The position numbers and the translations under genes were made by a program. A stretch of DNA of 64,000 nucleotides from Canibacter oris (GTDB lineage: Bacteria; Actinomycetota; Actinomycetes; Actinomycetales; Microbacteriaceae), in assembly GCF_014197205.1 (NCBI RefSeq), contig NZ_JACIFD010000006.1:1-64000 (forward strand), read 5' to 3'. The notes beneath the pieces were generated by a model. That model did not search any database and had not been told where the DNA came from. It worked only from the letters and a program-made list of their open reading frames with translations. Below, in pieces: positions 1 through 64,000 of this stretch; position 1 is the first letter of the stretch; every line of letters starts with the position of its first letter.

Positions 1-296
1 AGGCGACGCGCCTCAAACACTTCAAGGATGCGCTCGCCGGCACTGAAGTCGAGCACGAAGGCGAATGATTCGAGCAGCAGGCTGGGGTGCAGGCTGGTGA
101 CGTAGGTGCCGTCACCGCGTTTTACGTCAAGCACTCGCATGGTTGCGAGAGCTTTGATGGCTTCACGCAACGCCGAGCGGGAGATGCCGAAGCGTTCGGC
201 GAGTTCCTGCTCGGGCGGCAAACGATCGCCGGGTGACAGCTCTCCGGCGTGAATCATCGCCTTGATTTTGCTGATTGCCTCGTCTGTGACCGCCAT
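1..296 (-). CDS. GntR-family regulator, FadR-like (C-terminus cut by window edge)
   Basis: The 98 visible N-terminal residues form a winged-helix DNA-binding domain of the GntR family: the PPEQELAERFGISRSALREA segment is the recognition helix region, followed by a wing ending in KRGDGTYV. The residues after it (SFAFVLDFSAGERILEVFEARR) look like the start of a FadR/FCD-type ligand domain, which lies off the window. The gene is 52 nt downstream of deoC on the same strand, so the two probably share a transcript; a link to deoxynucleoside or sugar catabolism is inference from that. The ATG at 296 is the first good start. Family assignment is secure; the ligand is unknown. Confidence 0.85.
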   Translation of the reverse strand, partial: MAVTDEAISKIKAMIHAGELSPGDRLPPEQELAERFGISRSALREAIKALATMRVLDVKRGDGTYVTSLHPSLLLESFAFVLDFSAGERILEVFEARR

Positions 297-348
297 GTTT
301 CGTCTCCCTCAGCCGTGACTGTGCTGTGTTTTGCGGGTGGATCCGCCG

Positions 349-1053
349 CTAGTAGCCGCTACCAGTGTCGGTTGTATTGGTACCCGGGTGTGTCGCATCA
401 GAGGTAGCCGGATCGGCCAGAATGGCTGCCGCCGCGGAAACCCCGAGTCGGGTTGCGCCCGCCGCGATCATTTGCAGTGCTTGCTCACGGGTGCGGATGC
501 CGCCGGAGGCTTTGACCCCGAGCCTAGCCCCAACGGTTTTTGCCATCAACTGCACAGCGTGCACGGTGGCGCCGCCTGCCGGGTGAAATCCGGTTGAGGT
601 TTTCACAAAGTCTGCCCCGGCGCGTTCTGCTGCTTGGCATACTGCAATAATTGCCTCGTCACTGAGCGCAGCGGATTCGATAATGACCTTCAAAACTAGG
701 GGCGCTGGGGCTGCCTGACGCACCGCGAGAATATCGGCGTAAACGCTGTTGTAGTCGCCTGCGACTGCGTCGCCAACGTTAATTACCATATCGATTTCGT
801 CTACGCCACGAGCTGCCAGTTCGGCGGCCTCGGCTGCTTTCACCGCGGAGGTGTGTTTGCCGCTTGGGAAGCCGCACACCGCGGCTAGTTTGAGATTAGC
901 TGGTAGCGTCTGCGGCAACATATTGGGTGAGACGCACACAGCATAGCAGCCAAGCTCCGCCGCCTGCTCTACCAGCTCGGCAACATCTGCCGCGGTGGCT
1001 TCGGGTTTGAGCAGGGTGGCGTCGAGAAACTGGGCGAGCATGTGGTTTTGCAC
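349..1053 (-). CDS. deoC: Deoxyribose-phosphate aldolase
   Basis: Class I aldolase that cleaves 2-deoxyribose-5-phosphate to glyceraldehyde-3-phosphate and acetaldehyde in nucleoside catabolism. The 234-residue length fits the family. The Schiff-base lysine lies in [19 protein letters not shown], and a [10 protein letters not shown] segment follows that fits the phosphate-binding part of the barrel. The start is a GTG at 1053 with a GGAGG ribosome-binding site 7 nt upstream; an internal ATG four codons later is less well placed. The gene is transcribed toward the partial GntR regulator. Identification is firm. Confidence 0.95.
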
Positions 1054-1129
1054 GGTGCAACCTCCGGTGGTTAAAAACTGTTATGCGCTCTATTTTACTT
1101 TGGTTTTATTGTCGTAGCCGTTTTGCCGA

Positions 1130-1158
1130 TTGCAAAATAATACCCCTGGGGGTATATT
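1130..1158 (+). promoter_or_regulatory. Promoter of the persulfide-response operon
   Basis: A TTGCAA -35 element (1130-1135) and a TATATT -10 element (1153-1158) are separated by exactly 17 nt. The predicted transcription start falls at or next to the ATG at 1166, so the first gene is probably translated from a leaderless mRNA. Confidence 0.7.
1140..1155. promoter_or_regulatory. CsoR/CstR-type operator palindrome
   Basis: ATACCCC-TG-GGGGTAT is a perfect 7-2-7 inverted repeat lying between the -35 and -10 elements and overlapping the -10. G/C-tract palindromes flanked by AT are typical operators of DUF156 (CsoR/CstR) repressors. Such a regulator is encoded as the last gene of this operon at 3171-3431, so autoregulation is the simple reading. 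Confidence 0.75.
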
Positions 1159-1165
1159 TAAGGGT

Positions 1166-1369
1166 ATGTGTAGACCAGTGAAATGCAAACAGTGTAACAA
1201 GACCACCTGGGCCGGCTGCGGGCAGCACGTTGCTGCAGTGAAGGCCACGGTGCCGGCAGGGCAGTGGTGCACCTGCGGTGCGAAAGCGGGAAAGGGAAGT
1301 GCGGCTGGTGCAGCTGGCGGCGAGAGCGGTGGCTTTGGCGGCTTTTTGAAGAGCCTGTTCGGGCGCTAG
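1166..1369 (+). CDS. Cys-rich small protein with CxxC motifs, putative metal binder
   Basis: This 67-residue protein has cysteines at 2, 7, 10, 18, 35 and 37 (motifs CKQC and CTC), plus His21, followed by a Gly/Ala-rich tail ending in FGGFLKSLFGR. It probably forms a small zinc-ribbon-like fold. Short proteins of this type are widespread in bacteria but I know no defined function. It is the first gene after the CsoR/CstR-type operator and precedes the CoA-disulfide reductase gene, which suggests a part in sulfur or redox stress (inference). I chose the ATG at 1166, which coincides with the predicted transcription start; an in-frame upstream start at 1130 would lie inside the promoter and is unlikely. 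Confidence 0.75.
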   Translation: MCRPVKCKQCNKTTWAGCGQHVAAVKATVPAGQWCTCGAKAGKGSAAGAAGGESGGFGGFLKSLFGR

Positions 1370-1500
1370 AGCGCTGGGAGCTCTCGGCCGTCGCCGTAAA
1401 CACGCCAGCACCAGAGCACCAGAGTGCACGAGCGCAAGAGCGGGTGCGCACGCGACGGCGTGATCCACCCCCACAAAACAAAATTTGAAGCGAGGAAAAG

Positions 1501-3171
1501 ATGACAACCACGATTATTGTTGGCGGAGTCGCCGGCGGTATGTCAACCGCGGCCCGGCTGCGGCGCCGTGACGAAGACATGGAGATTATTGTTTTCGAGG
1601 CGTCCGGTTATGTGTCGTTCGCGAACTGTGGGCTGCCGTACTATGTGGGCGGCGACATCACCGAGCGTGACAGTCTGCTGCTGCAAACCCCCGAGTCGCT
1701 GCGCGCCCGCTTTAACATTGACGTGCGGGTGAATCACACCGTAACCGCGATCGACACCGCCGCGCAAACCGTAACCGTGCAGCACGGTGGCCAAACCAGC
1801 ACCCACCACTATGACCACCTGGTGCTGTCGCCGGGCGCTAAACCACGGCTGCCGGAAATCCCGGGTAAAGAAATGCTGGTGACGCTGCGCACCGTCGAAG
1901 ATGTAGACGCGATTGTGGCGCGACTGACCCCGCAGGTGCGGCGCGCGGTGATTATCGGCGGCGGGTTTATCGGCGTCGAAATGGCAGAAAACCTGGTGCA
2001 GCGCGGGCTCGAGGTCGAGCTAGTGGTGCGTGGGCAGCAGATTTTAACGCAGGCTGACGCTGAAATCGCCGGCGTGATGATGCAGCATCTCAGGCAGCAT
2101 GGGGTGCGGATCACCACCCAAGCAGAAGTCACCGCCGTGACAGATGCCGCGGTGAAGCTTGCCGACGGGCGCAGCCTGCCAGCGGATTTGGTGATTGCCG
2201 CAACCGGCGTGGTGCCGCACACCGAGCTTGCCGCCGCCGCAGGCATTGAACTGGGGCTCGGCGGCGCTATTAAGGTTGACGAAAAAATGCGCACCAGCGC
2301 GGCGAACGTGTATGCGCTGGGTGACGCTACCCAGAAAACAGATTTTGTGTCTGACGAGGCGGCGCTGATTCCGCTCGCGCAGACCGCAAACCGGCACGGC
2401 AGACTGGTGGCAGATATTATTACCGGGCGTGACACGAAAGCGCTTGCGACCCAGGGCACCGCGATTATCGGGGCGTTTGGGATGGCTCTTGCCAGCACCG
2501 GGTGGAGTGAACGGCAGGCGCGCGCGGCAGGGCGTGAAATTCGGGTCGTGCACACCCACTCGCTGTCGCACGCGGGCTACTATCCGGGCGCGCACCAGGT
2601 GCATTTGAAACTGGTTGTAGATGCCGCAACAGACGCGATTCTCGGTGCGCAGGCGGTGGGAATGGACGGCGTCGACAAGCGCATCGACGTCATCGCAACC
2701 GCGATGCGGGCGGGGCTCACCGCGAGCGACCTGGCGGATCTGGAGCTTGCCTACGCGCCGCAGTTTGGCTCGGCGAAAGACGCGGTAAACATCACCGGCA
2801 TGGTCGCTGACAACCAGGCGCAGGGTGAGCAGATGGTGCAGTGGCACGAGCTTGCCGGATACACGGGGCAGCTGATCGACGTACGCTCGCCGGGTGAGCA
2901 TGCGGCCGGCACAATTCCGGGCGCGGTGAGCATGCCGGTTGATACGCTGCGTGAAATTTTGGCGGTGGATCCGGGAGCCGTCGCCGACGGCGCAATCGTG
3001 TTTTGCCAGGTGGGCCTGCGCGGTCACGTCGCCACCACCCTGCTGCGCGAGCACGGGATCAGGGTGCGGAACTTGAGCGGCGGTTACCTCACCTGGTCGC
3101 ACGCCCAGCACGCTGCGTCTGCAGAGCCGGCTGCCGCAGATGCTGCCGCCGCGGAACCGGAGGAAGCATAA
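1501..3171 (+). CDS. cdr: CoA-disulfide reductase with C-terminal rhodanese domain
   Basis: FAD- and NAD(P)H-dependent pyridine nucleotide-disulfide oxidoreductase, 556 residues. The N-terminal dinucleotide fold shows VGGVAGGMSTAARLRRR; the single redox Cys43 sits in SFANCGLPYYVGG, the hallmark of the CoADR/NADH oxidase/persulfide reductase branch. A second dinucleotide motif is IIGGGFIGVEMAENL, and the FAD-binding YALGDAT segment follows. Residues from about 455 form a rhodanese domain with catalytic Cys in FCQVGLRGH. CoADR-rhodanese fusions handle CoA-persulfide or polysulfide. It overlaps the downstream CstR-like gene by one base (TAATG), so the two are co-translated. A Pro/Ala-rich tail ends the protein. 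The exact substrate is inferred. Confidence 0.9.
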   Translation: MTTTIIVGGVAGGMSTAARLRRRDEDMEIIVFEASGYVSFANCGLPYYVGGDITERDSLLLQTPESLRARFNIDVRVNHTVTAIDTAAQTVTVQHGGQTSTHHYDHLVLSPGAKPRLPEIPGKEMLVTLRTVEDVDAIVARLTPQVRRAVIIGGGFIGVEMAENLVQRGLEVELVVRGQQILTQADAEIAGVMMQHLRQHGVRITTQAEVTAVTDAAVKLADGRSLPADLVIAATGVVPHTELAAAAGIELGLGGAIKVDEKMRTSAANVYALGDATQKTDFVSDEAALIPLAQTANRHGRLVADIITGRDTKALATQGTAIIGAFGMALASTGWSERQARAAGREIRVVHTHSLSHAGYYPGAHQVHLKLVVDAATDAILGAQAVGMDGVDKRIDVIATAMRAGLTASDLADLELAYAPQFGSAKDAVNITGMVADNQAQGEQMVQWHELAGYTGQLIDVRSPGEHAAGTIPGAVSMPVDTLREILAVDPGAVADGAIVFCQVGLRGHVATTLLREHGIRVRNLSGGYLTWSHAQHAASAEPAAADAAAAEPEEA

Positions 3172-3431
3172 TGCAGTTGCGCCAGGAGCAGAGCAAAGCG
3201 GCGCTAAACCGCCTGAAACGGGCCCGCGGGCAATTGGATGCGGTGATCCGCATGCTAGAAGAAGGTGAGGAGTGCGAGAAAATCGTGACCCAGCTCGCCG
3301 CGTGCTCAAAAGCAGTTGATAAGGCGGGGTACCAACTGATCGCCGCGGGGCTCAGACAATGCCTCGCCAGCGGCGAAGACACCGCCGAACTCGAAGAGCG
3401 CCTCGAACGCGTGTTCATGAGTTTTAGCTAG
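3171..3431 (+). CDS. cstR: CsoR-family (DUF156) repressor, CstR-like persulfide sensor
   Basis: An 86-residue all-helical DUF156 regulator beginning MQLRQEQSKAALNRLKRARG. In copper-sensing CsoR the ligands are Cys-x(24)-His-x(3)-Cys. Here Cys35 and Cys64 keep the 29-residue spacing but the His position is Gly60, so the copper site is broken while the two thiols used by persulfide-sensing CstR remain. An extra Cys45 is present. With the CoADR-rhodanese gene fused translationally upstream and a matching palindrome in the promoter, this reads as a reactive-sulfur sensor. The start is the ATG overlapping the previous stop, with AGGAAG just upstream. Family is certain; CstR rather than CsoR is a motif-based inference. 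Confidence 0.85.
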   Translation: MQLRQEQSKAALNRLKRARGQLDAVIRMLEEGEECEKIVTQLAACSKAVDKAGYQLIAAGLRQCLASGEDTAELEERLERVFMSFS

Positions 3432-3507
3432 TGCAAAAGCACGTTTTATCCTGATGTATTTTAGTTTGGTCAAATCTGCGGAGTAATATACGCAGCTAGT
3501 CGAGTCG

Positions 3508-3933
3508 TTAAGTATCAGAGTTGTGGCCTGTTGCGCTATCAAAGCGGTCGCGATTGGCGAGTACTTGAGGGAGATTAGTTTCTGCCCAGGTGCGAATCAT
3601 AGTTAAGGGTTCTACAGCGGTAGCTCCCAGAGGTGTTAGCTTATAGTCAACTCGGGGTGGCACGCTGGCGGTAGTGTGTCTTTCTATAAGACCATCCCGC
3701 TCCATTGTGCGGAGAGTTTCTGTTAATACTTTTGGAGAGATCCCTTCCACTTTAGTTTTTAGATCTTTAAACCGCACTGCCTTGCCGTTTGCTAGTACCG
3801 TCACGATTAGTGGTGTCCACCGATTGGTGAGGTGACGTAATACGGTTCGCGACTGGCATGCCAAAGCTAGAGCGTTTGCCGTTTGAGCAGCTGCAACATT
3901 CGGAGTCAAAGCTTCGCCAGAAGATGCCTTCAT
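3508..3933 (-). CDS. HxlR-family winged-helix regulator
   Basis: About 141 residues. The central HxlR domain reads LRHLTNRWTPLIVTVLANGKAVRFKDL, then GISPKVLTETLRTMERDGLIER, the usual HxlR winged helix. One Cys lies in ALACQSRTVL just before the domain; many HxlR proteins (YodB, HypR) sense quinones or oxidants through an N-terminal Cys, which may apply here. The ATG at 3933 has AAGGA 7 nt upstream, better than an in-frame start at 3966. It is divergent from the NAD(P)-binding protein at 4042 and very probably controls it. Base composition is lower in GC than the flanking core genes. Confidence 0.9.
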   Translation of the reverse strand: MKASSGEALTPNVAAAQTANALALACQSRTVLRHLTNRWTPLIVTVLANGKAVRFKDLKTKVEGISPKVLTETLRTMERDGLIERHTTASVPPRVDYKLTPLGATAVEPLTMIRTWAETNLPQVLANRDRFDSATGHNSDT

Positions 3934-3966
3934 GTGAATTTCCTTAAAAAATTTAGAAGCGTCCAA

Positions 3967-4007
3967 TAGTTACCTTGAGGTATCTAGTTACTAATTCATA
4001 CTATAGT
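3967..4007 (+). promoter_or_regulatory. Divergent operator/promoter between the HxlR gene and the NAD(P)-binding gene
   Basis: The palindrome TACCT-TG-AGGTA (3971-3982) overlaps a candidate -35 TTGAGG (3975-3980), 18 nt before a TACTAT -10 (3999-4004) reading toward 4042. TAGTTAC occurs twice with an 18-nt period (3967-3973, 3985-3991). This arrangement suits a dimeric HxlR repressor. Binding is inferred. Confidence 0.55.
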
Positions 4008-4041
4008 GGTGTTCTTTAGAAAACAAACAAAGGAGAAGGAC

Positions 4042-4644
4042 ATGAAGATAGCAGTATTGGGAGCAGCTGGCATGATCGGTAAAGAGATTGTTGCTGAGGC
4101 GAAGCATCGCGGACATGAAGTCTCTGTTTATACTCGCAGTGGAGGCGATGGCGCTGCAGCACTGAATCTATCAGAAACCAAGTCTGTCAGCGCAGTAATC
4201 AGTGACGCAGATGCAACAGTAATTTCAGTGGCGGGTCGTGATAACTACACAGCTCTCCTTGATGCGCACCGAACACTCATTGCTGCAGCTCCAAACGGAC
4301 GTGTATTGATTGTGGGTGGAGCAGGCTCACTTCTACTAGACGGCGTGCGGCTCGTTGATACTCCGCAGTTTCCGGAAATGTATCGTGAAGAGGCACTAAC
4401 ATTGGCGCAGATGCTAGAGGATTACCGGGCGTCGCAGGGAATAGATTGGACTATTATTACGCCTGCGCCGTTGATTGCACCAGGCACAAGAACTGCAGAT
4501 TACCGTACCGCGCTAGATAGTCCAGCTGGTGATTTCGTGTCAACTCAGGATTTTGCGGTTGCAGTTGTTGATGAGATTGAGCTTCCGCGACATCAACGAG
4601 AGCGTTTTACTGTGGCCTCAAAAGACGCTGCAGCGCGAGACTGA
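4042..4644 (+). CDS. NAD(P)-binding Rossmann protein, NmrA/BVR-B-like
   Basis: A 200-residue atypical short-chain dehydrogenase-like protein. The N-terminal nucleotide-binding motif is MKIAVLGAAGMIGKEIVAEAKHRG, and VLIVGGAGSLLLDG follows mid-protein, as in the NAD(P)H-binding NmrA-like and flavin-reductase-like families. It lacks the classical SDR YxxxK pair. The start at 4042 follows AAGGAGAAGGA; upstream in-frame codons lack a ribosome-binding site. Members next to HxlR regulators are often quinone or electrophile reductases. The substrate cannot be told from sequence. Confidence 0.8.
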   Translation: MKIAVLGAAGMIGKEIVAEAKHRGHEVSVYTRSGGDGAAALNLSETKSVSAVISDADATVISVAGRDNYTALLDAHRTLIAAAPNGRVLIVGGAGSLLLDGVRLVDTPQFPEMYREEALTLAQMLEDYRASQGIDWTIITPAPLIAPGTRTADYRTALDSPAGDFVSTQDFAVAVVDEIELPRHQRERFTVASKDAAARD

Positions 4645-4740
4645 AACTATTTTTGCTGTAACTTGATTACTTTAATTAGCAGCTTAAGATACCCAGAGTA
4701 GGTATTATTGTTCTAGATTTCAGGGTTGAAAGGAATCTAG

Positions 4741-5760
4741 ATGCTGCATCAAGTTCCGAACGCAGACTATTATCGCCCGGCGACGCTGCGGGCGCTCGCT
4801 GACCGCCAGGTAAAGCGTAAAAGCGAACTCGTAGCCGCGGTTGCGGTAGAGCTCGGGCTGAGCGAGCAGGCGTTGGCAGAGCGGCTGCCGAGCGGTGAGT
4901 CCCGGCACCAAAACCGGGTCACCTGGGCACTCTCATCGCTTTTGAAAGCGGGGCTGGTGGCGCGGCCGGCGCGCGGCAGGTACGAGATTACCGGTGACGG
5001 GCTGGCGCTTAACGCACGGGGGCTGGAACGCTACAGCGAAACCGACCTGCTGGAGTGGCCTGCCTGGCAGCAGTACTGGGCTGAGGTGCAGCAGCGGCGC
5101 GAGGTGGCGCAAAGCCAGAATGACGAGTTTACTCTCGTGGAGGCGAACGCCACTGCCGCACCGCTGCGTAGCCGTCACAGTGCAATGCCGGGTGGTGCCG
5201 CGGGCCAGGCCACCGAAGACGCTGCAGAGGTGGATCCGCTGGAGCAAATCTCTGAGCTAGTGGCACTCTATAGCCGCGAGGTGGAGACTGAGCTCAGGCG
5301 ACGGCTGCAGGAGGCGAGCCCGAGTTTCTTCGAGAAAGCGGTGCTTGATTTGCTGTGGGCGATGGGTTACGGCGGTAAGCACGGGGCGAGGCAGCTGCTG
5401 GGGCAGTCGGGCGATGGCGGCATCGACGGCATGATCCGCCAAGATGCGCTGGGGCTGAGCAAAGTGTATGTGCAGGCAAAACGGTACGCCGACGACAACA
5501 AGGTGGGCCGGCCCGCGATTCAACAGTTCTTCGGCTCGCTGTCTAGCAGGGGTGCGGATCGGGGCGTGTTCATCACCACCTCAAGTTTTACCGCGGAGGC
5601 GCGGCAAGAAGCCGAAGTGTATGAGCGCACAGGAAAGCGGATCATCCTCATCGACGGGCTGAGCCTCACCCGGTTAATGCTTGAATACCAGGTCGGAGTG
5701 CAGCCCAAAGCCATTCACACCCTCTACGAAGTAGACGACGACTTCTTTGAGGGGGAGTAG
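4741..5760 (+). CDS. mrr: Mrr-type restriction endonuclease (modification-dependent)
   Basis: A 339-residue type IV enzyme. Residues 1-105 form an Mrr_N winged-helix recognition domain; residues about 190-320 are the Mrr catalytic domain of the PD-(D/E)xK fold, with GDGGIDG (Asp229) and QAK (Gln245-x-Lys247), the D-QxK catalytic set of the family. Mrr enzymes cut DNA carrying foreign methylation. Codon usage and GC match the core genome, unlike the AT-rich DpnII-like genes that start 240 nt downstream, so it probably predates them. AAGGA lies 6 nt before the ATG. Coexistence with a GATC adenine methyltransferase means this Mrr must tolerate Gm6ATC. Confidence 0.9.
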   Translation: MLHQVPNADYYRPATLRALADRQVKRKSELVAAVAVELGLSEQALAERLPSGESRHQNRVTWALSSLLKAGLVARPARGRYEITGDGLALNARGLERYSETDLLEWPAWQQYWAEVQQRREVAQSQNDEFTLVEANATAAPLRSRHSAMPGGAAGQATEDAAEVDPLEQISELVALYSREVETELRRRLQEASPSFFEKAVLDLLWAMGYGGKHGARQLLGQSGDGGIDGMIRQDALGLSKVYVQAKRYADDNKVGRPAIQQFFGSLSSRGADRGVFITTSSFTAEARQEAEVYERTGKRIILIDGLSLTRLMLEYQVGVQPKAIHTLYEVDDDFFEGE

Positions 5761-5996
5761 GGTTTTAGAATAAATGGCAAGGTTAAACCTTGGCGGCTGC
5801 GGTTTTAAAGCTTTTTTATGGCTTTTCATGATTCAGAGGAATATAGATATTCACAAACTGAGTCGTTCGAATTGGGGGATTAGAGTTTGACAAAGATGAT
5901 AGGTTGTTGCTCACACCTGTGGGTGGGGCAGTTACAATGTTAGGTATAGATAGCTGCTGCTACTTGTTTCTATAAATATTGCGGACAGTCAGATGA

Positions 5997-6869
<873 letters not shown>

Positions 6870-6882
6870 CACGAAAGCAAAA

Positions 6883-7671
6883 ATGCTGGATTTAGAGTAT
6901 TACTTTAAGCAGCCGCAAGGTTCAGGTTTGATATTGGGAGACGCGTTATCGATTCTTAAATCGTTGGAGCCTGAAAGTGTAGATATGGTTTTTGCTGACC
7001 CTCCGTATTTCCTGAGTGGGGGCACATTTTCTAACAGTGGCGGAAAGATGGTCCCTGTCCACAAAGGGGACTGGGACATTGTGGATTCAGTAGAACATAA
7101 ACATCAATTTAATAGAGAGTGGATAGCGCTAGTAAAGAGAATTTTGAAGCCTAATGGAACCATCTGGATTTCTGGCACCTTACACAATATATATTCTGTG
7201 GGTATGGCGCTGGAACAAGAGGGATTTAAAATTTTAAATAACATTACTTGGCAAAAAACAAACCCCCCACCTAACCTGTCGTGTAGGTATTTTACACATT
7301 CAACAGAGACAATTTTATGGGCGCGAAAAAGCTCTAAAAACGCCAAACATACCTATAACTATTTAGATATGAAGCAACGCAATGGCGGCAAACAAATGAA
7401 AGATGTTTGGCAGGGCCCGTTAACAAAAGCATCTGAAAAGAAACACGGAAAACATCCAACTCAGAAACCAGAATATCTATTGGAACAGATTATTTTGGCC
7501 AGTACCAACCCAGGGGATTTTATTTTGGACCCGTTTGTTGGAAGTGGAACAACGTGTTTGGTGGCAAAAAGGCTAGGTAGAAGATACATTGGAATCGATA
7601 GGGAAAAAGATTTCCTCAATATAGCGATTAAAAGGTTAGAAGAGGCTGATGCAATCATTTCAAACTATTAA
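6883..7671 (+). CDS. dpnA: DpnA-like adenine methyltransferase (second GATC methylase)
   Basis: A beta-class methyltransferase, 262 residues: catalytic DPPY (39-42) in VFADPPYFLSGG precedes the C-terminal HPTQKP and DPFVGSGTT SAM-binding motif. DpnA of the DpnII system methylates GATC in single-stranded DNA, which protects incoming transformed DNA; the same role is inferred. It begins 13 nt after dpnM with only a weak ribosome-binding site, which suggests translational coupling, and its end overlaps the nuclease gene by 23 nt. Confidence 0.92.
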   Translation: MLDLEYYFKQPQGSGLILGDALSILKSLEPESVDMVFADPPYFLSGGTFSNSGGKMVPVHKGDWDIVDSVEHKHQFNREWIALVKRILKPNGTIWISGTLHNIYSVGMALEQEGFKILNNITWQKTNPPPNLSCRYFTHSTETILWARKSSKNAKHTYNYLDMKQRNGGKQMKDVWQGPLTKASEKKHGKHPTQKPEYLLEQIILASTNPGDFILDPFVGSGTTCLVAKRLGRRYIGIDREKDFLNIAIKRLEEADAIISNY

Positions 7672-8569
7672 TTACTCGGAACTGTCAGCCGACGATAAGT
7701 TCCAACTTTTCATGCGCACTCTGGCTACCAGCAACAGAACACCGGAATATTATGTGAACTGGGAAAAAGTAGAGCGTGGTGTTAAAAAATATGAGGTTGG
7801 TCTGAACACACTCAACTATTTAGTGGGAAAACAAGATATTTATCGAGAAGCTTTGGAACTTTTTGAGGATCAGCCTAAACTTTTAGAACTTGTCCCAGTG
7901 CTTTTAGCAACGCGTGATAAATATCTGGATGTTTTAGAATTAGCGGACAACGACACAATGAATTTTTATAGTCTCGATTTTGAAAACATTGATGTCACAA
8001 ACGTTAAAGCATATGTTGATTTTTGTGAAAAATCCGGATTGTTGGCGTTTCTATCACGAACAGTAAAAAAATCGTTGGTTGATTATGTTTACGGTGTTGA
8101 GGCTGGTCTAGATAGTAATGCACGTAAGAATCGTAGCGGTGCGATGATGGAAGCTATCTTAGAAAAAATAGTTTCAGATATTTCAAACGAACTTGGATTC
8201 GAGCATAAGCCACAAGCAACAGCAAAATTCATTCAAGATAAGTGGGGTGTCCATGTTCCAGTGGATAAATCCGAGCGCAGATTTGATGAAGCCGTATATG
8301 ACCCAAAAACCAGCAGATTATGGTTATTCGAGACAAATTATTACGGAGGAGGGGGCTCCAAGCTGAAGGCTGTTGCAGGAGAGTTTGCAAATCTTAACAA
8401 TTTCATCGCGTCTTCACCAGACGATGTAACTTTTGTTTGGGTTACTGACGGTAAAGGATGGAACACTGCAAGGCTCCCACTAAATGAGGCATTTGGAAAG
8501 ATTGATAATATTTACAACCTGGATATGTTGAATCAAGGAGTTCTCAGAAGTTTGTTTGCAAAATTTTAA
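7649..8569 (+). CDS. dpnC: DpnII-like type II restriction endonuclease (GATC)
   Basis: 306 residues, slightly longer than DpnII. I recognise DpnII family blocks: GLNTLNYLVG, LVDYVYGVEAGLDSNARKNR and NYYGGGGSKLKA. The catalytic PD-(D/E)xK-like residues are probably Asp213 (RRFDEAVYD) and Glu228-x-Asn230 (LWLFETNYYG), matching DpnII RFDF and IEVNFY. It should cut unmethylated GATC. The ATG at 7649 lies inside dpnA with AGAGG only 3 nt upstream, so expression probably depends on dpnA translation, a sensible order in which methylation comes first. All domains appear intact, so the system looks functional. Confidence 0.92.
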   Translation: MQSFQTINYSELSADDKFQLFMRTLATSNRTPEYYVNWEKVERGVKKYEVGLNTLNYLVGKQDIYREALELFEDQPKLLELVPVLLATRDKYLDVLELADNDTMNFYSLDFENIDVTNVKAYVDFCEKSGLLAFLSRTVKKSLVDYVYGVEAGLDSNARKNRSGAMMEAILEKIVSDISNELGFEHKPQATAKFIQDKWGVHVPVDKSERRFDEAVYDPKTSRLWLFETNYYGGGGSKLKAVAGEFANLNNFIASSPDDVTFVWVTDGKGWNTARLPLNEAFGKIDNIYNLDMLNQGVLRSLFAKF

Positions 8570-8987
8570 GTTTTGCTAATATATATGATTTGTAAAATTT
8601 TAATTGGTATAGAGTTGGAGGTTGAGGGTTCTAATTCGTAGGCAGTACTTGCTCCCTTTGAGAAAATAGACGACTTTGTACGTACAGTAAGAATCAACGT
8701 TAGGGTAAGTGCAACAGAAAATTTCTGTTCAAAATAATCTTAAGTCTTTGGTGTATTGCTTTATCGGTTTGCGCCGATAATGATGCTACGAAACTTGTTT
8801 AGAAGTAGTATTTTCGTGCAGATGAGTATTGTTCTCAGCCGGTGTCGTCTGTATACAGCTCCCGATTACACCTTGGTTATTTTTTCTAAGGTTTGGAAAT
8901 AAGGAGCTCACTTTTGTATAAGTTAGTTACAGGGTTTTACCTTAGGAGCTTCCTAGCGCTTTGTAAGCCTGAAACAAGAGACCTGAC
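8570..8987. other. AT-rich spacer without a recognisable gene
   Basis: About 420 nt between the convergent dpnC and membrane-protein genes. I see no credible coding frame: the one plus-strand frame from 8893 runs antisense into the next gene and has no family features. No strong terminator hairpin or tRNA is visible. Confidence 0.6.
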
Positions 8988-9527
8988 CTATTCTCGTTTT
9001 GGCGACCTGACTGGGAGTTGCATTCGTCTGTTGTCCGAAGTGCGAATGTGCGAGTGGAATTCTTGGGTTGTGAAATCACTCATTGGGTGAGCTGTTGGCA
9101 TCATTATTTTTTCTTTTTCGGTTAACCGCATAAGTTCAGCATGGATTCGGTCTAAATCATCAGCAAATCGCGTTGCAGTTTGCCACGAAGGATCTAGTGC
9201 GTCTAGTCTATAAATACTTAATATTCCGACTGCTTGCCTTGCTTCATCTAGAATTTCAAAATAGTTCTCGACCTGATTTAGAAAACGTTTTTTCCTTAGT
9301 TCTTTTGAGTTTTTATTTGAGAGATAAATATCGAACTGTTTTGTTATATTTGCCGGAAAAAGTAAAAAATCTCGGGCGGTTTTGGCTTTAACTATCATTT
9401 CTAATGCATATTCAAGTCGTTTTTGTTTTGTTTTACGCTCTACATGCCTTTGGTTCATGAAGATGGGGATAATGGAACCACCTAAAGCACCGAGTAGTGC
9501 GAGGATACTTGGGATAAATATTTCCAT
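8988..9527 (-). CDS. Membrane-anchored protein of unknown function in defence island
   Basis: 179 residues. Residues 4-24 (FIPSILALLGALGGSIIPIFM) form one N-terminal membrane helix, followed by a basic stretch (RHVERKTKQKR, positive-inside) and a largely helical, charged cytoplasmic domain that may be coiled coil. I do not recognise the family. GGAAGA lies about 9 nt before the ATG. It is 105 nt downstream of the TIGR04141 gene on the same strand, so the two may form a unit. AT-rich like the rest of the island. Confidence 0.65.
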   Translation of the reverse strand: MEIFIPSILALLGALGGSIIPIFMNQRHVERKTKQKRLEYALEMIVKAKTARDFLLFPANITKQFDIYLSNKNSKELRKKRFLNQVENYFEILDEARQAVGILSIYRLDALDPSWQTATRFADDLDRIHAELMRLTEKEKIMMPTAHPMSDFTTQEFHSHIRTSDNRRMQLPVRSPKRE

Positions 9528-9632
9528 GGTCTACGGTCTTCCGGTACGATGACTGTTTATAACAGGGGTTTTATGCCTAAGAGTTTGAACTGTATTGATG
9601 TTCACGTCAACTTTGCAAAAATAAAATTATAG

Positions 9633-11312
9633 TCATTTATTCGAAATAAAGTAGCGTGTTATTTTTTTTTCGTTAGCAGCTGTGATAGGAACCTTCAAGA
9701 TTTCCAATTGTAAGCCTAAACCACGAATAAATTTAGCTTGACCCATAAGGTTAACTTTACTGAAGAAAGGCAGCCAATCTTTGCCAGTGCGCGTTGAGTC
9801 AGTAATAACTGCGAATGTTATTTTATATTTATCTCTATCTGCGGTAGTGATTGTTTCCGGAATGCTGTTTAGGTAGTTGTTTGCAGAATTTGGTGTAAGG
9901 GATTGTTGGAAATAGCTTCTGATTCTATTACGATACTGTGCATCATGAAGCAGACATTGTGAGGCAACAACTCCCTGTGCAAAAAGGTGACTCAAAGTTG
10001 CGGATTGCGATTTTCGCTTGACGTGAATCATATTTTTGTCTGATAGAGAGTATAAATCGCAAAATTCTACCCCAGAAGGTGCCCCCTCAGGGTAAATTAT
10101 CTTTTTATCCATCAAAACAATGCTGCCTTTTGAGCTTGAAGCGATTCTGCGATTGTACTCTGCTTCTTTTTCTCCCTTATTGGCGGGAGGCAATGTTAGG
10201 TTTGAGTGTGCAATCTCGTTAATTGCACTATTAACTTTTGTTGCTAAAGCTTGGTTGATCTCATACCATTCTCCTTCAAGAAGAGCATATTGTTTGTCTT
10301 TATACTGCTTTTCAGAGACCAAACACCGGTACAGAGTCCAGCGTTTTTCCGATACTCCGCTCCTGCTATATGTCACATATACGTTGCGGCTTTTTAGCTT
10401 TGAAATGTCTATTTTTTCCCGTGCCTTTTTAGTGAGCTTATTCAGGTATTCTTTCAAATCTAATTCGGTGTATTCGTAAGAACTTGTACCGGTTATTTTA
10501 AAATGTTCGATGTCTTCCCAAGCAATCACATCGGGAGGAGCTAAATAGGTCAGGTCGACGTTTATGTTGCGTAAATCGGTTATTAGCTCATTATTGAGCT
10601 CTTTAATCAGCTGAGCATCTTTTACTATGGAGAGGTCGTCAATCCAATCGTAATATTTTTTATAGTTGTTGCTGTTAAAAGTTTTCAGTATTTTTTTGCA
10701 AAAGGCAAAAAGATTCCTAATCGGAGCGGAATTTTTTCCAGATTTCCAATCTGAGTCATATGTAAACACAAGCGAATCGCCGCCAGCAATGTTGCCTTGA
10801 AAGTAGCTATTGTCTGAAGGGCTGCCAGTGACGCCACGTAAGATATCAGTAGCAGAGTCTATGCCGAAACTGTAGATACTTGTTTTTCGAGCGGAGTTTT
10901 TGCTGTTGGAGATGACGCCATCCTCATACTCTTTAAAATCAACGCTCTTTAAATCTTGTGGTTTTATTTCACTTAACACCACCTTAAGGCCAAACCGATG
11001 CTCAATTTTTGATAAATCCAAAAAGTTCCGACCGTGCCCAAAAGTCAAAGCAAAGAATCGCTTCTTAAATTTAAATAAAAAAAGAGCTGAAGAGCTTTGA
11101 ACGTTAATATTATCGAGCGCTGGATGACCGCTGAATTGTTTAAGAAAATTAGCCCATTTGGGAGTGTTTCGTATAGGGTTTTCATAGTAAATATACCCAT
11201 AATCTCCCAGTTTGGTCGTCATTGTTTGTAACTTTTTCTCTGAGTGTAAAGCCTCTTTGAAAGTGTTCACTGATTCGTTGAGCAGGTACATTGTTATACG
11301 TTGTTTTGCCAT
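9633..11312 (-). CDS. TIGR04141 / DUF6119 family sporadically distributed protein
   Basis: 559 residues. I recognise the family from its N-terminus (MAKQRITMYLLNESVNTFKEAL), the region FGIDSATDILRGVTGSP followed by AGGDSLVFTY, and the late block IHVKRKSQSATLSHLFAQGV. Members are patchily distributed and often travel in genomic islands with restriction systems; I know of no firmly established activity. No transmembrane segment or nucleotide-binding motif is obvious. The start is the ATG at 11312. The downstream gene at 8988-9527 encodes a single-pass membrane protein and could be its partner (inference). Confidence 0.8.
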   Translation of the reverse strand: MAKQRITMYLLNESVNTFKEALHSEKKLQTMTTKLGDYGYIYYENPIRNTPKWANFLKQFSGHPALDNINVQSSSALFLFKFKKRFFALTFGHGRNFLDLSKIEHRFGLKVVLSEIKPQDLKSVDFKEYEDGVISNSKNSARKTSIYSFGIDSATDILRGVTGSPSDNSYFQGNIAGGDSLVFTYDSDWKSGKNSAPIRNLFAFCKKILKTFNSNNYKKYYDWIDDLSIVKDAQLIKELNNELITDLRNINVDLTYLAPPDVIAWEDIEHFKITGTSSYEYTELDLKEYLNKLTKKAREKIDISKLKSRNVYVTYSRSGVSEKRWTLYRCLVSEKQYKDKQYALLEGEWYEINQALATKVNSAINEIAHSNLTLPPANKGEKEAEYNRRIASSSKGSIVLMDKKIIYPEGAPSGVEFCDLYSLSDKNMIHVKRKSQSATLSHLFAQGVVASQCLLHDAQYRNRIRSYFQQSLTPNSANNYLNSIPETITTADRDKYKITFAVITDSTRTGKDWLPFFSKVNLMGQAKFIRGLGLQLEILKVPITAANEKKITRYFISNK

Positions 11313-11801
11313 AATTTATTCCTCAATGTAGGTTTAACACGAAGTGTTTGATTAGGAGTAATTTATGTGGTGAAAGGTTAGCCCCACCACTCCTAACCGT
11401 CGACGGCGTGGGCAGCTACTTTTATGGCAGTGGCGGGTTGTATTGCCGGGTAGCTATAAACCACCCGAAACTTAGAGGACGAATGAATACTGAGCTCTGG
11501 AGCTTGGTAGGATTTATTGAAACAAGCGTGAGCTCCCAGTCGTTGTGGGAGTCGAGGGATTTTAATAAGGATCCTGTCATGACAAAATAATCGCATAGAT
11601 TGTCCTGCAGCGAAATATATCCTGGCTGCAGTTAGACAATCGTTATTTAAGATCCTGGCAGAATATAAATTATTGTCCTAATGTCCTTTGGGGAGCGTTT
11701 CAAGCTTAAAATTGCACTTGAAGCTGATTGTTGGTTTTACGTTCACACGCGCTGCAGCGTGCCTCGGTGATGAAAATATTTAGTTTTCTGAACTGGTCAG
11801 G
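11313..11801. other. Intergenic region before IS3 relic
   Basis: About 490 nt with mixed composition. One plus-strand frame, 11348-11590 (80 codons from TTG), contains a possible internal ATG (MNTELWSLVG) but has no ribosome-binding site or recognisable motif; I do not call it. No RNA gene or clear terminator is seen. Confidence 0.5.
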
Positions 11802-13062
11802 GGGTCTGCTGTAGGTTTTGTTGCCACTTAGCTTGCTTCACGTGTGTGGGGTAAGGAAGGATGTTGATTATGCCGAAGTTGTATTCTCAGCAGTTCAAGG
11901 CTGATGCTGTTGCGCTTGTAAATCCGGGGATTGCTCGTCGTCAGGTGTGTGCTGATTGGGGGGGTCACGTTCCTCTTTGCAAAAGTGGATCAATGAGGCT
12001 CGCCTGGATGCCTATGGGATGAGCCCCTCCATCGCTACTCAGGTGAATAAGGAAATGAGTGCTGCGTTGCGTCGGATCCGTGAGCTTTAGGAGGAAAACA
12101 CGGTTTTGCGGGCTGCGGCAGCGTATTTGTCTCAGGAAGTGATCCGCCCAAAAGAATCTTCCCGACCGTACAGAGGCTAATCGCCTCAGGGTAAGCCACG
12201 CTCAGTGTTGCGGCTCGGGTGCTGGGGCGCGTCAGGCCTACTGCAAATTGCGTTCCCAGCCATTCAGTGAACGCGAACGTCAAGACCAGCGTCTATTGGT
12301 TGAAATTGAGCGTATTCATCGTGATGACCCAGAGTTTGGCTACCGGTTCATCGCCGATGAACTCCATGCCAAAGGGCTGCATGTTTCGGAGCGCAAAGTG
12401 TGGAAGCTGTGCTCCCGGGCGGGGATTTTCTCTCAGATCCTGTCTGCTAAGCGCAAGAGTAGGAAGGCCGGCCCTGCCGTTGGTGATGACCTTCTCCAAC
12501 GTCACTTCCGCGCCGAGCGGCCTAATGTAGGTGCGGGTGGTGGATAATTATCGAGCACTGAACTAGCGCTGGGAAAATACATGTGTGTGCTCAAGGGCTT
12601 GTGCTCACGTCGCATCGTAGGTTGGGCTACGGGTGGACGCATGACCTCACGCCTGGCTGTTGATGCTTTAGATGATGTAGCGTGAACGCCGCTATCCTCG
12701 TGGGGTCATCGTTCATTCAGATCGGGGCGGGCATTCCGCTCCAGAGGTTTCTAGGCAGCCTTAACGTCTTACGAGGCACTGGGGTCGATGGGAAGAGTTG
12801 GTGTCTGCGATGATAACGCAGCGATGGAGTCCTTCTTCGCGCTCCTGCAAAAGAACGTGTTTGACCGTAAATCCTGGGCGAGTCGCTGAGAACTTTCCAT
12901 GGCTATCACGCATTGGACCAAACGCACTTACCACCGTAAACGCAGACAGCAGGCGTTGGGGAAATTGACACCAATAGAATATGAGGTCATTATGAGACAA
13001 GCCGCACCAATCGCGGTCTAAAAACCAGAAGGAAAATTGTCAACCAAACCTACAGCAGACCC
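11802..13062 (+). mobile_element. IS3-family insertion sequence, degenerate copy 1
   Basis: The terminal inverted repeats are at 11802-11823 and 13041-13062; both begin GGGTCTGCTGTAGGTTT and differ at one position over 22 nt. Between them lies a decayed OrfA/OrfB pair. No target duplication is evident. The same end sequence recurs at the intact-ended IS at 45054-46327, so all copies in the window belong to one IS group. Confidence 0.85.
11870..13021 (+). pseudogene. IS3-family transposase OrfAB, broken
   Basis: OrfA starts MPKLYSQQFKADAVAL and loses frame near 11955 at a G-run; the downstream coiled-coil part (NEARLDAYGMSPSIATQ, then ALRRIREL) ends in a TAG at the LEU-stop-EEN junction. OrfB retains HRDDPEFGYRFIADELHAKG, then SERKVWKLCSRAGIFSQ, and later pieces (SRRIVGWATGGRMTSRLAVDAL, VIVHSD), but in several frames with stops. 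The C-terminal LTPIEYEV segment survives near 12970. Clearly inactive. Confidence 0.88.
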
Positions 13063-13142
13063 TCTCTTTTGCCGGTTCAATCCTAGAACCAAGGAACATG
13101 CTTGTTACCAAAATACGCAGCCGGCTCAATATAGTATTGATT

Positions 13143-13739
13143 ATGAGTTTTGATCCCAATGATCCGCTGTTAGCAGATTTTTTAAATCTTTGCGAGCATA
13201 AATTGATTCATTTGACGGATGAAGTGATAGAAAATGGAATTCAGCCTTCAAGTATAAGTGGTATTCAAGTTAATATTAGCCACTTTCCACCTCGCCCTGG
13301 GTGCGTATATCTGTCCTGTTTCGGAAGTAGCGCTTCTGTTTTAAAAAAAAACATGCTAATAGTGGACGCTGATAAACTTGACCCTAGCCTTTTCAGAGTT
13401 GATGAGGACCGCTTCTTTGCCGCTTATACATGGAAGCTAAACTTGTATGAACCTCAACAGGATATTCCTGAGTCGATTATGATGCGAGCAAAAGGGCAAG
13501 GGGATTACCTACATCAGAGTCAGATATATGATCCACAGTGGTTTAATGATGTGCAGGAACAGTTAGATACCCCTGAGCAAGTTCTACGTTCGCTTGCAGA
13601 AGGTTCATGTGCTTACGCCGGCACTATTCCACAAAGTGCAATTAGTGAAATAATAGAATTAAAACCATCTGATAAGTGGAAATACTTTCAAACTGAAAAC
13701 TTTCGCACTCGGTCCAAAAACATCTTAAGCAGATATTGA
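13143..13739 (+). CDS. Unknown protein flanked by two IS3 relics
   Basis: 198 residues from the ATG at 13143 (an in-frame ATG at 13098 would add 15). Acidic, apparently cytosolic, with no membrane helix, signal peptide or motif that I recognise. Segments such as VNISHFPPRPGCVYLSCFGSS and EGSCAYAGTIPQSAISEIIEL look like folded globular sequence. The frame is intact whereas both flanking transposases are decayed, which hints at selection or recent arrival. The two IS copies in direct orientation make it the cargo of a composite-transposon-like unit. Confidence 0.6.
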   Translation: MSFDPNDPLLADFLNLCEHKLIHLTDEVIENGIQPSSISGIQVNISHFPPRPGCVYLSCFGSSASVLKKNMLIVDADKLDPSLFRVDEDRFFAAYTWKLNLYEPQQDIPESIMMRAKGQGDYLHQSQIYDPQWFNDVQEQLDTPEQVLRSLAEGSCAYAGTIPQSAISEIIELKPSDKWKYFQTENFRTRSKNILSRY

Positions 13740-13758
13740 TTGGAATAAATCATAGCAC

Positions 13759-15031
13759 CGGACCGCCACTGGTTTGGTTGACTTTTAGCTTGTTTCACGC
13801 ATGTGGGGTAAGGAAGGATATTAACTACGGCAAAGCTATATTCAGAGCAGTTTAAAGCTGATGCTGTCGCGCTTGCAGAATCAGGAGAATGTCACACGTG
13901 CAGGTGTGAGCTGATCTTAAGATTTCACGTTCGTCCTTGTAACAGTGGGTGACTAATTCACGTTTACAAGCTCGCGATATGAGGTTTTCTCGTGATGCAG
14001 AAGTAAATAAGGATATGACTGCTGCTATACGCCGGATTCGGGAACTTGAAGAGGAAAACACTATTCTGTGCGCGCAGCAGCTGCTTATTTATCGCAGGAG
14101 GCAATCCGCCCAAAAGGATCTTCCCGACCGTGCACAAGCTAATAGCTTCAGGGGCAAGTAAGGCTTAGTGTTGCGGCTCGGGTGTTAGGGTTTCCCGTCA
14201 TGCATACTATAAATGGTTGTTTTGCCCTATTAGTGAGAGGGAACACCAAAAGGCAGTTCTTTTAGAAGAAATACGGCGTATTCACCGTGATGATCCAGAG
14301 TTTGGTTACTTGTTTATTGCCGATGAACTCCGCGCTAAAGGCCTTACTGTTTCCGAGCGTATGGTGTGGAAACTGTGCTTAAATGCCGGGATTTTCCCCA
14401 GATTGTTTTCCGCAAGGCAATAAGAAAAGAAAGCGGGAGCTTCCGTTGGCGATGACATTCTTAAGCGTCATTTCCATGCTGACCGCCCTAACAAGGTGTG
14501 GGTGGTTGATGTTACCGAACACTGGACTGGCACAGGGAAAGTGTATGTTGTGTGCTTAAGGACTTGTGTTCGCGTCGTATCGTGGGTTGAGCTGCGGGTA
14601 GGCGCATGACCTCGCGTCTTGCTGTTGATGCTTTAGATGACGTGATGCGGGAACGCCTATACTCTCAAGGTGTTATTGTTCATTCAGATTGGGGCGGGCA
14701 ATTGAGTTCAAGGCATTTCCAGGCAGCGTTTAAAAGGTTATGGGGCGGCTGGGCCGATGGGCAGGGTTTGGTGCGTGTGGTGATAACGCAGCGATGGAAT
14801 TATTCTTCGCGTTGCCATAAAAGAATGTGTTTGATCGTAAATCTTGGGCGAGTCGCCAAGAACTTTCCACAGCGATCACACATTGGACCAAACGCACCTA
14901 CCACCGCAAACGCAGACAAAGCGCGCTCGGGAAATTGACACCAATATAATATGAGGTCATTATGAAACAAGCCGCACCAATCGCGGCCTAAAACCAGAAG
15001 GAAAACTGTCAACCAAACCCACAGCAAACTC
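13759..15031 (+). mobile_element. IS3-family insertion sequence, degenerate copy 2
   Basis: Same orientation and organisation as copy 1. The right end (15010-15031) matches the consensus end with few changes; the left end (13759-13780) keeps only about two thirds of positions. Near-identical internal landmarks (GTGGGGTAAGGAAGG near the left end; GCCGCACCAATCGCGG near the right) align with copy 1. Confidence 0.8.
13828..14991 (+). pseudogene. IS3-family transposase OrfAB, broken (copy 2)
   Basis: The OrfA start codon position is ACG. The coding remnants AKLYSEQFKADAVAL, IRRIHRDDPEFGYLFIADELRAKG, RMVWKLCLNAGIFP and TSRLAVDALDDVMRERLYSQG are spread over frames with several stops and indels. The C-terminal part again ends near the inverted repeat. 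Inactive; it has diverged independently from copy 1. Confidence 0.85.
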
Positions 15032-15127
15032 CAATGCTTTTTTGAATCGCAAAGGCTTATTTAAGAAAAGGGCATGAATGAGCTTGCACTCCTCCTTGAA
15101 TGTAAATGCTAGGATCTTTTATGTAGC

Positions 15128-16378
15128 TTAGATACGTAGTCTTACTAGTCGTGTGATGAATGACTTCTTTTGACTTTTTACGGCGTATTCCTTTAATTCG
15201 TCTATTGCCGTTTCTGCTTCTTTTTGGAGCGTTTTAAGCCCAGCGGAAAAATACTTTTGTTTCTTTTTAATCCCCAAAATTATCGTAAGCACACAGACAG
15301 TGAGTGTTAATAAAATCACATGCGCCGTGTAGAACCAGTACTGGTCATTTTTATGCGGAGTAAAGTACCAGCTAAATACAGTTACGCCAGCAAGGAGGGA
15401 AAAGCCACCTAAAGTGAATAAATACGTTGTGTCAAAAAGAAGCGGGAAAAATCTATGCTTTGGCGAGGTTAGACGTGTAATAGATTTTTCGTGTTGATTA
15501 AATATTACGGCAGCCGACAAATAAGCATCTTCCCCTTCATCGCTTGCGAACAGAACAAATGCACAACCGATTGAGAGTTGTATGAGGGGAAAAACTATAA
15601 AGTACAGACAAATCTCTGGATGCAAGAACATGCCCGACAAAACTAGAGAAGTGGCAACAAATGCTGTAATTCCAATGTACTTCGAAAGGTGTTTTTCATT
15701 AAACCTTCTACTTGTTTCTTCGATATCGGATTTAAGTGCCACTAATTTTAGATTTCGGAAAAGAGCGGTTTGTAAGTTGTTGCTCATAAAACGGCCAGGA
15801 ACATTACGGTAAACAAATATGTTGACGCAAATTAGACAAAAAATAAAACCCGTGGAAACATAGCGGTTGACTGAAAAATTATATATTAGTCCTACAAGGA
15901 GATAGCAAATCAAAGATCCCGAAAAGATTTTTATTATAGATGTTATTATAGGTGTCCTTATGGGTTTATTTGCGAAGTCAATGATGCGCTTTTTTTCTGC
16001 GGGTTTAAATTCAAAATTAACTTTGGCTAGTGCCAAGATATGTTTGTGAGCAGAAAGATTTTTTTCTTCAGCTTTCTTCAGGTGAGATTCGTAGTTATTT
16101 CTGATATAAGAAACAGCTATAAGCCCGATACACAGAGCAGAAAAGCCAGTGTAGAGGCTGACTATGTTGGGAACTGAAAATAAATCTTTATCTTTGTAGA
16201 GTAGGTGACAGATGAAGGATAAAAAGTTTTTCCAACTCAAATCTGTTTGTCCGCGAAAAATGGCAGGCAGTGCGTAAACACAAAAGAGAAATGCAGTGAG
16301 TGCAAGACAATAAGAAAGAGCAGAAAGAACGCATTTAAACAACTTATAGAGTGTATTACTCTTAATGTTTAAAATCAT
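15128..16378 (-). CDS. Multi-pass membrane protein of unknown function
   Basis: About 416 residues from the ATG at 16378 (a TTG at 16390 is also in frame). I count roughly eight hydrophobic helices: near residues 18-40, 70-90, 155-180, 185-205, 245-265, 268-290, 330-350 and 362-385, with a charged loop of about 50 residues after the second and a helical basic C-terminus. No transporter or enzyme motif is recognised. Very AT-rich, with the codon style of the DpnII island, and so part of the acquired segment. No obvious operon partner. Confidence 0.65.
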   Translation of the reverse strand: MILNIKSNTLYKLFKCVLSALSYCLALTAFLFCVYALPAIFRGQTDLSWKNFLSFICHLLYKDKDLFSVPNIVSLYTGFSALCIGLIAVSYIRNNYESHLKKAEEKNLSAHKHILALAKVNFEFKPAEKKRIIDFANKPIRTPIITSIIKIFSGSLICYLLVGLIYNFSVNRYVSTGFIFCLICVNIFVYRNVPGRFMSNNLQTALFRNLKLVALKSDIEETSRRFNEKHLSKYIGITAFVATSLVLSGMFLHPEICLYFIVFPLIQLSIGCAFVLFASDEGEDAYLSAAVIFNQHEKSITRLTSPKHRFFPLLFDTTYLFTLGGFSLLAGVTVFSWYFTPHKNDQYWFYTAHVILLTLTVCVLTIILGIKKKQKYFSAGLKTLQKEAETAIDELKEYAVKSQKKSFITRLVRLRI

Positions 16379-16540
16379 TTTGAAATCCAATTAGTAGCCA
16401 TTAGGTTCAGTGGAAACAACAATACAATGCTGCAATACTGTGCGGGAAAAATCAACACTTTTGGGTTGCAGCAGGGAAATTTTGTTTTTCCTGTGAAAAT
16501 GTGATATCAGGCGGTGCTAGTGCTAAGGCGTCAGCAAACA

Positions 16541-16715
16541 GGCCGCACAACACGATAACTACGATCAAAACTGCATAATGAGAGTGCGGGAAAAACAGGC
16601 TTCCCGTTGTTTTGAGCATTCTTCCTCACCGAGAAGCCGCATCACATCCTCGTGAGGCTGCCGGGTGTTCCGATTCAGTGCTACATCAACGCGGTGAAAA
16701 TCACCGCCAGCGGAA
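16541..16715 (-). pseudogene. Relic of a metP-metS 3' junction
   Basis: This stretch aligns by eye to the end of metP and the start of metS at about 17590-17760. Shared words include ACGATAAC, TCCTCGTG, CCGGGTGTTCC and ACCGCCA, in the same order and orientation, with many substitutions and indels. It has no open frame. It is a decayed second copy of the transporter gene tail, about 1 kb from the intact one. Confidence 0.7.
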
Positions 16716-17183
16716 AGAGAAAGAGCCGCAACTTTTCACAAATGAGGACTGACGCCGCGGTCTCTTGGGGTTGGTGAGTTTCCTGAACTGTTTCGGGGTT
16801 TCTTTATCCGCAAATTTTCGTGGTATGGGGTGATCTGCAACATACCAGGGCTGTGGCGCTTTACGCGCGGGGTTGCGCGCCCAGGCCGGGGCTGGCCAGC
16901 CGTCGCGATCCGCAATGTATAAAGCAATAGCGGCGGCCGCGGCATCAAGCCCGGCGTGCCCGGATAAAGCAGATTCATCAGTGTAAACACTGATAGCGTC
17001 TTCGAGTGTGCCTCACTGCAAATTGGCGTGATAAAAATCAAGAGACTGGGCAACAAGCAACCGCCACAGCGTGGTGTCAGACTCATTTCTAAGCCGTTCA
17101 AAGTCTTCGAATAAAAACGCCAAAGTTTCTGAGGTGCGCTGAAACTTCTCGCCTGTAACCTGCTCGTAAAGCGTGATAGTCAT
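16701..17183 (-). pseudogene. Hypothetical gene split by an in-frame TGA
   Basis: From ATG 17183 the frame reads MTITLYEQVTGEKFQRTSET and on to FYHANLQ, then a TGA (17013-17015), then continues in the same frame (GTLEDAISVYTDESALSGHA, YIADRDGWPAPAWARNPARK, WYVADHPIPRKFADK) to a stop at 16701-16703. The protein-like character and high GC on both sides of the TGA show one ancestral gene of about 160 codons with a nonsense mutation. The last part runs into the metP relic, so the original 3' end is also lost. Function unknown. Confidence 0.7.
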
Positions 17184-17242
17184 GATTGTTAACCCAAAAT
17201 CTGAAACCTGATAAGTCACACACTACCGTAAAGAGCATAAAA

Positions 17243-17272
17243 GTGTGGGGCTGGAATCACACAGCCCCACAC
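17243..17272. terminator. Hairpin terminator
   Basis: An 11-bp perfect stem, GTGTGGGGCTG (17243-17253) with CAGCCCCACAC (17262-17272), and an 8-nt loop. It lies downstream of metS on the minus strand, with A/T sequence (ATAAAA) next to it on the 3' side in that direction. It could serve either strand. Confidence 0.6.
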
Positions 17273-17474
17273 CAGATAGCCGTTGAGAGAAATCACTCGG
17301 TGAGAAAGTCTCTCGGCTACATATTATGCCCGCAGCCGCCGGGCTAACCTCGGGCGGGGATCCACCTCAGGCATGTTGGCGGGTTCTGGGGCCCAGTGGT
17401 CCACGGCGGGCGGCGGCGTAGCGGCGGCATGCGAAGCGCTCGGTGAGTTCGCCGCCGCCTGCAGCGCGGCAGCA

Positions 17475-17639
17475 CTAGGAGTCGCTGGCGCTAGGCGCTG
17501 CGGCAGCAGGAGCCTTGGCAGCGGGCGCCTCGGCGGCGTCGGGGGTGCGCAGGGTGCGCAGGGCGACGGTGGTGGCGACCAGGCCGCCCCACACGATAAC
17601 CACGGTCAGCACCAGCATGATCAAAGCTGCGGGTGTCAT
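17475..17639 (-). CDS. metS: MetS-like small subunit of NSS transporter
   Basis: 54 residues: MTPAALIMLVLTVVIVWGGL forms one membrane helix, then a short Ala/Pro-rich tail. In Corynebacterium the two-component methionine/alanine importer MetPS needs such a small subunit encoded right after the transporter. Here the metS ATG overlaps the metP stop by one base (TAATG), which supports the pairing. Too short for most gene finders. Confidence 0.8.
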   Translation of the reverse strand: MTPAALIMLVLTVVIVWGGLVATTVALRTLRTPDAAEAPAAKAPAAAAPSASDS

Positions 17640-19213
17640 TAGCTCTCCTCCGTTCCGGATGTTTCTTCCTCGCCGACGAACCGCACAACGTCCTCGTGCG
17701 GGTGCCGGGTGTTCCACTTCAGCGCCGTCATCACCGCGGCAAAAACCGCCACCAGCGCCAGAGTGCCCCAGCCGAAAATCAGCACCTTCGGGTCGTTCGC
17801 CGCGTAATCGCCGTAACCCTTACTGACATAGTCGAGCAGCGCCTGCAGCAGGATGATCCCCAACACAATCGGCACCAAAACCCCGACCAGGTATTCCCAC
17901 ACCCGCGGTACCTTAATCGCCGAGGTGGCATTCAAGTGCAGGCGCAACGCCCTGAGCCGCGGCCGCACCACAAACACCAGCACCGTCATTGCCAGCGCGG
18001 CACCAACCACTCCCAAGTTATTAATAAACGCGTCAACCACATCAAGCGTGGTGAGCCCCGAGGTGGTCGCGAAGAACACCACCGAAACCACCGCCATCAC
18101 TGCGCCGATAATCACCGAGGTGCGTTTCGCGCTCCACCCAAACTTATCCTGGAACGCGCCCGACACCACCTGCAGCAGGCTCAGCAGCGATGTGATACCC
18201 GCGATCGTCAGCGCCGCAAAAAACAGCACCCCAAACAGCGCGCCGCCAGGCATCAGCGAAATCACGGTCGGGAAAGTCACAAACGACAGAATTGGCCCGG
18301 TCAGCCCCTCCATCTCGCCAAGTGGCACACCCTGCTGCGCGCTCATAAACCCAAGCGTCGCAAACACCCCGATGCCCGCCAAAATCTCAAACGAAGAGTT
18401 CGCGAAACCCGCCACCAGGCCGGTGCCGGTCAGGTTAAACTTGCGCGGCAGATAAGACGCGTAGGTCAGCATAATGCCGAAGGCGATCGACATCGAGAAG
18501 AAAATCTGGCTGAACGCCGCGAGCCACACCTTGCTGTCACCGAGCGCCGTCCAGTCAGGCGTGAAGAACGCGTTCACGCCGGTGAGCGCATCAGGTAAGA
18601 AAATTGCGCGGATCACGATGGCCAAAAACAGCACCACCAAGAGCGGTAGGAAGAACTTGTTAGCGGCCTCCACGCCCTTAGAAACCCCGCGGCCCAAAAC
18701 AAACAGCACTGTCACCCAGATCAAAACCAGGGGAAGCAGCACCGGCACGACCGGGGTGAAAGTCATCAGCGCTGATCCATCAAGCTGCAAATATGACTCC
18801 AGGAAGAACCCCAGCGAATCTTCCTGCCACGCCAGGTTAATAGAGAAGAACATGTAGCTCGCCGCCCACGCGATAACCACCACGTAGTAGACGATGATCA
18901 CGGCAGACACCGCGACCTGCCACCAGCCCAGGAACTCTGCCTTCTTGGCGAGGCGGCGGAAAGTGAGGGGAGCCGATCCACGATATTTATGCCCCAGCGC
19001 ATAATCGAGCAGCAGAATCGGGATACCGACCGCGAGCAGTGCCAACAGGTACGGCAGCAAAAACGCGCCGCCGCCGTTTTCGTAAGCTACACCCGGGAAA
19101 CGCCAAATATTGCCGAGACCGATCGCGGAACCGATCGCGGCCATCAGAAAACCGTACTGCCCCGTCCAATGGTCGCGACGCGCGCCCAGCTTGGAGCCAA
19201 CAGCCTGAGACAT
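17639..19213 (-). CDS. metP: Sodium-dependent NSS-family transporter, MetP-like
   Basis: 524 residues and about 12 membrane helices. The N-terminal motif QYGFLMAAIGSAIGLGNIWRFP is the Na+/substrate-site helix of neurotransmitter:sodium symporters; GFANSSFEILAGIGVFATLGF lies in helix 7. With the overlapping MetS-like gene, the Corynebacterium MetPS methionine/alanine importer is the nearest functional model; the substrate is inferred. The ATG at 19213 has AGGAGG 6-7 nt upstream. A long leader (about 180 nt if the TAAGAT at 19395-19400 is the -10) separates it from its presumed promoter. Confidence 0.9.
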   Translation of the reverse strand: MSQAVGSKLGARRDHWTGQYGFLMAAIGSAIGLGNIWRFPGVAYENGGGAFLLPYLLALLAVGIPILLLDYALGHKYRGSAPLTFRRLAKKAEFLGWWQVAVSAVIIVYYVVVIAWAASYMFFSINLAWQEDSLGFFLESYLQLDGSALMTFTPVVPVLLPLVLIWVTVLFVLGRGVSKGVEAANKFFLPLLVVLFLAIVIRAIFLPDALTGVNAFFTPDWTALGDSKVWLAAFSQIFFSMSIAFGIMLTYASYLPRKFNLTGTGLVAGFANSSFEILAGIGVFATLGFMSAQQGVPLGEMEGLTGPILSFVTFPTVISLMPGGALFGVLFFAALTIAGITSLLSLLQVVSGAFQDKFGWSAKRTSVIIGAVMAVVSVVFFATTSGLTTLDVVDAFINNLGVVGAALAMTVLVFVVRPRLRALRLHLNATSAIKVPRVWEYLVGVLVPIVLGIILLQALLDYVSKGYGDYAANDPKVLIFGWGTLALVAVFAAVMTALKWNTRHPHEDVVRFVGEEETSGTEES

Positions 19214-19235
19214 TTTTCCTCCTGTAACAGCGCTG

Positions 19236-19388
19236 TCATAAAGCGCAGCGCGAAAATAAACAAGCGCCCCGTGACAGGTGCCCGCCGGAGCGCGATAGCG
19301 CCGGGCTGATCCACCACAACACGGGAGGAGTTAAATAAAAGCGAATTGTGTTCGCGCTGGGAGGGTGCAGGATTGTGTCCCGCAACAT
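19236..19388 (-). CDS. Possible leaderless upstream ORF before metP
   Basis: A 50-codon frame, MLRDTILHPPSANTIRFYLT and onward to LFSRCAL, whose ATG (19388) sits 7 nt after a TAAGAT -10-like element on the minus strand, so it could be translated leaderless. It ends 22 nt before metP. There is no convincing -35 and no homologue I know. It may be a regulatory leader or chance. Confidence 0.25.
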   Translation of the reverse strand: MLRDTILHPPSANTIRFYLTPPVLWWISPALSRSGGHLSRGACLFSRCAL

Positions 19389-19498
19389 CTCAAAATCTTA
19401 GCCGATAACCGGAGACCGGCGCCAGCTTTTGCTGCGGGTTATTTTGCGGAGGTTGCTGATTGCTGGCAATCAAGACGGTTTCGAGAGCGAATGCAGCT

Positions 19499-19601
19499 AT
19501 ATGTTAAAAATTTGCGAAAAATTTAACACGTCGCGGGAACATGTTAAGTTGTTTAACACGTCAGTAAAACATGTTAAAAAAATCGCAAAAATTTAACATG
19601 T
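19499..19601. repeat. Three tandem AT-rich palindromes with TTAACA half-sites
   Basis: Three units share the half-sites ATGTTAA on the left and TTAACA(C/T)GT on the right: 19501-19531, 19539-19561 and 19569-19601. They are spaced by 7 nt, and the inner arms differ in length. Six copies of the same half-site in 103 nt look like a protein-binding array rather than a terminator. The array lies between metP (reading away) and the end of the Asp23 accessory operon. Confidence 0.65.
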
Positions 19602-19637
19602 GGTGTTTTAGGCGGCGTCCCTAGCGCAGCGGCGGGG

Positions 19638-20057
19638 TTAAGCTGCGCCGCCGGTCTGGTCAATGCTGGTTGCGACCAGCTGCACCTGGATGTCTGCCGG
19701 ATTGAGTGTGGGCGCGGCGAGGGCAGGCGTTGCGGCTGCTGCGCTGCCAGTTTCGGGCGCTGAGTCGGGCGCGGCGAGCTCGCGGCGCACCGCGGCGGCG
19801 AGCTCATCGAGCAGTTGCGGCGCCGGTGAGGTTGCTGCCACCCGCAGACCCGCGGCGACGGTCAGCGATCCACCCGCCACACTCACCTGCGGCAAATGAT
19901 TGTCAGGCTTGCCGATAAAATCTTTCAGCACTTGGATAGTCTGGCCCACTACTCCTGCCGCGGGCAGCGGGGTTAATGCCACAACTTCGGGATGCTGCTC
20001 CAAAATCGCGGTTACCCGGTCGCGCAGCTGCAGTAACTCGGCGTCTGAGAGGTGCAT
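19638..20057 (-). CDS. Asp23-associated accessory protein (stress operon)
   Basis: 139 residues beginning MHLSDAELLQLRDRVTAILE. The middle part (QVSVAGGSLTVAAGLRVAATSPAPQLLDELAAAVRREL) resembles the Asp23/Gls24-like beta-alpha repeat also seen in the neighbouring proteins, followed by an Ala-rich linker. It overlaps the preceding gene's stop (position 20057), so it is co-translated with it behind the sigma-factor gene. Function is inferred only from context: envelope stress together with AmaP/Asp23. Confidence 0.7.
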   Translation of the reverse strand: MHLSDAELLQLRDRVTAILEQHPEVVALTPLPAAGVVGQTIQVLKDFIGKPDNHLPQVSVAGGSLTVAAGLRVAATSPAPQLLDELAAAVRRELAAPDSAPETGSAAAATPALAAPTLNPADIQVQLVATSIDQTGGAA

Positions 20058-20674
20058 TACCGCGATTCCTCCTCGTCATCTGGTAACACTAAAACATCAG
20101 AAATTTCAACGTCGATTGCCGCCACCCGCAGCGTCGTGTGCTGCTCCAGCTGGGCGCACACTGCGGCACGAATTTCGTCAGCGGCTGACAACAGTTTTGT
20201 TCCAGCGGCGACAGTGACTCGCAGCGTAATGGTAATTTCGGTGCCAGGCTCGGTAATGTTATCGGGCAGCTCGATACGGGTCACGAAACAACTATCAACG
20301 GTGTCACTGGCATCACGAATCAACGCTTTGAGCGCGCCCTCAGTAACCCCTAAATCATGCGCTGGTTCTGCCGAATCGAACGGAATAACACGTCCTGGGC
20401 GGGCATCAGCAACAATCATGCTTGTCAACTGGTTCCACCACTCAGGGGTGGTTTCAATCCGGGAAGCAGCCTGCTCGCTAAATTCAGCGGTCAGAGAGCG
20501 AAGCCGCCGTAATTGTTGCAGCACATGCGAGGTGTGCGGATCCTTCTCGAACTTGTCGTCGGGAGTCTGGTCCTCCCGATCAAAGTAGTCATTAATGGCG
20601 TCGAAATCAGGCAGGTCATCTGCCGTATCAGCGGCATGCTGGTTTGGATGCCTTTGTTGCTGCGTCACTTCCAC
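20057..20674 (-). CDS. Asp23/Gls24-like envelope-stress protein
   Basis: 205 residues. An acidic N-terminal third (DLPDFDAINDYFDREDQ) is followed by a helical middle and a C-terminal half with Asp23-like pattern: VTEGALKALIRDASDTVDSC, then ITITLRVTVAAGTKLLSAAD and VAAIDVEISDVLVL. It overlaps the end of the sigma-factor gene by 10 nt, so a sigma factor-accessory-accessory operon is transcribed divergently from the asp23-amaP operon. It may act as a regulator of the sigma factor or as a further Asp23 paralogue; I cannot decide. Confidence 0.7.
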   Translation of the reverse strand: MEVTQQQRHPNQHAADTADDLPDFDAINDYFDREDQTPDDKFEKDPHTSHVLQQLRRLRSLTAEFSEQAASRIETTPEWWNQLTSMIVADARPGRVIPFDSAEPAHDLGVTEGALKALIRDASDTVDSCFVTRIELPDNITEPGTEITITLRVTVAAGTKLLSAADEIRAAVCAQLEQHTTLRVAAIDVEISDVLVLPDDEEESR

Positions 20675-21219
20675 ACCTCCATTCCTGTAACTAGAGCCTG
20701 TCTTGAGCGGGCAATAGCGCCACGCACAGTGCTCAGTGGCACCTGCAGCTCCTCCGCTATCTCCTGATATGACAGGCCGCCAATTTCACGCAGTGTCCAT
20801 GCTTGGCGTTGTAGTTCTGGCAGCTGCGATAGCAGCCCCTCTAAAGCCTGCATTTGACCGCTTATCTCTGCCTGTGCAGCCGGGTCGGTGTGCGCGGCGG
20901 CGGCGTGATCCACACCCAACTGATCACCCCGGTGTTTGTGGCTGCGTAGCACGTTAATGGCCTGATGGCTGACGATGCGCATTAGCCATGATTTAGCTTT
21001 GCGCGGATCTTCCAAGGTGTCAAGCTTCTGCCACGCCACCAGGAAAGCCTCCTGCACTGCATCGTCTGCGTCAGCGCGCGACCCGGTAATGCGTAGCGCG
21101 TAAGAAATCATCATGCCCGTATAGCGTGAGAGCAGTGTTGTGAACGCCTGCGTGTCACCGTCAACAGCCCGCGAAACCAGCGTTTCGTCGGGTAACCGTT
21201 GCAGTGTTAGCGGATTAAT
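20665..21219 (-). CDS. ECF-type RNA polymerase sigma factor, probable ATT start
   Basis: The sigma-2 region (LPDETLVSRAVDGDTQAFTT, then ADADDAVQEAFLVAWQKL) and sigma-4 HTH (LREIGGLSYQEIAEELQVPL, STVRGAIARSRQAL) define a group-4 sigma factor of about 184 residues. The first ATG (21114) would delete roughly 35 residues including the start of sigma region 2. Upstream, the frame stays open but offers no ATG, GTG or TTG; an ATT at 21217-21219 has a perfect AAGGAG 6 nt upstream, so I place the start there. It is likely to drive the adjacent envelope-stress operons. The start is the uncertain part, not the family. Confidence 0.8.
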   Translation of the reverse strand: MNPLTLQRLPDETLVSRAVDGDTQAFTTLLSRYTGMMISYALRITGSRADADDAVQEAFLVAWQKLDTLEDPRKAKSWLMRIVSHQAINVLRSHKHRGDQLGVDHAAAAHTDPAAQAEISGQMQALEGLLSQLPELQRQAWTLREIGGLSYQEIAEELQVPLSTVRGAIARSRQALVTGMEVWK

Positions 21220-21446
21220 ATCGTGCTCCTTGCAGGTTGGACAGTAGCTTGTACGCCGATTTCGGACTCTGGCTAGGAGAGTATTTAAAACGGCTGCATT
21301 GTGGTTTTAATTATGGCGCGGCAGCATGGTTAAAACCTGATAAAACCTGAACAAAAAATTCTTTGAAAAAATTTTTGAAAAATTTTGTGACGTTTTGCTG
21401 TCGAGCTGCGACTTAATAGTGACTCACAAGAAGGAAAGAGAAAATT

Positions 21447-21854
21447 ATGGAAAACAACATGAACCACATCAGTGGCGTAGGTGGCAAAACTGTAATCGAC
21501 GACGGTGTAGTAGCGAAGCTCACCGGTATCGCGATTCGCGAGGTTGCGGGAGTTTATGATCTTGGCGGCGGCGCAGCCCGTATGGCGGGTGCGATTCGCG
21601 GCGTAGTTGGCAACACTGACCTGGCGCAGGGTGTATCAGTAGAGGTTGGCGAGCACGAGGTAGCAGCAGATATCTCAGTTGTAGCTGAATACCCAGTAGC
21701 GCTGCAGGATCTCAGCGACCGGGTGCGTGCTGCAGCAGCAAACGCAATCACCGAGCTGGTAGGCATGCAGGTGGCAGAGATTAACGTCACCATCAACGAT
21801 GTGCACGTGCCAAGTGACGATAAAAACGAAGAAGAAGTTTCACGAGTTAACTAA
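21447..21854 (+). CDS. asp23: Asp23/Gls24 family envelope stress response protein
   Basis: 135 residues with the standard Asp23 core: KTVIDDGVVAKLTGIAIREV, AGVYDLGG, VSVEVGEHEVAADISVVAEY, LSDRVRAAAANAITELVGMQ and VAEINVTINDVHV. Asp23 is a cytosolic protein held at the membrane by AmaP. It is the first gene of a five-gene overlapping operon ending with amaP. AGAAGGAAAG precedes the ATG. AT-rich runs upstream (21350-21395) and the divergent sigma gene mark the control region. Confidence 0.92.
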   Translation: MENNMNHISGVGGKTVIDDGVVAKLTGIAIREVAGVYDLGGGAARMAGAIRGVVGNTDLAQGVSVEVGEHEVAADISVVAEYPVALQDLSDRVRAAAANAITELVGMQVAEINVTINDVHVPSDDKNEEEVSRVN

Positions 21855-22057
21855 TGAATAAGACACTGATGGGCAGCTCAGCAACCGGCATGCTGTTAGG
21901 CGCGATTATCGCCTTCAGCCTGCTGCAGCTGGGATTCTGGAAAACTGTGATTATCGTGATCGCAATGGTGCTGGGCGCACTAACAGTGCGGGTGCTTGAA
22001 GGTCGGTTAGATCTCCGCGCACTTGTCGATGTGGTTAGGGGACGACGCTCCTCATGA
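21854..22057 (+). CDS. DUF2273-type small membrane protein
   Basis: 67 residues: TGMLLGAIIAFSLLQLGF and WKTVIIVIAMVLGALTV form a two-helix hairpin, followed by a basic tail (RGRRSS). Small proteins of this kind sit in asp23-amaP operons of Gram-positive bacteria. Its ATG overlaps the asp23 stop by one base and its end overlaps the next gene by 4 nt. Confidence 0.8.
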   Translation: MNKTLMGSSATGMLLGAIIAFSLLQLGFWKTVIIVIAMVLGALTVRVLEGRLDLRALVDVVRGRRSS

Positions 22058-22389
22058 TCACCACAGCAGAGATTGCGGGAAATTCCCGCATCACCCCGCG
22101 AGCCTTGCAGCGGCTTGTCGCTGCAATCGCGGCAGAGCTGCTGGGAACCAGTATAGATAAGGTGCGCGCTAGCGTCACCGACAGCGCTAGCAAACTGGCC
22201 ATTGAGGTTAGCGGCCCACTAGCGGTTGCGCCTCTTGGCCAGACTGTAACCCTGCCGTTAACCCAGCGTTTAGAGCTGGTGCGCAGTGAGCTGGCAGCAA
22301 AAGTAACAGCCTTGTCTGGGCGGGCAGTAATTACTACCGCACTAGAAATCACAGCAGCTGAAATTAAGAAGGAGGGGAGAGTTAAATGA
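22054..22389 (+). CDS. Asp23-operon accessory protein
   Basis: 111 residues, soluble: ITPRALQRLVAAIAAELLGT, then KLAIEVSGPLAV and LELVRSELAAKVTALSGRAV form alternating helices and strands like a shortened Asp23 fold. The ATGA overlap with the preceding gene and the 4-nt overlap with the following gene place it firmly in the operon. No specific function is known to me. Confidence 0.7.
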   Translation: MITTAEIAGNSRITPRALQRLVAAIAAELLGTSIDKVRASVTDSASKLAIEVSGPLAVAPLGQTVTLPLTQRLELVRSELAAKVTALSGRAVITTALEITAAEIKKEGRVK

Positions 22390-22964
22390 CGACCAACACT
22401 AATTCGCAATACAGCAGAATGCTGCGTCGTGAGACACACTCTAGCCGCTCAATTCTAGTTTCAGTGTTTGCGGTGATTTTGCTCCTGACAAGTTTCTGGT
22501 TAATCACCGAAGTGGTGCTTTTCTTGTTCGGGAACCCAGGATTACTGGTGCCAGCGCGTACCTTCGCAGCGGTCGCAGCCGACCCTAATACCCTTGCCCC
22601 AATGTGGCAACTAGTGTTGGGTGCGATTGCGCTGTTGCTCGGCATAATGTTGCTCCTAGTCGGGATGAAACCCGGTTGGCGGCATCGACACTCGACTGTG
22701 CAAAACCCTTGCGCGATTGTGGTTGATGATCGTGCTTTGGCTAGCGGTCTGGCGGCTGCAGCAGCGCGCGAAGCAGGGGTTCCGGTGGATCAGGTGCGGG
22801 TAGCGGCAAGTAAACGACAGGTAGTGGTGGATCTGCAACCCACCTCAGGTTTGGTGCCCGATAAGGAAGCGGCACAGGCTGCAATGCATACCGAACTCAC
22901 GAAACTTGGTTTACAGCCGCAGCTGAAAGCAAAAGTGCGGGTTGCGAAAGAGGGGAAACTGTAA
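22386..22964 (+). CDS. DUF6286-like membrane protein of the Asp23 operon
   Basis: 192 residues. A basic N-terminus is followed by two membrane helices, about residues 22-48 (SILVSVFAVILLLTSFWLIT) and 73-95 (WQLVLGAIALLLGIMLLLVG), then a soluble C-terminal domain (IVVDDRALASGLAAAAAREA, VAASKRQVVVDLQPTSG) typical of the actinobacterial DUF6286 family. It overlaps its neighbours on both sides by 1-4 nt. Confidence 0.8.
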   Translation: MTTNTNSQYSRMLRRETHSSRSILVSVFAVILLLTSFWLITEVVLFLFGNPGLLVPARTFAAVAADPNTLAPMWQLVLGAIALLLGIMLLLVGMKPGWRHRHSTVQNPCAIVVDDRALASGLAAAAAREAGVPVDQVRVAASKRQVVVDLQPTSGLVPDKEAAQAAMHTELTKLGLQPQLKAKVRVAKEGKL

Positions 22965-23578
22965 TGAACAATACCCCTAGGCTCTTGAACCGCGTTTACC
23001 TTATGTTTGCTGGTTTGGTGCTGACGGTTATCGGACTTGCTTATCTTGCTTATCGCTTTATTCCGGCTGTGCAGCCGGAGTGGGCAGAAATTGCCGGGAA
23101 GTTGCGGCAACTCAACCAGGAAGCTTATATTGGTGACTTTATGTTGCCAGCGAACTGGATGTGGGCAGTGGTTATTGCCATGCTAGGGCTTGCCGCGGTG
23201 TCTGCAATATTAGTTTTGCGGTGGCAAACCGCCGGCCGTGCAACACACTTTGCAAAATTGATGCCTGTCACGGGAAGCGCCGCGACTGCTGGGAGCATCA
23301 CATTGCACACCAAGGTTGCAGAGCAGCTCCTCAAAGAGCATCTTGAAGATGACGTGAGAGTACTAAATGTTAGTGTTAACGCTCATCGCGTTGGCACCGC
23401 AAATGCGCTCAAAGCACGCGTTGATATGCGCCGCGGCGCAGAACTCAGCGCTGTGACAGAAGCTTGCCAGCGGGCAGCCGAGCAGTTTACCGAACTGTTT
23501 GGTGCGCAAATTCCGATGGTATTTGAAATCAAAACTGGCGCGCGTGGCGCGCTGACAGGTTCACAGCGAGTGCTGTAA
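22964..23578 (+). CDS. amaP: Alkaline shock response membrane anchor AmaP
   Basis: 204 residues with two N-terminal membrane helices (LMFAGLVLTVIGLAYLAYRF; WMWAVVIAMLGLAAVSAILV) and a cytosolic C-terminal domain, VAEQLLKEHLEDDVRVLNVS and onward, as in AmaP, which tethers Asp23 to the membrane. It is the last of the five overlapping genes and is followed 25 nt later by the csbD-like gene. Confidence 0.85.
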   Translation: MNNTPRLLNRVYLMFAGLVLTVIGLAYLAYRFIPAVQPEWAEIAGKLRQLNQEAYIGDFMLPANWMWAVVIAMLGLAAVSAILVLRWQTAGRATHFAKLMPVTGSAATAGSITLHTKVAEQLLKEHLEDDVRVLNVSVNAHRVGTANALKARVDMRRGAELSAVTEACQRAAEQFTELFGAQIPMVFEIKTGARGALTGSQRVL

Positions 23579-23603
23579 CCTCTGATGAAAGGAACAACTC
23601 AAA

Positions 23604-23777
23604 ATGGGTTTGAACGACAAAATCAAGAACGCCGCTGAAGACATTGCCGGCAAGGCAAAAGAGGCATTCGGCGCAGCAACCGACAACGAGAAGCTAGAGG
23701 CTGAAGGCCAGGCTGATCAGGCAAGCGCCGCTGTAAAAAACAAGATTGAAGACGTTAAAGACGTTTTCAAAAAGTAG
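23604..23777 (+). CDS. CsbD-family stress protein
   Basis: 57 residues: MGLNDKIKNAAEDIAGKAKE, then an Ala/Glu/Lys-rich helix ending VKDVFKK, the CsbD pattern of small hydrophilic general-stress proteins. AAAGGAA precedes the ATG by about 10 nt. It follows amaP closely and is likely co-regulated. Function of the family is unknown beyond stress induction. Confidence 0.9.
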   Translation: MGLNDKIKNAAEDIAGKAKEAFGAATDNEKLEAEGQADQASAAVKNKIEDVKDVFKK

Positions 23778-23830
23778 CAATCGCTACTAATTCTTAAAGT
23801 AGCGTTAGCTAAAAAACATAAGGAGAAATA

Positions 23831-24094
23831 ATGACTATTATTGGTTGGATTCTACTCGGTCTGATTGCCGGCGCAATTGCAAAGGCTATCATGCCAGGCA
23901 AGCAGGGCGGCGGCTGGGTCGCTACCCTGGTGCTCGGTGTAGTGGGCGCGCTGGTTGGCGGCTGGCTGGGCAGCATCATCTTCAACGCTGATCTGCAGAA
24001 CTTCTTCTCACTGCAGACCTGGCTGCTCGCCATCGGTGGTTCACTGGTAGTTCTTGCTATCTGGGGCTTCATCACCGGGCGCAAAGGCAGCTAA
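23831..24094 (+). CDS. GlsB/YeaQ/YmgE family stress membrane protein
   Basis: 87 residues with three hydrophobic glycine-rich helices: IIGWILLGLIAGAIAKAIMP, GGGWVATLVLGVVGALVGGW and WLLAIGGSLVVLAIWGFITG. This is the transglycosylase-associated/GlsB family, common in envelope-stress operons. AAGGAGA lies 8 nt before the ATG. It ends the cluster, with a strong terminator 27 nt downstream. Confidence 0.92.
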   Translation: MTIIGWILLGLIAGAIAKAIMPGKQGGGWVATLVLGVVGALVGGWLGSIIFNADLQNFFSLQTWLLAIGGSLVVLAIWGFITGRKGS

Positions 24095-24120
24095 CCCCTA
24101 GTAAAGACCCCCACCCCCTA

Positions 24121-24156
24121 GAACCCCGCCCCGCAGTCAGCTGCGGGGCGGGGTTC
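24121..24156 (+). terminator. Strong GC-rich terminator after the stress operon
   Basis: A 16-bp perfect stem (24121-24136 with 24141-24156; arms GAACCCCGCCCCGCAG and its complement) with a TCAG loop, ending the glsB transcript. The following bases are only moderately T-rich. Confidence 0.85.
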
Positions 24157-24280
24157 GTCTATCTTGGCTGTTCTTTGTAGCAGCTCTTGCAGCTGTTAAT
24201 ATGGCGAAGCTGATGACACACATGTGCGTGCTTTCCCAGGGCCTGGAATCGTGCTTCAGATGCCCCTCGCCGAATACGTG

Positions 24281-24314
24281 AAAACCCTCAAATCTGAAAA
24301 GACTTGAGGGTTTT
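24281..24314 (-). terminator. Terminator of the tRNA-Ser gene
   Basis: AAAACCCTCAA (24281-24291) pairs with TTGAGGGTTTT (24304-24314); the U-tract follows the stem when read on the minus strand, directly downstream of the tRNA 3' end at 24319. Confidence 0.8.
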
Positions 24315-24318
24315 CAAC

Positions 24319-24404
24319 TGGCGGAAGGTAAGGGATTCGAACCCTTGAGGCTTTCGCCTGCTGGTTTTCAAGACCAGTTCCTTCGGCCGCTCGGACAACC
24401 TTCC
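24319..24404 (-). tRNA. tRNA-Ser (UGA)
   Basis: Class II tRNA, 86 nt including an encoded CCA. The acceptor GGAAGGT pairs with ACCTTCC; the anticodon stem CTGGT/ACCAG encloses CT-TGA-AA; a long variable arm and the T-arm GGGTTCGAATCCC are present. It reads UCA and wobble codons. It lies downstream of the pgm-pheA-serS-HAD run, near the serS gene for its own synthetase. Confidence 0.96.
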
Positions 24405-24515
24405 ACAGACAACAGTAGCAGAGCAAGCTGCGAAAACGCAAACCGAGAACACGCCCGCAGGGTGTTATCGTAGGGCACTAGCGCGGGGCGCTATCTCGGC
24501 CGCTAGCGCAGAGCA

Positions 24516-25358
24516 CTAGGGCAGCAGGTCTTGAACCGGCTTGAAGTGCCGTAGCGCCGTAAGCAGGCCACCCTCATCGATGGTGCCGGTCACAAAAGAC
24601 GCGGTGTCGCGCACCTCGGAGTAGGCCTGACCCATTGCCACCGCCATGCCGCCGCGCTCTTTCGCCCAGCTCAACATCTGCAGGTCGTTCATGCCGTCAC
24701 CGGCGACGAACACATGCTCACCCGGCACTCCCAGCTCCGCCGCAATCGGCGCCAGGGCGCTCGCCTTGTTAATGCCGTTAGGCGCCGCGTCAAGCCAGGC
24801 GGTGTCGCCCACCACATAAGCGGTGTGAGTGTAGCCCAGTAGCTCCATGCGTTCAAAAAACTCCGCAACCGAGTGCGCCGGACTCGTCGCAACAACCCGC
24901 GTCGCCTCAACTCGCAGCAGCTCCTCGAAAGACACCTCAAAGCGATTATCGGGCAGGGTTTTACCGGGCATCTCGGCGGTGTAATAAAAATTACCGTCAG
25001 CGCCCTCAACCGCAATCGCGGCGCCGGGCAGCTGCTGCCGTACGTTCTCCAGCATCTCGGTCGCGTTAAAAGTGTGCACGCGATAAGGCTGCAGTTTTGC
25101 GGTGTGTGGATCACGGCGCATCGTCACTGCGCCGTTGCACGTCACCAGCCAGTCCGGCGTCATCTGCAGCTTCTCAGCAACCCGCACCCCGGCGTCAATC
25201 GCCCGCCCCGTGGCAAGCACCACCTCAACGTGTGGTGCGGCATCCAAGCGCTTAAGCGCAGCGCTGAGGTCGGCATCGGCAGATTCGTCATCGTAGATAA
25301 CCGTGCCGTCGAGATCCAACCCGATCAGAATTTTTGCTGCAGCAGACACCGGCAACAC
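24516..25358 (-). CDS. HAD-superfamily phosphatase (Cof-like)
   Basis: 280 residues. Motif I is GLDLDGTVI (nucleophile and acid/base Asp pair), motif II-like ATGRA, a type IIB cap in the middle, the lysine in INKASALAPIAAELG, and motif III/IV in VAGDGMNDLQML. Cof-type enzymes hydrolyse sugar phosphates and related metabolites; the substrate is unknown. It starts 3 nt after serS on the same strand, so it is co-transcribed. The start is GTG. Confidence 0.88.
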   Translation of the reverse strand: MLPVSAAAKILIGLDLDGTVIYDDESADADLSAALKRLDAAPHVEVVLATGRAIDAGVRVAEKLQMTPDWLVTCNGAVTMRRDPHTAKLQPYRVHTFNATEMLENVRQQLPGAAIAVEGADGNFYYTAEMPGKTLPDNRFEVSFEELLRVEATRVVATSPAHSVAEFFERMELLGYTHTAYVVGDTAWLDAAPNGINKASALAPIAAELGVPGEHVFVAGDGMNDLQMLSWAKERGGMAVAMGQAYSEVRDTASFVTGTIDEGGLLTALRHFKPVQDLLP

Positions 25359-25361
25359 ACT

Positions 25362-26627
25362 TTACGCTTGTGGCCGCAGCACAGTCAGGCCGCCCAGGTA
25401 AGGCTGCAGCGCCTCCGGTACTCGCACGCTGCCGTCAGCCTGCTGGTGCGTCTCCAGCAGCGCCACCAGCCAGCGGGTGGTCGCGAGAGTGCCGTTCAGC
25501 GTCGCAACCGGCTGCGTCTTGCCGTCATCGCCGCGGAACCGGGTTTTCAAGCGGCGCGCCTGATAGGTTGTGCAGTTTGAGGTGCTGGTCAGTTCCCTGT
25601 AAGTGCCCTGGGTTGGCACCCACGCCTCGATATCAAACTTCCGTGCCGCGCTAGAACCTAAATCGCCAGCGGCAACATCAATCACCCGGTAGTGCAGTTC
25701 CAGAGCCTGCAGCATCTCCTCCTGCCACGCCACTAACCGGTCGTGTTCTGCCGCGGCGTTGGCCGGATCCGCATACACAAACATCTCCAGCTTGTTGAAC
25801 TGGTGCACGCGAATAATGCCGCGGGTGTCTTTGCCGTGCGACCCCGCCTCTGAACGATAGCAGGTGGACCAGCCCGCGTAGCGCAGCGGACCCGCGCCAA
25901 GGTCAAGAATCTCATCGGCGTGGTAGCCCGCAAGCGCCACCTCACTGGTGCCGGTGAGATACAGATCCTGCTCAGCAAGATGGTAAACCTCGCTCGCGTG
26001 CTCACCCAAGAACCCGGTGCCGTGCATAATCTCTGGCTTCACCAGGGTCGGGGTGATCAGCGGCACAAAACCGTTTGCCAGCGCCTTCTGCAGCGCCATG
26101 TTCATTAGTGCCAGCTCTAGCTGCGCGCCAACACCGCGCAGGAAGTAGAAGCGGGCACCAGAAACCTTAGTGCCGCGCTGCATATCAATCGCGCCCAGAA
26201 GCTCACCCAGCTCCAGGTGATCGCGCGGCTCAAAATCAAACTCCGGCACCGTGCCGTGGGTGCGCAGCGTCACAAAATTCTCTTCGCCGCCCGCCGGCAC
26301 CTCCGGCAGCACCACGTTCTCAATTTTGGCGGCAGCCTCCTGCGCCTCCTGCTCTAGCGCGGTGGCTTTCGCGGCCGCAGCTTTCACCGCAGCAGCCAGC
26401 TCTTTCACCTGCGAGATCAGCGCCGGGCGCTCCTCTTTAGAAGCGGTTTTAACCTGGTCGTTGAAGCGGTTTTGCGCCGCGCGCAGCGACTCAAACTCGT
26501 TCTGCGCGGCACGCCAAGCGCTATCAGCCTCGCGGGCAGCGGCAACAATCGCGGAATCATTACCGCGCGCCTTTTGAGACGCATCAAGAATTTCAGGGTT
26601 ATTGCGGAGCAGCGTAACATCAATCAC
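25362..26627 (-). CDS. serS: Seryl-tRNA synthetase
   Basis: 421 residues, normal length. The N-terminal [20 protein letters not shown] and the long antiparallel coiled coil (about 25-100) bind the long variable arm of tRNA-Ser; the class II catalytic core follows, with the [28 protein letters not shown] and motif 3-like [19 protein letters not shown] segments. It sits between pheA and a HAD phosphatase on the minus strand. Confidence 0.97.
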
Positions 26628-26664
26628 TGTTCCAGTTTACCGCGCTCGCTGGCTGCCGTGCTGC

Positions 26665-27603
26665 TTAATTACCCGCAATCAGCCCAGCAACCCACGCTTC
26701 GGCGTCGGCAAAAGCCGCATCGGTATGGTTTGGATCAACCTTTGGCTGCACGCGATCCGCTCGCGGATAACTGCCCAAGAAAGTCACCCGGGGGCTGTAC
26801 TGTTTCACGCCCATCACCGCGTGCCGCAGCCGGGCATCACGAATATGACCCTCCGCGTCAATAAAGAACCGATAGCTGCCCATGTGGTGCCCGATCGGGC
26901 GGGAGGCAATCTGCGTCAGATTCACCCCGCGCGCCGCGAACTGCTCCAGCAGGGTCAGCAGCGCGCCGGCTTTTTCCTCTGGTAGGTCAATAATCAAACT
27001 GGTTTTATCATGCCCGGTCGGCTGCCCGGCGGGGCGGGGTTTGCCAACCAACACGAAGCGAGTCTGCGCGCCAGGATTATCCACTAGCTCCGAGCCGTGC
27101 ACTGCGAGCTCAAAATGCTCGGTAATCGTCGGCGGCGCCAAAGCCGCGTCAATAACCGTGCCCTCGGCAAACAAATCAGCCGCTGCCTGCGCATTACTGC
27201 TCGCCGGAATATGCTGGTGCTCCGGTAAATGCTGCTCCAACCAGCTGCGGCACTGCGCATAAGCCACCGGGTGTGCCGCAATCGTGGTCACCTCACGCAG
27301 CTGCACCTCCGGTCGTGACACCAGCACAAAATCAACCTGCACCAGGTACTCGCCGTAAATCTGCAAATTCCCGAAACTCGCCAGCGCATCCTGCGTCGCA
27401 GAAACCCCGCCGTCAATCGAGTTCTCAATCGCAATCATCGCCGCGTCGCTCACACCCGTGGTGACATTGCGCAGTGCCTGACTCACATTCACAACCGGCT
27501 GCCACACCTGTCCGGCAGCCTCCGGCACCTGCCGCAGCGCCGCCTCCGTAAACGTCCCAGCAGGCCCCAGATAGCTGTATTTGCGAGGTTTTTCAGCGGT
27601 CAT
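26665..27603 (-). CDS. pheA: Prephenate dehydratase
   Basis: Monofunctional enzyme of 312 residues that converts prephenate to phenylpyruvate for phenylalanine synthesis. N-terminal YLGPAGTFTEAALRQ, the catalytic region with GAQTRFVLVG (TRF motif), and a C-terminal ACT regulatory domain (TSLIIDLPEEKAGALLTLLE, LTQIASRPIGHHMGSYRFFI) for feedback by Phe. It begins 3 nt after pgm; the downstream neighbour is serS. Confidence 0.96.
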   Translation of the reverse strand: MTAEKPRKYSYLGPAGTFTEAALRQVPEAAGQVWQPVVNVSQALRNVTTGVSDAAMIAIENSIDGGVSATQDALASFGNLQIYGEYLVQVDFVLVSRPEVQLREVTTIAAHPVAYAQCRSWLEQHLPEHQHIPASSNAQAAADLFAEGTVIDAALAPPTITEHFELAVHGSELVDNPGAQTRFVLVGKPRPAGQPTGHDKTSLIIDLPEEKAGALLTLLEQFAARGVNLTQIASRPIGHHMGSYRFFIDAEGHIRDARLRHAVMGVKQYSPRVTFLGSYPRADRVQPKVDPNHTDAAFADAEAWVAGLIAGN

Positions 27604-27606
27604 AAC

Positions 27607-29319
27607 TCACCCCAAAAGCTCTTGCAGCAGCCGTGCCGCATCGTGTTGCACCTGCTCCAGATGCGCCGCGCCGCGCAGCGACTCGGCGTAAACCTTCATA
27701 ACTGCCTCGGTGCCAGACGGCCGAATCGCCGCCCAGGCGTTGGCGGTGCGAATCACCAAACCACCAATCGCGGCATTATTGCCGGGAGCGTGCGTCAGCA
27801 CCTGCGTGATTTCCTCCCCGGCAAGCTCCGCCACGGTGACATCAGCGGCTTGCAGCGCCAGCAGCTTTGCTTTCTGCTCGCTGTTCGCCGGCGCATCCAC
27901 CCGCCCGTAGGCCGGATCGCCGTGCAGCGCGGTCAGCTCCCGATACCGCTGCAGCGGGGTTTTACCGGTTACCGCAAAAATCTCCGCCGCCAACAGACAC
28001 AGCGCAATGCCGTCTTTGTCGGTGCTCCACGGCTGCCCGTCAAGGGTTAGCAGGCTTGCGCCTGCGCTCTCCTCGCCGCCAAACACTACGGTGCTGCTGT
28101 AAAGCCCCGGCACAAACCACTTGAAGCCTACCGGCACCTCCAGCAGCTCGGCACCGTGAGAGCGTACCACGCGGTCAATAATGCTGCTAGAAACAATGGT
28201 TTTGCCAACCTTGAAAGGCTGCTGCCACGCTGGCCGGTGAGTTAGCAGATAGTCAATCGCTACCGCCAAGAAATGGTTTGGGTTCATCAACTCGCCGTCG
28301 CACACAATGCCGTGCCGATCCGCATCAGCATCATTCGCAACCACCAGCGGAAACTCGCCGCTGAGCTGCAGCACCGCCTGCATCGCGTTCCGGGAAGACG
28401 GATCCATGCGAATCTTGCCGTCCCAGTCAAGGCTCATAAAACTCCACTGCTTATCAACGCCCGGCCCCAAAACTGTGAGATTAAGGCCGTGCTGCGCCGC
28501 AATCTCGTGCCAGTAAGCGACCGCCGCGCCGCCGAGTGGGTGTGCTGCAAACCGCACCCCGGCATCGCGAATCGCCTGCATGTTGATAACCTCGTCGAGA
28601 TCACCCACATAGGAGCGCACATAATCATGCTCGCTGACGCTGCCGGCCCGCGCAGGCAAACTCGCCGCCGCGCCGTCGCGGAGGGTCGCGGCAAGCTGAG
28701 CAGCTACGGGGTGTGGATCAGCCACCGCCGCGAGCTCTGGCAGCAGCTCATTGGCGCGGTTTTGAATCCACCCGGTGGCGTCGCTGTCAGCCGGGCCGCC
28801 GTGCGGCGGATTGTACTTGATGCCGCCATCCTGCGGCGGGTTGTGGCTCGGGGTGATGATGACGCCGTCAGCCAACTGCGCCTCATCAAACTCCTGCCCG
28901 GCAGCAGCCGAGGCACGGCGCAGCTGCTGGTTGTGCTTTAAAATCTCGTGGCTCAGCGCGGGGGTTGGCACATACTCGTCGCCCGCGCTCGCCACCACGT
29001 GGAGTCCGCAAACATCGGCCAAAATGCGCTTCGCGGTAGCCAGCGCGTACTCTGACAGGGGGTGGGTGTCGGCGCCCAAAAACAGTGGCCCAGCCCAGCC
29101 CTGAGCGGTGCGATACTCCGCCACCGCGATGCAGATGGCGATGATGTGTGCCTCGTTGAAACTGTGGTTAAAAGCAGAGCCGCGATGCCCGGAGGTGCCG
29201 AAAGCGACCAGGTGCGCCGGGTTTGCGGTGTCGGGTCGCAGCTCATAGTAGGCGGACTTCAGGGCGGCGAGATCCACCAAATCAGCTGCTGTTGCGATAG
29301 TGCCTGCTTTTTCACTCAT
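27607..29319 (-). CDS. pgm: Phosphoglucomutase (alpha-D-glucose phosphate-specific)
   Basis: 570 residues, alpha-D-phosphohexomutase family. The phosphoserine loop is VIITPSHNPPQDGGIKYN, the metal-binding loop NDADADRHG, the sugar loop FGGEESAGASLL, and the phosphate-binding loop IRPSGTEAVMKVYAES. It interconverts glucose-1- and glucose-6-phosphate. It is the first gene of the minus-strand run pgm-pheA-serS-HAD. Confidence 0.95.
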   Translation of the reverse strand: MSEKAGTIATAADLVDLAALKSAYYELRPDTANPAHLVAFGTSGHRGSAFNHSFNEAHIIAICIAVAEYRTAQGWAGPLFLGADTHPLSEYALATAKRILADVCGLHVVASAGDEYVPTPALSHEILKHNQQLRRASAAAGQEFDEAQLADGVIITPSHNPPQDGGIKYNPPHGGPADSDATGWIQNRANELLPELAAVADPHPVAAQLAATLRDGAAASLPARAGSVSEHDYVRSYVGDLDEVINMQAIRDAGVRFAAHPLGGAAVAYWHEIAAQHGLNLTVLGPGVDKQWSFMSLDWDGKIRMDPSSRNAMQAVLQLSGEFPLVVANDADADRHGIVCDGELMNPNHFLAVAIDYLLTHRPAWQQPFKVGKTIVSSSIIDRVVRSHGAELLEVPVGFKWFVPGLYSSTVVFGGEESAGASLLTLDGQPWSTDKDGIALCLLAAEIFAVTGKTPLQRYRELTALHGDPAYGRVDAPANSEQKAKLLALQAADVTVAELAGEEITQVLTHAPGNNAAIGGLVIRTANAWAAIRPSGTEAVMKVYAESLRGAAHLEQVQHDAARLLQELLG

Positions 29320-29476
29320 AATTTCTATTCTCCCAGGAATCGCTTAAAAAGTGGGCAGCTGGAGAAAAATGGTGCCGCAGTGCGCACCCAGAGTTAGCGA
29401 AATTCGCACTGTTTGTTCATCTTTGCGCAGTAAGCTCGAAACTAGAAAAGAGGACGTTGTGAAGCAGGGAGATGAG

Positions 29477-30250
29477 ATGCGAGAAAAAGTGAAGTTTTGG
29501 TTGACCGACATGGACGGGGTGCTGGTGCATGAACAGCAGCCGATTCCGGGCGCGGCAGAGCTGCTGCAACACTGGCAAGACAGCGGTCAGGAGTATCTGG
29601 TGCTCACCAACAACTCGATTTTCACCGCCCGTGATCTCAGCGCGCGTCTCGCGGCGAGCGGCATTAACGTGCCGGAGGAGCGAATCTGGACAAGCGCCCT
29701 CGCAACCGCCGCGTTTTTAAAGGCGCAGGCGCCCTCAAGCACCGCTTATGTGATTGGCGAGGCGGGGCTGCTGACCGCGCTGCACGATGCTGGTTTTATT
29801 ATGACCGAGGCTAATCCCGAGTTTGTGGTGGTGGGCGAAACCCGCAACTACAGTTTTGACGCGCTCACTAAGGCGATTCGCCTGATTAACAACGGTGCGC
29901 GCTTCATTTCAACCAACCCTGACGCCACTGGTCCGAGCGCGGAGGGGCCGCTGCCGGCAACCGGCGCGGTGAACGCGCTGATCACGAAGGCGACCGGCAA
30001 GGAGCCGTATGTGGTGGGCAAGCCGAACCCGATGATGTTCCGCAGCGCGATGAATAAAATCGGCGCGCACTCCGAGAACACCGCGATGATCGGTGACCGG
30101 ATGGACACCGACATCGTTGCCGGAATGGAGGCGGGTTTGCACACGATCCTGGTGCGCACCGGCATCTCTGATGACGCCGAAATCGCGCGCTACCCGTTCC
30201 GCCCGAATGAGATTTTGGGGTCGGTGGCGGATCTGCTGCCGTCGAAATAG
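29477..30250 (+). CDS. HAD-IIA family hydrolase (NagD/UmpH-like)
   Basis: 257 residues from ATG 29477, with GGGAG 5 nt upstream (a GTG at 29459 is also possible). Motif I is WLTDMDGVLVHEQQPIPGA, motif II LTNNS, the C2 cap is in the middle, the lysine lies in VVGKPNPMMF, and motif IV is MIGDRMDTDIVAGMEAGL. Members dephosphorylate UMP, glycerol phosphate, phosphoglycolate or similar; the substrate is undetermined. Divergent from pgm. Confidence 0.9.
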   Translation: MREKVKFWLTDMDGVLVHEQQPIPGAAELLQHWQDSGQEYLVLTNNSIFTARDLSARLAASGINVPEERIWTSALATAAFLKAQAPSSTAYVIGEAGLLTALHDAGFIMTEANPEFVVVGETRNYSFDALTKAIRLINNGARFISTNPDATGPSAEGPLPATGAVNALITKATGKEPYVVGKPNPMMFRSAMNKIGAHSENTAMIGDRMDTDIVAGMEAGLHTILVRTGISDDAEIARYPFRPNEILGSVADLLPSK

Positions 30251-30312
30251 GGCTTACTCGCCCCCGAACTGCGCCGTAGCGTGCGCCGCTGTTTGCGCCG
30301 TGGCGCCGGCGG

Positions 30313-31290
30313 CTAGTCGCCGCCGCGGTTTTGCGCTGCTGTCTGTGCGGCCTCTGGCGCCGCCTCCGCGGGGTCGCGGCGAGCCCGAGTTTGCGCTGCC
30401 CGCGCGGCAAGCTCACTCGCTGCCGGGTAAGCAATCTCCTCCAGGCTCAGCCCGTGCGCTGGCATCACCGTAAACTCGCTGCTGCGTTCCGCCGCGTCAC
30501 GAATCTCCCGCAGCCGCTGCAGCGTGATGCGCCCGGTTGCTACCGCGACGCACGCGCCGATGAGCGCCCGCACCATCGAGTGGCAGAAAGCGTCAGCCTG
30601 AATATGCGCGACGCACACCGGGCTTACTGCCGCAATCGCGCTCACGCCCGCGCTCGCTTCTGTGCTTGCGCCCGTATCCGGGGCAGTGCCGCTACGCGGG
30701 TCCAGGTCATGCTCCGCACGCCATGAAAATTCGGTGAGATTGCGGATCGTGGTGGCGCCCTCTCGCGCCTTACAAAAGGCTCCAAAATCACGCAGCCCCA
30801 CCAGCTCTGCGGCTGCCTGCTGCAGCAGCTCAAGCTGCGGGGTGCGCTTTGCGGTGGCGGTGAAACGGCGCGCCAGCGGATCCACCACCGGACCTGCAAC
30901 CCGATACTCGTAGCGCCGCCACAGCGCTCCGAAACGGGCATCAAACTCGGCGGGCACCTCCGTGATGTCAGCAATCAGAATATCGCTTGCGTTTTGGCGC
31001 TGTAGCACCCCGTTCACCCGCCGCGCGCGATTTGCCGGGGTGCTGGTGTCTTTGCACAGTGCCGCGAACTCTGGCACCGTGATATCGCAGTGTGCAACCT
31101 GGCCGCGAGCGTGCACCCCCGCGTCGGTGCGCCCACCAACCGTCAGCTGCACCGGATTCGTTGCCGGCCGCCGCAGCACGGTGCTCAGCGCGGTCTCGAT
31201 TTCTTGCTGCACCGTGCGCAGTCCCGGCTGGGTGGCCCAGCCCTTAAAATCGGTGCCGTCGTATGCGATATCTAATCTGATGCGAATCAT
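30313..31290 (-). CDS. truA: tRNA pseudouridine synthase A
   Basis: Modifies U38-U40 in tRNA anticodon arms. 325 residues; N-terminal RLDIAYDGTDFKGWATQPG, catalytic Asp in VGGRTDAGVHARGQVAHCD, then RRYEYRV and FCHSMVRALIGACVAVATGR. A central stretch (about 205-225) and the Ala/Arg-rich C-terminal tail are lower-complexity additions. Confidence 0.95.
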   Translation of the reverse strand: MIRIRLDIAYDGTDFKGWATQPGLRTVQQEIETALSTVLRRPATNPVQLTVGGRTDAGVHARGQVAHCDITVPEFAALCKDTSTPANRARRVNGVLQRQNASDILIADITEVPAEFDARFGALWRRYEYRVAGPVVDPLARRFTATAKRTPQLELLQQAAAELVGLRDFGAFCKAREGATTIRNLTEFSWRAEHDLDPRSGTAPDTGASTEASAGVSAIAAVSPVCVAHIQADAFCHSMVRALIGACVAVATGRITLQRLREIRDAAERSSEFTVMPAHGLSLEEIAYPAASELAARAAQTRARRDPAEAAPEAAQTAAQNRGGD

Positions 31291-31319
31291 AGTCTCGGGT
31301 GTTTTGCCTGCTGGTAAGG

Positions 31320-31454
31320 TTACTGGTTGCTTAGCGTTGGTAGATTACTCAGACCCGGGCCGGTGAGTGCCCCGGGGCGCGGATTTCTGCCGGTTATTGC
31401 CATCAAAATTTCTAAGCGCTCTTGCTTCACGAGGCTCCAGAGAGGTGCTGCCAT
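31320..31454 (-). CDS. Possible 44-residue small protein upstream of truA
   Basis: The frame MAAPLWSLVKQERLEILMAI and on to LSNQ has AGGAG 7 nt before its ATG, and TATAGT (about 31496-31501) is a plausible -10 upstream on the same strand. It ends 29 nt before truA. No known family. It may be a real small gene or a leader for truA. Confidence 0.4.
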   Translation of the reverse strand: MAAPLWSLVKQERLEILMAITGRNPRPGALTGPGLSNLPTLSNQ

Positions 31455-31656
31455 CGACGTTCTCCTATGCGGTGGGGCTGTTGCGGTGGTGTTTCTACTA
31501 TAGTGGCATTCGCCGCAGCGGGGCCGTGCTTCCCGGATGTCCCGTGCGCACAACCGCCGGCCGCAGGGTGCGCGAAACTGAGAGGAGTGTGAGAGCCAAG
31601 CTGTTTCATACCAGCGGCTGATAGCGGCAGCAGTTCACATAAAATATACTGAAAAT

Positions 31657-32964
31657 ATGGCTGAAAACATTGCGCAAACTGCGACAAACACCAGGCGGTT
31701 GCCGGCACTTGATGTGCTGCGCGGTATCGCGATTTTGGGCACTTTGATGGCAAATATTTGGATCTTTGCCTACGGCGGAGCGGGGCTTGCTGCGATGTCT
31801 AAAACTTCGCTGCAGTCGCAGCTTGCGGGGCTTGCGGCAGAGACTGAGGTCGCTGTTTCGCCGCTGCAGCAGGTTGGTAACAGTATCGATTTTGGGCTGT
31901 CGCTGCTGACTGATGGGAAATTTATCGGCCTGCTCACGATTATGTTTGGTATCGGGCTGGAGATTCAGCGGCAGTCGGCGCTGCGGCGGGGCGACAAATG
32001 GCCAGGGCGTTACCCGTGGCGTGCAGCGCTTTTGATTCTTGATGGTCTGCTCAATTACATTTTTATTTTCGAGTACGACGTGCTGATGGGTTACGGTTTA
32101 ACCGCGCTCGTGGTGGCGGCTGTGCTCGCGCGCAATCCGAAAACCCAAAAAATCTGGATGATTGTCGGGGTTGCGGTGCATGTGGCGCTGATGGTCGGGG
32201 CATTGCTGGCTACCTGGTGGGTGGTAAATTATGGAGCAGAGGATGAAAGCACCGCAATAGCTGCTGATGATCCGGTCTTTACGGATACCGGTTCATATGT
32301 GGCGCAGGTGCAAAGCCGGCTGGAGCATTTTTGGTTGGGCCGCGCGGAGATTCCGATTATGTTCTTTATGGGCATAGGGCTGTTTCTTGTCGGGGCGCAC
32401 CTGTTTCGTGCCGGTATTTTCGAACCGCGCGGGGCTAAACTGCGTAAGTGGGTTTTGCTGGGGGCTTTTGGTCTGGGGTTGCCGCTTGACTGGTATTTGC
32501 GGATCGCCCACCCTGAGATTACGGCGAGCTTTACACGTTATGTTACGAGTGCGATTGTGGCGCTCGGGATACTAGCGCTGGTTGCGGGAATTTATGTGCA
32601 TCGCGCTGCTGCGGGTAAGAGTAGCACGGGGCGGATCGGCACAGCCTTTGCGCTGGTTGGCCGGATGGCTTTAACGAACTATATTCTGCAAAACCTTATC
32701 GCGTCAATTATTTTTTATGACTGGGGATTCGGTGTGGCAGCAAAAATTCAGGGCGAAGCATTTGCCTTCTGGGTGCTGGGCTGTTACGTGCTGATTGCGG
32801 GGCTGCTGTTGCTCTTCAGCTGGGCCTGGTTGCGGAAGTTCCAGCGCGGCCCGGTGGAGGAGCTGTGGCACCGCTCATACACTGCCATCGGGGAGCGCAG
32901 TGAGCGGCATGCGGTGCGGCGTGAGGCGCGGCGCGCAGAGCGGCGAGCGCAACAGCGGTTATAG
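31657..32964 (+). CDS. DUF418-family membrane protein
   Basis: 435 residues, many hydrophobic helices. The N-terminal block LPALDVLRGIAILGTLMANI and the C-terminal block GRMALTNYILQNLIASIIFY are the family marks of DUF418 (acyltransferase-3-like fold; role unknown). TATACT at 31645-31650 places the transcription start at or just before the ATG at 31657, so it is probably leaderless. The C-terminus is Arg-rich and cytosolic. Confidence 0.88.
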   Translation: MAENIAQTATNTRRLPALDVLRGIAILGTLMANIWIFAYGGAGLAAMSKTSLQSQLAGLAAETEVAVSPLQQVGNSIDFGLSLLTDGKFIGLLTIMFGIGLEIQRQSALRRGDKWPGRYPWRAALLILDGLLNYIFIFEYDVLMGYGLTALVVAAVLARNPKTQKIWMIVGVAVHVALMVGALLATWWVVNYGAEDESTAIAADDPVFTDTGSYVAQVQSRLEHFWLGRAEIPIMFFMGIGLFLVGAHLFRAGIFEPRGAKLRKWVLLGAFGLGLPLDWYLRIAHPEITASFTRYVTSAIVALGILALVAGIYVHRAAAGKSSTGRIGTAFALVGRMALTNYILQNLIASIIFYDWGFGVAAKIQGEAFAFWVLGCYVLIAGLLLLFSWAWLRKFQRGPVEELWHRSYTAIGERSERHAVRREARRAERRAQQRL

Positions 32965-33010
32965 CCGGCAGCATAAACCTGCTCGTAGCAGCGCGCACCC
33001 TACCTTTGTG

Positions 33011-33088
33011 TTGTGTTTTGTCAAGAAAAATTGACAAAACACAATTGCCTCGGTATTGTGATTTGTAAAGAAATCTTGACGAATCACA
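33011..33088 (+). promoter_or_regulatory. Two palindromic operators with an embedded promoter
   Basis: 33011-33044 is a perfect inverted repeat with 14-bp arms (TTGTGTTTTGTCAA and its complement) around GAAAAA. 33057-33088 is a diverged copy of the same palindrome (arms TTGTGATTTGTAAAG / CTTGACGAATCACA). TTGACA (33031-33036) and TATTGT (33054-33059) form a 17-nt-spaced promoter overlapping both sites. This predicts negative autoregulation of the HTH gene 10 nt downstream. Confidence 0.75.
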
Positions 33089-33098
33089 GGGGGTATTT

Positions 33099-33644
33099 AT
33101 GGATGATAACGATCCGCTCCTGGGTGCGATAGTGCACGCGGATCAGCAGCTGCAGGCTGCAACCAAAGCGCTAGAAGCAGCCGCACAGCAGGCCCGCGAA
33201 GCCGGAGCAACATGGCAGCAGATAGGCGCAGCCATGGGCATTTCCAAGCAGGCCGCCGCGCAGCGTTTCGCTCGCTTAAAGCCGCGCGACGAAGCAGGGG
33301 CTGCCGCAGTGCTTGAGGCTCGCCTTGCCGCAATCGCTCAACAGTTTTTTGCGGCGCTCGCGTCCGGTGATCCAGCAACCGCACACAGCATGATGACCTA
33401 CACAACCCGCAGGCTGCTGTCGCAAACCCGGCTCACCACGATGTGGGCCAGCGTTGTTGATGAGTGCGGTGAGTTCGAAGGGGTTAAGCGCACAGCGCTG
33501 GAGCAGCACGCGACCAGAGCAGTTTTAACTTTCCGCTTACAGCACGCTGCCGGCGAGCCCGTCGGGCAGTTCAGTTTTAATTCCGCACACAAAATTACAG
33601 GATTGGTGGTGTATCTTGACGACTCCGCAGAATTACCGTGGTAG
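33099..33644 (+). CDS. HTH protein with DUF3887-like C-terminal domain
   Basis: 181 residues. Residues 10-70 form a helix-turn-helix unit (ATWQQIGAAMGISKQAAAQRFARL), after a helical start. The C-terminal part from about 80 (IAAIAQQFFAALASGDPATAHSMM and TTMWASVVDECGEFEG) resembles DUF3887/NTF2-like domains. Probably a transcription factor with a small sensory domain, acting on the palindromes just upstream. GGGGG precedes the ATG. It overlaps the following membrane gene by 29 nt. Confidence 0.75.
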   Translation: MDDNDPLLGAIVHADQQLQAATKALEAAAQQAREAGATWQQIGAAMGISKQAAAQRFARLKPRDEAGAAAVLEARLAAIAQQFFAALASGDPATAHSMMTYTTRRLLSQTRLTTMWASVVDECGEFEGVKRTALEQHATRAVLTFRLQHAAGEPVGQFSFNSAHKITGLVVYLDDSAELPW

Positions 33645-33987
33645 CTGGGGCAGCTCGGCAGTGAGAGGCAGCATCGTAACAGCGGCGGTGTGGCTCAGCT
33701 GGATAGTGTTCCTCAGCTTGGCGATGAACAACCTGGTGCATGGATTACTAAGCGGTCTGGCATTTGCGCTCAGCTCGTTTATTATGATGGTGGTTTTCGG
33801 GCGGCCGGGCATCTCTTGGCATCCTGGCTTCGCGTTCGCAAGCGTGTTCGCGGCGGCAATACTGCACTTTATGAACCTCTTTGAGCCGTACTTGCTCTCC
33901 ATCTGGGCACTCGCGTTTTTCGTGTTTGCTGTGATTATGTTTGGTAAGCATAGAAAGCGCCGCAAAGCTGAGGATCTCGGGGTTTAG
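33616..33987 (+). CDS. Small membrane protein coupled to the HTH gene
   Basis: 123 residues from a TTG at 33616 inside the HTH gene. Four probable helices: SIVTAAVWLSWIVFLSLAMN, LLSGLAFALSSFIMMVVFG, FAFASVFAAAILHFMNLF and LLSIWALAFFVFAVIMFG, then a basic tail. I do not recognise the family. The overlap suggests co-expression, so the HTH protein may respond to or regulate it. A terminator follows 27 nt downstream. Confidence 0.65.
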   Translation: MTTPQNYRGSWGSSAVRGSIVTAAVWLSWIVFLSLAMNNLVHGLLSGLAFALSSFIMMVVFGRPGISWHPGFAFASVFAAAILHFMNLFEPYLLSIWALAFFVFAVIMFGKHRKRRKAEDLGV

Positions 33988-34013
33988 ACCCCGCAGCCGC
34001 GGCTACGATTAAG

Positions 34014-34045
34014 CCCCCGGAAACCTTGATTTTCCGGGGGTTTTT
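34014..34045 (+). terminator. Rho-independent terminator
   Basis: CCCCCGGAAA (34014-34023) pairs with TTTCCGGGGG (34031-34040), loop CCTTGAT, followed by TTTTT. It ends the HTH-membrane protein transcript. Confidence 0.9.
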
Positions 34046-34147
34046 CGCTGAGACCGTGCTGTGTTCAGGCTGGCTTCTCGCATTAGGGCTCACTCGAAGT
34101 CGCGAACCTGCGGGCGCTTTGAGCGTGCGCTTCTAGGGTTTTACCCA

Positions 34148-34176
34148 TTGACGTAGGAGCATGCGCGTATTACTAT
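34148..34176 (+). promoter_or_regulatory. Promoter of the toxin-antitoxin pair
   Basis: TTGACG (34148-34153) and TACTAT (34171-34176) are separated by 17 nt, 18 nt upstream of the antitoxin ATG, which has its own AGGAGG. Confidence 0.7.
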
Positions 34177-34194
34177 GTATTCAGGAGGTTTGAA

Positions 34195-34410
34195 ATGGCT
34201 ACAATGACACTTCGCGTGAATGATCAAGACGCCGAGCTGGTGCGCCGATATGCCAACTTTGAAGGTAAAAGTATTTCAGACTTCATCCGTGACGCAATCT
34301 TTGAAAAAATCGAGGATGCCCATGATTTGCGCGTTCTTCGCGAAGCAATCGCTGAGGATGACGGCACCCGGTACACCCTTGATGAAGTCGAAGAAATGCT
34401 CGGTCTATGA
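34195..34410 (+). CDS. RelB-like ribbon-helix-helix antitoxin
   Basis: 71 residues. The N-terminal MATMTLRVNDQDAELVRRYA, then GKSISDFIRDAIFEKIED, is a ribbon-helix-helix DNA-binding domain of the DUF6290/RelB type; the acidic C-terminus (YTLDEVEEMLGL) should wrap the toxin. Strong AGGAGG 7 nt upstream. The last 4 nt (ATGA) overlap the toxin start, the classic type II arrangement. Confidence 0.9.
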   Translation: MATMTLRVNDQDAELVRRYANFEGKSISDFIRDAIFEKIEDAHDLRVLREAIAEDDGTRYTLDEVEEMLGL

Positions 34411-34679
34411 GTGTTTTTCGGGTTAAGTTTTCTAAGAAAGCACTTAAACAGTTAGCAAAGCTAGATAAATTTAACGCACACCTTTTGATTACTTGGATTC
34501 GAAAAAATCTTGAGGGAGCGACCGACCCATACGCAATCGGGAAAAGTTTGGTGGGTAGCCGCAGCGGCGAATGGCGATACCGGGTTGGCGATTACCGAAT
34601 CATTTGTTTCATTGAAAATCAGACTGTCACTATTCATGTTCTTGAAGTCGGTCACAGACGCGAAAACTATGATCGCTAG
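34407..34679 (+). CDS. RelE/ParE-family toxin
   Basis: 90 residues: VFRVKFSKKALKQLAKLDKF, later GEWRYRVGDYRIICFIENQ and TIHVLEVGHRRENYDR, the RelE fold with the conserved Arg-x-x-x-x-Tyr-Arg strand and a C-terminal His/Arg/Tyr group fit for ribosome-dependent mRNA cleavage. Both partners are intact. Located between a terminator and tRNA-Ser(GCU), a common place for accessory modules. Confidence 0.9.
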   Translation: MSVFRVKFSKKALKQLAKLDKFNAHLLITWIRKNLEGATDPYAIGKSLVGSRSGEWRYRVGDYRIICFIENQTVTIHVLEVGHRRENYDR

Positions 34680-34746
34680 AACTCAAGACATGTAAGCGGC
34701 AATGTTTACTGAATGTTTACTGGCGCCGTTTTTGAGAAAAGCTAAA

Positions 34747-34778
34747 CCCCCGAAAAACCTTGATTTTTCGGGGGTTTT
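34747..34778. terminator. Shared terminator between toxin gene and tRNA-Ser
   Basis: CCCCCGAAAAA (34747-34757) pairs with TTTTTCGGGGG (34764-34774), loop CCTTGA, followed by TTTT on the plus strand and AAA before the stem (U-tract on the minus strand). It can end both the toxin and the tRNA transcripts. Its core is nearly the same as the terminator at 34014. Confidence 0.88.
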
Positions 34779-34869
34779 GGCGGAGACGGGGGGATTTGAA
34801 CCCCCGGTCCGGTTTAACCCGGACCCTTCATTAGCAGTGAAGTCCATTCGGCCGCTCTGGCACGTCTCC
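34778..34869 (-). tRNA. tRNA-Ser (GCU)
   Basis: 92 nt including encoded CCA. Acceptor GGAGACG pairs with CGTCTCC; the anticodon arm CTTCA-CT-GCT-AA-TGAAG; long variable arm GGTCCGG...CCGGACC; T-arm GGGGGTTCAAATCCCCC. It reads AGC/AGU. Confidence 0.96.
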
Positions 34870-34941
34870 TTGCGTCTATAGTTTGAGACGCAACTACTAG
34901 ACTAGCGCAGAACTTTTAAATACGCAATTTCAAGGAGTGCT

Positions 34942-35390
34942 TTACAGGTCATAGTAATCCTTGATGTATTCACCAAATCCCGGCGTTGTGAACCGGAGCT
35001 CACCGTGCAAAGACTGTTCAACGAGGCCCTTCTTAATGAGACTGTCACGGGTGACGCTAAGCGCTCTGCTGCTGCTTTGCAGTTTTTCGGCAATCATTTT
35101 TCTTGGCTTAGAAGGAGACGATATCTGAGCCATAGCTTGCAAGAACTTCAACTCTTTCTTGGTGGTTTGGGATAGCCGGCCATCAAAAAACCCGTCACGG
35201 TCTAAGATGAAAGCAGTTTTCGCGCGCAAAATTGTTTCGCAGTCTATCTCTGTGTGGGGGTCAGGGTGTTTTGCTTCAATCCAGGCGTGATAGCCGATTA
35301 ACTGCAAGAGATAAGGGGATCCAGCGGTTAATTCAGTAGCAATTTTTAAGGCATCGGGGTGCTTGCATACAATAATTTTTTTATACTTTT
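34942..35390 (-). pseudogene. C-terminal fragment of an AAA-type ATP-binding protein
   Basis: The frame reads ALKIATELTAGSPYLLQLIG, YHAWIEAKHPD, an LSQTTKKELKFLQAMAQISS wing, ALSVTRDSLIKKGLVEQ and a final FTTPGFGEYIKDYYDL. This is the sensor-2/winged-helix end of the Orc1/Cdc6-like or Swa-type prokaryotic ATPases that carry Walker motifs upstream. Those motifs are missing: the frame is closed by stops near 35390 in an AT-rich stretch with TTTTTTATAC repeats. A 5'-truncated remnant beside the tRNA. Confidence 0.65.
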
Positions 35391-35552
35391 TTATACTTTG
35401 CAGAGAGTATAAATCTTGCTACAGCGCACTAATGATGCATGACGAAGATAACTTGTATCGCGTTAGCGCGCGCTGAAGAGGATGATGCTCCGCGCAAACA
35501 TCGGGAGTAGGCACTTTAAGCCGGGCTTTGCGCTAGCTGCGACAAGCAGATG

Positions 35553-36869
35553 CTACTGGGTGCGGCCGCTAGAGCAGGTCACCTCGGCAGCGTTCTGACC
35601 CAGAATGTTATTCGGCTCTGGCGCCGCCTCGGCACCAGCAACACCGCCCAACTGCTCGGTGGTTGCAGCCTCACCGGTTGCCGGGGTAGCGCCCTCGGCC
35701 TGCTGCTGTGCGCCGGTTGCATCCGCGCTGCCCTCAGCGCCCTCGGCGCCGGCAGCACCGGCCTCCGCCGCACCCTCTTGCCCGGCAACAACCGCCGCCG
35801 CGCCCACCGCGTTCGCGTGCACCGGCTCGTCATTCAGCAGCCGCGTCATCAACAAATCACCGTTATAGCGATCCGGAATCAAACGGTTGCGATCATACGG
35901 GTGCTCCAGCGTCGGATACTGCAGGAAATTAACGTTTTGCAGATCCAAATCTTTCACGGTTGAAGCAAACGACTGCATGAACTGCACCGAAGCCATATCC
36001 TGCGACAGAATCATGTTCTCCACAGCGGCCTTCGCCAAACCGTAAACCTTGCCCGGATCGCTCAGCGTCTGCGCGCTCTTAATCTTGCGCAGCATCGCAG
36101 ACATGAAAACCTGCTGGTTGCTGATGCGGCTCTGATCGCCGCCGTCGCCAACCCCGTAGCGGGTGCGCAAGAACTGCAGCGCGGTAACACCCACCAGGGT
36201 GACGTCGCCCGCCGGCAAATCAAGATCTGTGTTGGGGTCATAAATCGGCTGTGTCAAACACACATCAACGCCGCCAATCGCGTTTGACATGTTAATCACA
36301 CCGTCAAAGGTGATAATGCCAGCGTGCGGGATGCTCGCACCCGTCAGATTTTCAACTGTGCGCACCACACAACCGAGCCCGTTTTGCAGCGTCGAATTAA
36401 ACTGCTGCTCGCCTTGCGCCGGGTAGAAATCAGGCTCGCCATTAGGGCCCGGGCAGCTCGGCACATCAACAACCATATCCCGGGGGAAACTCACCACAGT
36501 CGCCTGCTTGTGATCTGCAGAAATGCGCAGCATCAGGGTCACGTCGTTAAGCTCGCCCTCTTCGCCGTCATTGAGAGACTGGCCCTGGCGGGTGTCAGAC
36601 CCCACCAGCAAAATATTGATATCGCCAACAATCTGATTGGCGTTGGCCTTCTCATTTTCGTCGCGCGGCGCGGTGCCGATATTTACCGAGGTGACGTTAT
36701 TGGTGAGATCAAGCAGCGCGTAAGCCGCGATAGAGATGCCGCTGAGCACCGCAACCGTGAACATCGCCACCAGGGTCTTTACGAAATTAGCCAGCGCACT
36801 GGAACGACGCAGCTTGCCATGGCGAACCGTGGTTTTGCGCCCGGCAGCTTTCGCAGCACGTTGAGCCAT
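35553..36869 (-). CDS. LytR-CpsA-Psr (LCP) family glycopolymer ligase
   Basis: 438 residues from ATG 36869 with AGGAGG 5 nt upstream. A short basic cytosolic part, one membrane helix (FVKTLVAMFTVAVLSGISIA), then the extracellular LCP domain: NILLVGSDTRQGQ, DVTLMLRISADHKQATVVSF, PRDMVVDVP, and TALQFLRTRYGVGDGGDQSR. These Asp/Arg residues bind the polyprenyl-pyrophosphate donor. LCP enzymes attach teichoic acid-like polymers or other glycans to peptidoglycan. The last 75 residues are an Ala/Glu/Gly-rich disordered tail ending with TCSSGRTQ. Confidence 0.93.
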   Translation of the reverse strand: MAQRAAKAAGRKTTVRHGKLRRSSALANFVKTLVAMFTVAVLSGISIAAYALLDLTNNVTSVNIGTAPRDENEKANANQIVGDINILLVGSDTRQGQSLNDGEEGELNDVTLMLRISADHKQATVVSFPRDMVVDVPSCPGPNGEPDFYPAQGEQQFNSTLQNGLGCVVRTVENLTGASIPHAGIITFDGVINMSNAIGGVDVCLTQPIYDPNTDLDLPAGDVTLVGVTALQFLRTRYGVGDGGDQSRISNQQVFMSAMLRKIKSAQTLSDPGKVYGLAKAAVENMILSQDMASVQFMQSFASTVKDLDLQNVNFLQYPTLEHPYDRNRLIPDRYNGDLLMTRLLNDEPVHANAVGAAAVVAGQEGAAEAGAAGAEGAEGSADATGAQQQAEGATPATGEAATTEQLGGVAGAEAAPEPNNILGQNAAEVTCSSGRTQ

Positions 36870-37172
36870 AAATTCCTCCTGTTGCGGCACGATAGCGGCG
36901 AGTAAAACCCACCGAATGACACCTGTGCGGCCACCCGCGGGCAGCGCCGTCATAAAATCGTTACTTAAATTATAAAATACCGCTCCCAGCTGAGTACAGC
37001 TTGGTGTGCTGGGGCGCGGCACCGTGCAGGGCGCGGCTGTGCGGGGGTGGGGCGGACTGATCCACACCACAAAAAATCAGGATAGCGGGGGTGTGGATCC
37101 GCCACCGGGCGCCGGCTAAACCGGTGTGAGGCGGCACAACTAGTAAAATTAGGCTCTGAGAAAGCAGGATTT
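36870..37172. other. Divergent intergenic region upstream of the mevalonate operon
   Basis: About 300 nt between the LCP gene and mvk. TAAAAT at 37143-37148 is a possible -10 for the mevalonate operon; no good -35 is seen. Two copies of a TGATCCAC / GTGGATCC-type word occur (about 37069 and 37091). No gene. Confidence 0.5.
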
Positions 37173-38165
37173 ATGAATCAGCGCACAGAACCCATCACGA
37201 TTGACACCGCGGCTATCAGCCTGCCGCATCCGCCGCTGCGCACCGGAACCGGCACCGCGCACGGGAAATCGATTCTGATTGGGGAGCACTCGGTGGTTTA
37301 CGGGGCGCCGGCGATTGCGTTTCCGCTGCACGATTTGGAAGTGCGGGTGACGCTCACCGTCAGCGACAAACCGGTGATTAAGAGCGCTGTGTATAACGGA
37401 CCAGTGGCAACTGCGCCGAACCGGTTGCGGCCGCCGTTGACGGCGCTGCGCGAGGCCGCGAAATGGTTTGAGCTTGACGCGAGCAAGATTTCGCTGGAGA
37501 TTGACAGCCCGATTCCGGTGGAGCGCGGGCTGGGATCGTCGGCCGCGGTGTCAACCGCGATTGTGCGGGCAGCGGCGGCGCTGTCGGGCAAAGAGCTCAC
37601 CGAGCTAGAGCGTTTTAACCTGGTGCAGCACGCGGAGCGTGTCGCGCACGGCACCTCTTCCGGGCTAGATGCGCACGCGGTTGCGGCGCTGACTCCGCTG
37701 CTGTTTCGCGCCGGGGTGCCGAAACCCTTGCGCACCAAAACCGAGGTCACTGTGGTGATAGCCGACACCGGCACCCCCGGGAAAACCTCGATGGCGGTAG
37801 GCGGGGTGCGGGCGATGCGCGAAAACGACACGCAGCTGATTGACTCCCTCATCGCGCAGCTGGCGGAGCTGACCGCGGCGGCAGAAACCGCGCTCGGCGC
37901 CGGTGAGCTGGCGGAGCTCGGCCACGTTTTGAGTCAGGCGCACCGGGTGCTGCATGAGCTGGGGGTGACCTCGGGGGAGCTGAATCGGCTGGTTTACGCT
38001 GCCGAGAAAGCCGGAGCTTTAGGCGCTAAAATGACTGGAGGCGGGCTCGGAGGCTGTGTGATTGCGCTGGCGCACGATCAGGCAGATGCCACTCGGATAG
38101 CCGCCGCCCTCGCCGCAGCAGGCGCCACCCACACCTGGGTTTCGACCCTCGCTGCAACCGAATAG
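37173..38165 (+). CDS. mvk: Mevalonate kinase
   Basis: GHMP kinase that phosphorylates mevalonate. 330 residues: AHGKSILIGEHSVVYGAPAI, the ATP-binding PVERGLGSSAAVSTAIVRAA, and the C-terminal GAKMTGGGLGGCVIALAHD. First of six mevalonate-pathway genes in the order mvk-mvaD-pmk-fni-hmgR-mvaS, all on the plus strand with short gaps. AGCAGGA precedes the ATG. Confidence 0.95.
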   Translation: MNQRTEPITIDTAAISLPHPPLRTGTGTAHGKSILIGEHSVVYGAPAIAFPLHDLEVRVTLTVSDKPVIKSAVYNGPVATAPNRLRPPLTALREAAKWFELDASKISLEIDSPIPVERGLGSSAAVSTAIVRAAAALSGKELTELERFNLVQHAERVAHGTSSGLDAHAVAALTPLLFRAGVPKPLRTKTEVTVVIADTGTPGKTSMAVGGVRAMRENDTQLIDSLIAQLAELTAAAETALGAGELAELGHVLSQAHRVLHELGVTSGELNRLVYAAEKAGALGAKMTGGGLGGCVIALAHDQADATRIAAALAAAGATHTWVSTLAATE

Positions 38166-38175
38166 GAGCACACCG

Positions 38176-39183
38176 ATGACACACGACTGGGCAGCACAGA
38201 CACCGCGCTTCACCGCGAAGGCGCACCCGAATATTGCGCTCGTGAAATACTGGGGCAAGCGCGACGAAAAATTGATTCTGCCGGTCGCGGGCAGCATGTC
38301 GATGACGCTCGACACGGTTGCGACCACCACCACGGTTATTAAGGGTGGATCAGCTGACGCCTTCTATCTCGGCGGTGAGCTAGTGGCGGGCAAGGCTGCC
38401 GCGCAGGTCAGCGACTTTTTAGATTTGGTGCGGCGGCTCGCTGGCAGCGACGAGCACGCAACCGTGATTTCTCACAATGATGCGCCGACTGCGGCGGGTC
38501 TGGCATCTTCGGCGAGCGGTTTCGCGGCGCTGGCAACCGCGGCTGCCGCCGCTTACGGGCTGGAGCTTAACACCCGGGAGCTGAGCATTTTGGCACGGCA
38601 GGGCTCAGGCAGTGCCTCCCGCTCAGTGATTGACAAGTTTGCGGTGTGGCACGCCGGCACCGACAGCGAAACCTCTTACGCAGAAGAGCTGAGTGCTCCG
38701 GATATGCGGATGATTATCTGCGAGATCAACGCTGGCCCGAAACTGGTTTCTAGCCGGCTCGGGATGCAGCTGACCCGTGACACCTCGCCGTTCTGGAGCA
38801 GTTGGGCAAGCAGCACCGAGGAGATTCTGCAGGAGATGCTTGCAGCCTGTGCCGCTGACGATTTCACCAAGGTCGGCGAGATTACAGAGACGCACGCCTA
38901 CCGGATGCACGCGCTGATTCAGTCAAGCCGCCCAGTGGTGCGGTATCTAGCGCCGGCATCTTACGCCGCGTTTGACCGGATTGCTGAGCTGCGACGGCAG
39001 GGTGTGGAGGCTTACGGCACCGCTGATGCCGGCCCAAACGTGGTGGCGATTGCGCGCCCGGAAGACGCTGCTGCGGTGGCGAACGCGCTGCGGGAGTTCG
39101 GCAAAATTACAATCGCGGCTCCGGGCCCGGGCTCACATCTGATCACTGAGGCGTTGCCGTTGCCTGTAGGCTTCGAGGGTTAA
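38176..39183 (+). CDS. mvaD: Diphosphomevalonate decarboxylase
   Basis: ATP-dependent decarboxylation of mevalonate diphosphate to isopentenyl diphosphate. 335 residues: PNIALVKYWGKRDEKLILPV, the phosphate loop NDAPTAAGLASSASGFAALA (contains the catalytic Asp-Asn region), RQGSGSASRSV, and TADAGPNVVAI. It starts 10 nt after mvk with TAGGAG upstream. Confidence 0.96.
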   Translation: MTHDWAAQTPRFTAKAHPNIALVKYWGKRDEKLILPVAGSMSMTLDTVATTTTVIKGGSADAFYLGGELVAGKAAAQVSDFLDLVRRLAGSDEHATVISHNDAPTAAGLASSASGFAALATAAAAAYGLELNTRELSILARQGSGSASRSVIDKFAVWHAGTDSETSYAEELSAPDMRMIICEINAGPKLVSSRLGMQLTRDTSPFWSSWASSTEEILQEMLAACAADDFTKVGEITETHAYRMHALIQSSRPVVRYLAPASYAAFDRIAELRRQGVEAYGTADAGPNVVAIARPEDAAAVANALREFGKITIAAPGPGSHLITEALPLPVGFEG

Positions 39184-39188
39184 GCGGC

Positions 39189-40418
39189 GTGCCGGCTAAC
39201 TCGCGAGGAGCGGTGCGAGTTTTTGCCCCCGGGAAGCTCTATCTCGCGGGTGAATATGCGGTCACCGAGCCCGGTGGTGGGGCGATTATTGTGGCGGTGA
39301 ATCGCGGCATCACGGTGACGGTTGCGCCGCTTCCCGCAGCTGCTGGCAGCAGCACCGTGACAGATGCGGTTTATGGCGCGCAGCCGTGCCCGTGGCAGCT
39401 GTGCGGCGACCGAGTGGTGATTGCGGACCATGAGTATGACTATGTAGCGGCGGCGCTGACGGTGATGCACGAGGCGCGGGCTGCGACTCCGGGATCGCAT
39501 GCGGCGCAGGATCCGGCGCGGGAGCTGGCGGCGGCGGAGCTGCCGCAAGACCCGCAACACTGCGCAATAGCAATCAGCAGCAATCTGCAGGCGGCAAACG
39601 GCGAAAAATACGGGCTCGGATCATCCGGCGCGGTGGTTGCCGCGGTGGTGCGCGCCCTCACCGACTTCTATCAGCTCGGATACTCCCAGGAGCAGCAGTA
39701 TCGCCTGGCCTTGCTGGCAAGCTGCACAATTTCCACGGCCGGCTCTGGCGGCGATATTGCGGCGAGCATTTTTGGCGGGTGGATCCGCTACCACGCCCCC
39801 GACCGCGCGGCGCTAGCGGCGATCCACCGCAAGCAAGGCTTACAGGCGGCGCTCACCAGTGAGCTGTGGGAGTTTGGCGGGGTGACCCCGCTGCGACCAG
39901 TTCCGGGGGTGGAGCTGGTTGTGGGGTGGACCGGCGCGCCGGTGCTCACCGACGAGATGCTTGAGAAAGCTGCCCGGGTGCGGCAGACACCGCTGTGGCC
40001 GGAGTTCGTGGCGCGCAGTAACGCCTGTGTGGCGCGCTTTGCTGCGGAGCTGGAGGCGGCGGGGGTGACTGGTGCTGGGGCTAGTGCTGCCAGTGCGACC
40101 GACGTTGTGGCGGGTGAGGCTGGTGCTGCGGATGTAGCAGTTGTGGCGGAGCTTGCTGCGGCGGTAGAGTGCGCCGGGGGTGCGCTGCGGCAGCTGAGTG
40201 CCGCTGGTGGATTCACCATCGAAACCGTGCGGCTGCGGGCGCTCAGAGAAACCGCTGCGGCGGCCGGCGCAGCCAGCAAGAGCAGCGGCGCTGGCGGCGG
40301 AGATTGCGGGTTTGCTCTGGTCACGAACGCGGCGCAGCGAGAGCGCATCCTCGCCGGCTGGGAGCGCGCTCAAATTAAACACTTAGACTTAGAAGTGTAT
40401 AACCACGAGCAGCAGTGA
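39189..40418 (+). CDS. mvaK2: Phosphomevalonate kinase
   Basis: GHMP kinase converting phosphomevalonate to the diphosphate. 409 residues from a GTG: RVFAPGKLYLAGEYAVTEPG, GEKYGLGSSGAVVAAVVRAL, and GAGGGDCGFALV at the C-terminus. Compared with the family there is an Ala/Gly/Val-rich low-complexity insert at about residues 290-325 (GASAASATDVVAGEAGAADV), outside the motifs. Position between mvaD and fni confirms the role. Confidence 0.93.
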   Translation: MPANSRGAVRVFAPGKLYLAGEYAVTEPGGGAIIVAVNRGITVTVAPLPAAAGSSTVTDAVYGAQPCPWQLCGDRVVIADHEYDYVAAALTVMHEARAATPGSHAAQDPARELAAAELPQDPQHCAIAISSNLQAANGEKYGLGSSGAVVAAVVRALTDFYQLGYSQEQQYRLALLASCTISTAGSGGDIAASIFGGWIRYHAPDRAALAAIHRKQGLQAALTSELWEFGGVTPLRPVPGVELVVGWTGAPVLTDEMLEKAARVRQTPLWPEFVARSNACVARFAAELEAAGVTGAGASAASATDVVAGEAGAADVAVVAELAAAVECAGGALRQLSAAGGFTIETVRLRALRETAAAAGAASKSSGAGGGDCGFALVTNAAQRERILAGWERAQIKHLDLEVYNHEQQ

Positions 40419-40467
40419 TTCACTGGGGTCACAGCGTCGGAAAATACCGCAGAGAGGGGAGCCGCAG

Positions 40468-41550
40468 GTGGAAAACGTCACAAACGTTTCGCTCGCGCAA
40501 AATCGTAAGGATGATCACATCCGGTTTGCGATTGAGCAGCAGGGCAGCGCCCAGACACACCGGGATTTTGACGACGTGGAGTTTCTGCATCACGCCCTCG
40601 GCGGAGTCAATCTTGAGCAGGTGCGGTTGCAAACCATGGTGGCTGACATTGAGTGGCAGCACCCGCTCTATATCAACGCGATGACTGGCGGCACCGCCGC
40701 CGCACTGCAGATTAACAGCGCTTTAGCGCGAGCTGCTGCCGCAACCGGAACCGCGCTCGCTGCCGGCTCTCTCGGGGTCGCGCTCGATCAGCCTGAAACC
40801 GCGGTGAGCTTTAAAGTGCTGCGCGAGCTGAACCCCGAGGGTTTTGTGTTTGCGAACATTGGGGCCGGCCGCAGTGTCAGCGACGCGCTTCGCGCGGTCG
40901 AGTTGTTACAGGCAAACGCCTTGCAGATCCACATCAATACCGTGCAGGAAACCGTGATGCCGGAGGGCGATCGGGATTTTGGGGAGTGGATCGACAACCT
41001 CGCGAACCTCGCCAGCGCCCTGGAGCGCGACGGGGTGCCGCTGGTAGTGAAAGAGGTGGGGTTTGGGCTGAGCCGCAAAACCCTCAAGCTGCTCAGCGAA
41101 ATTGGGGTCAAGATTGCCGACGTCAGCGGCAAGGGCGGCACCAACTTCGCGCAGATTGAGGCTGAGCGACGCAGTGACAGCTACCACTATTTGAACAGCT
41201 TTGGGCAGTCGGCGGTGGTGAGTTTGCTGGACGCGCCGGAGTTTCCGGAGCTGCTGGCATCTGGCGGCGTGAAATCACCGCTGGACGCGGTTAAACTGCT
41301 CGCGCTCGGGGCGCGTGCGGTGGGGGTTGCGGGCGCGTTTTTGCCAGCGGCGGCAACCGGAGACCACGAAAAAGTTGTGGAGCAACTAAAATGGTGGGTA
41401 TCCCGTATGCGTGAGTTGTATGCGCTGCTGGGTGCCGCAAACACCTCGCAGCTCACCAGCACCGATGTGCTGTTGCGCGGCCGGGTGCGTGAATACTGCC
41501 AGCTGCGAGCGATTGATCCGGCCGGCTATGCACGGCGGTCAGAGAGCTAG
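40468..41550 (+). CDS. fni: Type 2 isopentenyl-diphosphate delta-isomerase
   Basis: FMN- and NADPH-dependent isomerase of IPP and DMAPP, 360 residues. RKDDHIRFAIEQQ, then LYINAMTGGTAAALQINSAL, GSLGVALDQPE, QIHINTVQETVMPEGDRDF (metal Glu), LVVKEVGFGLSRKTLKLLSE, DVSGKGGTNFAQIE and GVKSPLDAVKLLALGARAVG. GTG start with GAGGGGAG upstream. Confidence 0.95.
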   Translation: MENVTNVSLAQNRKDDHIRFAIEQQGSAQTHRDFDDVEFLHHALGGVNLEQVRLQTMVADIEWQHPLYINAMTGGTAAALQINSALARAAAATGTALAAGSLGVALDQPETAVSFKVLRELNPEGFVFANIGAGRSVSDALRAVELLQANALQIHINTVQETVMPEGDRDFGEWIDNLANLASALERDGVPLVVKEVGFGLSRKTLKLLSEIGVKIADVSGKGGTNFAQIEAERRSDSYHYLNSFGQSAVVSLLDAPEFPELLASGGVKSPLDAVKLLALGARAVGVAGAFLPAAATGDHEKVVEQLKWWVSRMRELYALLGAANTSQLTSTDVLLRGRVREYCQLRAIDPAGYARRSES

Positions 41551-41612
41551 CGTCTGCGGGCGCACAGCGCGGCTGACACCGTATCGTTGCAGGAAATTGT
41601 AAGAGGAGAAAC

Positions 41613-42716
41613 ATGGGCGCTTTCGAGCTGACCACCCCGATTCCGACCAGCTGGGTCGGGCCGCTGCGGATTTCCGGCAACGTCTTAAACGGTGAAGTGG
41701 AGGTGCCGCTGGCAACCTACGAGACTCCGCTGTGGCCGAGTGTGGGCCGCGGCGCGAGCATCTCGCGTGAAATTCCGGAGGGCATTAGGGTGACGCTAAC
41801 TGGGGAGCGGATGACGCGATCCACCATGTTTACCGCGCCTAACGCTGCTGTCGCGTTTGAAGCTGGCAAGGTGATTCAGGAGCGGTTTGTGGATCTCGCC
41901 GCCGTGGTTGCGGGGCAGAGCCGGTTCGCGAAGCTGCTGGAGATTCACCCCGAGGTTGTTGGCAATATGCTGTTCACTCGGTTTGCGTTTAGCACCGGCG
42001 ATGCTTCAGGGCACAATATGGCAACTGCCGCTGCTGAAAACCTGATGAGTGAGATTTTGAGCTGGGATTTAGGGCTGAGTTACGGCTCTATTTCTGGCAA
42101 CTACTGCACCGATAAAAAACCGTCAGCGGTGAACGGTATTTTGGGTCGCGGCAAGAGCGCGGTTGCGGAAATTTTCTTGCCGGAGGAGGTTGTTGTCAGG
42201 AGGCTGCGTTCCACCTCGGCGGCGATTGTGGCGCTGTGCACCGGAAAAAACCTGGTTGGATCAACAATTGCGGGTTCATTACGTTCTGCGAATGCGCACT
42301 ATGCGAATATGCTGCTCGGGGTATATTTGGCTACCGGGCAGGACGCAGCAAACATTGTGGAGGGCTCCCAGGGCATCACTTTTGCCGAAGCGCGGCCAGA
42401 CGGACTTTATTTCTCATGCACTATTCCACATTTGATTGTGGGCACAGTTGGCAACGGTAAACACCTGCCCCACGTGGGAGAAAATCTGGCGCGGATGGGG
42501 TGCGCGGAGCCTGGCGAACCCGGCGATAACGCCCGCCGTCTCGCCGCTATTACCGCGGCAACTGTGCTGTGCGGCGAACTCAGCCTGCTCGCGGCGCAAA
42601 CCAATCCCGGGGAGCTGATGGCAACCCACGTCGCGATTGAGCGGCGGGGCACTAACACCCGCAACTATGAGAACCCGCCCCAGGAGGCGGCAGCTGCAGG
42701 AGGTGGTAACAGCTAA
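41613..42716 (+). CDS. hmgR: Hydroxymethylglutaryl-CoA reductase
   Basis: NAD(P)H reduction of HMG-CoA to mevalonate, the committed step. 367 residues, the size of Streptomyces HMGR. Catalytic Glu in PLATYETPLWPSVGRG, STGDASGHNMATAAAENLM, Lys in NYCTDKKPSAVNGILG, Asp in TGQDAANIVEGSQ, and a late His in GELMATHVAIERR. Class I-like rather than the NADH-linked class II of lactic bacteria. AAGAGGAG precedes the ATG. The stop overlaps the mvaS start (TAATG). Confidence 0.96.
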   Translation: MGAFELTTPIPTSWVGPLRISGNVLNGEVEVPLATYETPLWPSVGRGASISREIPEGIRVTLTGERMTRSTMFTAPNAAVAFEAGKVIQERFVDLAAVVAGQSRFAKLLEIHPEVVGNMLFTRFAFSTGDASGHNMATAAAENLMSEILSWDLGLSYGSISGNYCTDKKPSAVNGILGRGKSAVAEIFLPEEVVVRRLRSTSAAIVALCTGKNLVGSTIAGSLRSANAHYANMLLGVYLATGQDAANIVEGSQGITFAEARPDGLYFSCTIPHLIVGTVGNGKHLPHVGENLARMGCAEPGEPGDNARRLAAITAATVLCGELSLLAAQTNPGELMATHVAIERRGTNTRNYENPPQEAAAAGGGNS

Positions 42717-43906
42717 TGAAGCTCGGAATTATTGATATGGAAATGGCGACAACCCATTTCCAAGTAAAACTCGACACCCTGGCTGCGGCGCTTAATGTAG
42801 ACCCCAACAAATACCGGTATGGGCTGCGGCAAGAGGCCTTCTCAATGCCAGCACTTGACGAAGATCCGGTAACCCTGGCTGCGACCGCCGCTAACCGCCT
42901 GTTGCAGCGCACCGGTCGTGAGGGGATTCGCACCATGATTGTGGCAACCGAAACCGGCATCGACCAGTCAAAAGCGCTGGGGTTGTTTGTGCAGACCCTG
43001 CTGGAACTGTCGAGCAACATGCGAATTATCGAAACCAAGCAGGCGTGCTATTCGGCAACCGCATCGCTGCAGATGGCGCTCGGTATCGTGGCGCGTAAGC
43101 CTGAGGAGCGAGTGCTGGTGATTGCCAGCGATGTGGCGCGCTACGCGGTTGACACCCCGGGTGAGCCGACCCAGGGAGCTGGTGCGGTGGCGATGCTGGT
43201 AGGGGCGGATCCGCAACTGCTGGAGATTGAGCCAGCCTCGGGCGTGTGGTCTGCGCACATTGACGACTTTTGGCGCCCGAATGACTCTTCGACACCCATG
43301 GTTGACGGAGCCCGGTCGCTAGATGCTTACCTCGGGGCCTTCACCGGTGCTTGGGAAGATTATTTGGCGCAGGGCGGCAGCCCAATTGAGGAAATAGACT
43401 ATTTTGTGCACCATCAGCCTTTTACCAAAATGGCGATCAAGGGGCATCGGCGGTTAGTAGAGCACACGGGCGCTGCGATTGACGAGCAACGGGTGGAGCC
43501 GAGCCTTAGCTACACGCCGCAGCTTGGCAACACCTACACTGCTTCGCTTTATATGGGGCTGCTGTCACTGTTGCACAGTGACCTCGATCTCACCGGGAAG
43601 CGGATCGGGCTTTACAGCTACGGTTCTGGCGCAGCCGGCGAATTTTTCACCATGGTGCCGCAGCCGGGCTACCAAAAGCTGCTGCACCCAGAGATTATTG
43701 CGGCCGCTATCGCTGACCGGGAAGAGCTCAGCTTCGCAGAGTATCGCCGGCTGCACGCGGCGCACGAGCGCGGCAGCAAACAGGATTACACTAACCCGCG
43801 GGTCACGGGCGCGCCTTACCGGTTTGCGGGAGTGCGCGACGGGGCACGCTACTATCAGCACAACGAGCCGCAGGCGGCAACAGGGGCATTTTCGGTGCTG
43901 CGCTGA
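42716..43906 (+). CDS. mvaS: Hydroxymethylglutaryl-CoA synthase
   Basis: Condenses acetyl-CoA with acetoacetyl-CoA. 396 residues: catalytic Cys in ETKQACYSATASLQMALGIV, His in DYFVHHQPFTKMAIKGHRR, and YTPQLGNTYTASLYMGL with GLYSYGSGAAGEFF near the end. It completes the pathway from acetoacetyl-CoA; a dedicated acetoacetyl-CoA thiolase is not in the window. One base overlap with hmgR indicates translational coupling. Confidence 0.96.
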   Translation: MKLGIIDMEMATTHFQVKLDTLAAALNVDPNKYRYGLRQEAFSMPALDEDPVTLAATAANRLLQRTGREGIRTMIVATETGIDQSKALGLFVQTLLELSSNMRIIETKQACYSATASLQMALGIVARKPEERVLVIASDVARYAVDTPGEPTQGAGAVAMLVGADPQLLEIEPASGVWSAHIDDFWRPNDSSTPMVDGARSLDAYLGAFTGAWEDYLAQGGSPIEEIDYFVHHQPFTKMAIKGHRRLVEHTGAAIDEQRVEPSLSYTPQLGNTYTASLYMGLLSLLHSDLDLTGKRIGLYSYGSGAAGEFFTMVPQPGYQKLLHPEIIAAAIADREELSFAEYRRLHAAHERGSKQDYTNPRVTGAPYRFAGVRDGARYYQHNEPQAATGAFSVLR

Positions 43907-44018
43907 TCGGTGATGTAGGGTTTTCTCGGTGCTGCGCTAGCCAGAGATATTGAAGTGAGGGAAATTCTCAATTAGACTGGCAGCATACTCCAGTTAGTTT
44001 TAACGGGGGAGGAAAACT

Positions 44019-45050
44019 ATGACACTCAGTGCTGCGCTTGAGAAACACTTCGCAAAGGTGGCGCAAAAACGTGCGCTTAAAGGATTATTTGCCCCGCAAG
44101 TGCTTGTAAAAACCTCTGCTGGGGAGTATCGCAGTGGCGCTCAAGAATTACCTTTTCACGCTGCTTCCGTCGGCAAACTCGCTACCGCCGCGCTCGTCAT
44201 GCAGGATGTGGAGGCTGGCAGATATGAGTTGAGCACCTCAGTGTCTGCTTTGCTTCCTGCTGCTGAGCTGTATGGTTTGTTTGCGAACGACACCGCCACG
44301 GTGGAGCAGCTATTGGGGCACACTGCGGGAGTGCAAGACTATTTTGCTTGGCGGGGTATTAGGGGTGGGGCGTTCACCAAACAGGTTGTGAAACACCCGG
44401 AACATCATTGGTTGCCGGCAGAACTGCTTGATTACACTAGGAAACAGCAGCAACCGATTAGCGAACCAGGTGAAAAATTTCGATATTCAGATACCGGTTT
44501 TGTGTTGCTCGGCAGAATCCTGGAGGAACAAAACGAAGCAACGTTTACCAGTTTGCTCAGACAGCGGATTTTCGAGCCCGCGGGCATGGGCGATACGGTG
44601 CTGTGGCTGCGTGAACAGGGGCCGACTAAAATAGCGCCAGCTTTCTTAGGGAGCGTAGACGTGAGCGGTTTCGAGTCGCTTTCTTGTGATTGGGCAGGCG
44701 GAGGTATCGTCACTACGCTGGATGACGCCGCGCAGCTGATAATAGCGTTGCGCGAAGGTATTTTGTTGAGGCCGGATAGTTGGAACATAATGTGTACGCC
44801 GCGCAATAAGCTGCGTGGCGGAATCTATTACGGGCTTGGCGCGATGCAGCTGCGTTTTGCAGAGTTTTCACCTTTTTTGCGTGGTCTGCCGCGACCGGTT
44901 GGGCACGCCGGTGTCTTCGGAGTACACGCATTTAGTTACCCTGATTCCGGAGCCGTGGTGGTGCTGAACTTCGGCGGCACCAAAGCAATGCCCGCCAGCT
45001 TCAGATCGCACATTAAGATAGCGCTGGCGCTGCGTAACACGCAAAAGTGA
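44019..45050 (+). CDS. Serine hydrolase, class C beta-lactamase-like
   Basis: 343 residues with the penicillin-binding fold: SxxK nucleophile Ser50-Val-Gly-Lys53 in FHAASVGKLATAALVMQDVE, the YxN-like RYSDTGFVLLGRILEE, and the late HAGVFG in place of KTG. No signal peptide is seen, so it is probably cytosolic, an esterase or peptidase rather than a beta-lactamase. GGGGGAGG precedes the ATG. An IS3 element starts 3 nt after its stop. Confidence 0.88.
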   Translation: MTLSAALEKHFAKVAQKRALKGLFAPQVLVKTSAGEYRSGAQELPFHAASVGKLATAALVMQDVEAGRYELSTSVSALLPAAELYGLFANDTATVEQLLGHTAGVQDYFAWRGIRGGAFTKQVVKHPEHHWLPAELLDYTRKQQQPISEPGEKFRYSDTGFVLLGRILEEQNEATFTSLLRQRIFEPAGMGDTVLWLREQGPTKIAPAFLGSVDVSGFESLSCDWAGGGIVTTLDDAAQLIIALREGILLRPDSWNIMCTPRNKLRGGIYYGLGAMQLRFAEFSPFLRGLPRPVGHAGVFGVHAFSYPDSGAVVVLNFGGTKAMPASFRSHIKIALALRNTQK

Positions 45051-45097
45051 GAAGGGTCTGCTGTTGGTTTTGGTTACAGTGAACCTTTCACCAAAAC

Positions 45098-45968
45098 TCA
45101 TACTACACTCCCGGTCATCACGGTCTCAAACTCAATAGGAGTTAACCGTAACAACCGGTCCTGTCTACGTCTGCGATGATACGTGCGTTCGATCCACATA
45201 AAAACAGCCTGCTGTAACTGTCGCCTGGTATCCCAAACCCTGCGATTAAACGCGTTTTTCTGTAACAAAGCGAAAAAAGATTCCATAGCAGCATTATCAC
45301 CACAAGCACCCACCTGCCCCATAGAACCTTTAAGACCAGTAACTCTTAGCAAGTTTAAAAACTTACTTGACCGGAACTGGCTATCACGATCTGAATGCAC
45401 CACACACCCAGCAACATCACCACGTAACACTAACGCTGCAGATAACGCTCTTACCGCAAGCTGGCTGCTCATATGCGAATCCATTGCGTATCCAACAATC
45501 ATGTTAGAAAACACATCCTTTACCGCACACAAATACAGTTTCCCTTCCCGGGTAGGATGCTCTGTGATATCTGTTAACCACACCTGGTTAGGTTTCTTGC
45601 TTGTAAATTCACGCTGTACTAAATCATCATGGATTACTGGCTGTGATTTACCGGATTTACGTTTCTGTTTCACAATCACTGACTTTAGCCCTGCTTCATG
45701 ACATAGTTTCCACGCTGTCCGCTCTCCCATCGCGTATCCACGCCGCGCAGCTTCATCACGCAACAAACCGATACCCAAACTCCGGGTCATCAGCGTGTGC
45801 TTCACACAGTACTTGTTTACGACGTTCACGCACTTTTTGACTCACCGGAGGTTCAGGATCGCGCAACCAACGATAGTACGGTTGTCGTGCTAGTTTTAAC
45901 ACACGGCATGTGACAGTAACAGGGATCCCGCTGGCAGCTAGCTCTTTTACCAGCGGGTAGTACCTTTT
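45098..45968 (-). pseudogene. IS3-family transposase OrfB (DDE integrase), one-base frameshift
   Basis: The frame enters from OrfA by a -1 slip at a G-GGA-AAA heptamer (45965-45971), giving KRYYPLVKELAASGIPVTVT and on to HADDPEFGYRFVA, then two stops. The protein resumes one base later as DEAARRGYAMGERTAWKLCH and runs intact through WLTDITEHPTREGKLYLCAV (first Asp), VVHSDRDSQF (second Asp) and GDNAAMESFFALLQKNAF (Glu) to the end. A single inserted base near 45760-45764 explains the break; the sister copy at 12300 reads FGYRFIADEL across this point. Confidence 0.88.
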
Positions 45969-46255
45969 CCCGGTAAATTAGCTTGGGATAAAAACGCTGC
46001 AGCACGACGTAGAATCTCAACCTCGTACTCTAACTGTTTCTTTTCCCGTTTAAGACGCGCTATTTCCTCTTTCTCACTACCAGTAACACCAGGCTTGATC
46101 CCTGTGTCCACACGGTAACGTCGCAGCCAGGTCTCCAAAGTAGGCACAGCAACACCAAAACCAGCAGCTACCTGGGTTAAAGTAACCCCCTCGGATCTGT
46201 TCAACGCTGCTTGGATAACCTCGTTACGAAACTCTTCCGGATACGCTCTTGGCAT
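45947..46255 (-). CDS. IS3-family transposase OrfA
   Basis: 102 residues: MPRAYPEEFRNEVIQAALNR, an HTH of the Tnp_1/IS3 type (LTQVAAGFGVAVPTLETWLR), and a C-terminal leucine-zipper coiled coil (EEIARLKREKKQLEYEVEIL). It ends PGKGTTRW; the G-GGA-AAA slippery sequence just before the stop fits programmed -1 frameshifting into OrfB. Intact. Confidence 0.9.
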   Translation of the reverse strand: MPRAYPEEFRNEVIQAALNRSEGVTLTQVAAGFGVAVPTLETWLRRYRVDTGIKPGVTGSEKEEIARLKREKKQLEYEVEILRRAAAFLSQANLPGKGTTRW

Positions 46256-46438
46256 AACAATTCCTCTGCTGGTTCAACACTCATCAAACCATATACCCAG
46301 ATTGTAACCAAAACCAACAGCAGACCCCTGTATTTATTTAATTAGTTTAGAAAAAGCTTCGCAGGATCTTTGTATTAACAGTGAAATAACTGATTATTTG
46401 TTGTGTTGTTGCGATATTTTATCGGTAACTTTTCTAAC

Positions 46439-46759
46439 TTATAAAATAGCTATAAAGATGTAGCAGATATTGATTAGAGCGATTGGAAAAGGTATCCATT
46501 TGCGTATTTCACTATCAGCTAAAGCGATAATTATTATGACTGCAAGCGCTCCTGACGATAAGGATAAAACCAGGTATGTTTTATAGACAGGCAAAACTTT
46601 AGTAAAGACGACTGGCCATATCTTTGGATTATTAATTTCTTCCCCTAACCAAGTATCAAATTGATGTCTTGGCCCGACAAGACTTGCACGCTTAATTGTG
46701 GCGTATAGAATGATTGATGCTGCCATAAAGAAAACAATCGATAAAATATCACCCGGCAT
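46439..46759 (-). CDS. Small membrane protein of unknown function
   Basis: 106 residues with AGGAGG 4 nt before the ATG. Three probable helices: DILSIVFFMAASIILYATI, YKTYLVLSLSSGALAVIIII and WIPFPIALINICYIFIAIL, with a loop carrying ASLVGPRHQFDTWLGEEINN. No family recognised. AT-rich and next to an IS, possibly acquired. Confidence 0.6.
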   Translation of the reverse strand: MPGDILSIVFFMAASIILYATIKRASLVGPRHQFDTWLGEEINNPKIWPVVFTKVLPVYKTYLVLSLSSGALAVIIIIALADSEIRKWIPFPIALINICYIFIAIL

Positions 46760-46994
46760 TTCGCCTCCTGAATTTCAAAGTTAGCTAAATTCGGCTTTCT
46801 TCTTTGAGCATACGACAACAATTGCAGGGCAGGCTTTTTGGTGCTTAAATTTTAAATTGACGGTTGTTTTACGGCGTTAAAATTTAGTTTTGTGTATATC
46901 GCAAAGAAAATATGTTCCGAAAACATCATTATTAGGGATTTTCTTAGGAGCTAAACTGGATCAAAAAGGCGTACAAAGCAACGCTTCTCTAGAT

Positions 46995-47999
46995 ATGCTG
47001 AGCAGGTTTTTACCCGGAGTTCTGCTGTGTTTAGCCGGCGGTGCAGGGGCGGTGCTAGCCGTTAAAATATTGCCGGCATGGCACCCGACATTTGCGGCGG
47101 TGAGCCCGCTATTGCTAGCTATCCTGCTCGGGGTACTAGTTGGGAACACGGTGAAGCTCCCCGCCAGTGCGCAGCCGGGGCTGCAGTTTAGCGCTAAAAA
47201 AGTGCTGCGCTTTGGGATTGTGCTGCTGGGGCTGCAAATCTCGGTTGCCCAGATTTTAGATTTGGGTTGGGCTCCGGCGCTGCTGGCATTGCTCGCGGTG
47301 GTCTCCGGTTTTACTTGCGCCCTGCTTTTGGGTGCCGCACTCGGTCTCTCCCTGCCGCAACGCTTGCTGATTGGCGCCGGTTTTGGCATCTGCGGCGCGG
47401 CAGCGGTTGCGGCGGTTGACGGGGTGCTTGACGACGACAAAGAAGAGCACGAAACCGCGACCGCCTTGGGGTTGGTTGTGCTGTTTGGGACGCTGATGAT
47501 TTTCTTGCTGCCTTTGGCGGCAAGGCTTGCGGGGCTTAGCGACTGGGAAACCGGAGTGTGGGCGGGTGCGAGCGTGCACGAGGTGGCGCAGGTGGTGGCA
47601 ATTGGTGGATCACTCTCAGCCGCAGCGCTCAGCGCAGCGGTAGTTGTGAAACTATCTCGGGTGTTGCTGCTCGCGCCGGTGATGGCTACGATTAGCGTGT
47701 GGCGGCGTCACAACAACGCCAAAAGCGGCGGAAAATTACCGCCAATTATGCCGCTGTTCGTGTTTCTGTTTATCGTGATGGTTGCGGTGCGCAGCCTGGC
47801 GCCGTTGCCAGCGGAGTTACTGGCGGCGGTGAACCTGGTACAAACCGTGCTGTTAGCAGTTGCAATGTTTGCGCTCGGTCTGGGTGTGCGCTTCAGCGTT
47901 TTCAAACGTGGCAGCTGGCGGCCTTTTGTTGTCGCTTTAGTGACGACACTGGTAATTGCTGTGGTCACATACGGTGGCCTGGTGCTATTAATTGATTAG
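46995..47999 (+). CDS. YeiH/PSE-family putative sulfate exporter
   Basis: 334 residues from ATG 46995, 10 hydrophobic helices or so. Family blocks: ILLGVLVGNTVKLPASAQPG, KKVLRFGIVLLGLQISVAQI, FGICGAAAVAAVDGVLDDD, and WAGASVHEVAQVVAIGGSLS. The YeiH/PF03601 family has a proposed role in anion (sulfate or sulfonate) export, not proven. The start is ambiguous: the same frame extends to a GTG at 46890, and a CTG at 46956 has the best ribosome-binding site (AGGAG 5 nt upstream). Confidence 0.87.
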   Translation: MLSRFLPGVLLCLAGGAGAVLAVKILPAWHPTFAAVSPLLLAILLGVLVGNTVKLPASAQPGLQFSAKKVLRFGIVLLGLQISVAQILDLGWAPALLALLAVVSGFTCALLLGAALGLSLPQRLLIGAGFGICGAAAVAAVDGVLDDDKEEHETATALGLVVLFGTLMIFLLPLAARLAGLSDWETGVWAGASVHEVAQVVAIGGSLSAAALSAAVVVKLSRVLLLAPVMATISVWRRHNNAKSGGKLPPIMPLFVFLFIVMVAVRSLAPLPAELLAAVNLVQTVLLAVAMFALGLGVRFSVFKRGSWRPFVVALVTTLVIAVVTYGGLVLLID

Positions 48000-48037
48000 C
48001 TTGCAGATGCGCGGGTGGATCTGCCTCGCGCCGGAGA

Positions 48038-49489
48038 CTATGCGCCAGGGTCGAGATTCTGCTGCTGCAGAAGCTGCGCGAGGCGACGCGACTTTCGTGG
48101 CAGGCGACGGCGATGCAGTAAAAGCCTAAGCACCCAAACAGCGGGTTTGCGCACCGGAGGGTAAACAAGCTTTAAAGTGTCAAAAGCGGTTGGTTTGTAT
48201 AGTACCCCGCGCTCTTGTGTGAAAGCCTTAAAAGACCATTTGCCATGATAGCTGCCTTGGCCGCTTTCCCCGACACCGCCGAACGGAAGATAGGGGGTGG
48301 CGCTGTGCAAAACTGCGGCGTTAATAGCGAAGCCACCCGAAAAAATCGCTTCCCTAAATTTTGCAGCTAAGCGTTTAGAGCTGGTGAAAATGTACGCAGC
48401 CAGTGGTTTTTCCCGCTCGTTAATAGCTGCCGCGGCGGCCCTCCAGCTAGTGATTGGCAATACGGGTAAAATCGGGCCGAAAATTTCTTCCCGCATTGCC
48501 GGGTGTTGTTGGCTGACACCAAACAAAATAGTTGGCGCTACGAAACGGTTTTGTGGATCCGCCTCACCACCGTGCAGGAGCCGAGCATCAGCATCAGGTT
48601 GCTGCATACTCGCCAGTCTCGTTGCGTGTTTCACGGTTATGATACGGCCGTAAGATTTTGAGCTGCGCGGATTTGGGTATGCGTTTTTCACCGCTTTAAC
48701 CAGCAGCCGAGAGAACTTTTTTGCGACTTTTTCGTGCACATAAACATAATCAGGAGCTGTGCATGTTTGCCCCGCATTTAAAAATTTTGCCCACACCAGC
48801 CTTTTTGCGGCGACCTTGAGATCGGCGTCGTGATGCACATACACCGGAGATTTACCGCCTAGTTCGAGCTCCACCGGAATGAGTTTTTCAGCGCATTCGG
48901 CAGCAATAATTTTCCCGACTCTGGTAGAACCCGTGAAGAAAACCTTGTCTGGTTTGGCAGAGATTAATTCGGTTACCGTTTGTGCATCTCCTGTAACAAC
49001 TTGCACCGCACTCGAATCTAAATATTGCGGCACCAGCCGGGCGACAACATCAGCCGTGTGCGATGCTAACTCACTCGGCTTCAGAATCACGCAGTTTCCG
49101 CCTGCTAAGGCTCCCACCAAAGGAGAGAACAGCAGTTGTAACGGGTAATTCCAAGGTGCAATTATCAGCACTGTGCCGAGCGGATCATGATAGACCCTGC
49201 TTTGTGCCGGCTGTAGCGCGAGCGGCGAACGTACTTTTTGCGGCCGCAGCCAACCTGCGAGATTTTTATAGGTGTGACTTATTTCCGCCAGCGTTTGCCC
49301 GATTTCAGTGCTCCAAACTTCAACTGCGGGCTTGCCCAGATCAGCCGCTAAAGCTTTTTCAAAAGCTTTGCGGTTTTCTAACAGCAGCCGTTGCAGCGCG
49401 GCGAGCTGCGCTTTGCGCCATGCCAAATTTCTAGTTTTGCCACTGGCAAAGGTATTTTTCAAATTAGCAACTATTAGCGAACCGGTCAC
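48038..49489 (-). CDS. Aldehyde dehydrogenase (ALDH3-like)
   Basis: NAD(P)-dependent oxidation of aldehydes, about 483 residues from a GTG at 49489 (an ATG at 49563 extends it without family support). PLGTVLIIAPWNYPLQLLFS, the NAD loop FFTGSTRVGKIIAAECAEK, catalytic Glu in ELELGGKSPVYVHHDADL, catalytic Cys in FLNAGQTCTAPDYVYVHE, and EEIFGPILPVLP with LPFGGVGESGQGSYHGKWSF are standard for fatty or aromatic aldehyde dehydrogenases of class 3. The physiological substrate is unknown. Confidence 0.92.
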   Translation of the reverse strand: MTGSLIVANLKNTFASGKTRNLAWRKAQLAALQRLLLENRKAFEKALAADLGKPAVEVWSTEIGQTLAEISHTYKNLAGWLRPQKVRSPLALQPAQSRVYHDPLGTVLIIAPWNYPLQLLFSPLVGALAGGNCVILKPSELASHTADVVARLVPQYLDSSAVQVVTGDAQTVTELISAKPDKVFFTGSTRVGKIIAAECAEKLIPVELELGGKSPVYVHHDADLKVAAKRLVWAKFLNAGQTCTAPDYVYVHEKVAKKFSRLLVKAVKNAYPNPRSSKSYGRIITVKHATRLASMQQPDADARLLHGGEADPQNRFVAPTILFGVSQQHPAMREEIFGPILPVLPITSWRAAAAAINEREKPLAAYIFTSSKRLAAKFREAIFSGGFAINAAVLHSATPYLPFGGVGESGQGSYHGKWSFKAFTQERGVLYKPTAFDTLKLVYPPVRKPAVWVLRLLLHRRRLPRKSRRLAQLLQQQNLDPGA

Positions 49490-49600
49490 ACTTAGACAAT
49501 ACTGGGTGCAAGTTGAGATGTCACTAAAAGTTTTCTCGCAGACGTCATAACTTGCGGTAACCATAGAGCGGCTGTCAGCTAAGCTTTGTAAGCTATTGCC

Positions 49601-49975
49601 ATGACTTTGACGCAGCAGGCTCCTGATGCCACCGCGACCGATATGGCGACGGTGGAGCGTTTGGCTGCGCGCTTTGGTAAATACCGGGAGCGGTGGCAGG
49701 CCTGGCTGCAGCAGCATCCGGTGCTGCGTTTTATCTATCGTACACTATTGATTACGGTTGCTACGGCGGTGATTATTGCCGGTATTCTGATGCTGGTTTT
49801 GCCAGGGCCGGGGTGGCTCACGATTTTCTTGGGGCTTGCGATTTTAGGTTCTGAGTTTGCCTGGGCACGCCGCTTGTTGGCGTGGCTGCGCCTGCAGCTG
49901 AACGCGATGCTTTACCGCTGGAAGCAGTACCGCGCGCAGCGTCGCGCCGCGAAACAGCGTCCTGCCGCGAAATAG
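49601..49975 (+). CDS. PGPGW-domain transmembrane protein
   Basis: 124 residues. The central TLLITVATAVIIAGILMLVL-PGPGW-LTIFLGLAILGSEFAWARR is the defining block of the PGPGW (TIGR02611-like) family: two membrane helices joined by PGPGW, flanked by basic cytosolic ends. Role unknown. Divergent from the aldehyde dehydrogenase. Confidence 0.88.
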   Translation: MTLTQQAPDATATDMATVERLAARFGKYRERWQAWLQQHPVLRFIYRTLLITVATAVIIAGILMLVLPGPGWLTIFLGLAILGSEFAWARRLLAWLRLQLNAMLYRWKQYRAQRRAAKQRPAAK

Positions 49976-50050
49976 GGTTGCGTCACGAAGCAGGGTGGTG
50001 GCCGCATCTGGCACAATAGTACCTAGCGTCGCGCCTAGCGCAGCCGCAGC

Positions 50051-50686
50051 CTAAGCGCAGTTACCGATGAGGCGGACATCCGGGTGACTGTCGAAGCGGT
50101 AGCCGCTGCCGCGCACGGTGCGAATGATGTCTTGGTAGGCGCCGAGTTTTACCCGCAGCCGGCGAATATGCACGTCAATGGTGCGGGCGTTTGGTGCGGC
50201 CTCGGCTGCGCAGCCTTGCCAGAAATGCGCGAGGATGTCTTCCCGGGTCACGGTCTGTCCCTCTCGCTCTACAAAAAACTGCAGCAGTTCAAACTCTCGC
50301 ACCGTCAAAGGCGCGGCAACATCGTCAAGCAGCACCCGGCTGCGACTGAGGTCGACGGTGACCCCACGAGCCACGCGCTTGACGAGATCACTGCGTTTTG
50401 CGCGGGCGGTGGGCTCGCCCAAAGCTAGCCGGGTCACGTCAATATCGCGGCCCCCAACAGCCGCCGGAGCAACCGCGAGGGTGGCGTGGCTCTGCGACTC
50501 GGGAGTCAGCTCGCTGAGCTTCGCTTTCAGCCCCGCAATAACCTCGCTGAGTGACGTGCCCGCCGCCGCCAACTGCTCCTCGGTGACGCCGACGTAGAGC
50601 GCGAAGCCCCGCACCGCGCCGGAGAGAGTCTGCGGAGCGCTAGATGCTGTGAGAACTGGTGCGTTAAGAACTGCTGCCTGTGACAT
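50051..50686 (-). CDS. Orphan OmpR-type winged-helix regulator
   Basis: 211 residues from ATG 50686 with AAGGAT 7 nt upstream. The C-terminal domain (APLTVREFELLQFFVEREGQ, TVTREDILAHFWQG, ARTIDVHIRRLRVKLGAYQD, IIRTVRGSGYRF) is a complete PhoB/OmpR trans_reg_C winged helix. The N-terminal half has no receiver Asp pocket, so it is not a classical response regulator; it is Ala-rich with a helical middle. Actinobacteria carry such orphan regulators; the targets are unknown. A small Met/Cys-rich ORF lies 290 nt upstream on the same strand. Confidence 0.85.
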   Translation of the reverse strand: MSQAAVLNAPVLTASSAPQTLSGAVRGFALYVGVTEEQLAAAGTSLSEVIAGLKAKLSELTPESQSHATLAVAPAAVGGRDIDVTRLALGEPTARAKRSDLVKRVARGVTVDLSRSRVLLDDVAAPLTVREFELLQFFVEREGQTVTREDILAHFWQGCAAEAAPNARTIDVHIRRLRVKLGAYQDIIRTVRGSGYRFDSHPDVRLIGNCA

Positions 50687-50743
50687 GATGATAATCCTTG
50701 TGTGCCTAAAAAGCAGGTTTCCCTGCGAGCGCAGCTGCATCAA

Positions 50744-51227
50744 AATTTGGTGGAGTGCGGATCAGCCCGCCACCCCGGGGTGCGCCTTAAGAGGCGATGA
50801 ACTTGCAAAGGTTTAAACAGTCTGCGCGAAACGTTGATGATTGCTGAACCGGAAATCGGTTAGCGTGAGAAAAACCAGGCTGAGCTGGTGTGGCTGCGAC
50901 CGCCGAAATGGCTTTGCTACCGAATAGCTTTTTGTGCCAGATGGCTGTTACTGCCGAACGCGAAGCAACTTGTTAGGCGCACATTCGCATGCGCATCTCA
51001 CTACGGCGGCACATCATCATGCCGATAACTCCAGAGTTCACCCCGTTAACGATGATCTGGTTAGTGAGAATATTAGACATGCTTGTTATTCTAATATGAC
51101 AAACAGGGGTTGTGTCAAGCTTTACGCGTGTCACGCAGTCAAAATTGGTTTTGCTGCGTCATTGTGTGACGTTAACCGCAATTAGTTTTAAGTGTATGAC
51201 GCAGCACGCCGTGCTGTCGTTTAAAAG
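50744..51227. other. Long intergenic region between winged-helix gene and upp
   Basis: About 480 nt. It contains the short ORF at 50973-51080 with its promoter and otherwise no credible coding frame. A GCGGATCAGCCCGCC word lies at about 50758. No riboswitch class that I can name is visible. Confidence 0.55.
50973..51080 (-). CDS. Possible leaderless 35-residue Met/Cys-rich leader peptide
   Basis: The frame reads MSNILTNQIIVNGVNSGVIG then MMMCRRSEMRMRMCA, with seven Met and two Cys in its last 15 residues. On the same strand TTGACA (51113-51118) and TATTAG (51091-51096) form a promoter with 16-nt spacing, whose start point would be only a few nt before the ATG. Such leaderless Cys-rich upstream ORFs control sulfur genes in other actinobacteria; here the downstream gene is the orphan winged-helix regulator. 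Function is inferred. Confidence 0.4.
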   Translation of the reverse strand: MSNILTNQIIVNGVNSGVIGMMMCRRSEMRMRMCA

Positions 51228-51863
51228 TTAGTGCGCGGTGCCGTAAAGCCGGTCGCCGGCGTCACCGAGACCCGGCACAATAAATGCCTGCTCGTTCAGC
51301 CCCTCGTCAAGCGCGCCGAGCACGAGCCGTACTTTGCGGTCGCGTGCCGCCTGACGAATCACTTCAACGCCCTCCGGGGTGCCGAGCACGCAGATTGCGG
51401 TGACGTCGTCTGCGCCACGCGCGAACAGGAAATCAATTGCGGCCGCGAGTGATCCACCCGTTGCCAGCATCGGATCAAGCACGAAGCACTGCCGCCCCGA
51501 GAGGTCTTTCGGGAGCCGCTCCGCGTAGGTGGTGGGCTCTAGCGTCTCTTCGTCGCGAGCCATGCCTAAGAACCCCACCTCAGCGGTTGGCACCAGGCGC
51601 ATCATGCCCTCCAGCATGCCAAGGCCGGCGCGGAGAATCGGCACCACCAGGGGGCGCGGTTCGCTCAGCGCAACACCGGTGGTGGTCGCAACCGGTGTTT
51701 CAACGGTGCGCGGGGTGACTCGCACCTCGCGGGTGGCTTCGTAGGCGAGCAGCGTCATCAGCTCTTCGATAAGCTGCTTAAAAATCGGCTGCGGCGTGTT
51801 TTTGTCGCGCAGCACGCTGAGCTTGTGAGTGATGAGAGGATGATCCGCTACAAATACCTGCAT
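51228..51863 (-). CDS. upp: Uracil phosphoribosyltransferase
   Basis: Salvages uracil to UMP with PRPP. 211 residues: [40 protein letters not shown], the PRPP loop [20 protein letters not shown], and the uracil-binding [15 protein letters not shown] end. Last of a minus-strand set with tadA and the CDF-like gene upstream. Confidence 0.97.
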
Positions 51864-51924
51864 AGTTACCTAGTTTAGCGCAGCACCCTGGAAGTGGTGG
51901 CGGATCATCCCGCCCCGCAGCGCC

Positions 51925-52389
51925 TCACCTTTTCGCTGCGAAGAACCGCTGCAGTTCGGCCGCGCACTCGGTGGCACACACACCGCCGGTAACCTCCGGC
52001 ACAGGGTGCGGCAGATACCCGTCGCGCAGCACGTCATAAACACTGCCGGCGGCACCGGCTTTATCGTCCCACGCGCCGAAAACCACTTTGCCAACCCGGC
52101 TCGCTAAAATCGCCCCGGCGCACATCACGCAGGGCTCCAGCGTCACCGCCAGGGTGCAGTCGCTCAGCACCCGGTCTTGGCGGGCCAGAGCCGCCGCGTT
52201 GAGGGCTACGATTTCGGCGTGGCCGGCGTAGTCGCCGGTGGTCGCCCGGGTGTTAGTGCCGACCCCGATAACCTCACCGGCGGCATCGAAAACCACCGCC
52301 GCAACCGGCACTTCGGAGGCTGATCCACCCCGCAAGTGTGCGAGCGCAGCACGCACCTGGGCTTCTTCAACAGCGGTATAGAAAGTCAC
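51925..52389 (-). CDS. tadA: tRNA-specific adenosine deaminase
   Basis: Zinc deaminase forming inosine at position 34 of tRNA-Arg. 154 residues; zinc ligands His57 in GHAEIVAL (catalytic Glu59) and Cys87/Cys90 in LEPCVMCAGAILASRVGKVV, then FGAWDDKAGAAGSVYDVLRD, typical of TadA rather than free-base deaminases. Located between the CDF-like gene and upp. Confidence 0.93.
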   Translation of the reverse strand: MTFYTAVEEAQVRAALAHLRGGSASEVPVAAVVFDAAGEVIGVGTNTRATTGDYAGHAEIVALNAAALARQDRVLSDCTLAVTLEPCVMCAGAILASRVGKVVFGAWDDKAGAAGSVYDVLRDGYLPHPVPEVTGGVCATECAAELQRFFAAKR

Positions 52390-52415
52390 GGTAAATAGGC
52401 GCAGTGGCGCGCGGT

Positions 52416-52745
52416 TTAGTCGTAGCTGAGGGTGACGATGGTGGAGGTGGAGGCGGTGAGGGTGTCGTCAAAGTAGACGTCCGGGGTCACAAAAATGTGT
52501 TTAGCTGCTGGTAGCAGACGGTTGATGCGGCGCTCTGCCACGGTTAGAGCAGCCGACACCTGGCGCATCTCAAGCTCTGCAGGGAGCGAGACTTTGGCGC
52601 CGACCACCAGAGTTTCACCATCGATATGGAACAGGGTGACGCGGACGACGCGATCAATGTTGGTGATTTGCAGCAGCTCAGCTTCAAGCTGCTGTAGCAG
52701 CTCGTTGTCGCTCGGCTGCGCGCCCGCCGGACTAGTTGAGGTCAT
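52416..52745 (-). CDS. Stand-alone CDF cation-efflux C-terminal-like domain
   Basis: 109 residues: IDRVVRVTLFHIDGETLVVG, AKVSLPAELEMRQVSAALTV, AERRINRLLPAAKHIFVTPD-VYFDD. This pattern is the cytosolic ferredoxin-like dimerisation domain at the end of cation diffusion facilitators, but no membrane part is encoded upstream; the preceding sequence is the short intergenic region to proC. It could be a genuine single-domain metal-binding protein or the remnant of a transporter. The start has GGAGG upstream, favouring a real gene. Confidence 0.7.
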   Translation of the reverse strand: MTSTSPAGAQPSDNELLQQLEAELLQITNIDRVVRVTLFHIDGETLVVGAKVSLPAELEMRQVSAALTVAERRINRLLPAAKHIFVTPDVYFDDTLTASTSTIVTLSYD

Positions 52746-52809
52746 GTGCCGCTCCTCCTAGTGAGAGTTTCTGGAGTCTACAATGGCACAGCTACCTTAG
52801 AATGAGCTT

Positions 52810-53721
52810 ATGACTAACACCACCGCGACCGCAGCTGCCACCTCAGACATTGCGCTTCCCGCGCACATCGCCTTCCTCGGGCTGGGCTCGATGGCCGGCG
52901 CGATTATGCAGGGGCTGCTGGCCACCCGTGATGCCGCCGCGCCGCCGCTGAAGTGCACCACAAAATCAGCCGCGTCCGCCGCTCAATATGAAGCGGTTGC
53001 GGGGATCAGCGTCACGAGTGTAGAGCAGCACAGCGAGGCAAACCGTGACGCGGTGCGGCAGGCGGAGCTCGTGGTGCTCGGGGTGAAGCCGTGGGGGATT
53101 GTAGAAACTCTTACTGAAATCGCCGCTGAGCTGCGGCCGGGAGCGGTGGTGGTGAGCGTTGCCGCGGGCGTGCCGCTTGCGAAAATGCGGGAGGCGCTGC
53201 GGCAACGGCCGGATGTGCGGCTGGTGCGCGCGATGCCGAACACTCCGGCGCTTATCGGCAAGGGGGTCACCGGGATTGCGGTGGAACATTTGCCAGCCGC
53301 GGTGGCGAGCGGGCAGGGTGCGGATCCGGGGGCGCAGGCTGCCGCGGTGGCGACCGCGCTGTTTAGCGCCGTTGGCGAAGTGGTGGTGGTGCCAGAAACT
53401 CAGATTGACGCGCTGAGCACAGTGTCTGGGTCAGGGCCGGCCTACCTGTTTTGGTTTGTGGAGCAGCTGACGGCTGCCGCGGAGCGTCTCGGCTTCGAGC
53501 CCGAGACCGCGACGGTGCTGGCGCAAAACACTGTGATTGGCGCCGCCCAGTTGCTAGAGCAGGGCAGCAAAACCGCGGCGGAACAGCGTGCCGCAGTGAC
53601 CAGCCCGAACGGCACCACCGAGCGGGCTTTGCAGGCCTTTAATGCGGCTGACCCGGAGGCGATGTTCGACCGCGCCTTGGCGGCGGCGTTGCAGCGAGCG
53701 GCTGAAATCGCTGCAGCCTAG
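52810..53721 (+). CDS. proC: Pyrroline-5-carboxylate reductase
   Basis: Last step of proline synthesis. 303 residues: FLGLGSMAGAIMQGLLATRD (NADP fold), VVLGVKPWGIVETLTEIAAE, VVSVAAGVPLAKMREAL, VRAMPNTPALIGKGVTGIAV, and STVSGSGPAYLFWFVEQLTA with TSPNGTTERALQAF at the dimer and substrate site. Somewhat longer than the usual 270 because of Ala/Thr-rich stretches at the N-terminus. Divergent from the CDF-like gene. Confidence 0.95.
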   Translation: MTNTTATAAATSDIALPAHIAFLGLGSMAGAIMQGLLATRDAAAPPLKCTTKSAASAAQYEAVAGISVTSVEQHSEANRDAVRQAELVVLGVKPWGIVETLTEIAAELRPGAVVVSVAAGVPLAKMREALRQRPDVRLVRAMPNTPALIGKGVTGIAVEHLPAAVASGQGADPGAQAAAVATALFSAVGEVVVVPETQIDALSTVSGSGPAYLFWFVEQLTAAAERLGFEPETATVLAQNTVIGAAQLLEQGSKTAAEQRAAVTSPNGTTERALQAFNAADPEAMFDRALAAALQRAAEIAAA

Positions 53722-53748
53722 CGCCCCGGCTGGGTGCCGCGCGTGGGG

Positions 53749-54414
53749 TTAGCCGAGCGTTGCGAAGCGCTCCACGTCGCTCGTGGTGCCAGACACGATA
53801 ATCTTGTCGCCGGCGTTTACCACGGTGTCGGCGGTTGCATAAGTGAACGGCAGATACGGTGATTTCACACCCACCACGGTAACCCGGTAACGGGTGCGCA
53901 CCGCGCTGCTCGCCAGCGAGAAACCCTGAATCACGCGCGGCGGATACATTTTCGCCATCACGAAGTCATCATCGAACTTGATGAAGTCAAGCATCGAACC
54001 GTTAACCAGGTGCGCCACCCGCTCGCCCGCCTCGCGCTCCGGGTAAATGACGTGATGCACGCCGATGCGCTCCAAGATTTTGCCGTGAGAGGCAGAAATC
54101 GCCTTCGCCCAAATCTGCGGCACCCCGAGATCCACCAGGTTCGCGGCAACCAGCACCGAAGCCTCAATAGACGAACCAACCGCGACCACCGCGACCTGAA
54201 ATTCGCCGGCACCAATCTGGGTTAGCGCCTCTAACGAGCGGGCATCGGCCTGCACCACATGGGTGACGCGATCCGCCCATTTCTGCACCAGCGAAGCGTC
54301 AGTGTCGACCGCCAAAACCTCGCAGTCGAGATTGTCGAGCTGGCCGGCACACGCCGCGCCAAAACGACCTAAACCAATCACCAAAACCGGTGAATCATGC
54401 TGAATATCAACCAA
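53749..54414 (-). CDS. trkA: TrkA-family potassium channel regulatory protein
   Basis: 221 residues with an N-terminal RCK_N Rossmann domain (SPVLVIGLGRFGAACAGQLD, VLAVDTDASLVQKWAD, VVAVGSSIEASVLVAANLVD) and a C-terminal RCK_C domain (YRVTVVGVKSPYLPF, DKIIVSGTTSDVERF). It gates the TrkH channel in response to nucleotides. Overlaps trkH by 8 nt, so the two are co-translated. Confidence 0.93.
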   Translation of the reverse strand: MVDIQHDSPVLVIGLGRFGAACAGQLDNLDCEVLAVDTDASLVQKWADRVTHVVQADARSLEALTQIGAGEFQVAVVAVGSSIEASVLVAANLVDLGVPQIWAKAISASHGKILERIGVHHVIYPEREAGERVAHLVNGSMLDFIKFDDDFVMAKMYPPRVIQGFSLASSAVRTRYRVTVVGVKSPYLPFTYATADTVVNAGDKIIVSGTTSDVERFATLG

Positions 54415-55798
54415 CGATCGGCCTTTCCTCAGGGAATCTAAACATGTGGCTGCGTTTGGTCGCAGCGATGGCGGAAGCGAGCGTCACGGTGCCGACACGG
54501 CCGGCCCAAATCGTGATTGCGAGCACCGCCTTGGCAGGGCCATTGAGTTCTGCGGAGAGACCCGTAGAGAGGCCACAGGTCGCAAATCCGCTGATCACCT
54601 CGAAAGCGACACGATCTAGCGGATAGCCCGAAATGTGCGTGATAGTGATGGTCGACACCGCCACCACGGTGGCGCCCCAGATCACCACCGAAACCGCGAC
54701 GCGGAGAGTCTCGGAGGGGATGCGGCGGCCGAAAGCCTGCGCGTCAGTGTAGCCGCGCGCCTCCGCCCACGCCGCCAAAAACAACACCGCCAGCGTGGTC
54801 ACTTTAATGCCGCCCGCGGTGGAGGCTGATCCACCACCAACAAACATCAGCATGTCAAGCACCAGGTGGGTGGAGCCGTGCATCAGGTGTGGATCAACCA
54901 CACTGAAGCCACCCGAACGGGTCATAACCGAGGTGTAGAACGAGTGCAGCGCCGTCTCCCAAAAATTTTGCGAGCCGAAAGTTGCAGAGTTGTTAGCCTC
55001 AAGCGTGGCGATTGCGATCCACCCGCAAATAATTAGAATCAGCGTGGTGGTGAGGGTTAGCTTCGCGTGCAGCCCGATGCTGCGGGTCGCCGATTTTTTG
55101 TGCGCGGTGCGCAGGTAACGCCACAGCGCAAAAATCACCGGGAAACCGATGGATCCCAAGAACACCCCGAGCGCCATTGTGCCGAGCATGAAACCGTTGC
55201 CCTGAAACGACGCGAGACCGTCGGCCATCGGCACAAAACCGGTGTTGGTGAAGGTGGTGATCGCGAGGTAGCCGCTGTACCACAGCGCGTGCGGCACATC
55301 GTAGCCGGAGAGCAGCAGCTGCGGGAAAAACAGCGCCATCAGCGCGGTTTCAATAATCAGGGTGCTGGCGATAATCGCGAACAGCAGACCACGCATGTCG
55401 CCGAGGCTGGTGCCGCGGCTGGCATGCGAATCAGCGTTGTAGTCGTGTTGCAGCGCGCCGCCGTCGCTCTTGGCGAGCAGACGTTGACGCAAACCCAGTT
55501 TGCGAGTCACGGTGAGACCCAGAATCGCCGCGAGCGAGAGCACCCCGATGCCGCCGATTTGGGCGCCGAGCAGAATTATGACGTCGCCGAAAACCGACCA
55601 GTGTGTGGCGCTGTCAACAACCGTCAGGCCGGTGACGCAGATTGCCGAAACCGCGGTGAAAAAAGCGTCGATAACCGGGGTGGCTTTGCCATCGGCGGCG
55701 GCGATGGGGAGCGATAAAAGCAGCGTCCAGACCCCGATTAGCAGGGTAAAAACCACGATTGCGAAGCGCGCCGGAACCGTGCGGAAGGCGTGCCTCAC
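54407..55798 (-). CDS. trkH: TrkH-family potassium uptake channel subunit
   Basis: Membrane pore of the Trk/Ktr K+ uptake system. About 463 residues from a GTG at 55798 with GAGGG 6 nt upstream; an in-frame TTG at 55888 would add 30 residues without similarity. The filter-like segments include FFTAVSAICVTGLTVVDSAT, LAITTFTNTGFVPMADGLAS, MTRSGGFSVVDPHLMHGSTH and VISGFATCGLSTGLSAELNG, the four pseudo-repeat pore loops, and FVGGGSASTAGGIKVTTLAV. It partners TrkA immediately downstream. Confidence 0.93.
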   Translation of the reverse strand: MRHAFRTVPARFAIVVFTLLIGVWTLLLSLPIAAADGKATPVIDAFFTAVSAICVTGLTVVDSATHWSVFGDVIILLGAQIGGIGVLSLAAILGLTVTRKLGLRQRLLAKSDGGALQHDYNADSHASRGTSLGDMRGLLFAIIASTLIIETALMALFFPQLLLSGYDVPHALWYSGYLAITTFTNTGFVPMADGLASFQGNGFMLGTMALGVFLGSIGFPVIFALWRYLRTAHKKSATRSIGLHAKLTLTTTLILIICGWIAIATLEANNSATFGSQNFWETALHSFYTSVMTRSGGFSVVDPHLMHGSTHLVLDMLMFVGGGSASTAGGIKVTTLAVLFLAAWAEARGYTDAQAFGRRIPSETLRVAVSVVIWGATVVAVSTITITHISGYPLDRVAFEVISGFATCGLSTGLSAELNGPAKAVLAITIWAGRVGTVTLASAIAATKRSHMFRFPEERPIVG

Positions 55799-55992
55799 CG
55801 CCTGCCCTCGCGACAGGTTAGTGCCGGTCGAGGTAGGTCGTGATCCGCTAGCTAGAAAGCGCGCCACGCAGCTCCGATCTGAATGCAAAATATGGGTTTA
55901 TAAGGGCGGTCACCGCGGCAGCCAAACAGTCGTCGCAGCTGACCGAAAGCTGCCGGTGTGGCAGCACGCAGCCAATTTTACGCTCGTAGCAG

Positions 55993-56020
55993 TTAACACG
56001 CCAGTTAAAAGCTGTAGGCT
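55993..56020 (+). promoter_or_regulatory. Promoter of the ArsR-like gene
   Basis: TTAACA (55993-55998) and TAGGCT (56015-56020), spacing 16 nt. The -10 ends 7 nt before the ATG at 56028, so the mRNA is probably leaderless. Confidence 0.55.
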
Positions 56021-56027
56021 TAATGGT

Positions 56028-56486
56028 ATGTCTGACATCTTTAACGTGATTGCTGATGCTACGCGGCGCGATATCTTAGTGACCCTGCTGGAGGCAAAAG
56101 AGACCCGCAAAGATGGGGAATTGAGGGTTTCAGACCTGGTAGAGGAGCTGCAGATCAGTCAGCCCACAGTTTCAAAACACCTCAAAGTGCTCCGCGACGC
56201 TGCGGTTGTGACGGTGCGCGAAGAGGGCGCAGCCAGGTATTACAAACTCGATGTGGAGCCCCTGCAAGAGGTCGAAGATTTCGTGCTGAGCTTCCTGATT
56301 ACCGACGCTGATGCAGAAATTACCGTGGAGTATATTTCTGAAAACGGCGAAAACCTGGGTGACCTGGAGTCGCAGAGTGTGCTGCCGGAGCCGGTGTCGC
56401 AGGCCGCCGCAGAGGTTGGTCGTGCTGCGGCGCTCGCCGCGAAACCGGTGAAAGAGCTGGTTGCGCGGTTTAGGCTGCGCGGCTAG
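56028..56486 (+). CDS. ArsR-family helix-turn-helix regulator
   Basis: 152 residues. DIFNVIADATRRDILVTLLE, LRVSDLVEELQISQPTVSKH, LKVLRDAAVVTVREEGAARY give a full ArsR/SmtB-type winged helix; no Cys/His metal site is visible. The C-terminal half is acidic then Ala-rich, ending in a short basic amphipathic helix. The ATG at 56028 coincides with the predicted transcription start. Nucleoside hydrolase follows after 9 nt and is probably co-transcribed. Confidence 0.87.
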   Translation: MSDIFNVIADATRRDILVTLLEAKETRKDGELRVSDLVEELQISQPTVSKHLKVLRDAAVVTVREEGAARYYKLDVEPLQEVEDFVLSFLITDADAEITVEYISENGENLGDLESQSVLPEPVSQAAAEVGRAAALAAKPVKELVARFRLRG

Positions 56487-56495
56487 GCGGCTCGG

Positions 56496-57569
56496 GTGAC
56501 AGCTGTGGGTGCCGTGGCGCGGCCGGTGATTCTTGACACCGATCCGGGGATTGATGACGCGGTGGCGCTGATGCTTGCCGCGGTCAGCCCCGAAATTGAA
56601 CTGCTCGGCATCACCACGGTTGCGGGCAATGTCGGGGTTGAGGTGACAACCCGTAACGCTTTAGCGCTGTGCCAGCTGCTGGATTTGCAGTGTCCCGTGG
56701 GCAAAGGAGCGTGGCGCTCGCTCGCGGCACACGGGTCGCGCGATGCGGCGCATATTCACGGCGCAGACGGTTTAGGCGGGTGGCGTATCGCGGATCCGCC
56801 AGCGACTGCTCAGCCAGAGGCCGCACTGGGGCTGCTCAGTAGGTTATTGCGCAGCGCTGCCGCTGCGGGGCAGCGGGCGACGATTGTGGCGGTGGGGCCG
56901 CTCACGAATATTGCGCAGCTGCTGGTCGCGGACGCTGCCGCGAGTGATTTAATCGCGGAGATTGTGGTGATGGGCGGCGGTGACGGGGAGCGCCTCGGTA
57001 ATGTGACCCCGCGCGCAGAGTTTAATATTTACACTGACCCGGAGGCTGCCGCGATTGTGTTTAACAGCGGGGTGCCGGTGACTATGGTAGGGCTTAACGT
57101 CACGGAGTTGGCAACCCTGGGAGCTGCGCATTTGCCGCAATTGTTGGCGCACGGCGGGCCGGTCGCGGAAGGTGTGCAGGTAATGCTCGGGGCCTATAAA
57201 GACACTCCCGAAGAGGCGGGGCTCACCGCGCAGCATGATTCTTTGGCGCTCACTGCGGTGCTCAGGCCGGAGCTTTTGACGCTGCGCCCGGCTCAGGTGC
57301 GAGTGCACGTGATGCCCGGGGAACGCCGCGGCGAGACCGAGGTGAGCTATGTTGCAGGTGTCGATGCTGCTGGTGCTGCTGGCGCAGCTTCTGCGGATGC
57401 TGCCGACACAGCCGCTGCTGCTGCTGCTGGCGCTGGCGCTGCTGCCGGCGTTGGTGCTGCGGGGCAGCCCGGGCGGGTGCGGGTGGCGACCGCGGTTGAT
57501 GTGCCGCGGTTTCGGGAGTTTATGGCTGAGCGGCTGTTTGCAGCCGCGCAGCGGGCCGCCCGCATGTAG
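56496..57569 (+). CDS. Inosine-uridine-preferring nucleoside hydrolase
   Basis: Cleaves ribonucleosides to base and ribose. 357 residues from GTG 56496. The Ca2+ site is in VILDTDPGIDDAVALMLAA, then TTVAGNVGVEVTTRNALALC, ATIVAVGPLTNIAQLL, VVMGGGDGERLGNVTPRAEF and NIYTDPEAAAIVF. Asp in TAQHDSLALTAVL completes the site. Near the C-terminus an Ala/Gly-rich insert of about 40 residues (from VAGVDAAGAAGAASADAADT) coded by GCTGCT-like repeats is foreign to the family and may vary by slippage. Confidence 0.92.
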   Translation: MTAVGAVARPVILDTDPGIDDAVALMLAAVSPEIELLGITTVAGNVGVEVTTRNALALCQLLDLQCPVGKGAWRSLAAHGSRDAAHIHGADGLGGWRIADPPATAQPEAALGLLSRLLRSAAAAGQRATIVAVGPLTNIAQLLVADAAASDLIAEIVVMGGGDGERLGNVTPRAEFNIYTDPEAAAIVFNSGVPVTMVGLNVTELATLGAAHLPQLLAHGGPVAEGVQVMLGAYKDTPEEAGLTAQHDSLALTAVLRPELLTLRPAQVRVHVMPGERRGETEVSYVAGVDAAGAAGAASADAADTAAAAAAGAGAAAGVGAAGQPGRVRVATAVDVPRFREFMAERLFAAAQRAARM

Positions 57570-57672
57570 CCTGTATTGGCTTAACTCAGCTTTTCAGAGT
57601 AAACTATAAAAATTGTGGGCTGTGAAATCAGCTCAGGTATACCAAAAACCTTCTAGACATGAGGTGAACACC

Positions 57673-57771
57673 ATGGGTTCAGTTATTAAGAAGCGTCGCA
57701 AGCGCATGTCAAAGAAGAAGCACCGCAAGTTGCTTCGTAAGACACGTCACCAGCGTCGTAACAAGAAGTAA
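57673..57771 (+). CDS. Ribosomal protein bS22 / AURKAIP1-COX24-like
   Basis: 32 residues, [20 protein letters not shown] then [12 protein letters not shown], almost entirely basic. This is the actinobacterial small-subunit protein bS22 (AURKAIP1/COX24 domain), missed by length filters. GAGGTG lies 7 nt before the ATG, and a terminator follows at once, so it is a single-gene transcript. Confidence 0.95.
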
Positions 57772-57772
57772 A

Positions 57773-57813
57773 AAAGTAAAGCGTCGAGAGTTTTCTCGGC
57801 GCTTTACTTTTTT
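57773..57813 (+). terminator. Terminator after bS22
   Basis: AAAGTAAAGCGTCGAGA (57773-57789) pairs with TCTCGGCGCTTTACTTT (57794-57810), one G-T mismatch, followed by TTT. A strong rho-independent hairpin. Confidence 0.9.
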
Positions 57814-57923
57814 GTGCAGCTGGGCGGTGGTGCGGGCTGCCCCGCCGGGCGCTTTCGCAGCTTGTTTTCATGTCGGGTAGGGCACACTAGAAGGGTACCT
57901 ACTGGCGATATCGACAGGATGAC

Positions 57924-58238
57924 ATGGCAAGCGAAGTAGTTGAACTCACCCTCGTGGGGAAACCTGATTGTCACCTTTGTGACGATGCAAAAGAGGTGAT
58001 TGAGCGCGTGCGCAAAGCAGCCGCGAGCAATGAAATCGGGTTGCAGTATGTCGAGGTTAACATTCTTGAAAACAACCAGATGGCTGAAAAATACGGCGAA
58101 GAAATTCCTGTCGTGTTGCTTAACGGCAGCCCCTACGCTTCCTTCCACATTTATGAAGACAAGCTCGCCTACGCGATCTTGCACGAGCGTGACCGGATGC
58201 GCGCCAAAGCCCGCCGCTGGTGGCGCCGCCGTAAATAG
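57924..58238 (+). CDS. Glutaredoxin family (DUF836) protein
   Basis: 104 residues of thioredoxin fold: LTLVGKPDCHLCDDAKEVIE with the redox pair Cys16-His-Leu-Cys19, and the cis-Pro in GEEIPVVLLNGSPY. The C-terminus is a basic helix (AKARRWWRRRK). Such CxxC proteins are common in actinobacteria; the partner is unknown. It precedes the ABC exporter pair by 55 nt and may share its transcript. Confidence 0.9.
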   Translation: MASEVVELTLVGKPDCHLCDDAKEVIERVRKAAASNEIGLQYVEVNILENNQMAEKYGEEIPVVLLNGSPYASFHIYEDKLAYAILHERDRMRAKARRWWRRRK

Positions 58239-58293
58239 CGCGAGGTAATTTAACGCCTCGCAGCGCGTGTATAATTGCTCTCCGAGGTAAAAA

Positions 58294-59952
58294 ATGAGTT
58301 CTGATAACGACGCGGTAAAATTCAGAATTACCGCTCCGGGATACAGCTACGCAAAATGGCGTTTTGTGGTCCCGATGCTGATTAACGCTGTCGCTGCTGC
58401 GACGCTAATTATGGTGCCCACCGCTGTGGGTGCGATTATTTCAGAGTTCGCAGCGGGCAACGTCACCGCTGCGCTGCGCCTACTGATGTTTATTGTCCTG
58501 TCTTTGTTGCTGCAGGTCACCAACGAAAAAACCACGTTCGCGATTATCATGCGGCTGCAGTTCGAGGTGATTCGCGACTGGCGTAACTATATTTTCCAGC
58601 TGATCAAAAAAACTCCGAAGCAGGTTGACCCCGGCGAGGTCATCTCTGTTGTGGTGAAAGACAGCAAGAGCATTGCGATGCTGCTGTTCTCCTTCCCGGA
58701 TGCTGCCGGCTCAGTGGTGGTAGCGGTTGTCGGCACTGTTCAACTGTGGCTCATCAGCCCCGCGCTCGCGGTCACCGCGCTCAGCGGCATTATTTTGGCG
58801 GGTGTGGCGCTGTCACTAATCTCGAAGCTGCTAGAAAAACGCGGCACCGTGCGCCGCCAACGCACCGGCGAAAACGCTGCCCGAGCCACCGATATTGCAA
58901 CCAGTCTGCGCACTATTGCGGGCCTTGGCGCCGGCGCGGAGATGCGCCGTCGGCACCGTGATGCTGCCCATAACCTGCGTAACGCGAACGTCGCATACGC
59001 CCGGGTCGCGATGCTCACAACCGGGGCGCGGCTGACCCTCGTCGGCATTACGACTTTGCTCGCGGTGGGCATGGCGCTCACCGGCAACCTGGTAGACGGA
59101 GTGTGGCGCACCAACGTGGAGCCGAGCCAGCTGGTCGCCGTCGCCGGTACTGTGGCGTTGATGGTCGGCCCGATCTGGACCTTCGAAATGATGTTGGTCG
59201 GCTATCGGGAAACACGCGTCGCACTGCGACGCATCAAAACCCTTGAGCAAAAACAGTACGAAAAGCCTGCCGCCCTGGCAGAGCTGACGGTGCCAGCCGA
59301 GATTCTCGCCGGGCAGCAGCTGGTGTATGTGGATCCACGCTCCGCAGGTTTAAGCGCCCAAGAGTACGCCGAATCTCTCGCCGCAAAAATGCGGGAGCAG
59401 CAGCGTGGGCGGGTGCTGTTAAGTCAGTCAAACCCCACTATTTTTGCGGGATCGCTGCGCTCCCACCTGACCTGCGACGAACTTGCGGTGAGCGACGCTG
59501 ACCTCACCTGGATGCTGGAGCTCACCGACTCGCTAGAAATCGCGCACCGTCTCGGCGGGGCAGACCCGGCAGAGTATTTCGCGGCCGAAATCAGCTCCGA
59601 GGGCGCGAACCTCTCGGGCGGGCAGCGGCAGCGCCTGGCGTTGGCGCGGGCCCTGCTGCAGCCGGCGGCGGTGCTGATCTGCGCCGAACCGCTGAACTCG
59701 GTCGACGAGCCGAGCCAGAAATACATTTTTGATCGGCTCGAACAGGAGTTGGGCTCACATCGGCTGCTGCAACACCTGCGGCAGGTGATTGTGGTGAGCA
59801 CCACCTCGCAGGTGCAAAACCGCGTCGCCGCGGCGCAAGCGGCAGCGACCGCGCCCGGTACCGCTACCACGACTGCCACCGCAACCACGCCCGGTGCAAC
59901 AACCACAGCTGCCACCGCAGCAGCGGCGCACACCACGAAGGAGGCAAAGTAA
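58294..59952 (+). CDS. ABC exporter half-transporter with degenerate ATPase lacking Walker A
   Basis: 552 residues: an exporter-type six-helix membrane domain (about 1-310), then a nucleotide-binding domain. The domain keeps a perfect signature at 440-444 (ANLSGGQRQRLALARALLQP) but has no GxxGxGK(S/T) P-loop; the region where it should be reads LAGQQLVYVDPRSAGLSAQE. Walker B is AVLICAEPLNSVDEP, without the normal DE pair. It cannot bind ATP in the usual way and must work with the next gene's product. An Ala/Thr-rich tail ends the protein, and its stop overlaps the next start (TAATG). Confidence 0.9.
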   Translation: MSSDNDAVKFRITAPGYSYAKWRFVVPMLINAVAAATLIMVPTAVGAIISEFAAGNVTAALRLLMFIVLSLLLQVTNEKTTFAIIMRLQFEVIRDWRNYIFQLIKKTPKQVDPGEVISVVVKDSKSIAMLLFSFPDAAGSVVVAVVGTVQLWLISPALAVTALSGIILAGVALSLISKLLEKRGTVRRQRTGENAARATDIATSLRTIAGLGAGAEMRRRHRDAAHNLRNANVAYARVAMLTTGARLTLVGITTLLAVGMALTGNLVDGVWRTNVEPSQLVAVAGTVALMVGPIWTFEMMLVGYRETRVALRRIKTLEQKQYEKPAALAELTVPAEILAGQQLVYVDPRSAGLSAQEYAESLAAKMREQQRGRVLLSQSNPTIFAGSLRSHLTCDELAVSDADLTWMLELTDSLEIAHRLGGADPAEYFAAEISSEGANLSGGQRQRLALARALLQPAAVLICAEPLNSVDEPSQKYIFDRLEQELGSHRLLQHLRQVIVVSTTSQVQNRVAAAQAAATAPGTATTTATATTPGATTTAATAAAAHTTKEAK

Positions 59953-61685
59953 TGACCGAAAAAACTCTGCCTCTGGCGAGCACTAAAACCACCTGGGCGA
60001 AGCTCGGCAAATTAGCGCTGCGCAACCGCCTCAGCCTCATCGTGGTCGCCTTCGCCTTCGTGATCTCTGCGTTCGCGGCGCTGGTTACCCCCATCATGAT
60101 CGGTAAATTGGTGGATCAAGCCGCCGCCGGCGAGCTCACCGGATTCCCGTGGCTGGCGCTCGGGGTGATTCTCGCCGCGATCGTGGTGCGCGCAATCACG
60201 TCGATGCTGTGGCAGTATCAGGGCAATAAGATTGGTAGCAGCATCAACCGCGACCTTGGTGTTGAGGTGATGGCCGCCTCGCTTGATTTGAACGCGCAAA
60301 CTATTGAGGATGCCGGCAGCGGCGACCTGGTGACCCGCGCCACCAACGATCTTGACGCGGTTAACGACAACGTGCTGCGTTTCTTCCCGATCGTGATTTT
60401 CTCTCTGGTCTACCTCGTGGTGATGTTCTTCACGATTGTGACGCTCAGCCCGGTGGCTGCGGTGCCGCTGATTATCACGGTAATTGGGGTGCCGGTGCTG
60501 CTGTGGCAGATCCTCCCGCGCATCTCTAAACGGGTGGTGGAAGTGACCCGCGAAACCGCGGCGCTGTCAACCAAGGTCACCGAAAATGTGCGGGGCCTGA
60601 GCACTATCAAAGAGCTCGATATTCTCGATGCCCGCGAGGAAGTGTTGGCGGCGCAAAACCGGCGGCTGTTTGCGCTAGAACGGCAGATGGTGCGGCTGCG
60701 CACAACCCTGTGGGGCAGCATTGTGCTGGTCGCTGACCTGCCGCTTATCGTGTCGCTGCTGTGGGGTTTTTACACCGTAAATCAGGGGTGGACAACCTGG
60801 GGCGTGGTCGCCACCGTTGCCATCACCCTGTTTAACCTGCGCTGGGTTATCGACGAGTTCGCGTGGTGCCTCGATAAGATTCGTGAAGGCTCGGTGATGC
60901 TGAGCCGGGTGTGCGGGGTTATTGAGCTCGCTGAAAAACAGCGCGCAACCCGCGAGCAGGCGCAGCAACAGCTGCAGGCGACAGGCGGCAATGATACCGC
61001 GGTTGCGGCGCAGAACGTGGTTTACGGTTACGATGTAGAGCGCCCGGTGATGAAAGACATTAACCTTAAGCTGCAGCCGGGGGAGTCGCTCGCCCTGGTG
61101 GGGCGCTCCGGGTCGGGTAAAACCACCCTGGCGCGGCTCATCGCGGGTTCCCTGACCGCTGACCAGGGCACCGTGACGGTGCTCGGTAAAGCTGTCGGTG
61201 CGGGGCTCTTCCCAACTGAAAAAGCAGCTGATGGCAGACCGCGGCTCTTGATTTGCACCCAGGAAGCACACCAATTTGTGGGCACCCTGGCAGACAATCT
61301 CACGGTGGTTGCGCCTGATGCGACCCCGGAGGCGATGCGCGCGGCGCTGGCAACCGTGGGAGCTACCTGGGCTGACGAGCTGCCGCAAGGGCTTGACACC
61401 GTGCTCGGAGACGGCGGCACCACTCTGACGCGCGATCAGGTGCAGCAGCTGTCGCTGGCGCGGATTGCGTTGGCGGATCCGCACATCATAATTCTTGATG
61501 AATCCACAACCCAACTGGAGCTGCTCGACGCGGCAGAATCAGTACGGGGGCTGATGGCCGGGCGCACCGTGATCGTGATTAGCCACGACGCGCGGATCGC
61601 GGGGCTGGCGCAGCGCGCGGTGCTGCTGGAGGAGGGCGAAATTGTTGCCACCGGCACGCCGGAGGAGATTTTCGCCCGCGCCTGA
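59952..61685 (+). CDS. ABC exporter half-transporter with catalytic Walker motifs
   Basis: 577 residues: six-helix exporter membrane domain (about 20-310) and an ATPase domain with Walker A GRSGSGKTT (384-392), Walker B IIILDES (Asp516, catalytic Glu517) and the His switch in VIVISHDARIAGLAQ. The signature is degenerate, LTRDQ (492-496) in place of LSGGQ. With the preceding protein, whose signature is intact and Walker A missing, it forms a heterodimer with a single competent ATP site. Substrate unknown. Translationally coupled by a one-base overlap. Confidence 0.92.
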   Translation: MTEKTLPLASTKTTWAKLGKLALRNRLSLIVVAFAFVISAFAALVTPIMIGKLVDQAAAGELTGFPWLALGVILAAIVVRAITSMLWQYQGNKIGSSINRDLGVEVMAASLDLNAQTIEDAGSGDLVTRATNDLDAVNDNVLRFFPIVIFSLVYLVVMFFTIVTLSPVAAVPLIITVIGVPVLLWQILPRISKRVVEVTRETAALSTKVTENVRGLSTIKELDILDAREEVLAAQNRRLFALERQMVRLRTTLWGSIVLVADLPLIVSLLWGFYTVNQGWTTWGVVATVAITLFNLRWVIDEFAWCLDKIREGSVMLSRVCGVIELAEKQRATREQAQQQLQATGGNDTAVAAQNVVYGYDVERPVMKDINLKLQPGESLALVGRSGSGKTTLARLIAGSLTADQGTVTVLGKAVGAGLFPTEKAADGRPRLLICTQEAHQFVGTLADNLTVVAPDATPEAMRAALATVGATWADELPQGLDTVLGDGGTTLTRDQVQQLSLARIALADPHIIILDESTTQLELLDAAESVRGLMAGRTVIVISHDARIAGLAQRAVLLEEGEIVATGTPEEIFARA

Positions 61686-61690
61686 GTGTG

Positions 61691-61745
61691 CGGCTGAGCC
61701 GAGCCCCGCGGTGGCGCAAGGTGTACGGCTGAGCCGAGCCCCGCG
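61691..61745. repeat. Direct repeat after the ABC operon
   Basis: A 20-nt word beginning CGGCTGAGCCGAGCCC occurs at 61691-61710 and again at 61726-61745, period 35, in the short spacer before menC. Each contains the small palindrome GGCTGAGCC. Meaning unknown. Confidence 0.6.
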
Positions 61746-61814
61746 ACGGCGCGCCTACAGTGCGCGGCGGCTGGCGGCCAGTCGTGTGCGGAGCGCGGTT
61801 TCGGCAGCAGGGCT

Positions 61815-62879
61815 TTAGGCGGCGGCCAAAACCTCGTAGCACGCGGCTAAGCGGTCAAACCACCAGCGGCGGCGAGCCGGATCCACCGCATATTCACGCA
61901 GCAAAGCAGCATCCGGCTGCGCCGCAACCACCGGCAACTGCCCCGCAACCGGCAGCAGTGGCTCGCGTGTCACATCAGCCTGCAACAGTGCCGCAGTGCC
62001 CAACCCGCACGCACCGCCAAACAGGTGCGGTGGCAACGCCGCGGCAAGCTGCACCCCGGCGGCGATGCCCACACTGGTGTCGAGTGCGCTGGAAACCACC
62101 GCCGGCAAGCCCGCCGCCGCAACCAGCTGCAACGCCCGCGCCGCACCGCCCAAAGGCGCCGCCTTCACAACCAGCAAATCCGCAGCATTCGCCCGCGCCA
62201 CCGCGAGCGGATCAGACGCCTTGCGGATACTCTCATCCGCCGCCACCCGCACCGCGAGCCCTGCCGCCTGAAGCTGCGCCCGCAGCTCAGCCAGCTCCGC
62301 AACCGTGGCGCAGGGCTGCTCCAAATAGTCGAGATGATACGGCGCCAATTCGCGCGCCGCAGCAAGCGCGGTGTGCACATCCCAGCCGCCGTTCGCGTCC
62401 AAGCGCAACAGCGGCGGTGGCAGGTCGCGCCGCGCAAAATCAGCGTGCACCGCGCGCACCCGCGCCACGTCATCACGGAGCGTCTGGCCGCGCTCCGCAA
62501 CCTTCAGCTTCACCGTAGTGCAGCCCGGAAACCGCTGCAACACAGCCCTGACGTCAGCCGGATCCACCGCAGGAACGCTGGCGTTCACCGGCACCGCATC
62601 GCGATAGATTGCGGGCTGAGCGCCCCAACCGTGGTTGATGGCAGCGGCGAGCCACTGTGCCGCTTCAGCCGGCTGATACTCCAAAAACGGCGCGAATTCG
62701 CTCCACCCGGACGGCCCGTGAAACAGCATCGCCTCCCGGTGCGTGACTCCGCGGAACCGGGTGTTTAGCGGCAGCGCCACCACGTGCGCGGCAGCTTGCA
62801 GCGTCGCCAGGTCAGGCAGCGGGGTGCTGAGCAGCGGTGGCAGGGAAAAAGCAGCTGAGTGCGGATCCACCAGCACCAT
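61815..62879 (-). CDS. menC: o-Succinylbenzoate synthase
   Basis: Enolase-superfamily enzyme of menaquinone synthesis that dehydrates SHCHC to o-succinylbenzoate. About 354 residues from ATG 62879. Catalytic Lys in TVKLKVAERGQTLRDDVAR, metal ligands Asp in LRLDANGGWD, Glu in LDYLEQPCATVAEL, Asp in VAADESIRKASDP, and the second Lys in LLVVKAAPLGGAARALQLVA. Divergent from menB; both serve the naphthoquinone ring. Confidence 0.93.
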   Translation of the reverse strand: MVLVDPHSAAFSLPPLLSTPLPDLATLQAAAHVVALPLNTRFRGVTHREAMLFHGPSGWSEFAPFLEYQPAEAAQWLAAAINHGWGAQPAIYRDAVPVNASVPAVDPADVRAVLQRFPGCTTVKLKVAERGQTLRDDVARVRAVHADFARRDLPPPLLRLDANGGWDVHTALAAARELAPYHLDYLEQPCATVAELAELRAQLQAAGLAVRVAADESIRKASDPLAVARANAADLLVVKAAPLGGAARALQLVAAAGLPAVVSSALDTSVGIAAGVQLAAALPPHLFGGACGLGTAALLQADVTREPLLPVAGQLPVVAAQPDAALLREYAVDPARRRWWFDRLAACYEVLAAA

Positions 62880-62932
62880 CCTTTCTTCCCGGGTGCAAAA
62901 CTGCAACAAAGCATAACAGGTACACTTAAAGC

Positions 62933-63859
62933 ATGGCAGAAAAAGCGGAAAATCAGGTTTCGGAGCTGTTCGACGCGAGCCAGTGGCGCCCCGCCGCCGG
63001 CAGCGAGCACTACACTGACATCACGGCGCACCTCAGCCTAGATGGCAAGATTGCGCGCATCGCGTTTAACCGGCCCGAAGTGCGTAACGCTTTTCGGCCG
63101 CAAACCGTTGATGAGCTTTACGACGCGCTAGAACGGGTGCGGGTGGATCCGGCCGTCGGTGTGGTGCTTCTCACCGGTAATGGGCCGAGCCCGAAAGACG
63201 GCGGCTGGGCGTTTTGCTCTGGCGGCGATCAGCGTATCCGCGGGCGCGACGGCTACAAATACGCGGAGGCGGAAACCGAGGTGACACCGCGCGAGCAGGC
63301 GCGTGCCGGGCGGCTGCATATTCTTGAGGTGCAGCGGCTGATTCGTTTCATGCCGAAGGTGGTTATCGCGCTGGTGCCGGGGTGGGCCGCGGGTGGCGGG
63401 CACTCCCTTAACGTGGTGTGCGACCTTACGATCGCGAGCCGCGAACACGCCCTGTTTAAGCAAACCGACGCTGATGTGGGATCGTTTGATGCGGGCTACG
63501 GCAGCGCCTATTTTGCGCGACAAATCGGGCAAAAATTTGCGCGGGAGGTGTTCTTCCTGGCGGAAACCTATGATGCGGAGCGCGCCTATCAGATGGGCGT
63601 GGTAAACCGGGTGGTGCCGCACGCCGAGCTGGAACAGACTGGTATCGCGTGGGCGCGCACAATTCTCGGCAAGTCGCCGACCGCGATTCGGATGCTGAAG
63701 TACGCGTTTAACGCCGTTGATGACGGCATTGTCGGGCAGCAGCTGTTTGCCGGCGAAGCCACTCGCCTGGCTTACGGCACCGACGAAGCGGTTGAGGGGC
63801 GCGATAGCTTCCTCGAAAAGCGCGACCCTGACTGGTCAGCCTTCCCGTATCACTTTTAG
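62933..63859 (+). CDS. menB: 1,4-Dihydroxy-2-naphthoyl-CoA synthase
   Basis: Crotonase-fold enzyme that closes the naphthalene ring. 308 residues: ARIAFNRPEVRNAFRPQTVD, GWAFCSGGDQRIRGRDGYKY, VVIALVPGWAAGGGHSLNVV (oxyanion hole), and GSFDAGYGSAYFARQIGQKF with the MenB Asp, then the C-terminal RDSFLEKRDPDWSAFPYHF. It precedes a probable menE. Confidence 0.96.
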   Translation: MAEKAENQVSELFDASQWRPAAGSEHYTDITAHLSLDGKIARIAFNRPEVRNAFRPQTVDELYDALERVRVDPAVGVVLLTGNGPSPKDGGWAFCSGGDQRIRGRDGYKYAEAETEVTPREQARAGRLHILEVQRLIRFMPKVVIALVPGWAAGGGHSLNVVCDLTIASREHALFKQTDADVGSFDAGYGSAYFARQIGQKFAREVFFLAETYDAERAYQMGVVNRVVPHAELEQTGIAWARTILGKSPTAIRMLKYAFNAVDDGIVGQQLFAGEATRLAYGTDEAVEGRDSFLEKRDPDWSAFPYHF

Positions 63860-63867
63860 GTTTGGCG

Positions 63868-64000
63868 ATGAAGAAAGTCTTACAAATCCCCACCGCAGAT
63901 ATTGCGCTGCTGTATGGCGCGCTGCAGGATGCGTTGGCGGATCGCGCGGTGCTGGTGCCGCTCTCCCAAGGAGCCGCGCCGTTAAGTGCCGCCGAGCTTG
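63868..64000 (+). CDS. menE: Probable o-succinylbenzoate-CoA ligase, N-terminus only
   Basis: 44 codons are visible (MKKVLQIPTADIALLYGALQ and onward) before the window ends. No motif can be read yet. The assignment rests on position: it starts 8 nt after menB on the same strand, where menE commonly lies. Another AMP-binding or menaquinone gene remains possible. Confidence 0.5.
   Translation, partial: MKKVLQIPTADIALLYGALQDALADRAVLVPLSQGAAPLSAAEL

Follow-up and report, generated by a model that had tools for sequence, protein, structure and literature searches.

Two adjacent genes in the 64,000-nucleotide stretch of Canibacter oris DNA analysed here (the window) raise the question of whether an ABC exporter can run on a single ATP site when one of its halves has lost the phosphate-binding loop outright. 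P1 (58294..59952, + strand, 552 aa) is a half exporter consisting of a transmembrane domain (TMD) and a nucleotide-binding domain (NBD) without a P-loop, and P2 (59952..61685, + strand, 577 aa) is a half exporter whose ATP-binding motifs are intact but whose signature is altered. The genes overlap by one base (TAATG), and both products have the TMD followed by the NBD in one chain, the arrangement of B-type (exporter-fold) ABC half transporters. In Pfam, P1 matched ABC_tran with 32.5 bits (cut-off 25) and ABC_membrane with 27.7 bits, just below the cut-off of 28, while P2 matched them with 77.0 and 80.5 bits, respectively. A glutaredoxin-like (DUF836) gene (57924..58238, + strand; Pfam PF05768, 5.1e-16) lies 55 bp upstream of P1 and is perhaps co-transcribed with it. 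A second species of this genus (G004; glutaredoxin copy at 9606-9920 of locus L163, then P1 at 9939) has the same gene order, and phmmer detected no glutaredoxin neighbour in the fetched loci beyond these two copies. A plasmid origin of the pair was not adopted, as it had a single weak plasmid match only (27.8% identity over 58%).

Motif states of the two halves

At the place of the Walker A P-loop in P1 (59317..59388, + strand), a strand QLVYV is followed by DPRSAGLSAQEYAESLAAK, and GxxGxGK[ST] is absent. The pattern G....GK[ST] is missing both from the P1 protein and from the translations of 59201-59702 in all three forward frames, so that no frameshift conceals a P-loop, which the sequence-only reading of this locus had named as the finding that would overturn it. 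The signature LSGGQ (59611..59625, +, aa 440-444) is intact. In the Q-loop equivalent SQSNPTIFAG (59422..59451, +), the alignments show that Gln is replaced and the position is unconserved, and in the H-loop equivalent (59782..59808, +) they place Thr503 where His is absent; the sequence-only reading had listed neither of these two changes. In the segment of Walker B and the D-loop NSVD (59668..59706, +), Walker B reads LICAEP, with Asp changed to Ala and Glu retained at the catalytic position. Since this Glu is kept, it appears that nucleotide binding has failed in P1, not catalysis alone. On the other side, P2 has an intact Walker A (GRSGSGKT, 61101..61124, +), Q-loop Gln437 (61260..61262, +), Walker B with the catalytic Glu (IIILDE, continuing as LDES; 61485..61502, +) and H-loop His545 (61584..61586, +), and LTRDQ (61425..61439, +) replaces SGG[QE] at its signature. 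These states bear out the sequence-only reading, which had described a perfect LSGGQ without P-loop and with an altered Walker B in P1, and full Walker A, Walker B and His motifs with LTRDQ in P2. Judged by its motifs, the pair has one complete composite site, formed by Walker A, Walker B, Q-loop and H-loop of P2 with LSGGQ and the D-loop of P1, and the further claim that a single composite site is workable is thereby supported at the sequence level.

The orthologous pair of G004, whose P1 is 50% identical to that of the window, is in the same motif state. In the signature helix, 22 of 26 residues (85%) are identical between the two P1 proteins, and their codons show 10 synonymous differences among these 22 conserved residues; the P-loop region is 29% identical. 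A sequencing artefact or a pseudogene is unlikely because the G004 ortholog and the family described below share this state.

An actinobacterial family of P-loop-less halves

The window P1 scored 472 with a hidden Markov model (HMM) of the P1 family, of which it is itself one of 24 rows, and gave zero match to the P2 model, while P2 scored 651 with the P2 family HMM, of which it is one of 18 rows, and 133 with the P1 model. The family was first gathered with a P-loop-less query, and 145 P1 frames were collapsed to 139 distinct genes via a 100-residue core, 117 of them on loci that had not contributed to the P-loop-less seed alignment. None of the 139 contains G....GK[ST], while all of them have the SGG[QE] signature and the D-loop Asp. 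The H-loop His is missing from all 139 at its column and the two neighbouring columns, and the Asp-Glu pair of Walker B is still present in 30. The turn at the P-loop place holds Pro in 108/139 and Ala in 101/139. A looser pattern, [AG]....GK[ST], matched one P1 (L162), inside the H-loop stretch and not at the P-loop place. The partner halves are in the opposite state: Walker A is present in 134 of 135 P2 frames (the exception, L097, is truncated by the locus end), the Q-loop Gln in 129/129, and the Walker B DE and the H-loop His each in all 96 that reach them, whereas SGG[QE] occurs in none of the 116 that reach the signature point. P1 and P2 stand together on one fetched locus for 127 of the 139 genes.

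For membership, an HMM cut of 450 first suggested a wide gap from ordinary exporters; this gap vanished with more divergent members that scored 415 and 361, close to an ordinary exporter with 354, and members were therefore told apart by the difference between their P1 and P2 scores. One P1-like frame under the cut was left out (L075; 324 bits, 469 aa, without signature and also without P-loop). Among 157 P2 frames, L097 (no Walker A), three of at least 700 residues (L054, L182 and L185) and 19 ordinary second halves were removed; the resulting 131 P2 rows were thereby selected for Walker A, and the 134/135 given above is the figure free of this selection. The family occurs in at least 118 of 246 genomes of the class (cut-off 1e-130, top 3 to 5 candidates scored per genome), and a scan of named genomes, not a census, gave at least 80 loci; these genome tallies are lower bounds, as the 1e-130 cut misses divergent members including the window gene and G189.

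The bias of a P-loop-less query is answered in part by trees of the membrane domain alone and by a membrane-only HMM. In the first tree, 35 P1s formed one clade (100/98) and 10 P2s another (97/99). In the second, which included more divergent rows and from which seven rows, mostly long-branched or attached to a long branch, were dropped, 42 P1s (100/100) and 10 P2s (100/99) again formed single clades; the window proteins fell inside their respective clades in both trees. In the membrane-only HMM scan, three fused ORFs bearing P-loops (159-180 bits) overlapped in score with the two weakest P1s (157 and 196). Because the P1s form one clade on the membrane domain alone, the loss of the P-loop is old and probably single, and convergent loss is unsupported by these trees. 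Where exactly the window pair branches within the P1 clade is not firmly resolved (94/85 in the second tree). Thus, as far as sequences tell, the loss is an old shared trait of an actinobacterial family and not a peculiarity of the window locus, and the window pair is a highly diverged member of this widespread family of heterodimeric exporters. Kept in and beyond the class, a protein-only contact in place of the second ATP site would apparently be very long-standing.

The predicted structures are consistent with this. In the AlphaFold model of a typical P1 (L012; pLDDT 87.6), a strand (375-381), a two-residue turn and a helix (384-395) are predicted with a block pLDDT of 94-97, the turn occupying the place of the eight-residue P-loop. 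The top five solved fold matches of this model were all heterodimeric exporters (CydDC, TmrAB and TM287/288; Z 27.8-28.7). The model of the window P1 has a strand (342-346) and two helices (348-351 and 355-365) in this region with a middling pLDDT of about 68-70, and a low-confidence tail. Both models, of single chains, match exporters almost end to end and otherwise preserve the NBD core.

One ATP site or two

TM287/288 is a heterodimeric exporter with a degenerate composite site beside a consensus site. The window pair resembles TM287/288 and MsRv1273c/72c in being two half exporters with one consensus and one degenerate composite site, and the typical P1 (L012) has the same fold as both (Z 28.0 and 27.7). 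By its motifs, the pair also shares with the TM287/288 type one complete site and an altered signature opposite the non-catalytic half, while the Walker A that this type keeps in the degenerate half is lacking in the window P1 and in all 139 P1 genes. According to one review and the structural papers on Pdr5 (PMC8421411) and MsRv1273c/72c (PMC12038006), degenerate sites hold ATP. The degenerate half of MsRv1273c/72c keeps Walker A, with ATP in both sites (PMC12038006), unlike P1, which has neither P-loop nor H-loop His. In Pdr5, the site-1 motifs of NBD1 and the signature of NBD2 (LNVEQ) are altered and the signature of NBD1 is intact, and Walker A is kept with Lys changed to Cys and still holds ATP; its authors regard the PDR subfamily as the most extreme case (PMC8421411). 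Pdr5 is thus alike in the complementary motif loss between halves and differs in being a single eukaryotic chain with reversed domain order, and the loss in P1 goes further. Compared with these two transporters, as far as those accounts describe them, the suggestion of the sequence-only reading that the loss exceeds the usual degenerate site holds. Membership of the fungal PDR group does not apply to two genes encoding TMD then NBD. CydDC was the top fold match of the typical P1, and the best curated-model matches of P2 were CydC (200.6 bits) and CydD (194.0 bits), far under the NCBIfam curated cut-offs (329, 435), which speaks against CydDC membership. Among the titles and abstract openings of the open-licence PMC papers matched by the literature searches, no description of P-loop-less ABC exporter halves was recognised, the nearest being two papers on ABCB5.

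Based on the motif states, their conservation, the single-clade phylogeny and the predicted fold, we infer a heterodimer with a nucleotide-free site 1 that uses one ATP per cycle for export. P1 and P2 would together make up one exporter-fold transporter, belonging to an old family of actinobacteria. ATP would be bound and hydrolysed at one composite site, between Walker A, Q-loop, Walker B Glu and His of P2 and LSGGQ and D-loop of P1, while the mirror site, made by the ATP-binding face of P1 and the altered signature of P2, would be a protein-only contact or hinge. A single ATP would drive closure of the NBDs, and its hydrolysis would reopen the dimer. The mirror site very probably holds no nucleotide, because its phosphate-binding loop is lost outright, and a single ATP site, not a pair of them, probably powers the pumps of this family. 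From motifs and models, we consider it quite likely that P1 and P2 form a heterodimeric exporter with a single ATP site. It also seems reasonably likely that the second ATP site has been given up altogether in a large branch of actinobacterial exporters, the NBD dimer closing on one ATP with the opposite site as a protein-protein hinge.

The pair may instead be an ordinary degenerate-site exporter, in which site 1 binds a long-lived ATP via an unrecognised loop of P1, for example the conserved P..A turn, and the altered signature of P2. Unusual nucleotide binding could occur there, as the models otherwise preserve the NBD core, the Asp-Glu pair is retained by 30 of the P1s and the Pro and Ala of the turn are non-random, and as ATP is held by both degenerate-site structures cited above. 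However, a two-residue turn replaces the eight-residue loop in the confident L012 model, and the P-loop pattern and the H-loop His are each missing from all P1s, with the partner signature altered in 116/116, so we regard ATP in site 1 as unlikely.

Transport direction, function and significance

Another question is the direction of transport, with which the one-site mechanism is compatible either way. In Streptomyces aurantiacus (L214) and Lentzea albidocapillata (L215), P2, a giant siderophore-type NRPS gene and P1 stand in a row. They share what we take to be the coelichelin order cchG-cchH-cchI. No NRPS gene lies beside the window pair. By analogy, small secreted metabolites or siderophores are our leading guess for the substrate of the branch bracketing an NRPS. 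RamA/RamB (SapB) is presumably a further lead, for which a literature search gave no usable result. An importer on the exporter fold, like IrtAB or YbtPQ, is distinctly unlikely: chains of both are among the matches of both P1 models and two members (L024 and L029) adjoin a Peripla_BP_2 binding-protein gene, but the fold matches are mostly exporters, although the fold gives no direction, and the coelichelin pair of the same gene order, CchGI (SCO0491, SCO0493), is presumed to be an exporter (PMC12161575).

It is highly improbable that P1 is decaying or non-functional and that P2 works alone or pairs with a different ABC half. In favour of decay are the very long stem of the window lineage (1.86 and 1.99 changes per column in the two trees), the further shortened NBD and the low-confidence tail, together with the absence of the pair at 1e-15 from three of four other congeners (one of which gave two partial matches at 1e-10) and from 31/31 other same-family genomes sampled. 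Against it, the ORF and motifs are preserved in G004 with the synonymous differences described above, and 139 distinct genes, the window's P1 included, share the motif state, which makes chance or decay unlikely. P2 itself lacks a usable signature, so that its homodimer has no complete site.

Finally, the family bears on the open question of why a dead site is retained by asymmetric ABC transporters. Nature has run the experiment here: the dead site has diverged fully, the active site is fixed and the pair is still widespread, and the family challenges the published picture in which degenerate sites hold ATP. For actinobacterial genomes, finding a conserved LSGGQ is no proof that the half in question binds ATP. 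If the one-site mechanism is true, the asymmetric ABC cycle would not require ATP in the degenerate site, and the family would offer mutation-free one-site machines in which ATP stoichiometry, cooperativity and the contribution of a second ATP could be studied.

Motifs of the half-exporter pair and its family

The first gene of the pair, P1 (58294-59952, 552 aa), overlaps the second, P2 (59952-61685, 577 aa), by one base. Pfam detected both ABC domains, in P1 and in P2, and the membrane domain of P1 scored just below the cut-off (27.7 vs 28). The sequence-only reading had described P1 as retaining LSGGQ with no P-loop and an altered Walker B, and reading of the protein and the frames bore this out: LSGGQ lies at 59611-59625, Walker B reads LICAEP, in which the Asp is lost and Glu occupies the catalytic position, and the H-loop has no His. 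No GxxGxGK[ST]-like motif was found in the P1 protein or in any of the three forward frames of this region, where a frameshift-hidden P-loop was sought. The complementary description of P2 also agrees with its motifs, since GRSGSGKT, the Q-loop Gln, IIILDE and the His are all present and LTRDQ replaces LSGGQ at the signature position.

The phenomenon is larger than that reading reported and is no local accident of the window locus. Across the window's own genome and 58 relatives, a search at 1e-15 found an ortholog (50% identical, same gene order) in one of the four other species of the genus (G004) and no match in the 31 other same-family genomes; two partial matches appeared in one further congener at 1e-10. 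Weak matches in two genomes from other families of the order also lack the P-loop. When the two weak matches were aligned with the window and G004 sequences and the alignment was used to scan named genomes, at least 80 loci were returned. An LSGGQ gene without a P-loop was present in 39 of the 80 loci listed, and among the matches listed these 39 came from Streptomyces, Kribbella, Actinoplanes, Nocardiopsis, Lentzea, Amycolatopsis, Cellulomonas and others, with a partner bearing a P-loop and no LSGGQ following within the locus in 30 of the 39. At 1e-130, P1 was found in at least 118 of the 246 class genomes sampled (at least 44 of 96 genera) and, for the phylum, in at least 41 of 396 (at least 16 of 246 genera), tallies that are lower bounds because this threshold misses divergent members including the window gene and because few candidates were scored per genome. 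The P-loop is also absent in 13 members read from outside the class (L194-L206).

Whereas these tallies rest on the 1e-130 score, motifs were read directly in a census of fetched loci. Open frames were counted if their P1-model score exceeded 340 bits and stood more than 150 bits over their P2-model score; they numbered 145 and represented 139 distinct genes, window included, 117 of them from loci outside the seed alignment. None of the 139 has a P-loop pattern or an H-loop His, and all have the D-loop Asp. The signatures are LSGGQ (107), FSGGQ (25), YSGGQ (4), VSGGQ (2) and LSGGE (1). The Walker B Asp is kept in 32, the catalytic position is Glu in 94 and Asp in the other 45, and the Walker B Asp and catalytic Glu occur together in 30; the turn at the place of the P-loop has Pro in 108 and Ala in 101. 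On the partner side, Walker A is present in 134 of 135 P2 frames, the one exception being cut by its locus end. After removal of 19 ordinary second halves, the P2 alignment held 131 distinct rows, in which Asp-Glu and His are each conserved in 96 of the 96 reaching these points and the Q-loop Gln in 129 of 129. SGG[QE] occurs in none of the 116 P2s that reach the signature, a count mildly biased because partners lacking LSGGQ were the ones used for the P2 model. P1 and P2 share a fetched locus for 127 of the 139 genes, and in two of the exceptions P2 precedes a giant NRPS gene. At L075 (3691-5097), an intact P2 is accompanied by a 469-aa P1-like frame that lacks the signature and is perhaps a broken or misassembled P1.

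Origin of the P-loop loss

Since the proteins behind the P1 model all lacked the P-loop, membership was tested without the NBD. In a tree of 78 proteins over 323 membrane-domain columns, 35 P1s form one clade (100/98) and 10 P2s another (97/99), each including the window protein. A second tree, with the most divergent P1s and the nearest P-loop-bearing relatives added and seven rows left out, again gave one clade of 42 P1s (100/100) and one of 10 P2s (100/99). An HMM restricted to the membrane domain gave 144 frames scores above 200 bits, all of them P-loop-less; in the range of 157 to 196 bits, two P1s were mixed with three fused P-loop-bearing proteins, which the second tree parts from the P1s. 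Second halves of ordinary actinobacterial heterodimers, which carry a P-loop together with an altered signature (ISAGQ, for example), group with the P2s in both trees (95/80, 99/92). The path was likely from an ordinary degenerate exporter through a single P-loop loss before the sampled diversity arose. The Walker B pair being intact in 30 P1s suggests that the P-loop was lost before Walker B.

Fused two-half exporters with both P-loops at L181, L182 and L185, whose membrane domains score nearest to the P1 family, are possible models of the state before the loss. Separately, two first halves have partly degraded Walker A motifs (SATGGGTS, L068 3648-5648; ALTGGGKS, L188 1345-3633); they group with ordinary first halves in the second tree, which suggests that they represent an early stage of Walker A erosion that arose independently.

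Gene neighbourhoods and substrate

A glutaredoxin-like DUF836 gene lies 55 bp upstream of P1 in the window (gene at 57924-58238, P1 from 58294) and 18 bp upstream in G004 (L163, gene at 9606-9920, P1 from 9939), which suggests an operon with P1; no such neighbour was found in the other fetched loci. The order P2, NRPS, P1 occurs at L214 1414-15992 and L215 944-15268, with NRPS frames of 3696 and 3605 aa, each having three adenylation and four condensation stretches, and an enterochelin-type esterase comes next in the L039 locus of the same branch. This branch resembles the coelichelin cluster, in which a transporter pair flanks the NRPS gene. The CchGI pair is described in a passage of PMC12161575 as the presumed coelichelin exporter. 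A Peripla_BP_2 gene adjoins two other family members, and neighbours of the other scanned members are varied. That the pair transports siderophores or metabolites is a reasonable guess in the branch with the NRPS gene and unproven for the window pair.

Streptomyces-type loci have an ordinary heterodimeric ABC half or pair immediately upstream of the P-loop-less pair (L016 1257-9124; L020; an upstream half also in L094-L098, L100-L103, L105 and L106), so that as many as four half-exporter genes are consecutive.

Structure, constraint and mechanism

The model of the window P1 (40 sequences; overall pLDDT 78.4) shows an exporter half whose tail is disordered and in which strand 342-346 is followed directly by helices at the place of the P-loop (local pLDDT about 68-70). 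In the model of a typical P1, L012 (pLDDT 87.6; 94-97 in the P-loop region), two residues separate strand 375-381 from helix 384-395. Almost the full length of each model can be superposed on solved exporters, and the best matches of L012, to CydDC (top; Z 28.7, rmsd 4.8, 548 aligned), TmrAB (Z 28.4, rmsd 4.3, 548 aligned) and TM287/288 (Z 28.0, rmsd 5.1, 546 aligned), are effectively tied. The window P1 has 29 residues before the strand and 26 from strand to Q-loop, against family medians of 42 and 40, so the region has eroded further in this lineage, whose stem is very long (1.86 and 1.99 changes per column in the two trees). In P1, 22 of 26 signature-helix positions are identical between window and G004, and 10 codons there differ synonymously; identity is 13 of 45 in the P-loop region and 150 of 311 in the membrane domain. 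By this comparison, the LSGGQ side of P1 is strongly constrained and the ATP-binding side is not.

In ABC transporters each site requires Walker A, Walker B, Q-loop and H-loop from one half and a signature from its partner. Given this anatomy, only the P2 Walker motifs with the P1 signature make a site that is complete by sequence, which supports the earlier proposal of a single workable composite site. Nucleotide is unlikely in the opposite site, on the ATP-binding face of P1, because the phosphate loop, His and signature are missing there. One ATP would then be bound per cycle, at the P2 Walker/P1 signature site, and the P1-side interface may serve as a hinge.

The loss was also proposed to exceed the usual degenerate site, and the published cases compared here point the same way. 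MsRv1273c/72c has ATP at both sites, including the Walker A of its degenerate half (PMC12038006), and Pdr5, of a subfamily called the most extreme case, holds ATP in its deviant site (PMC8421411), whereas the P1s of this family have no P-loop. A review argues that degenerate sites have undergone no further divergence and that the ATP they hold acts as a hinge (PMC7756269). The P1/P2 family is a counterexample to the former statement and provides a test of the latter.
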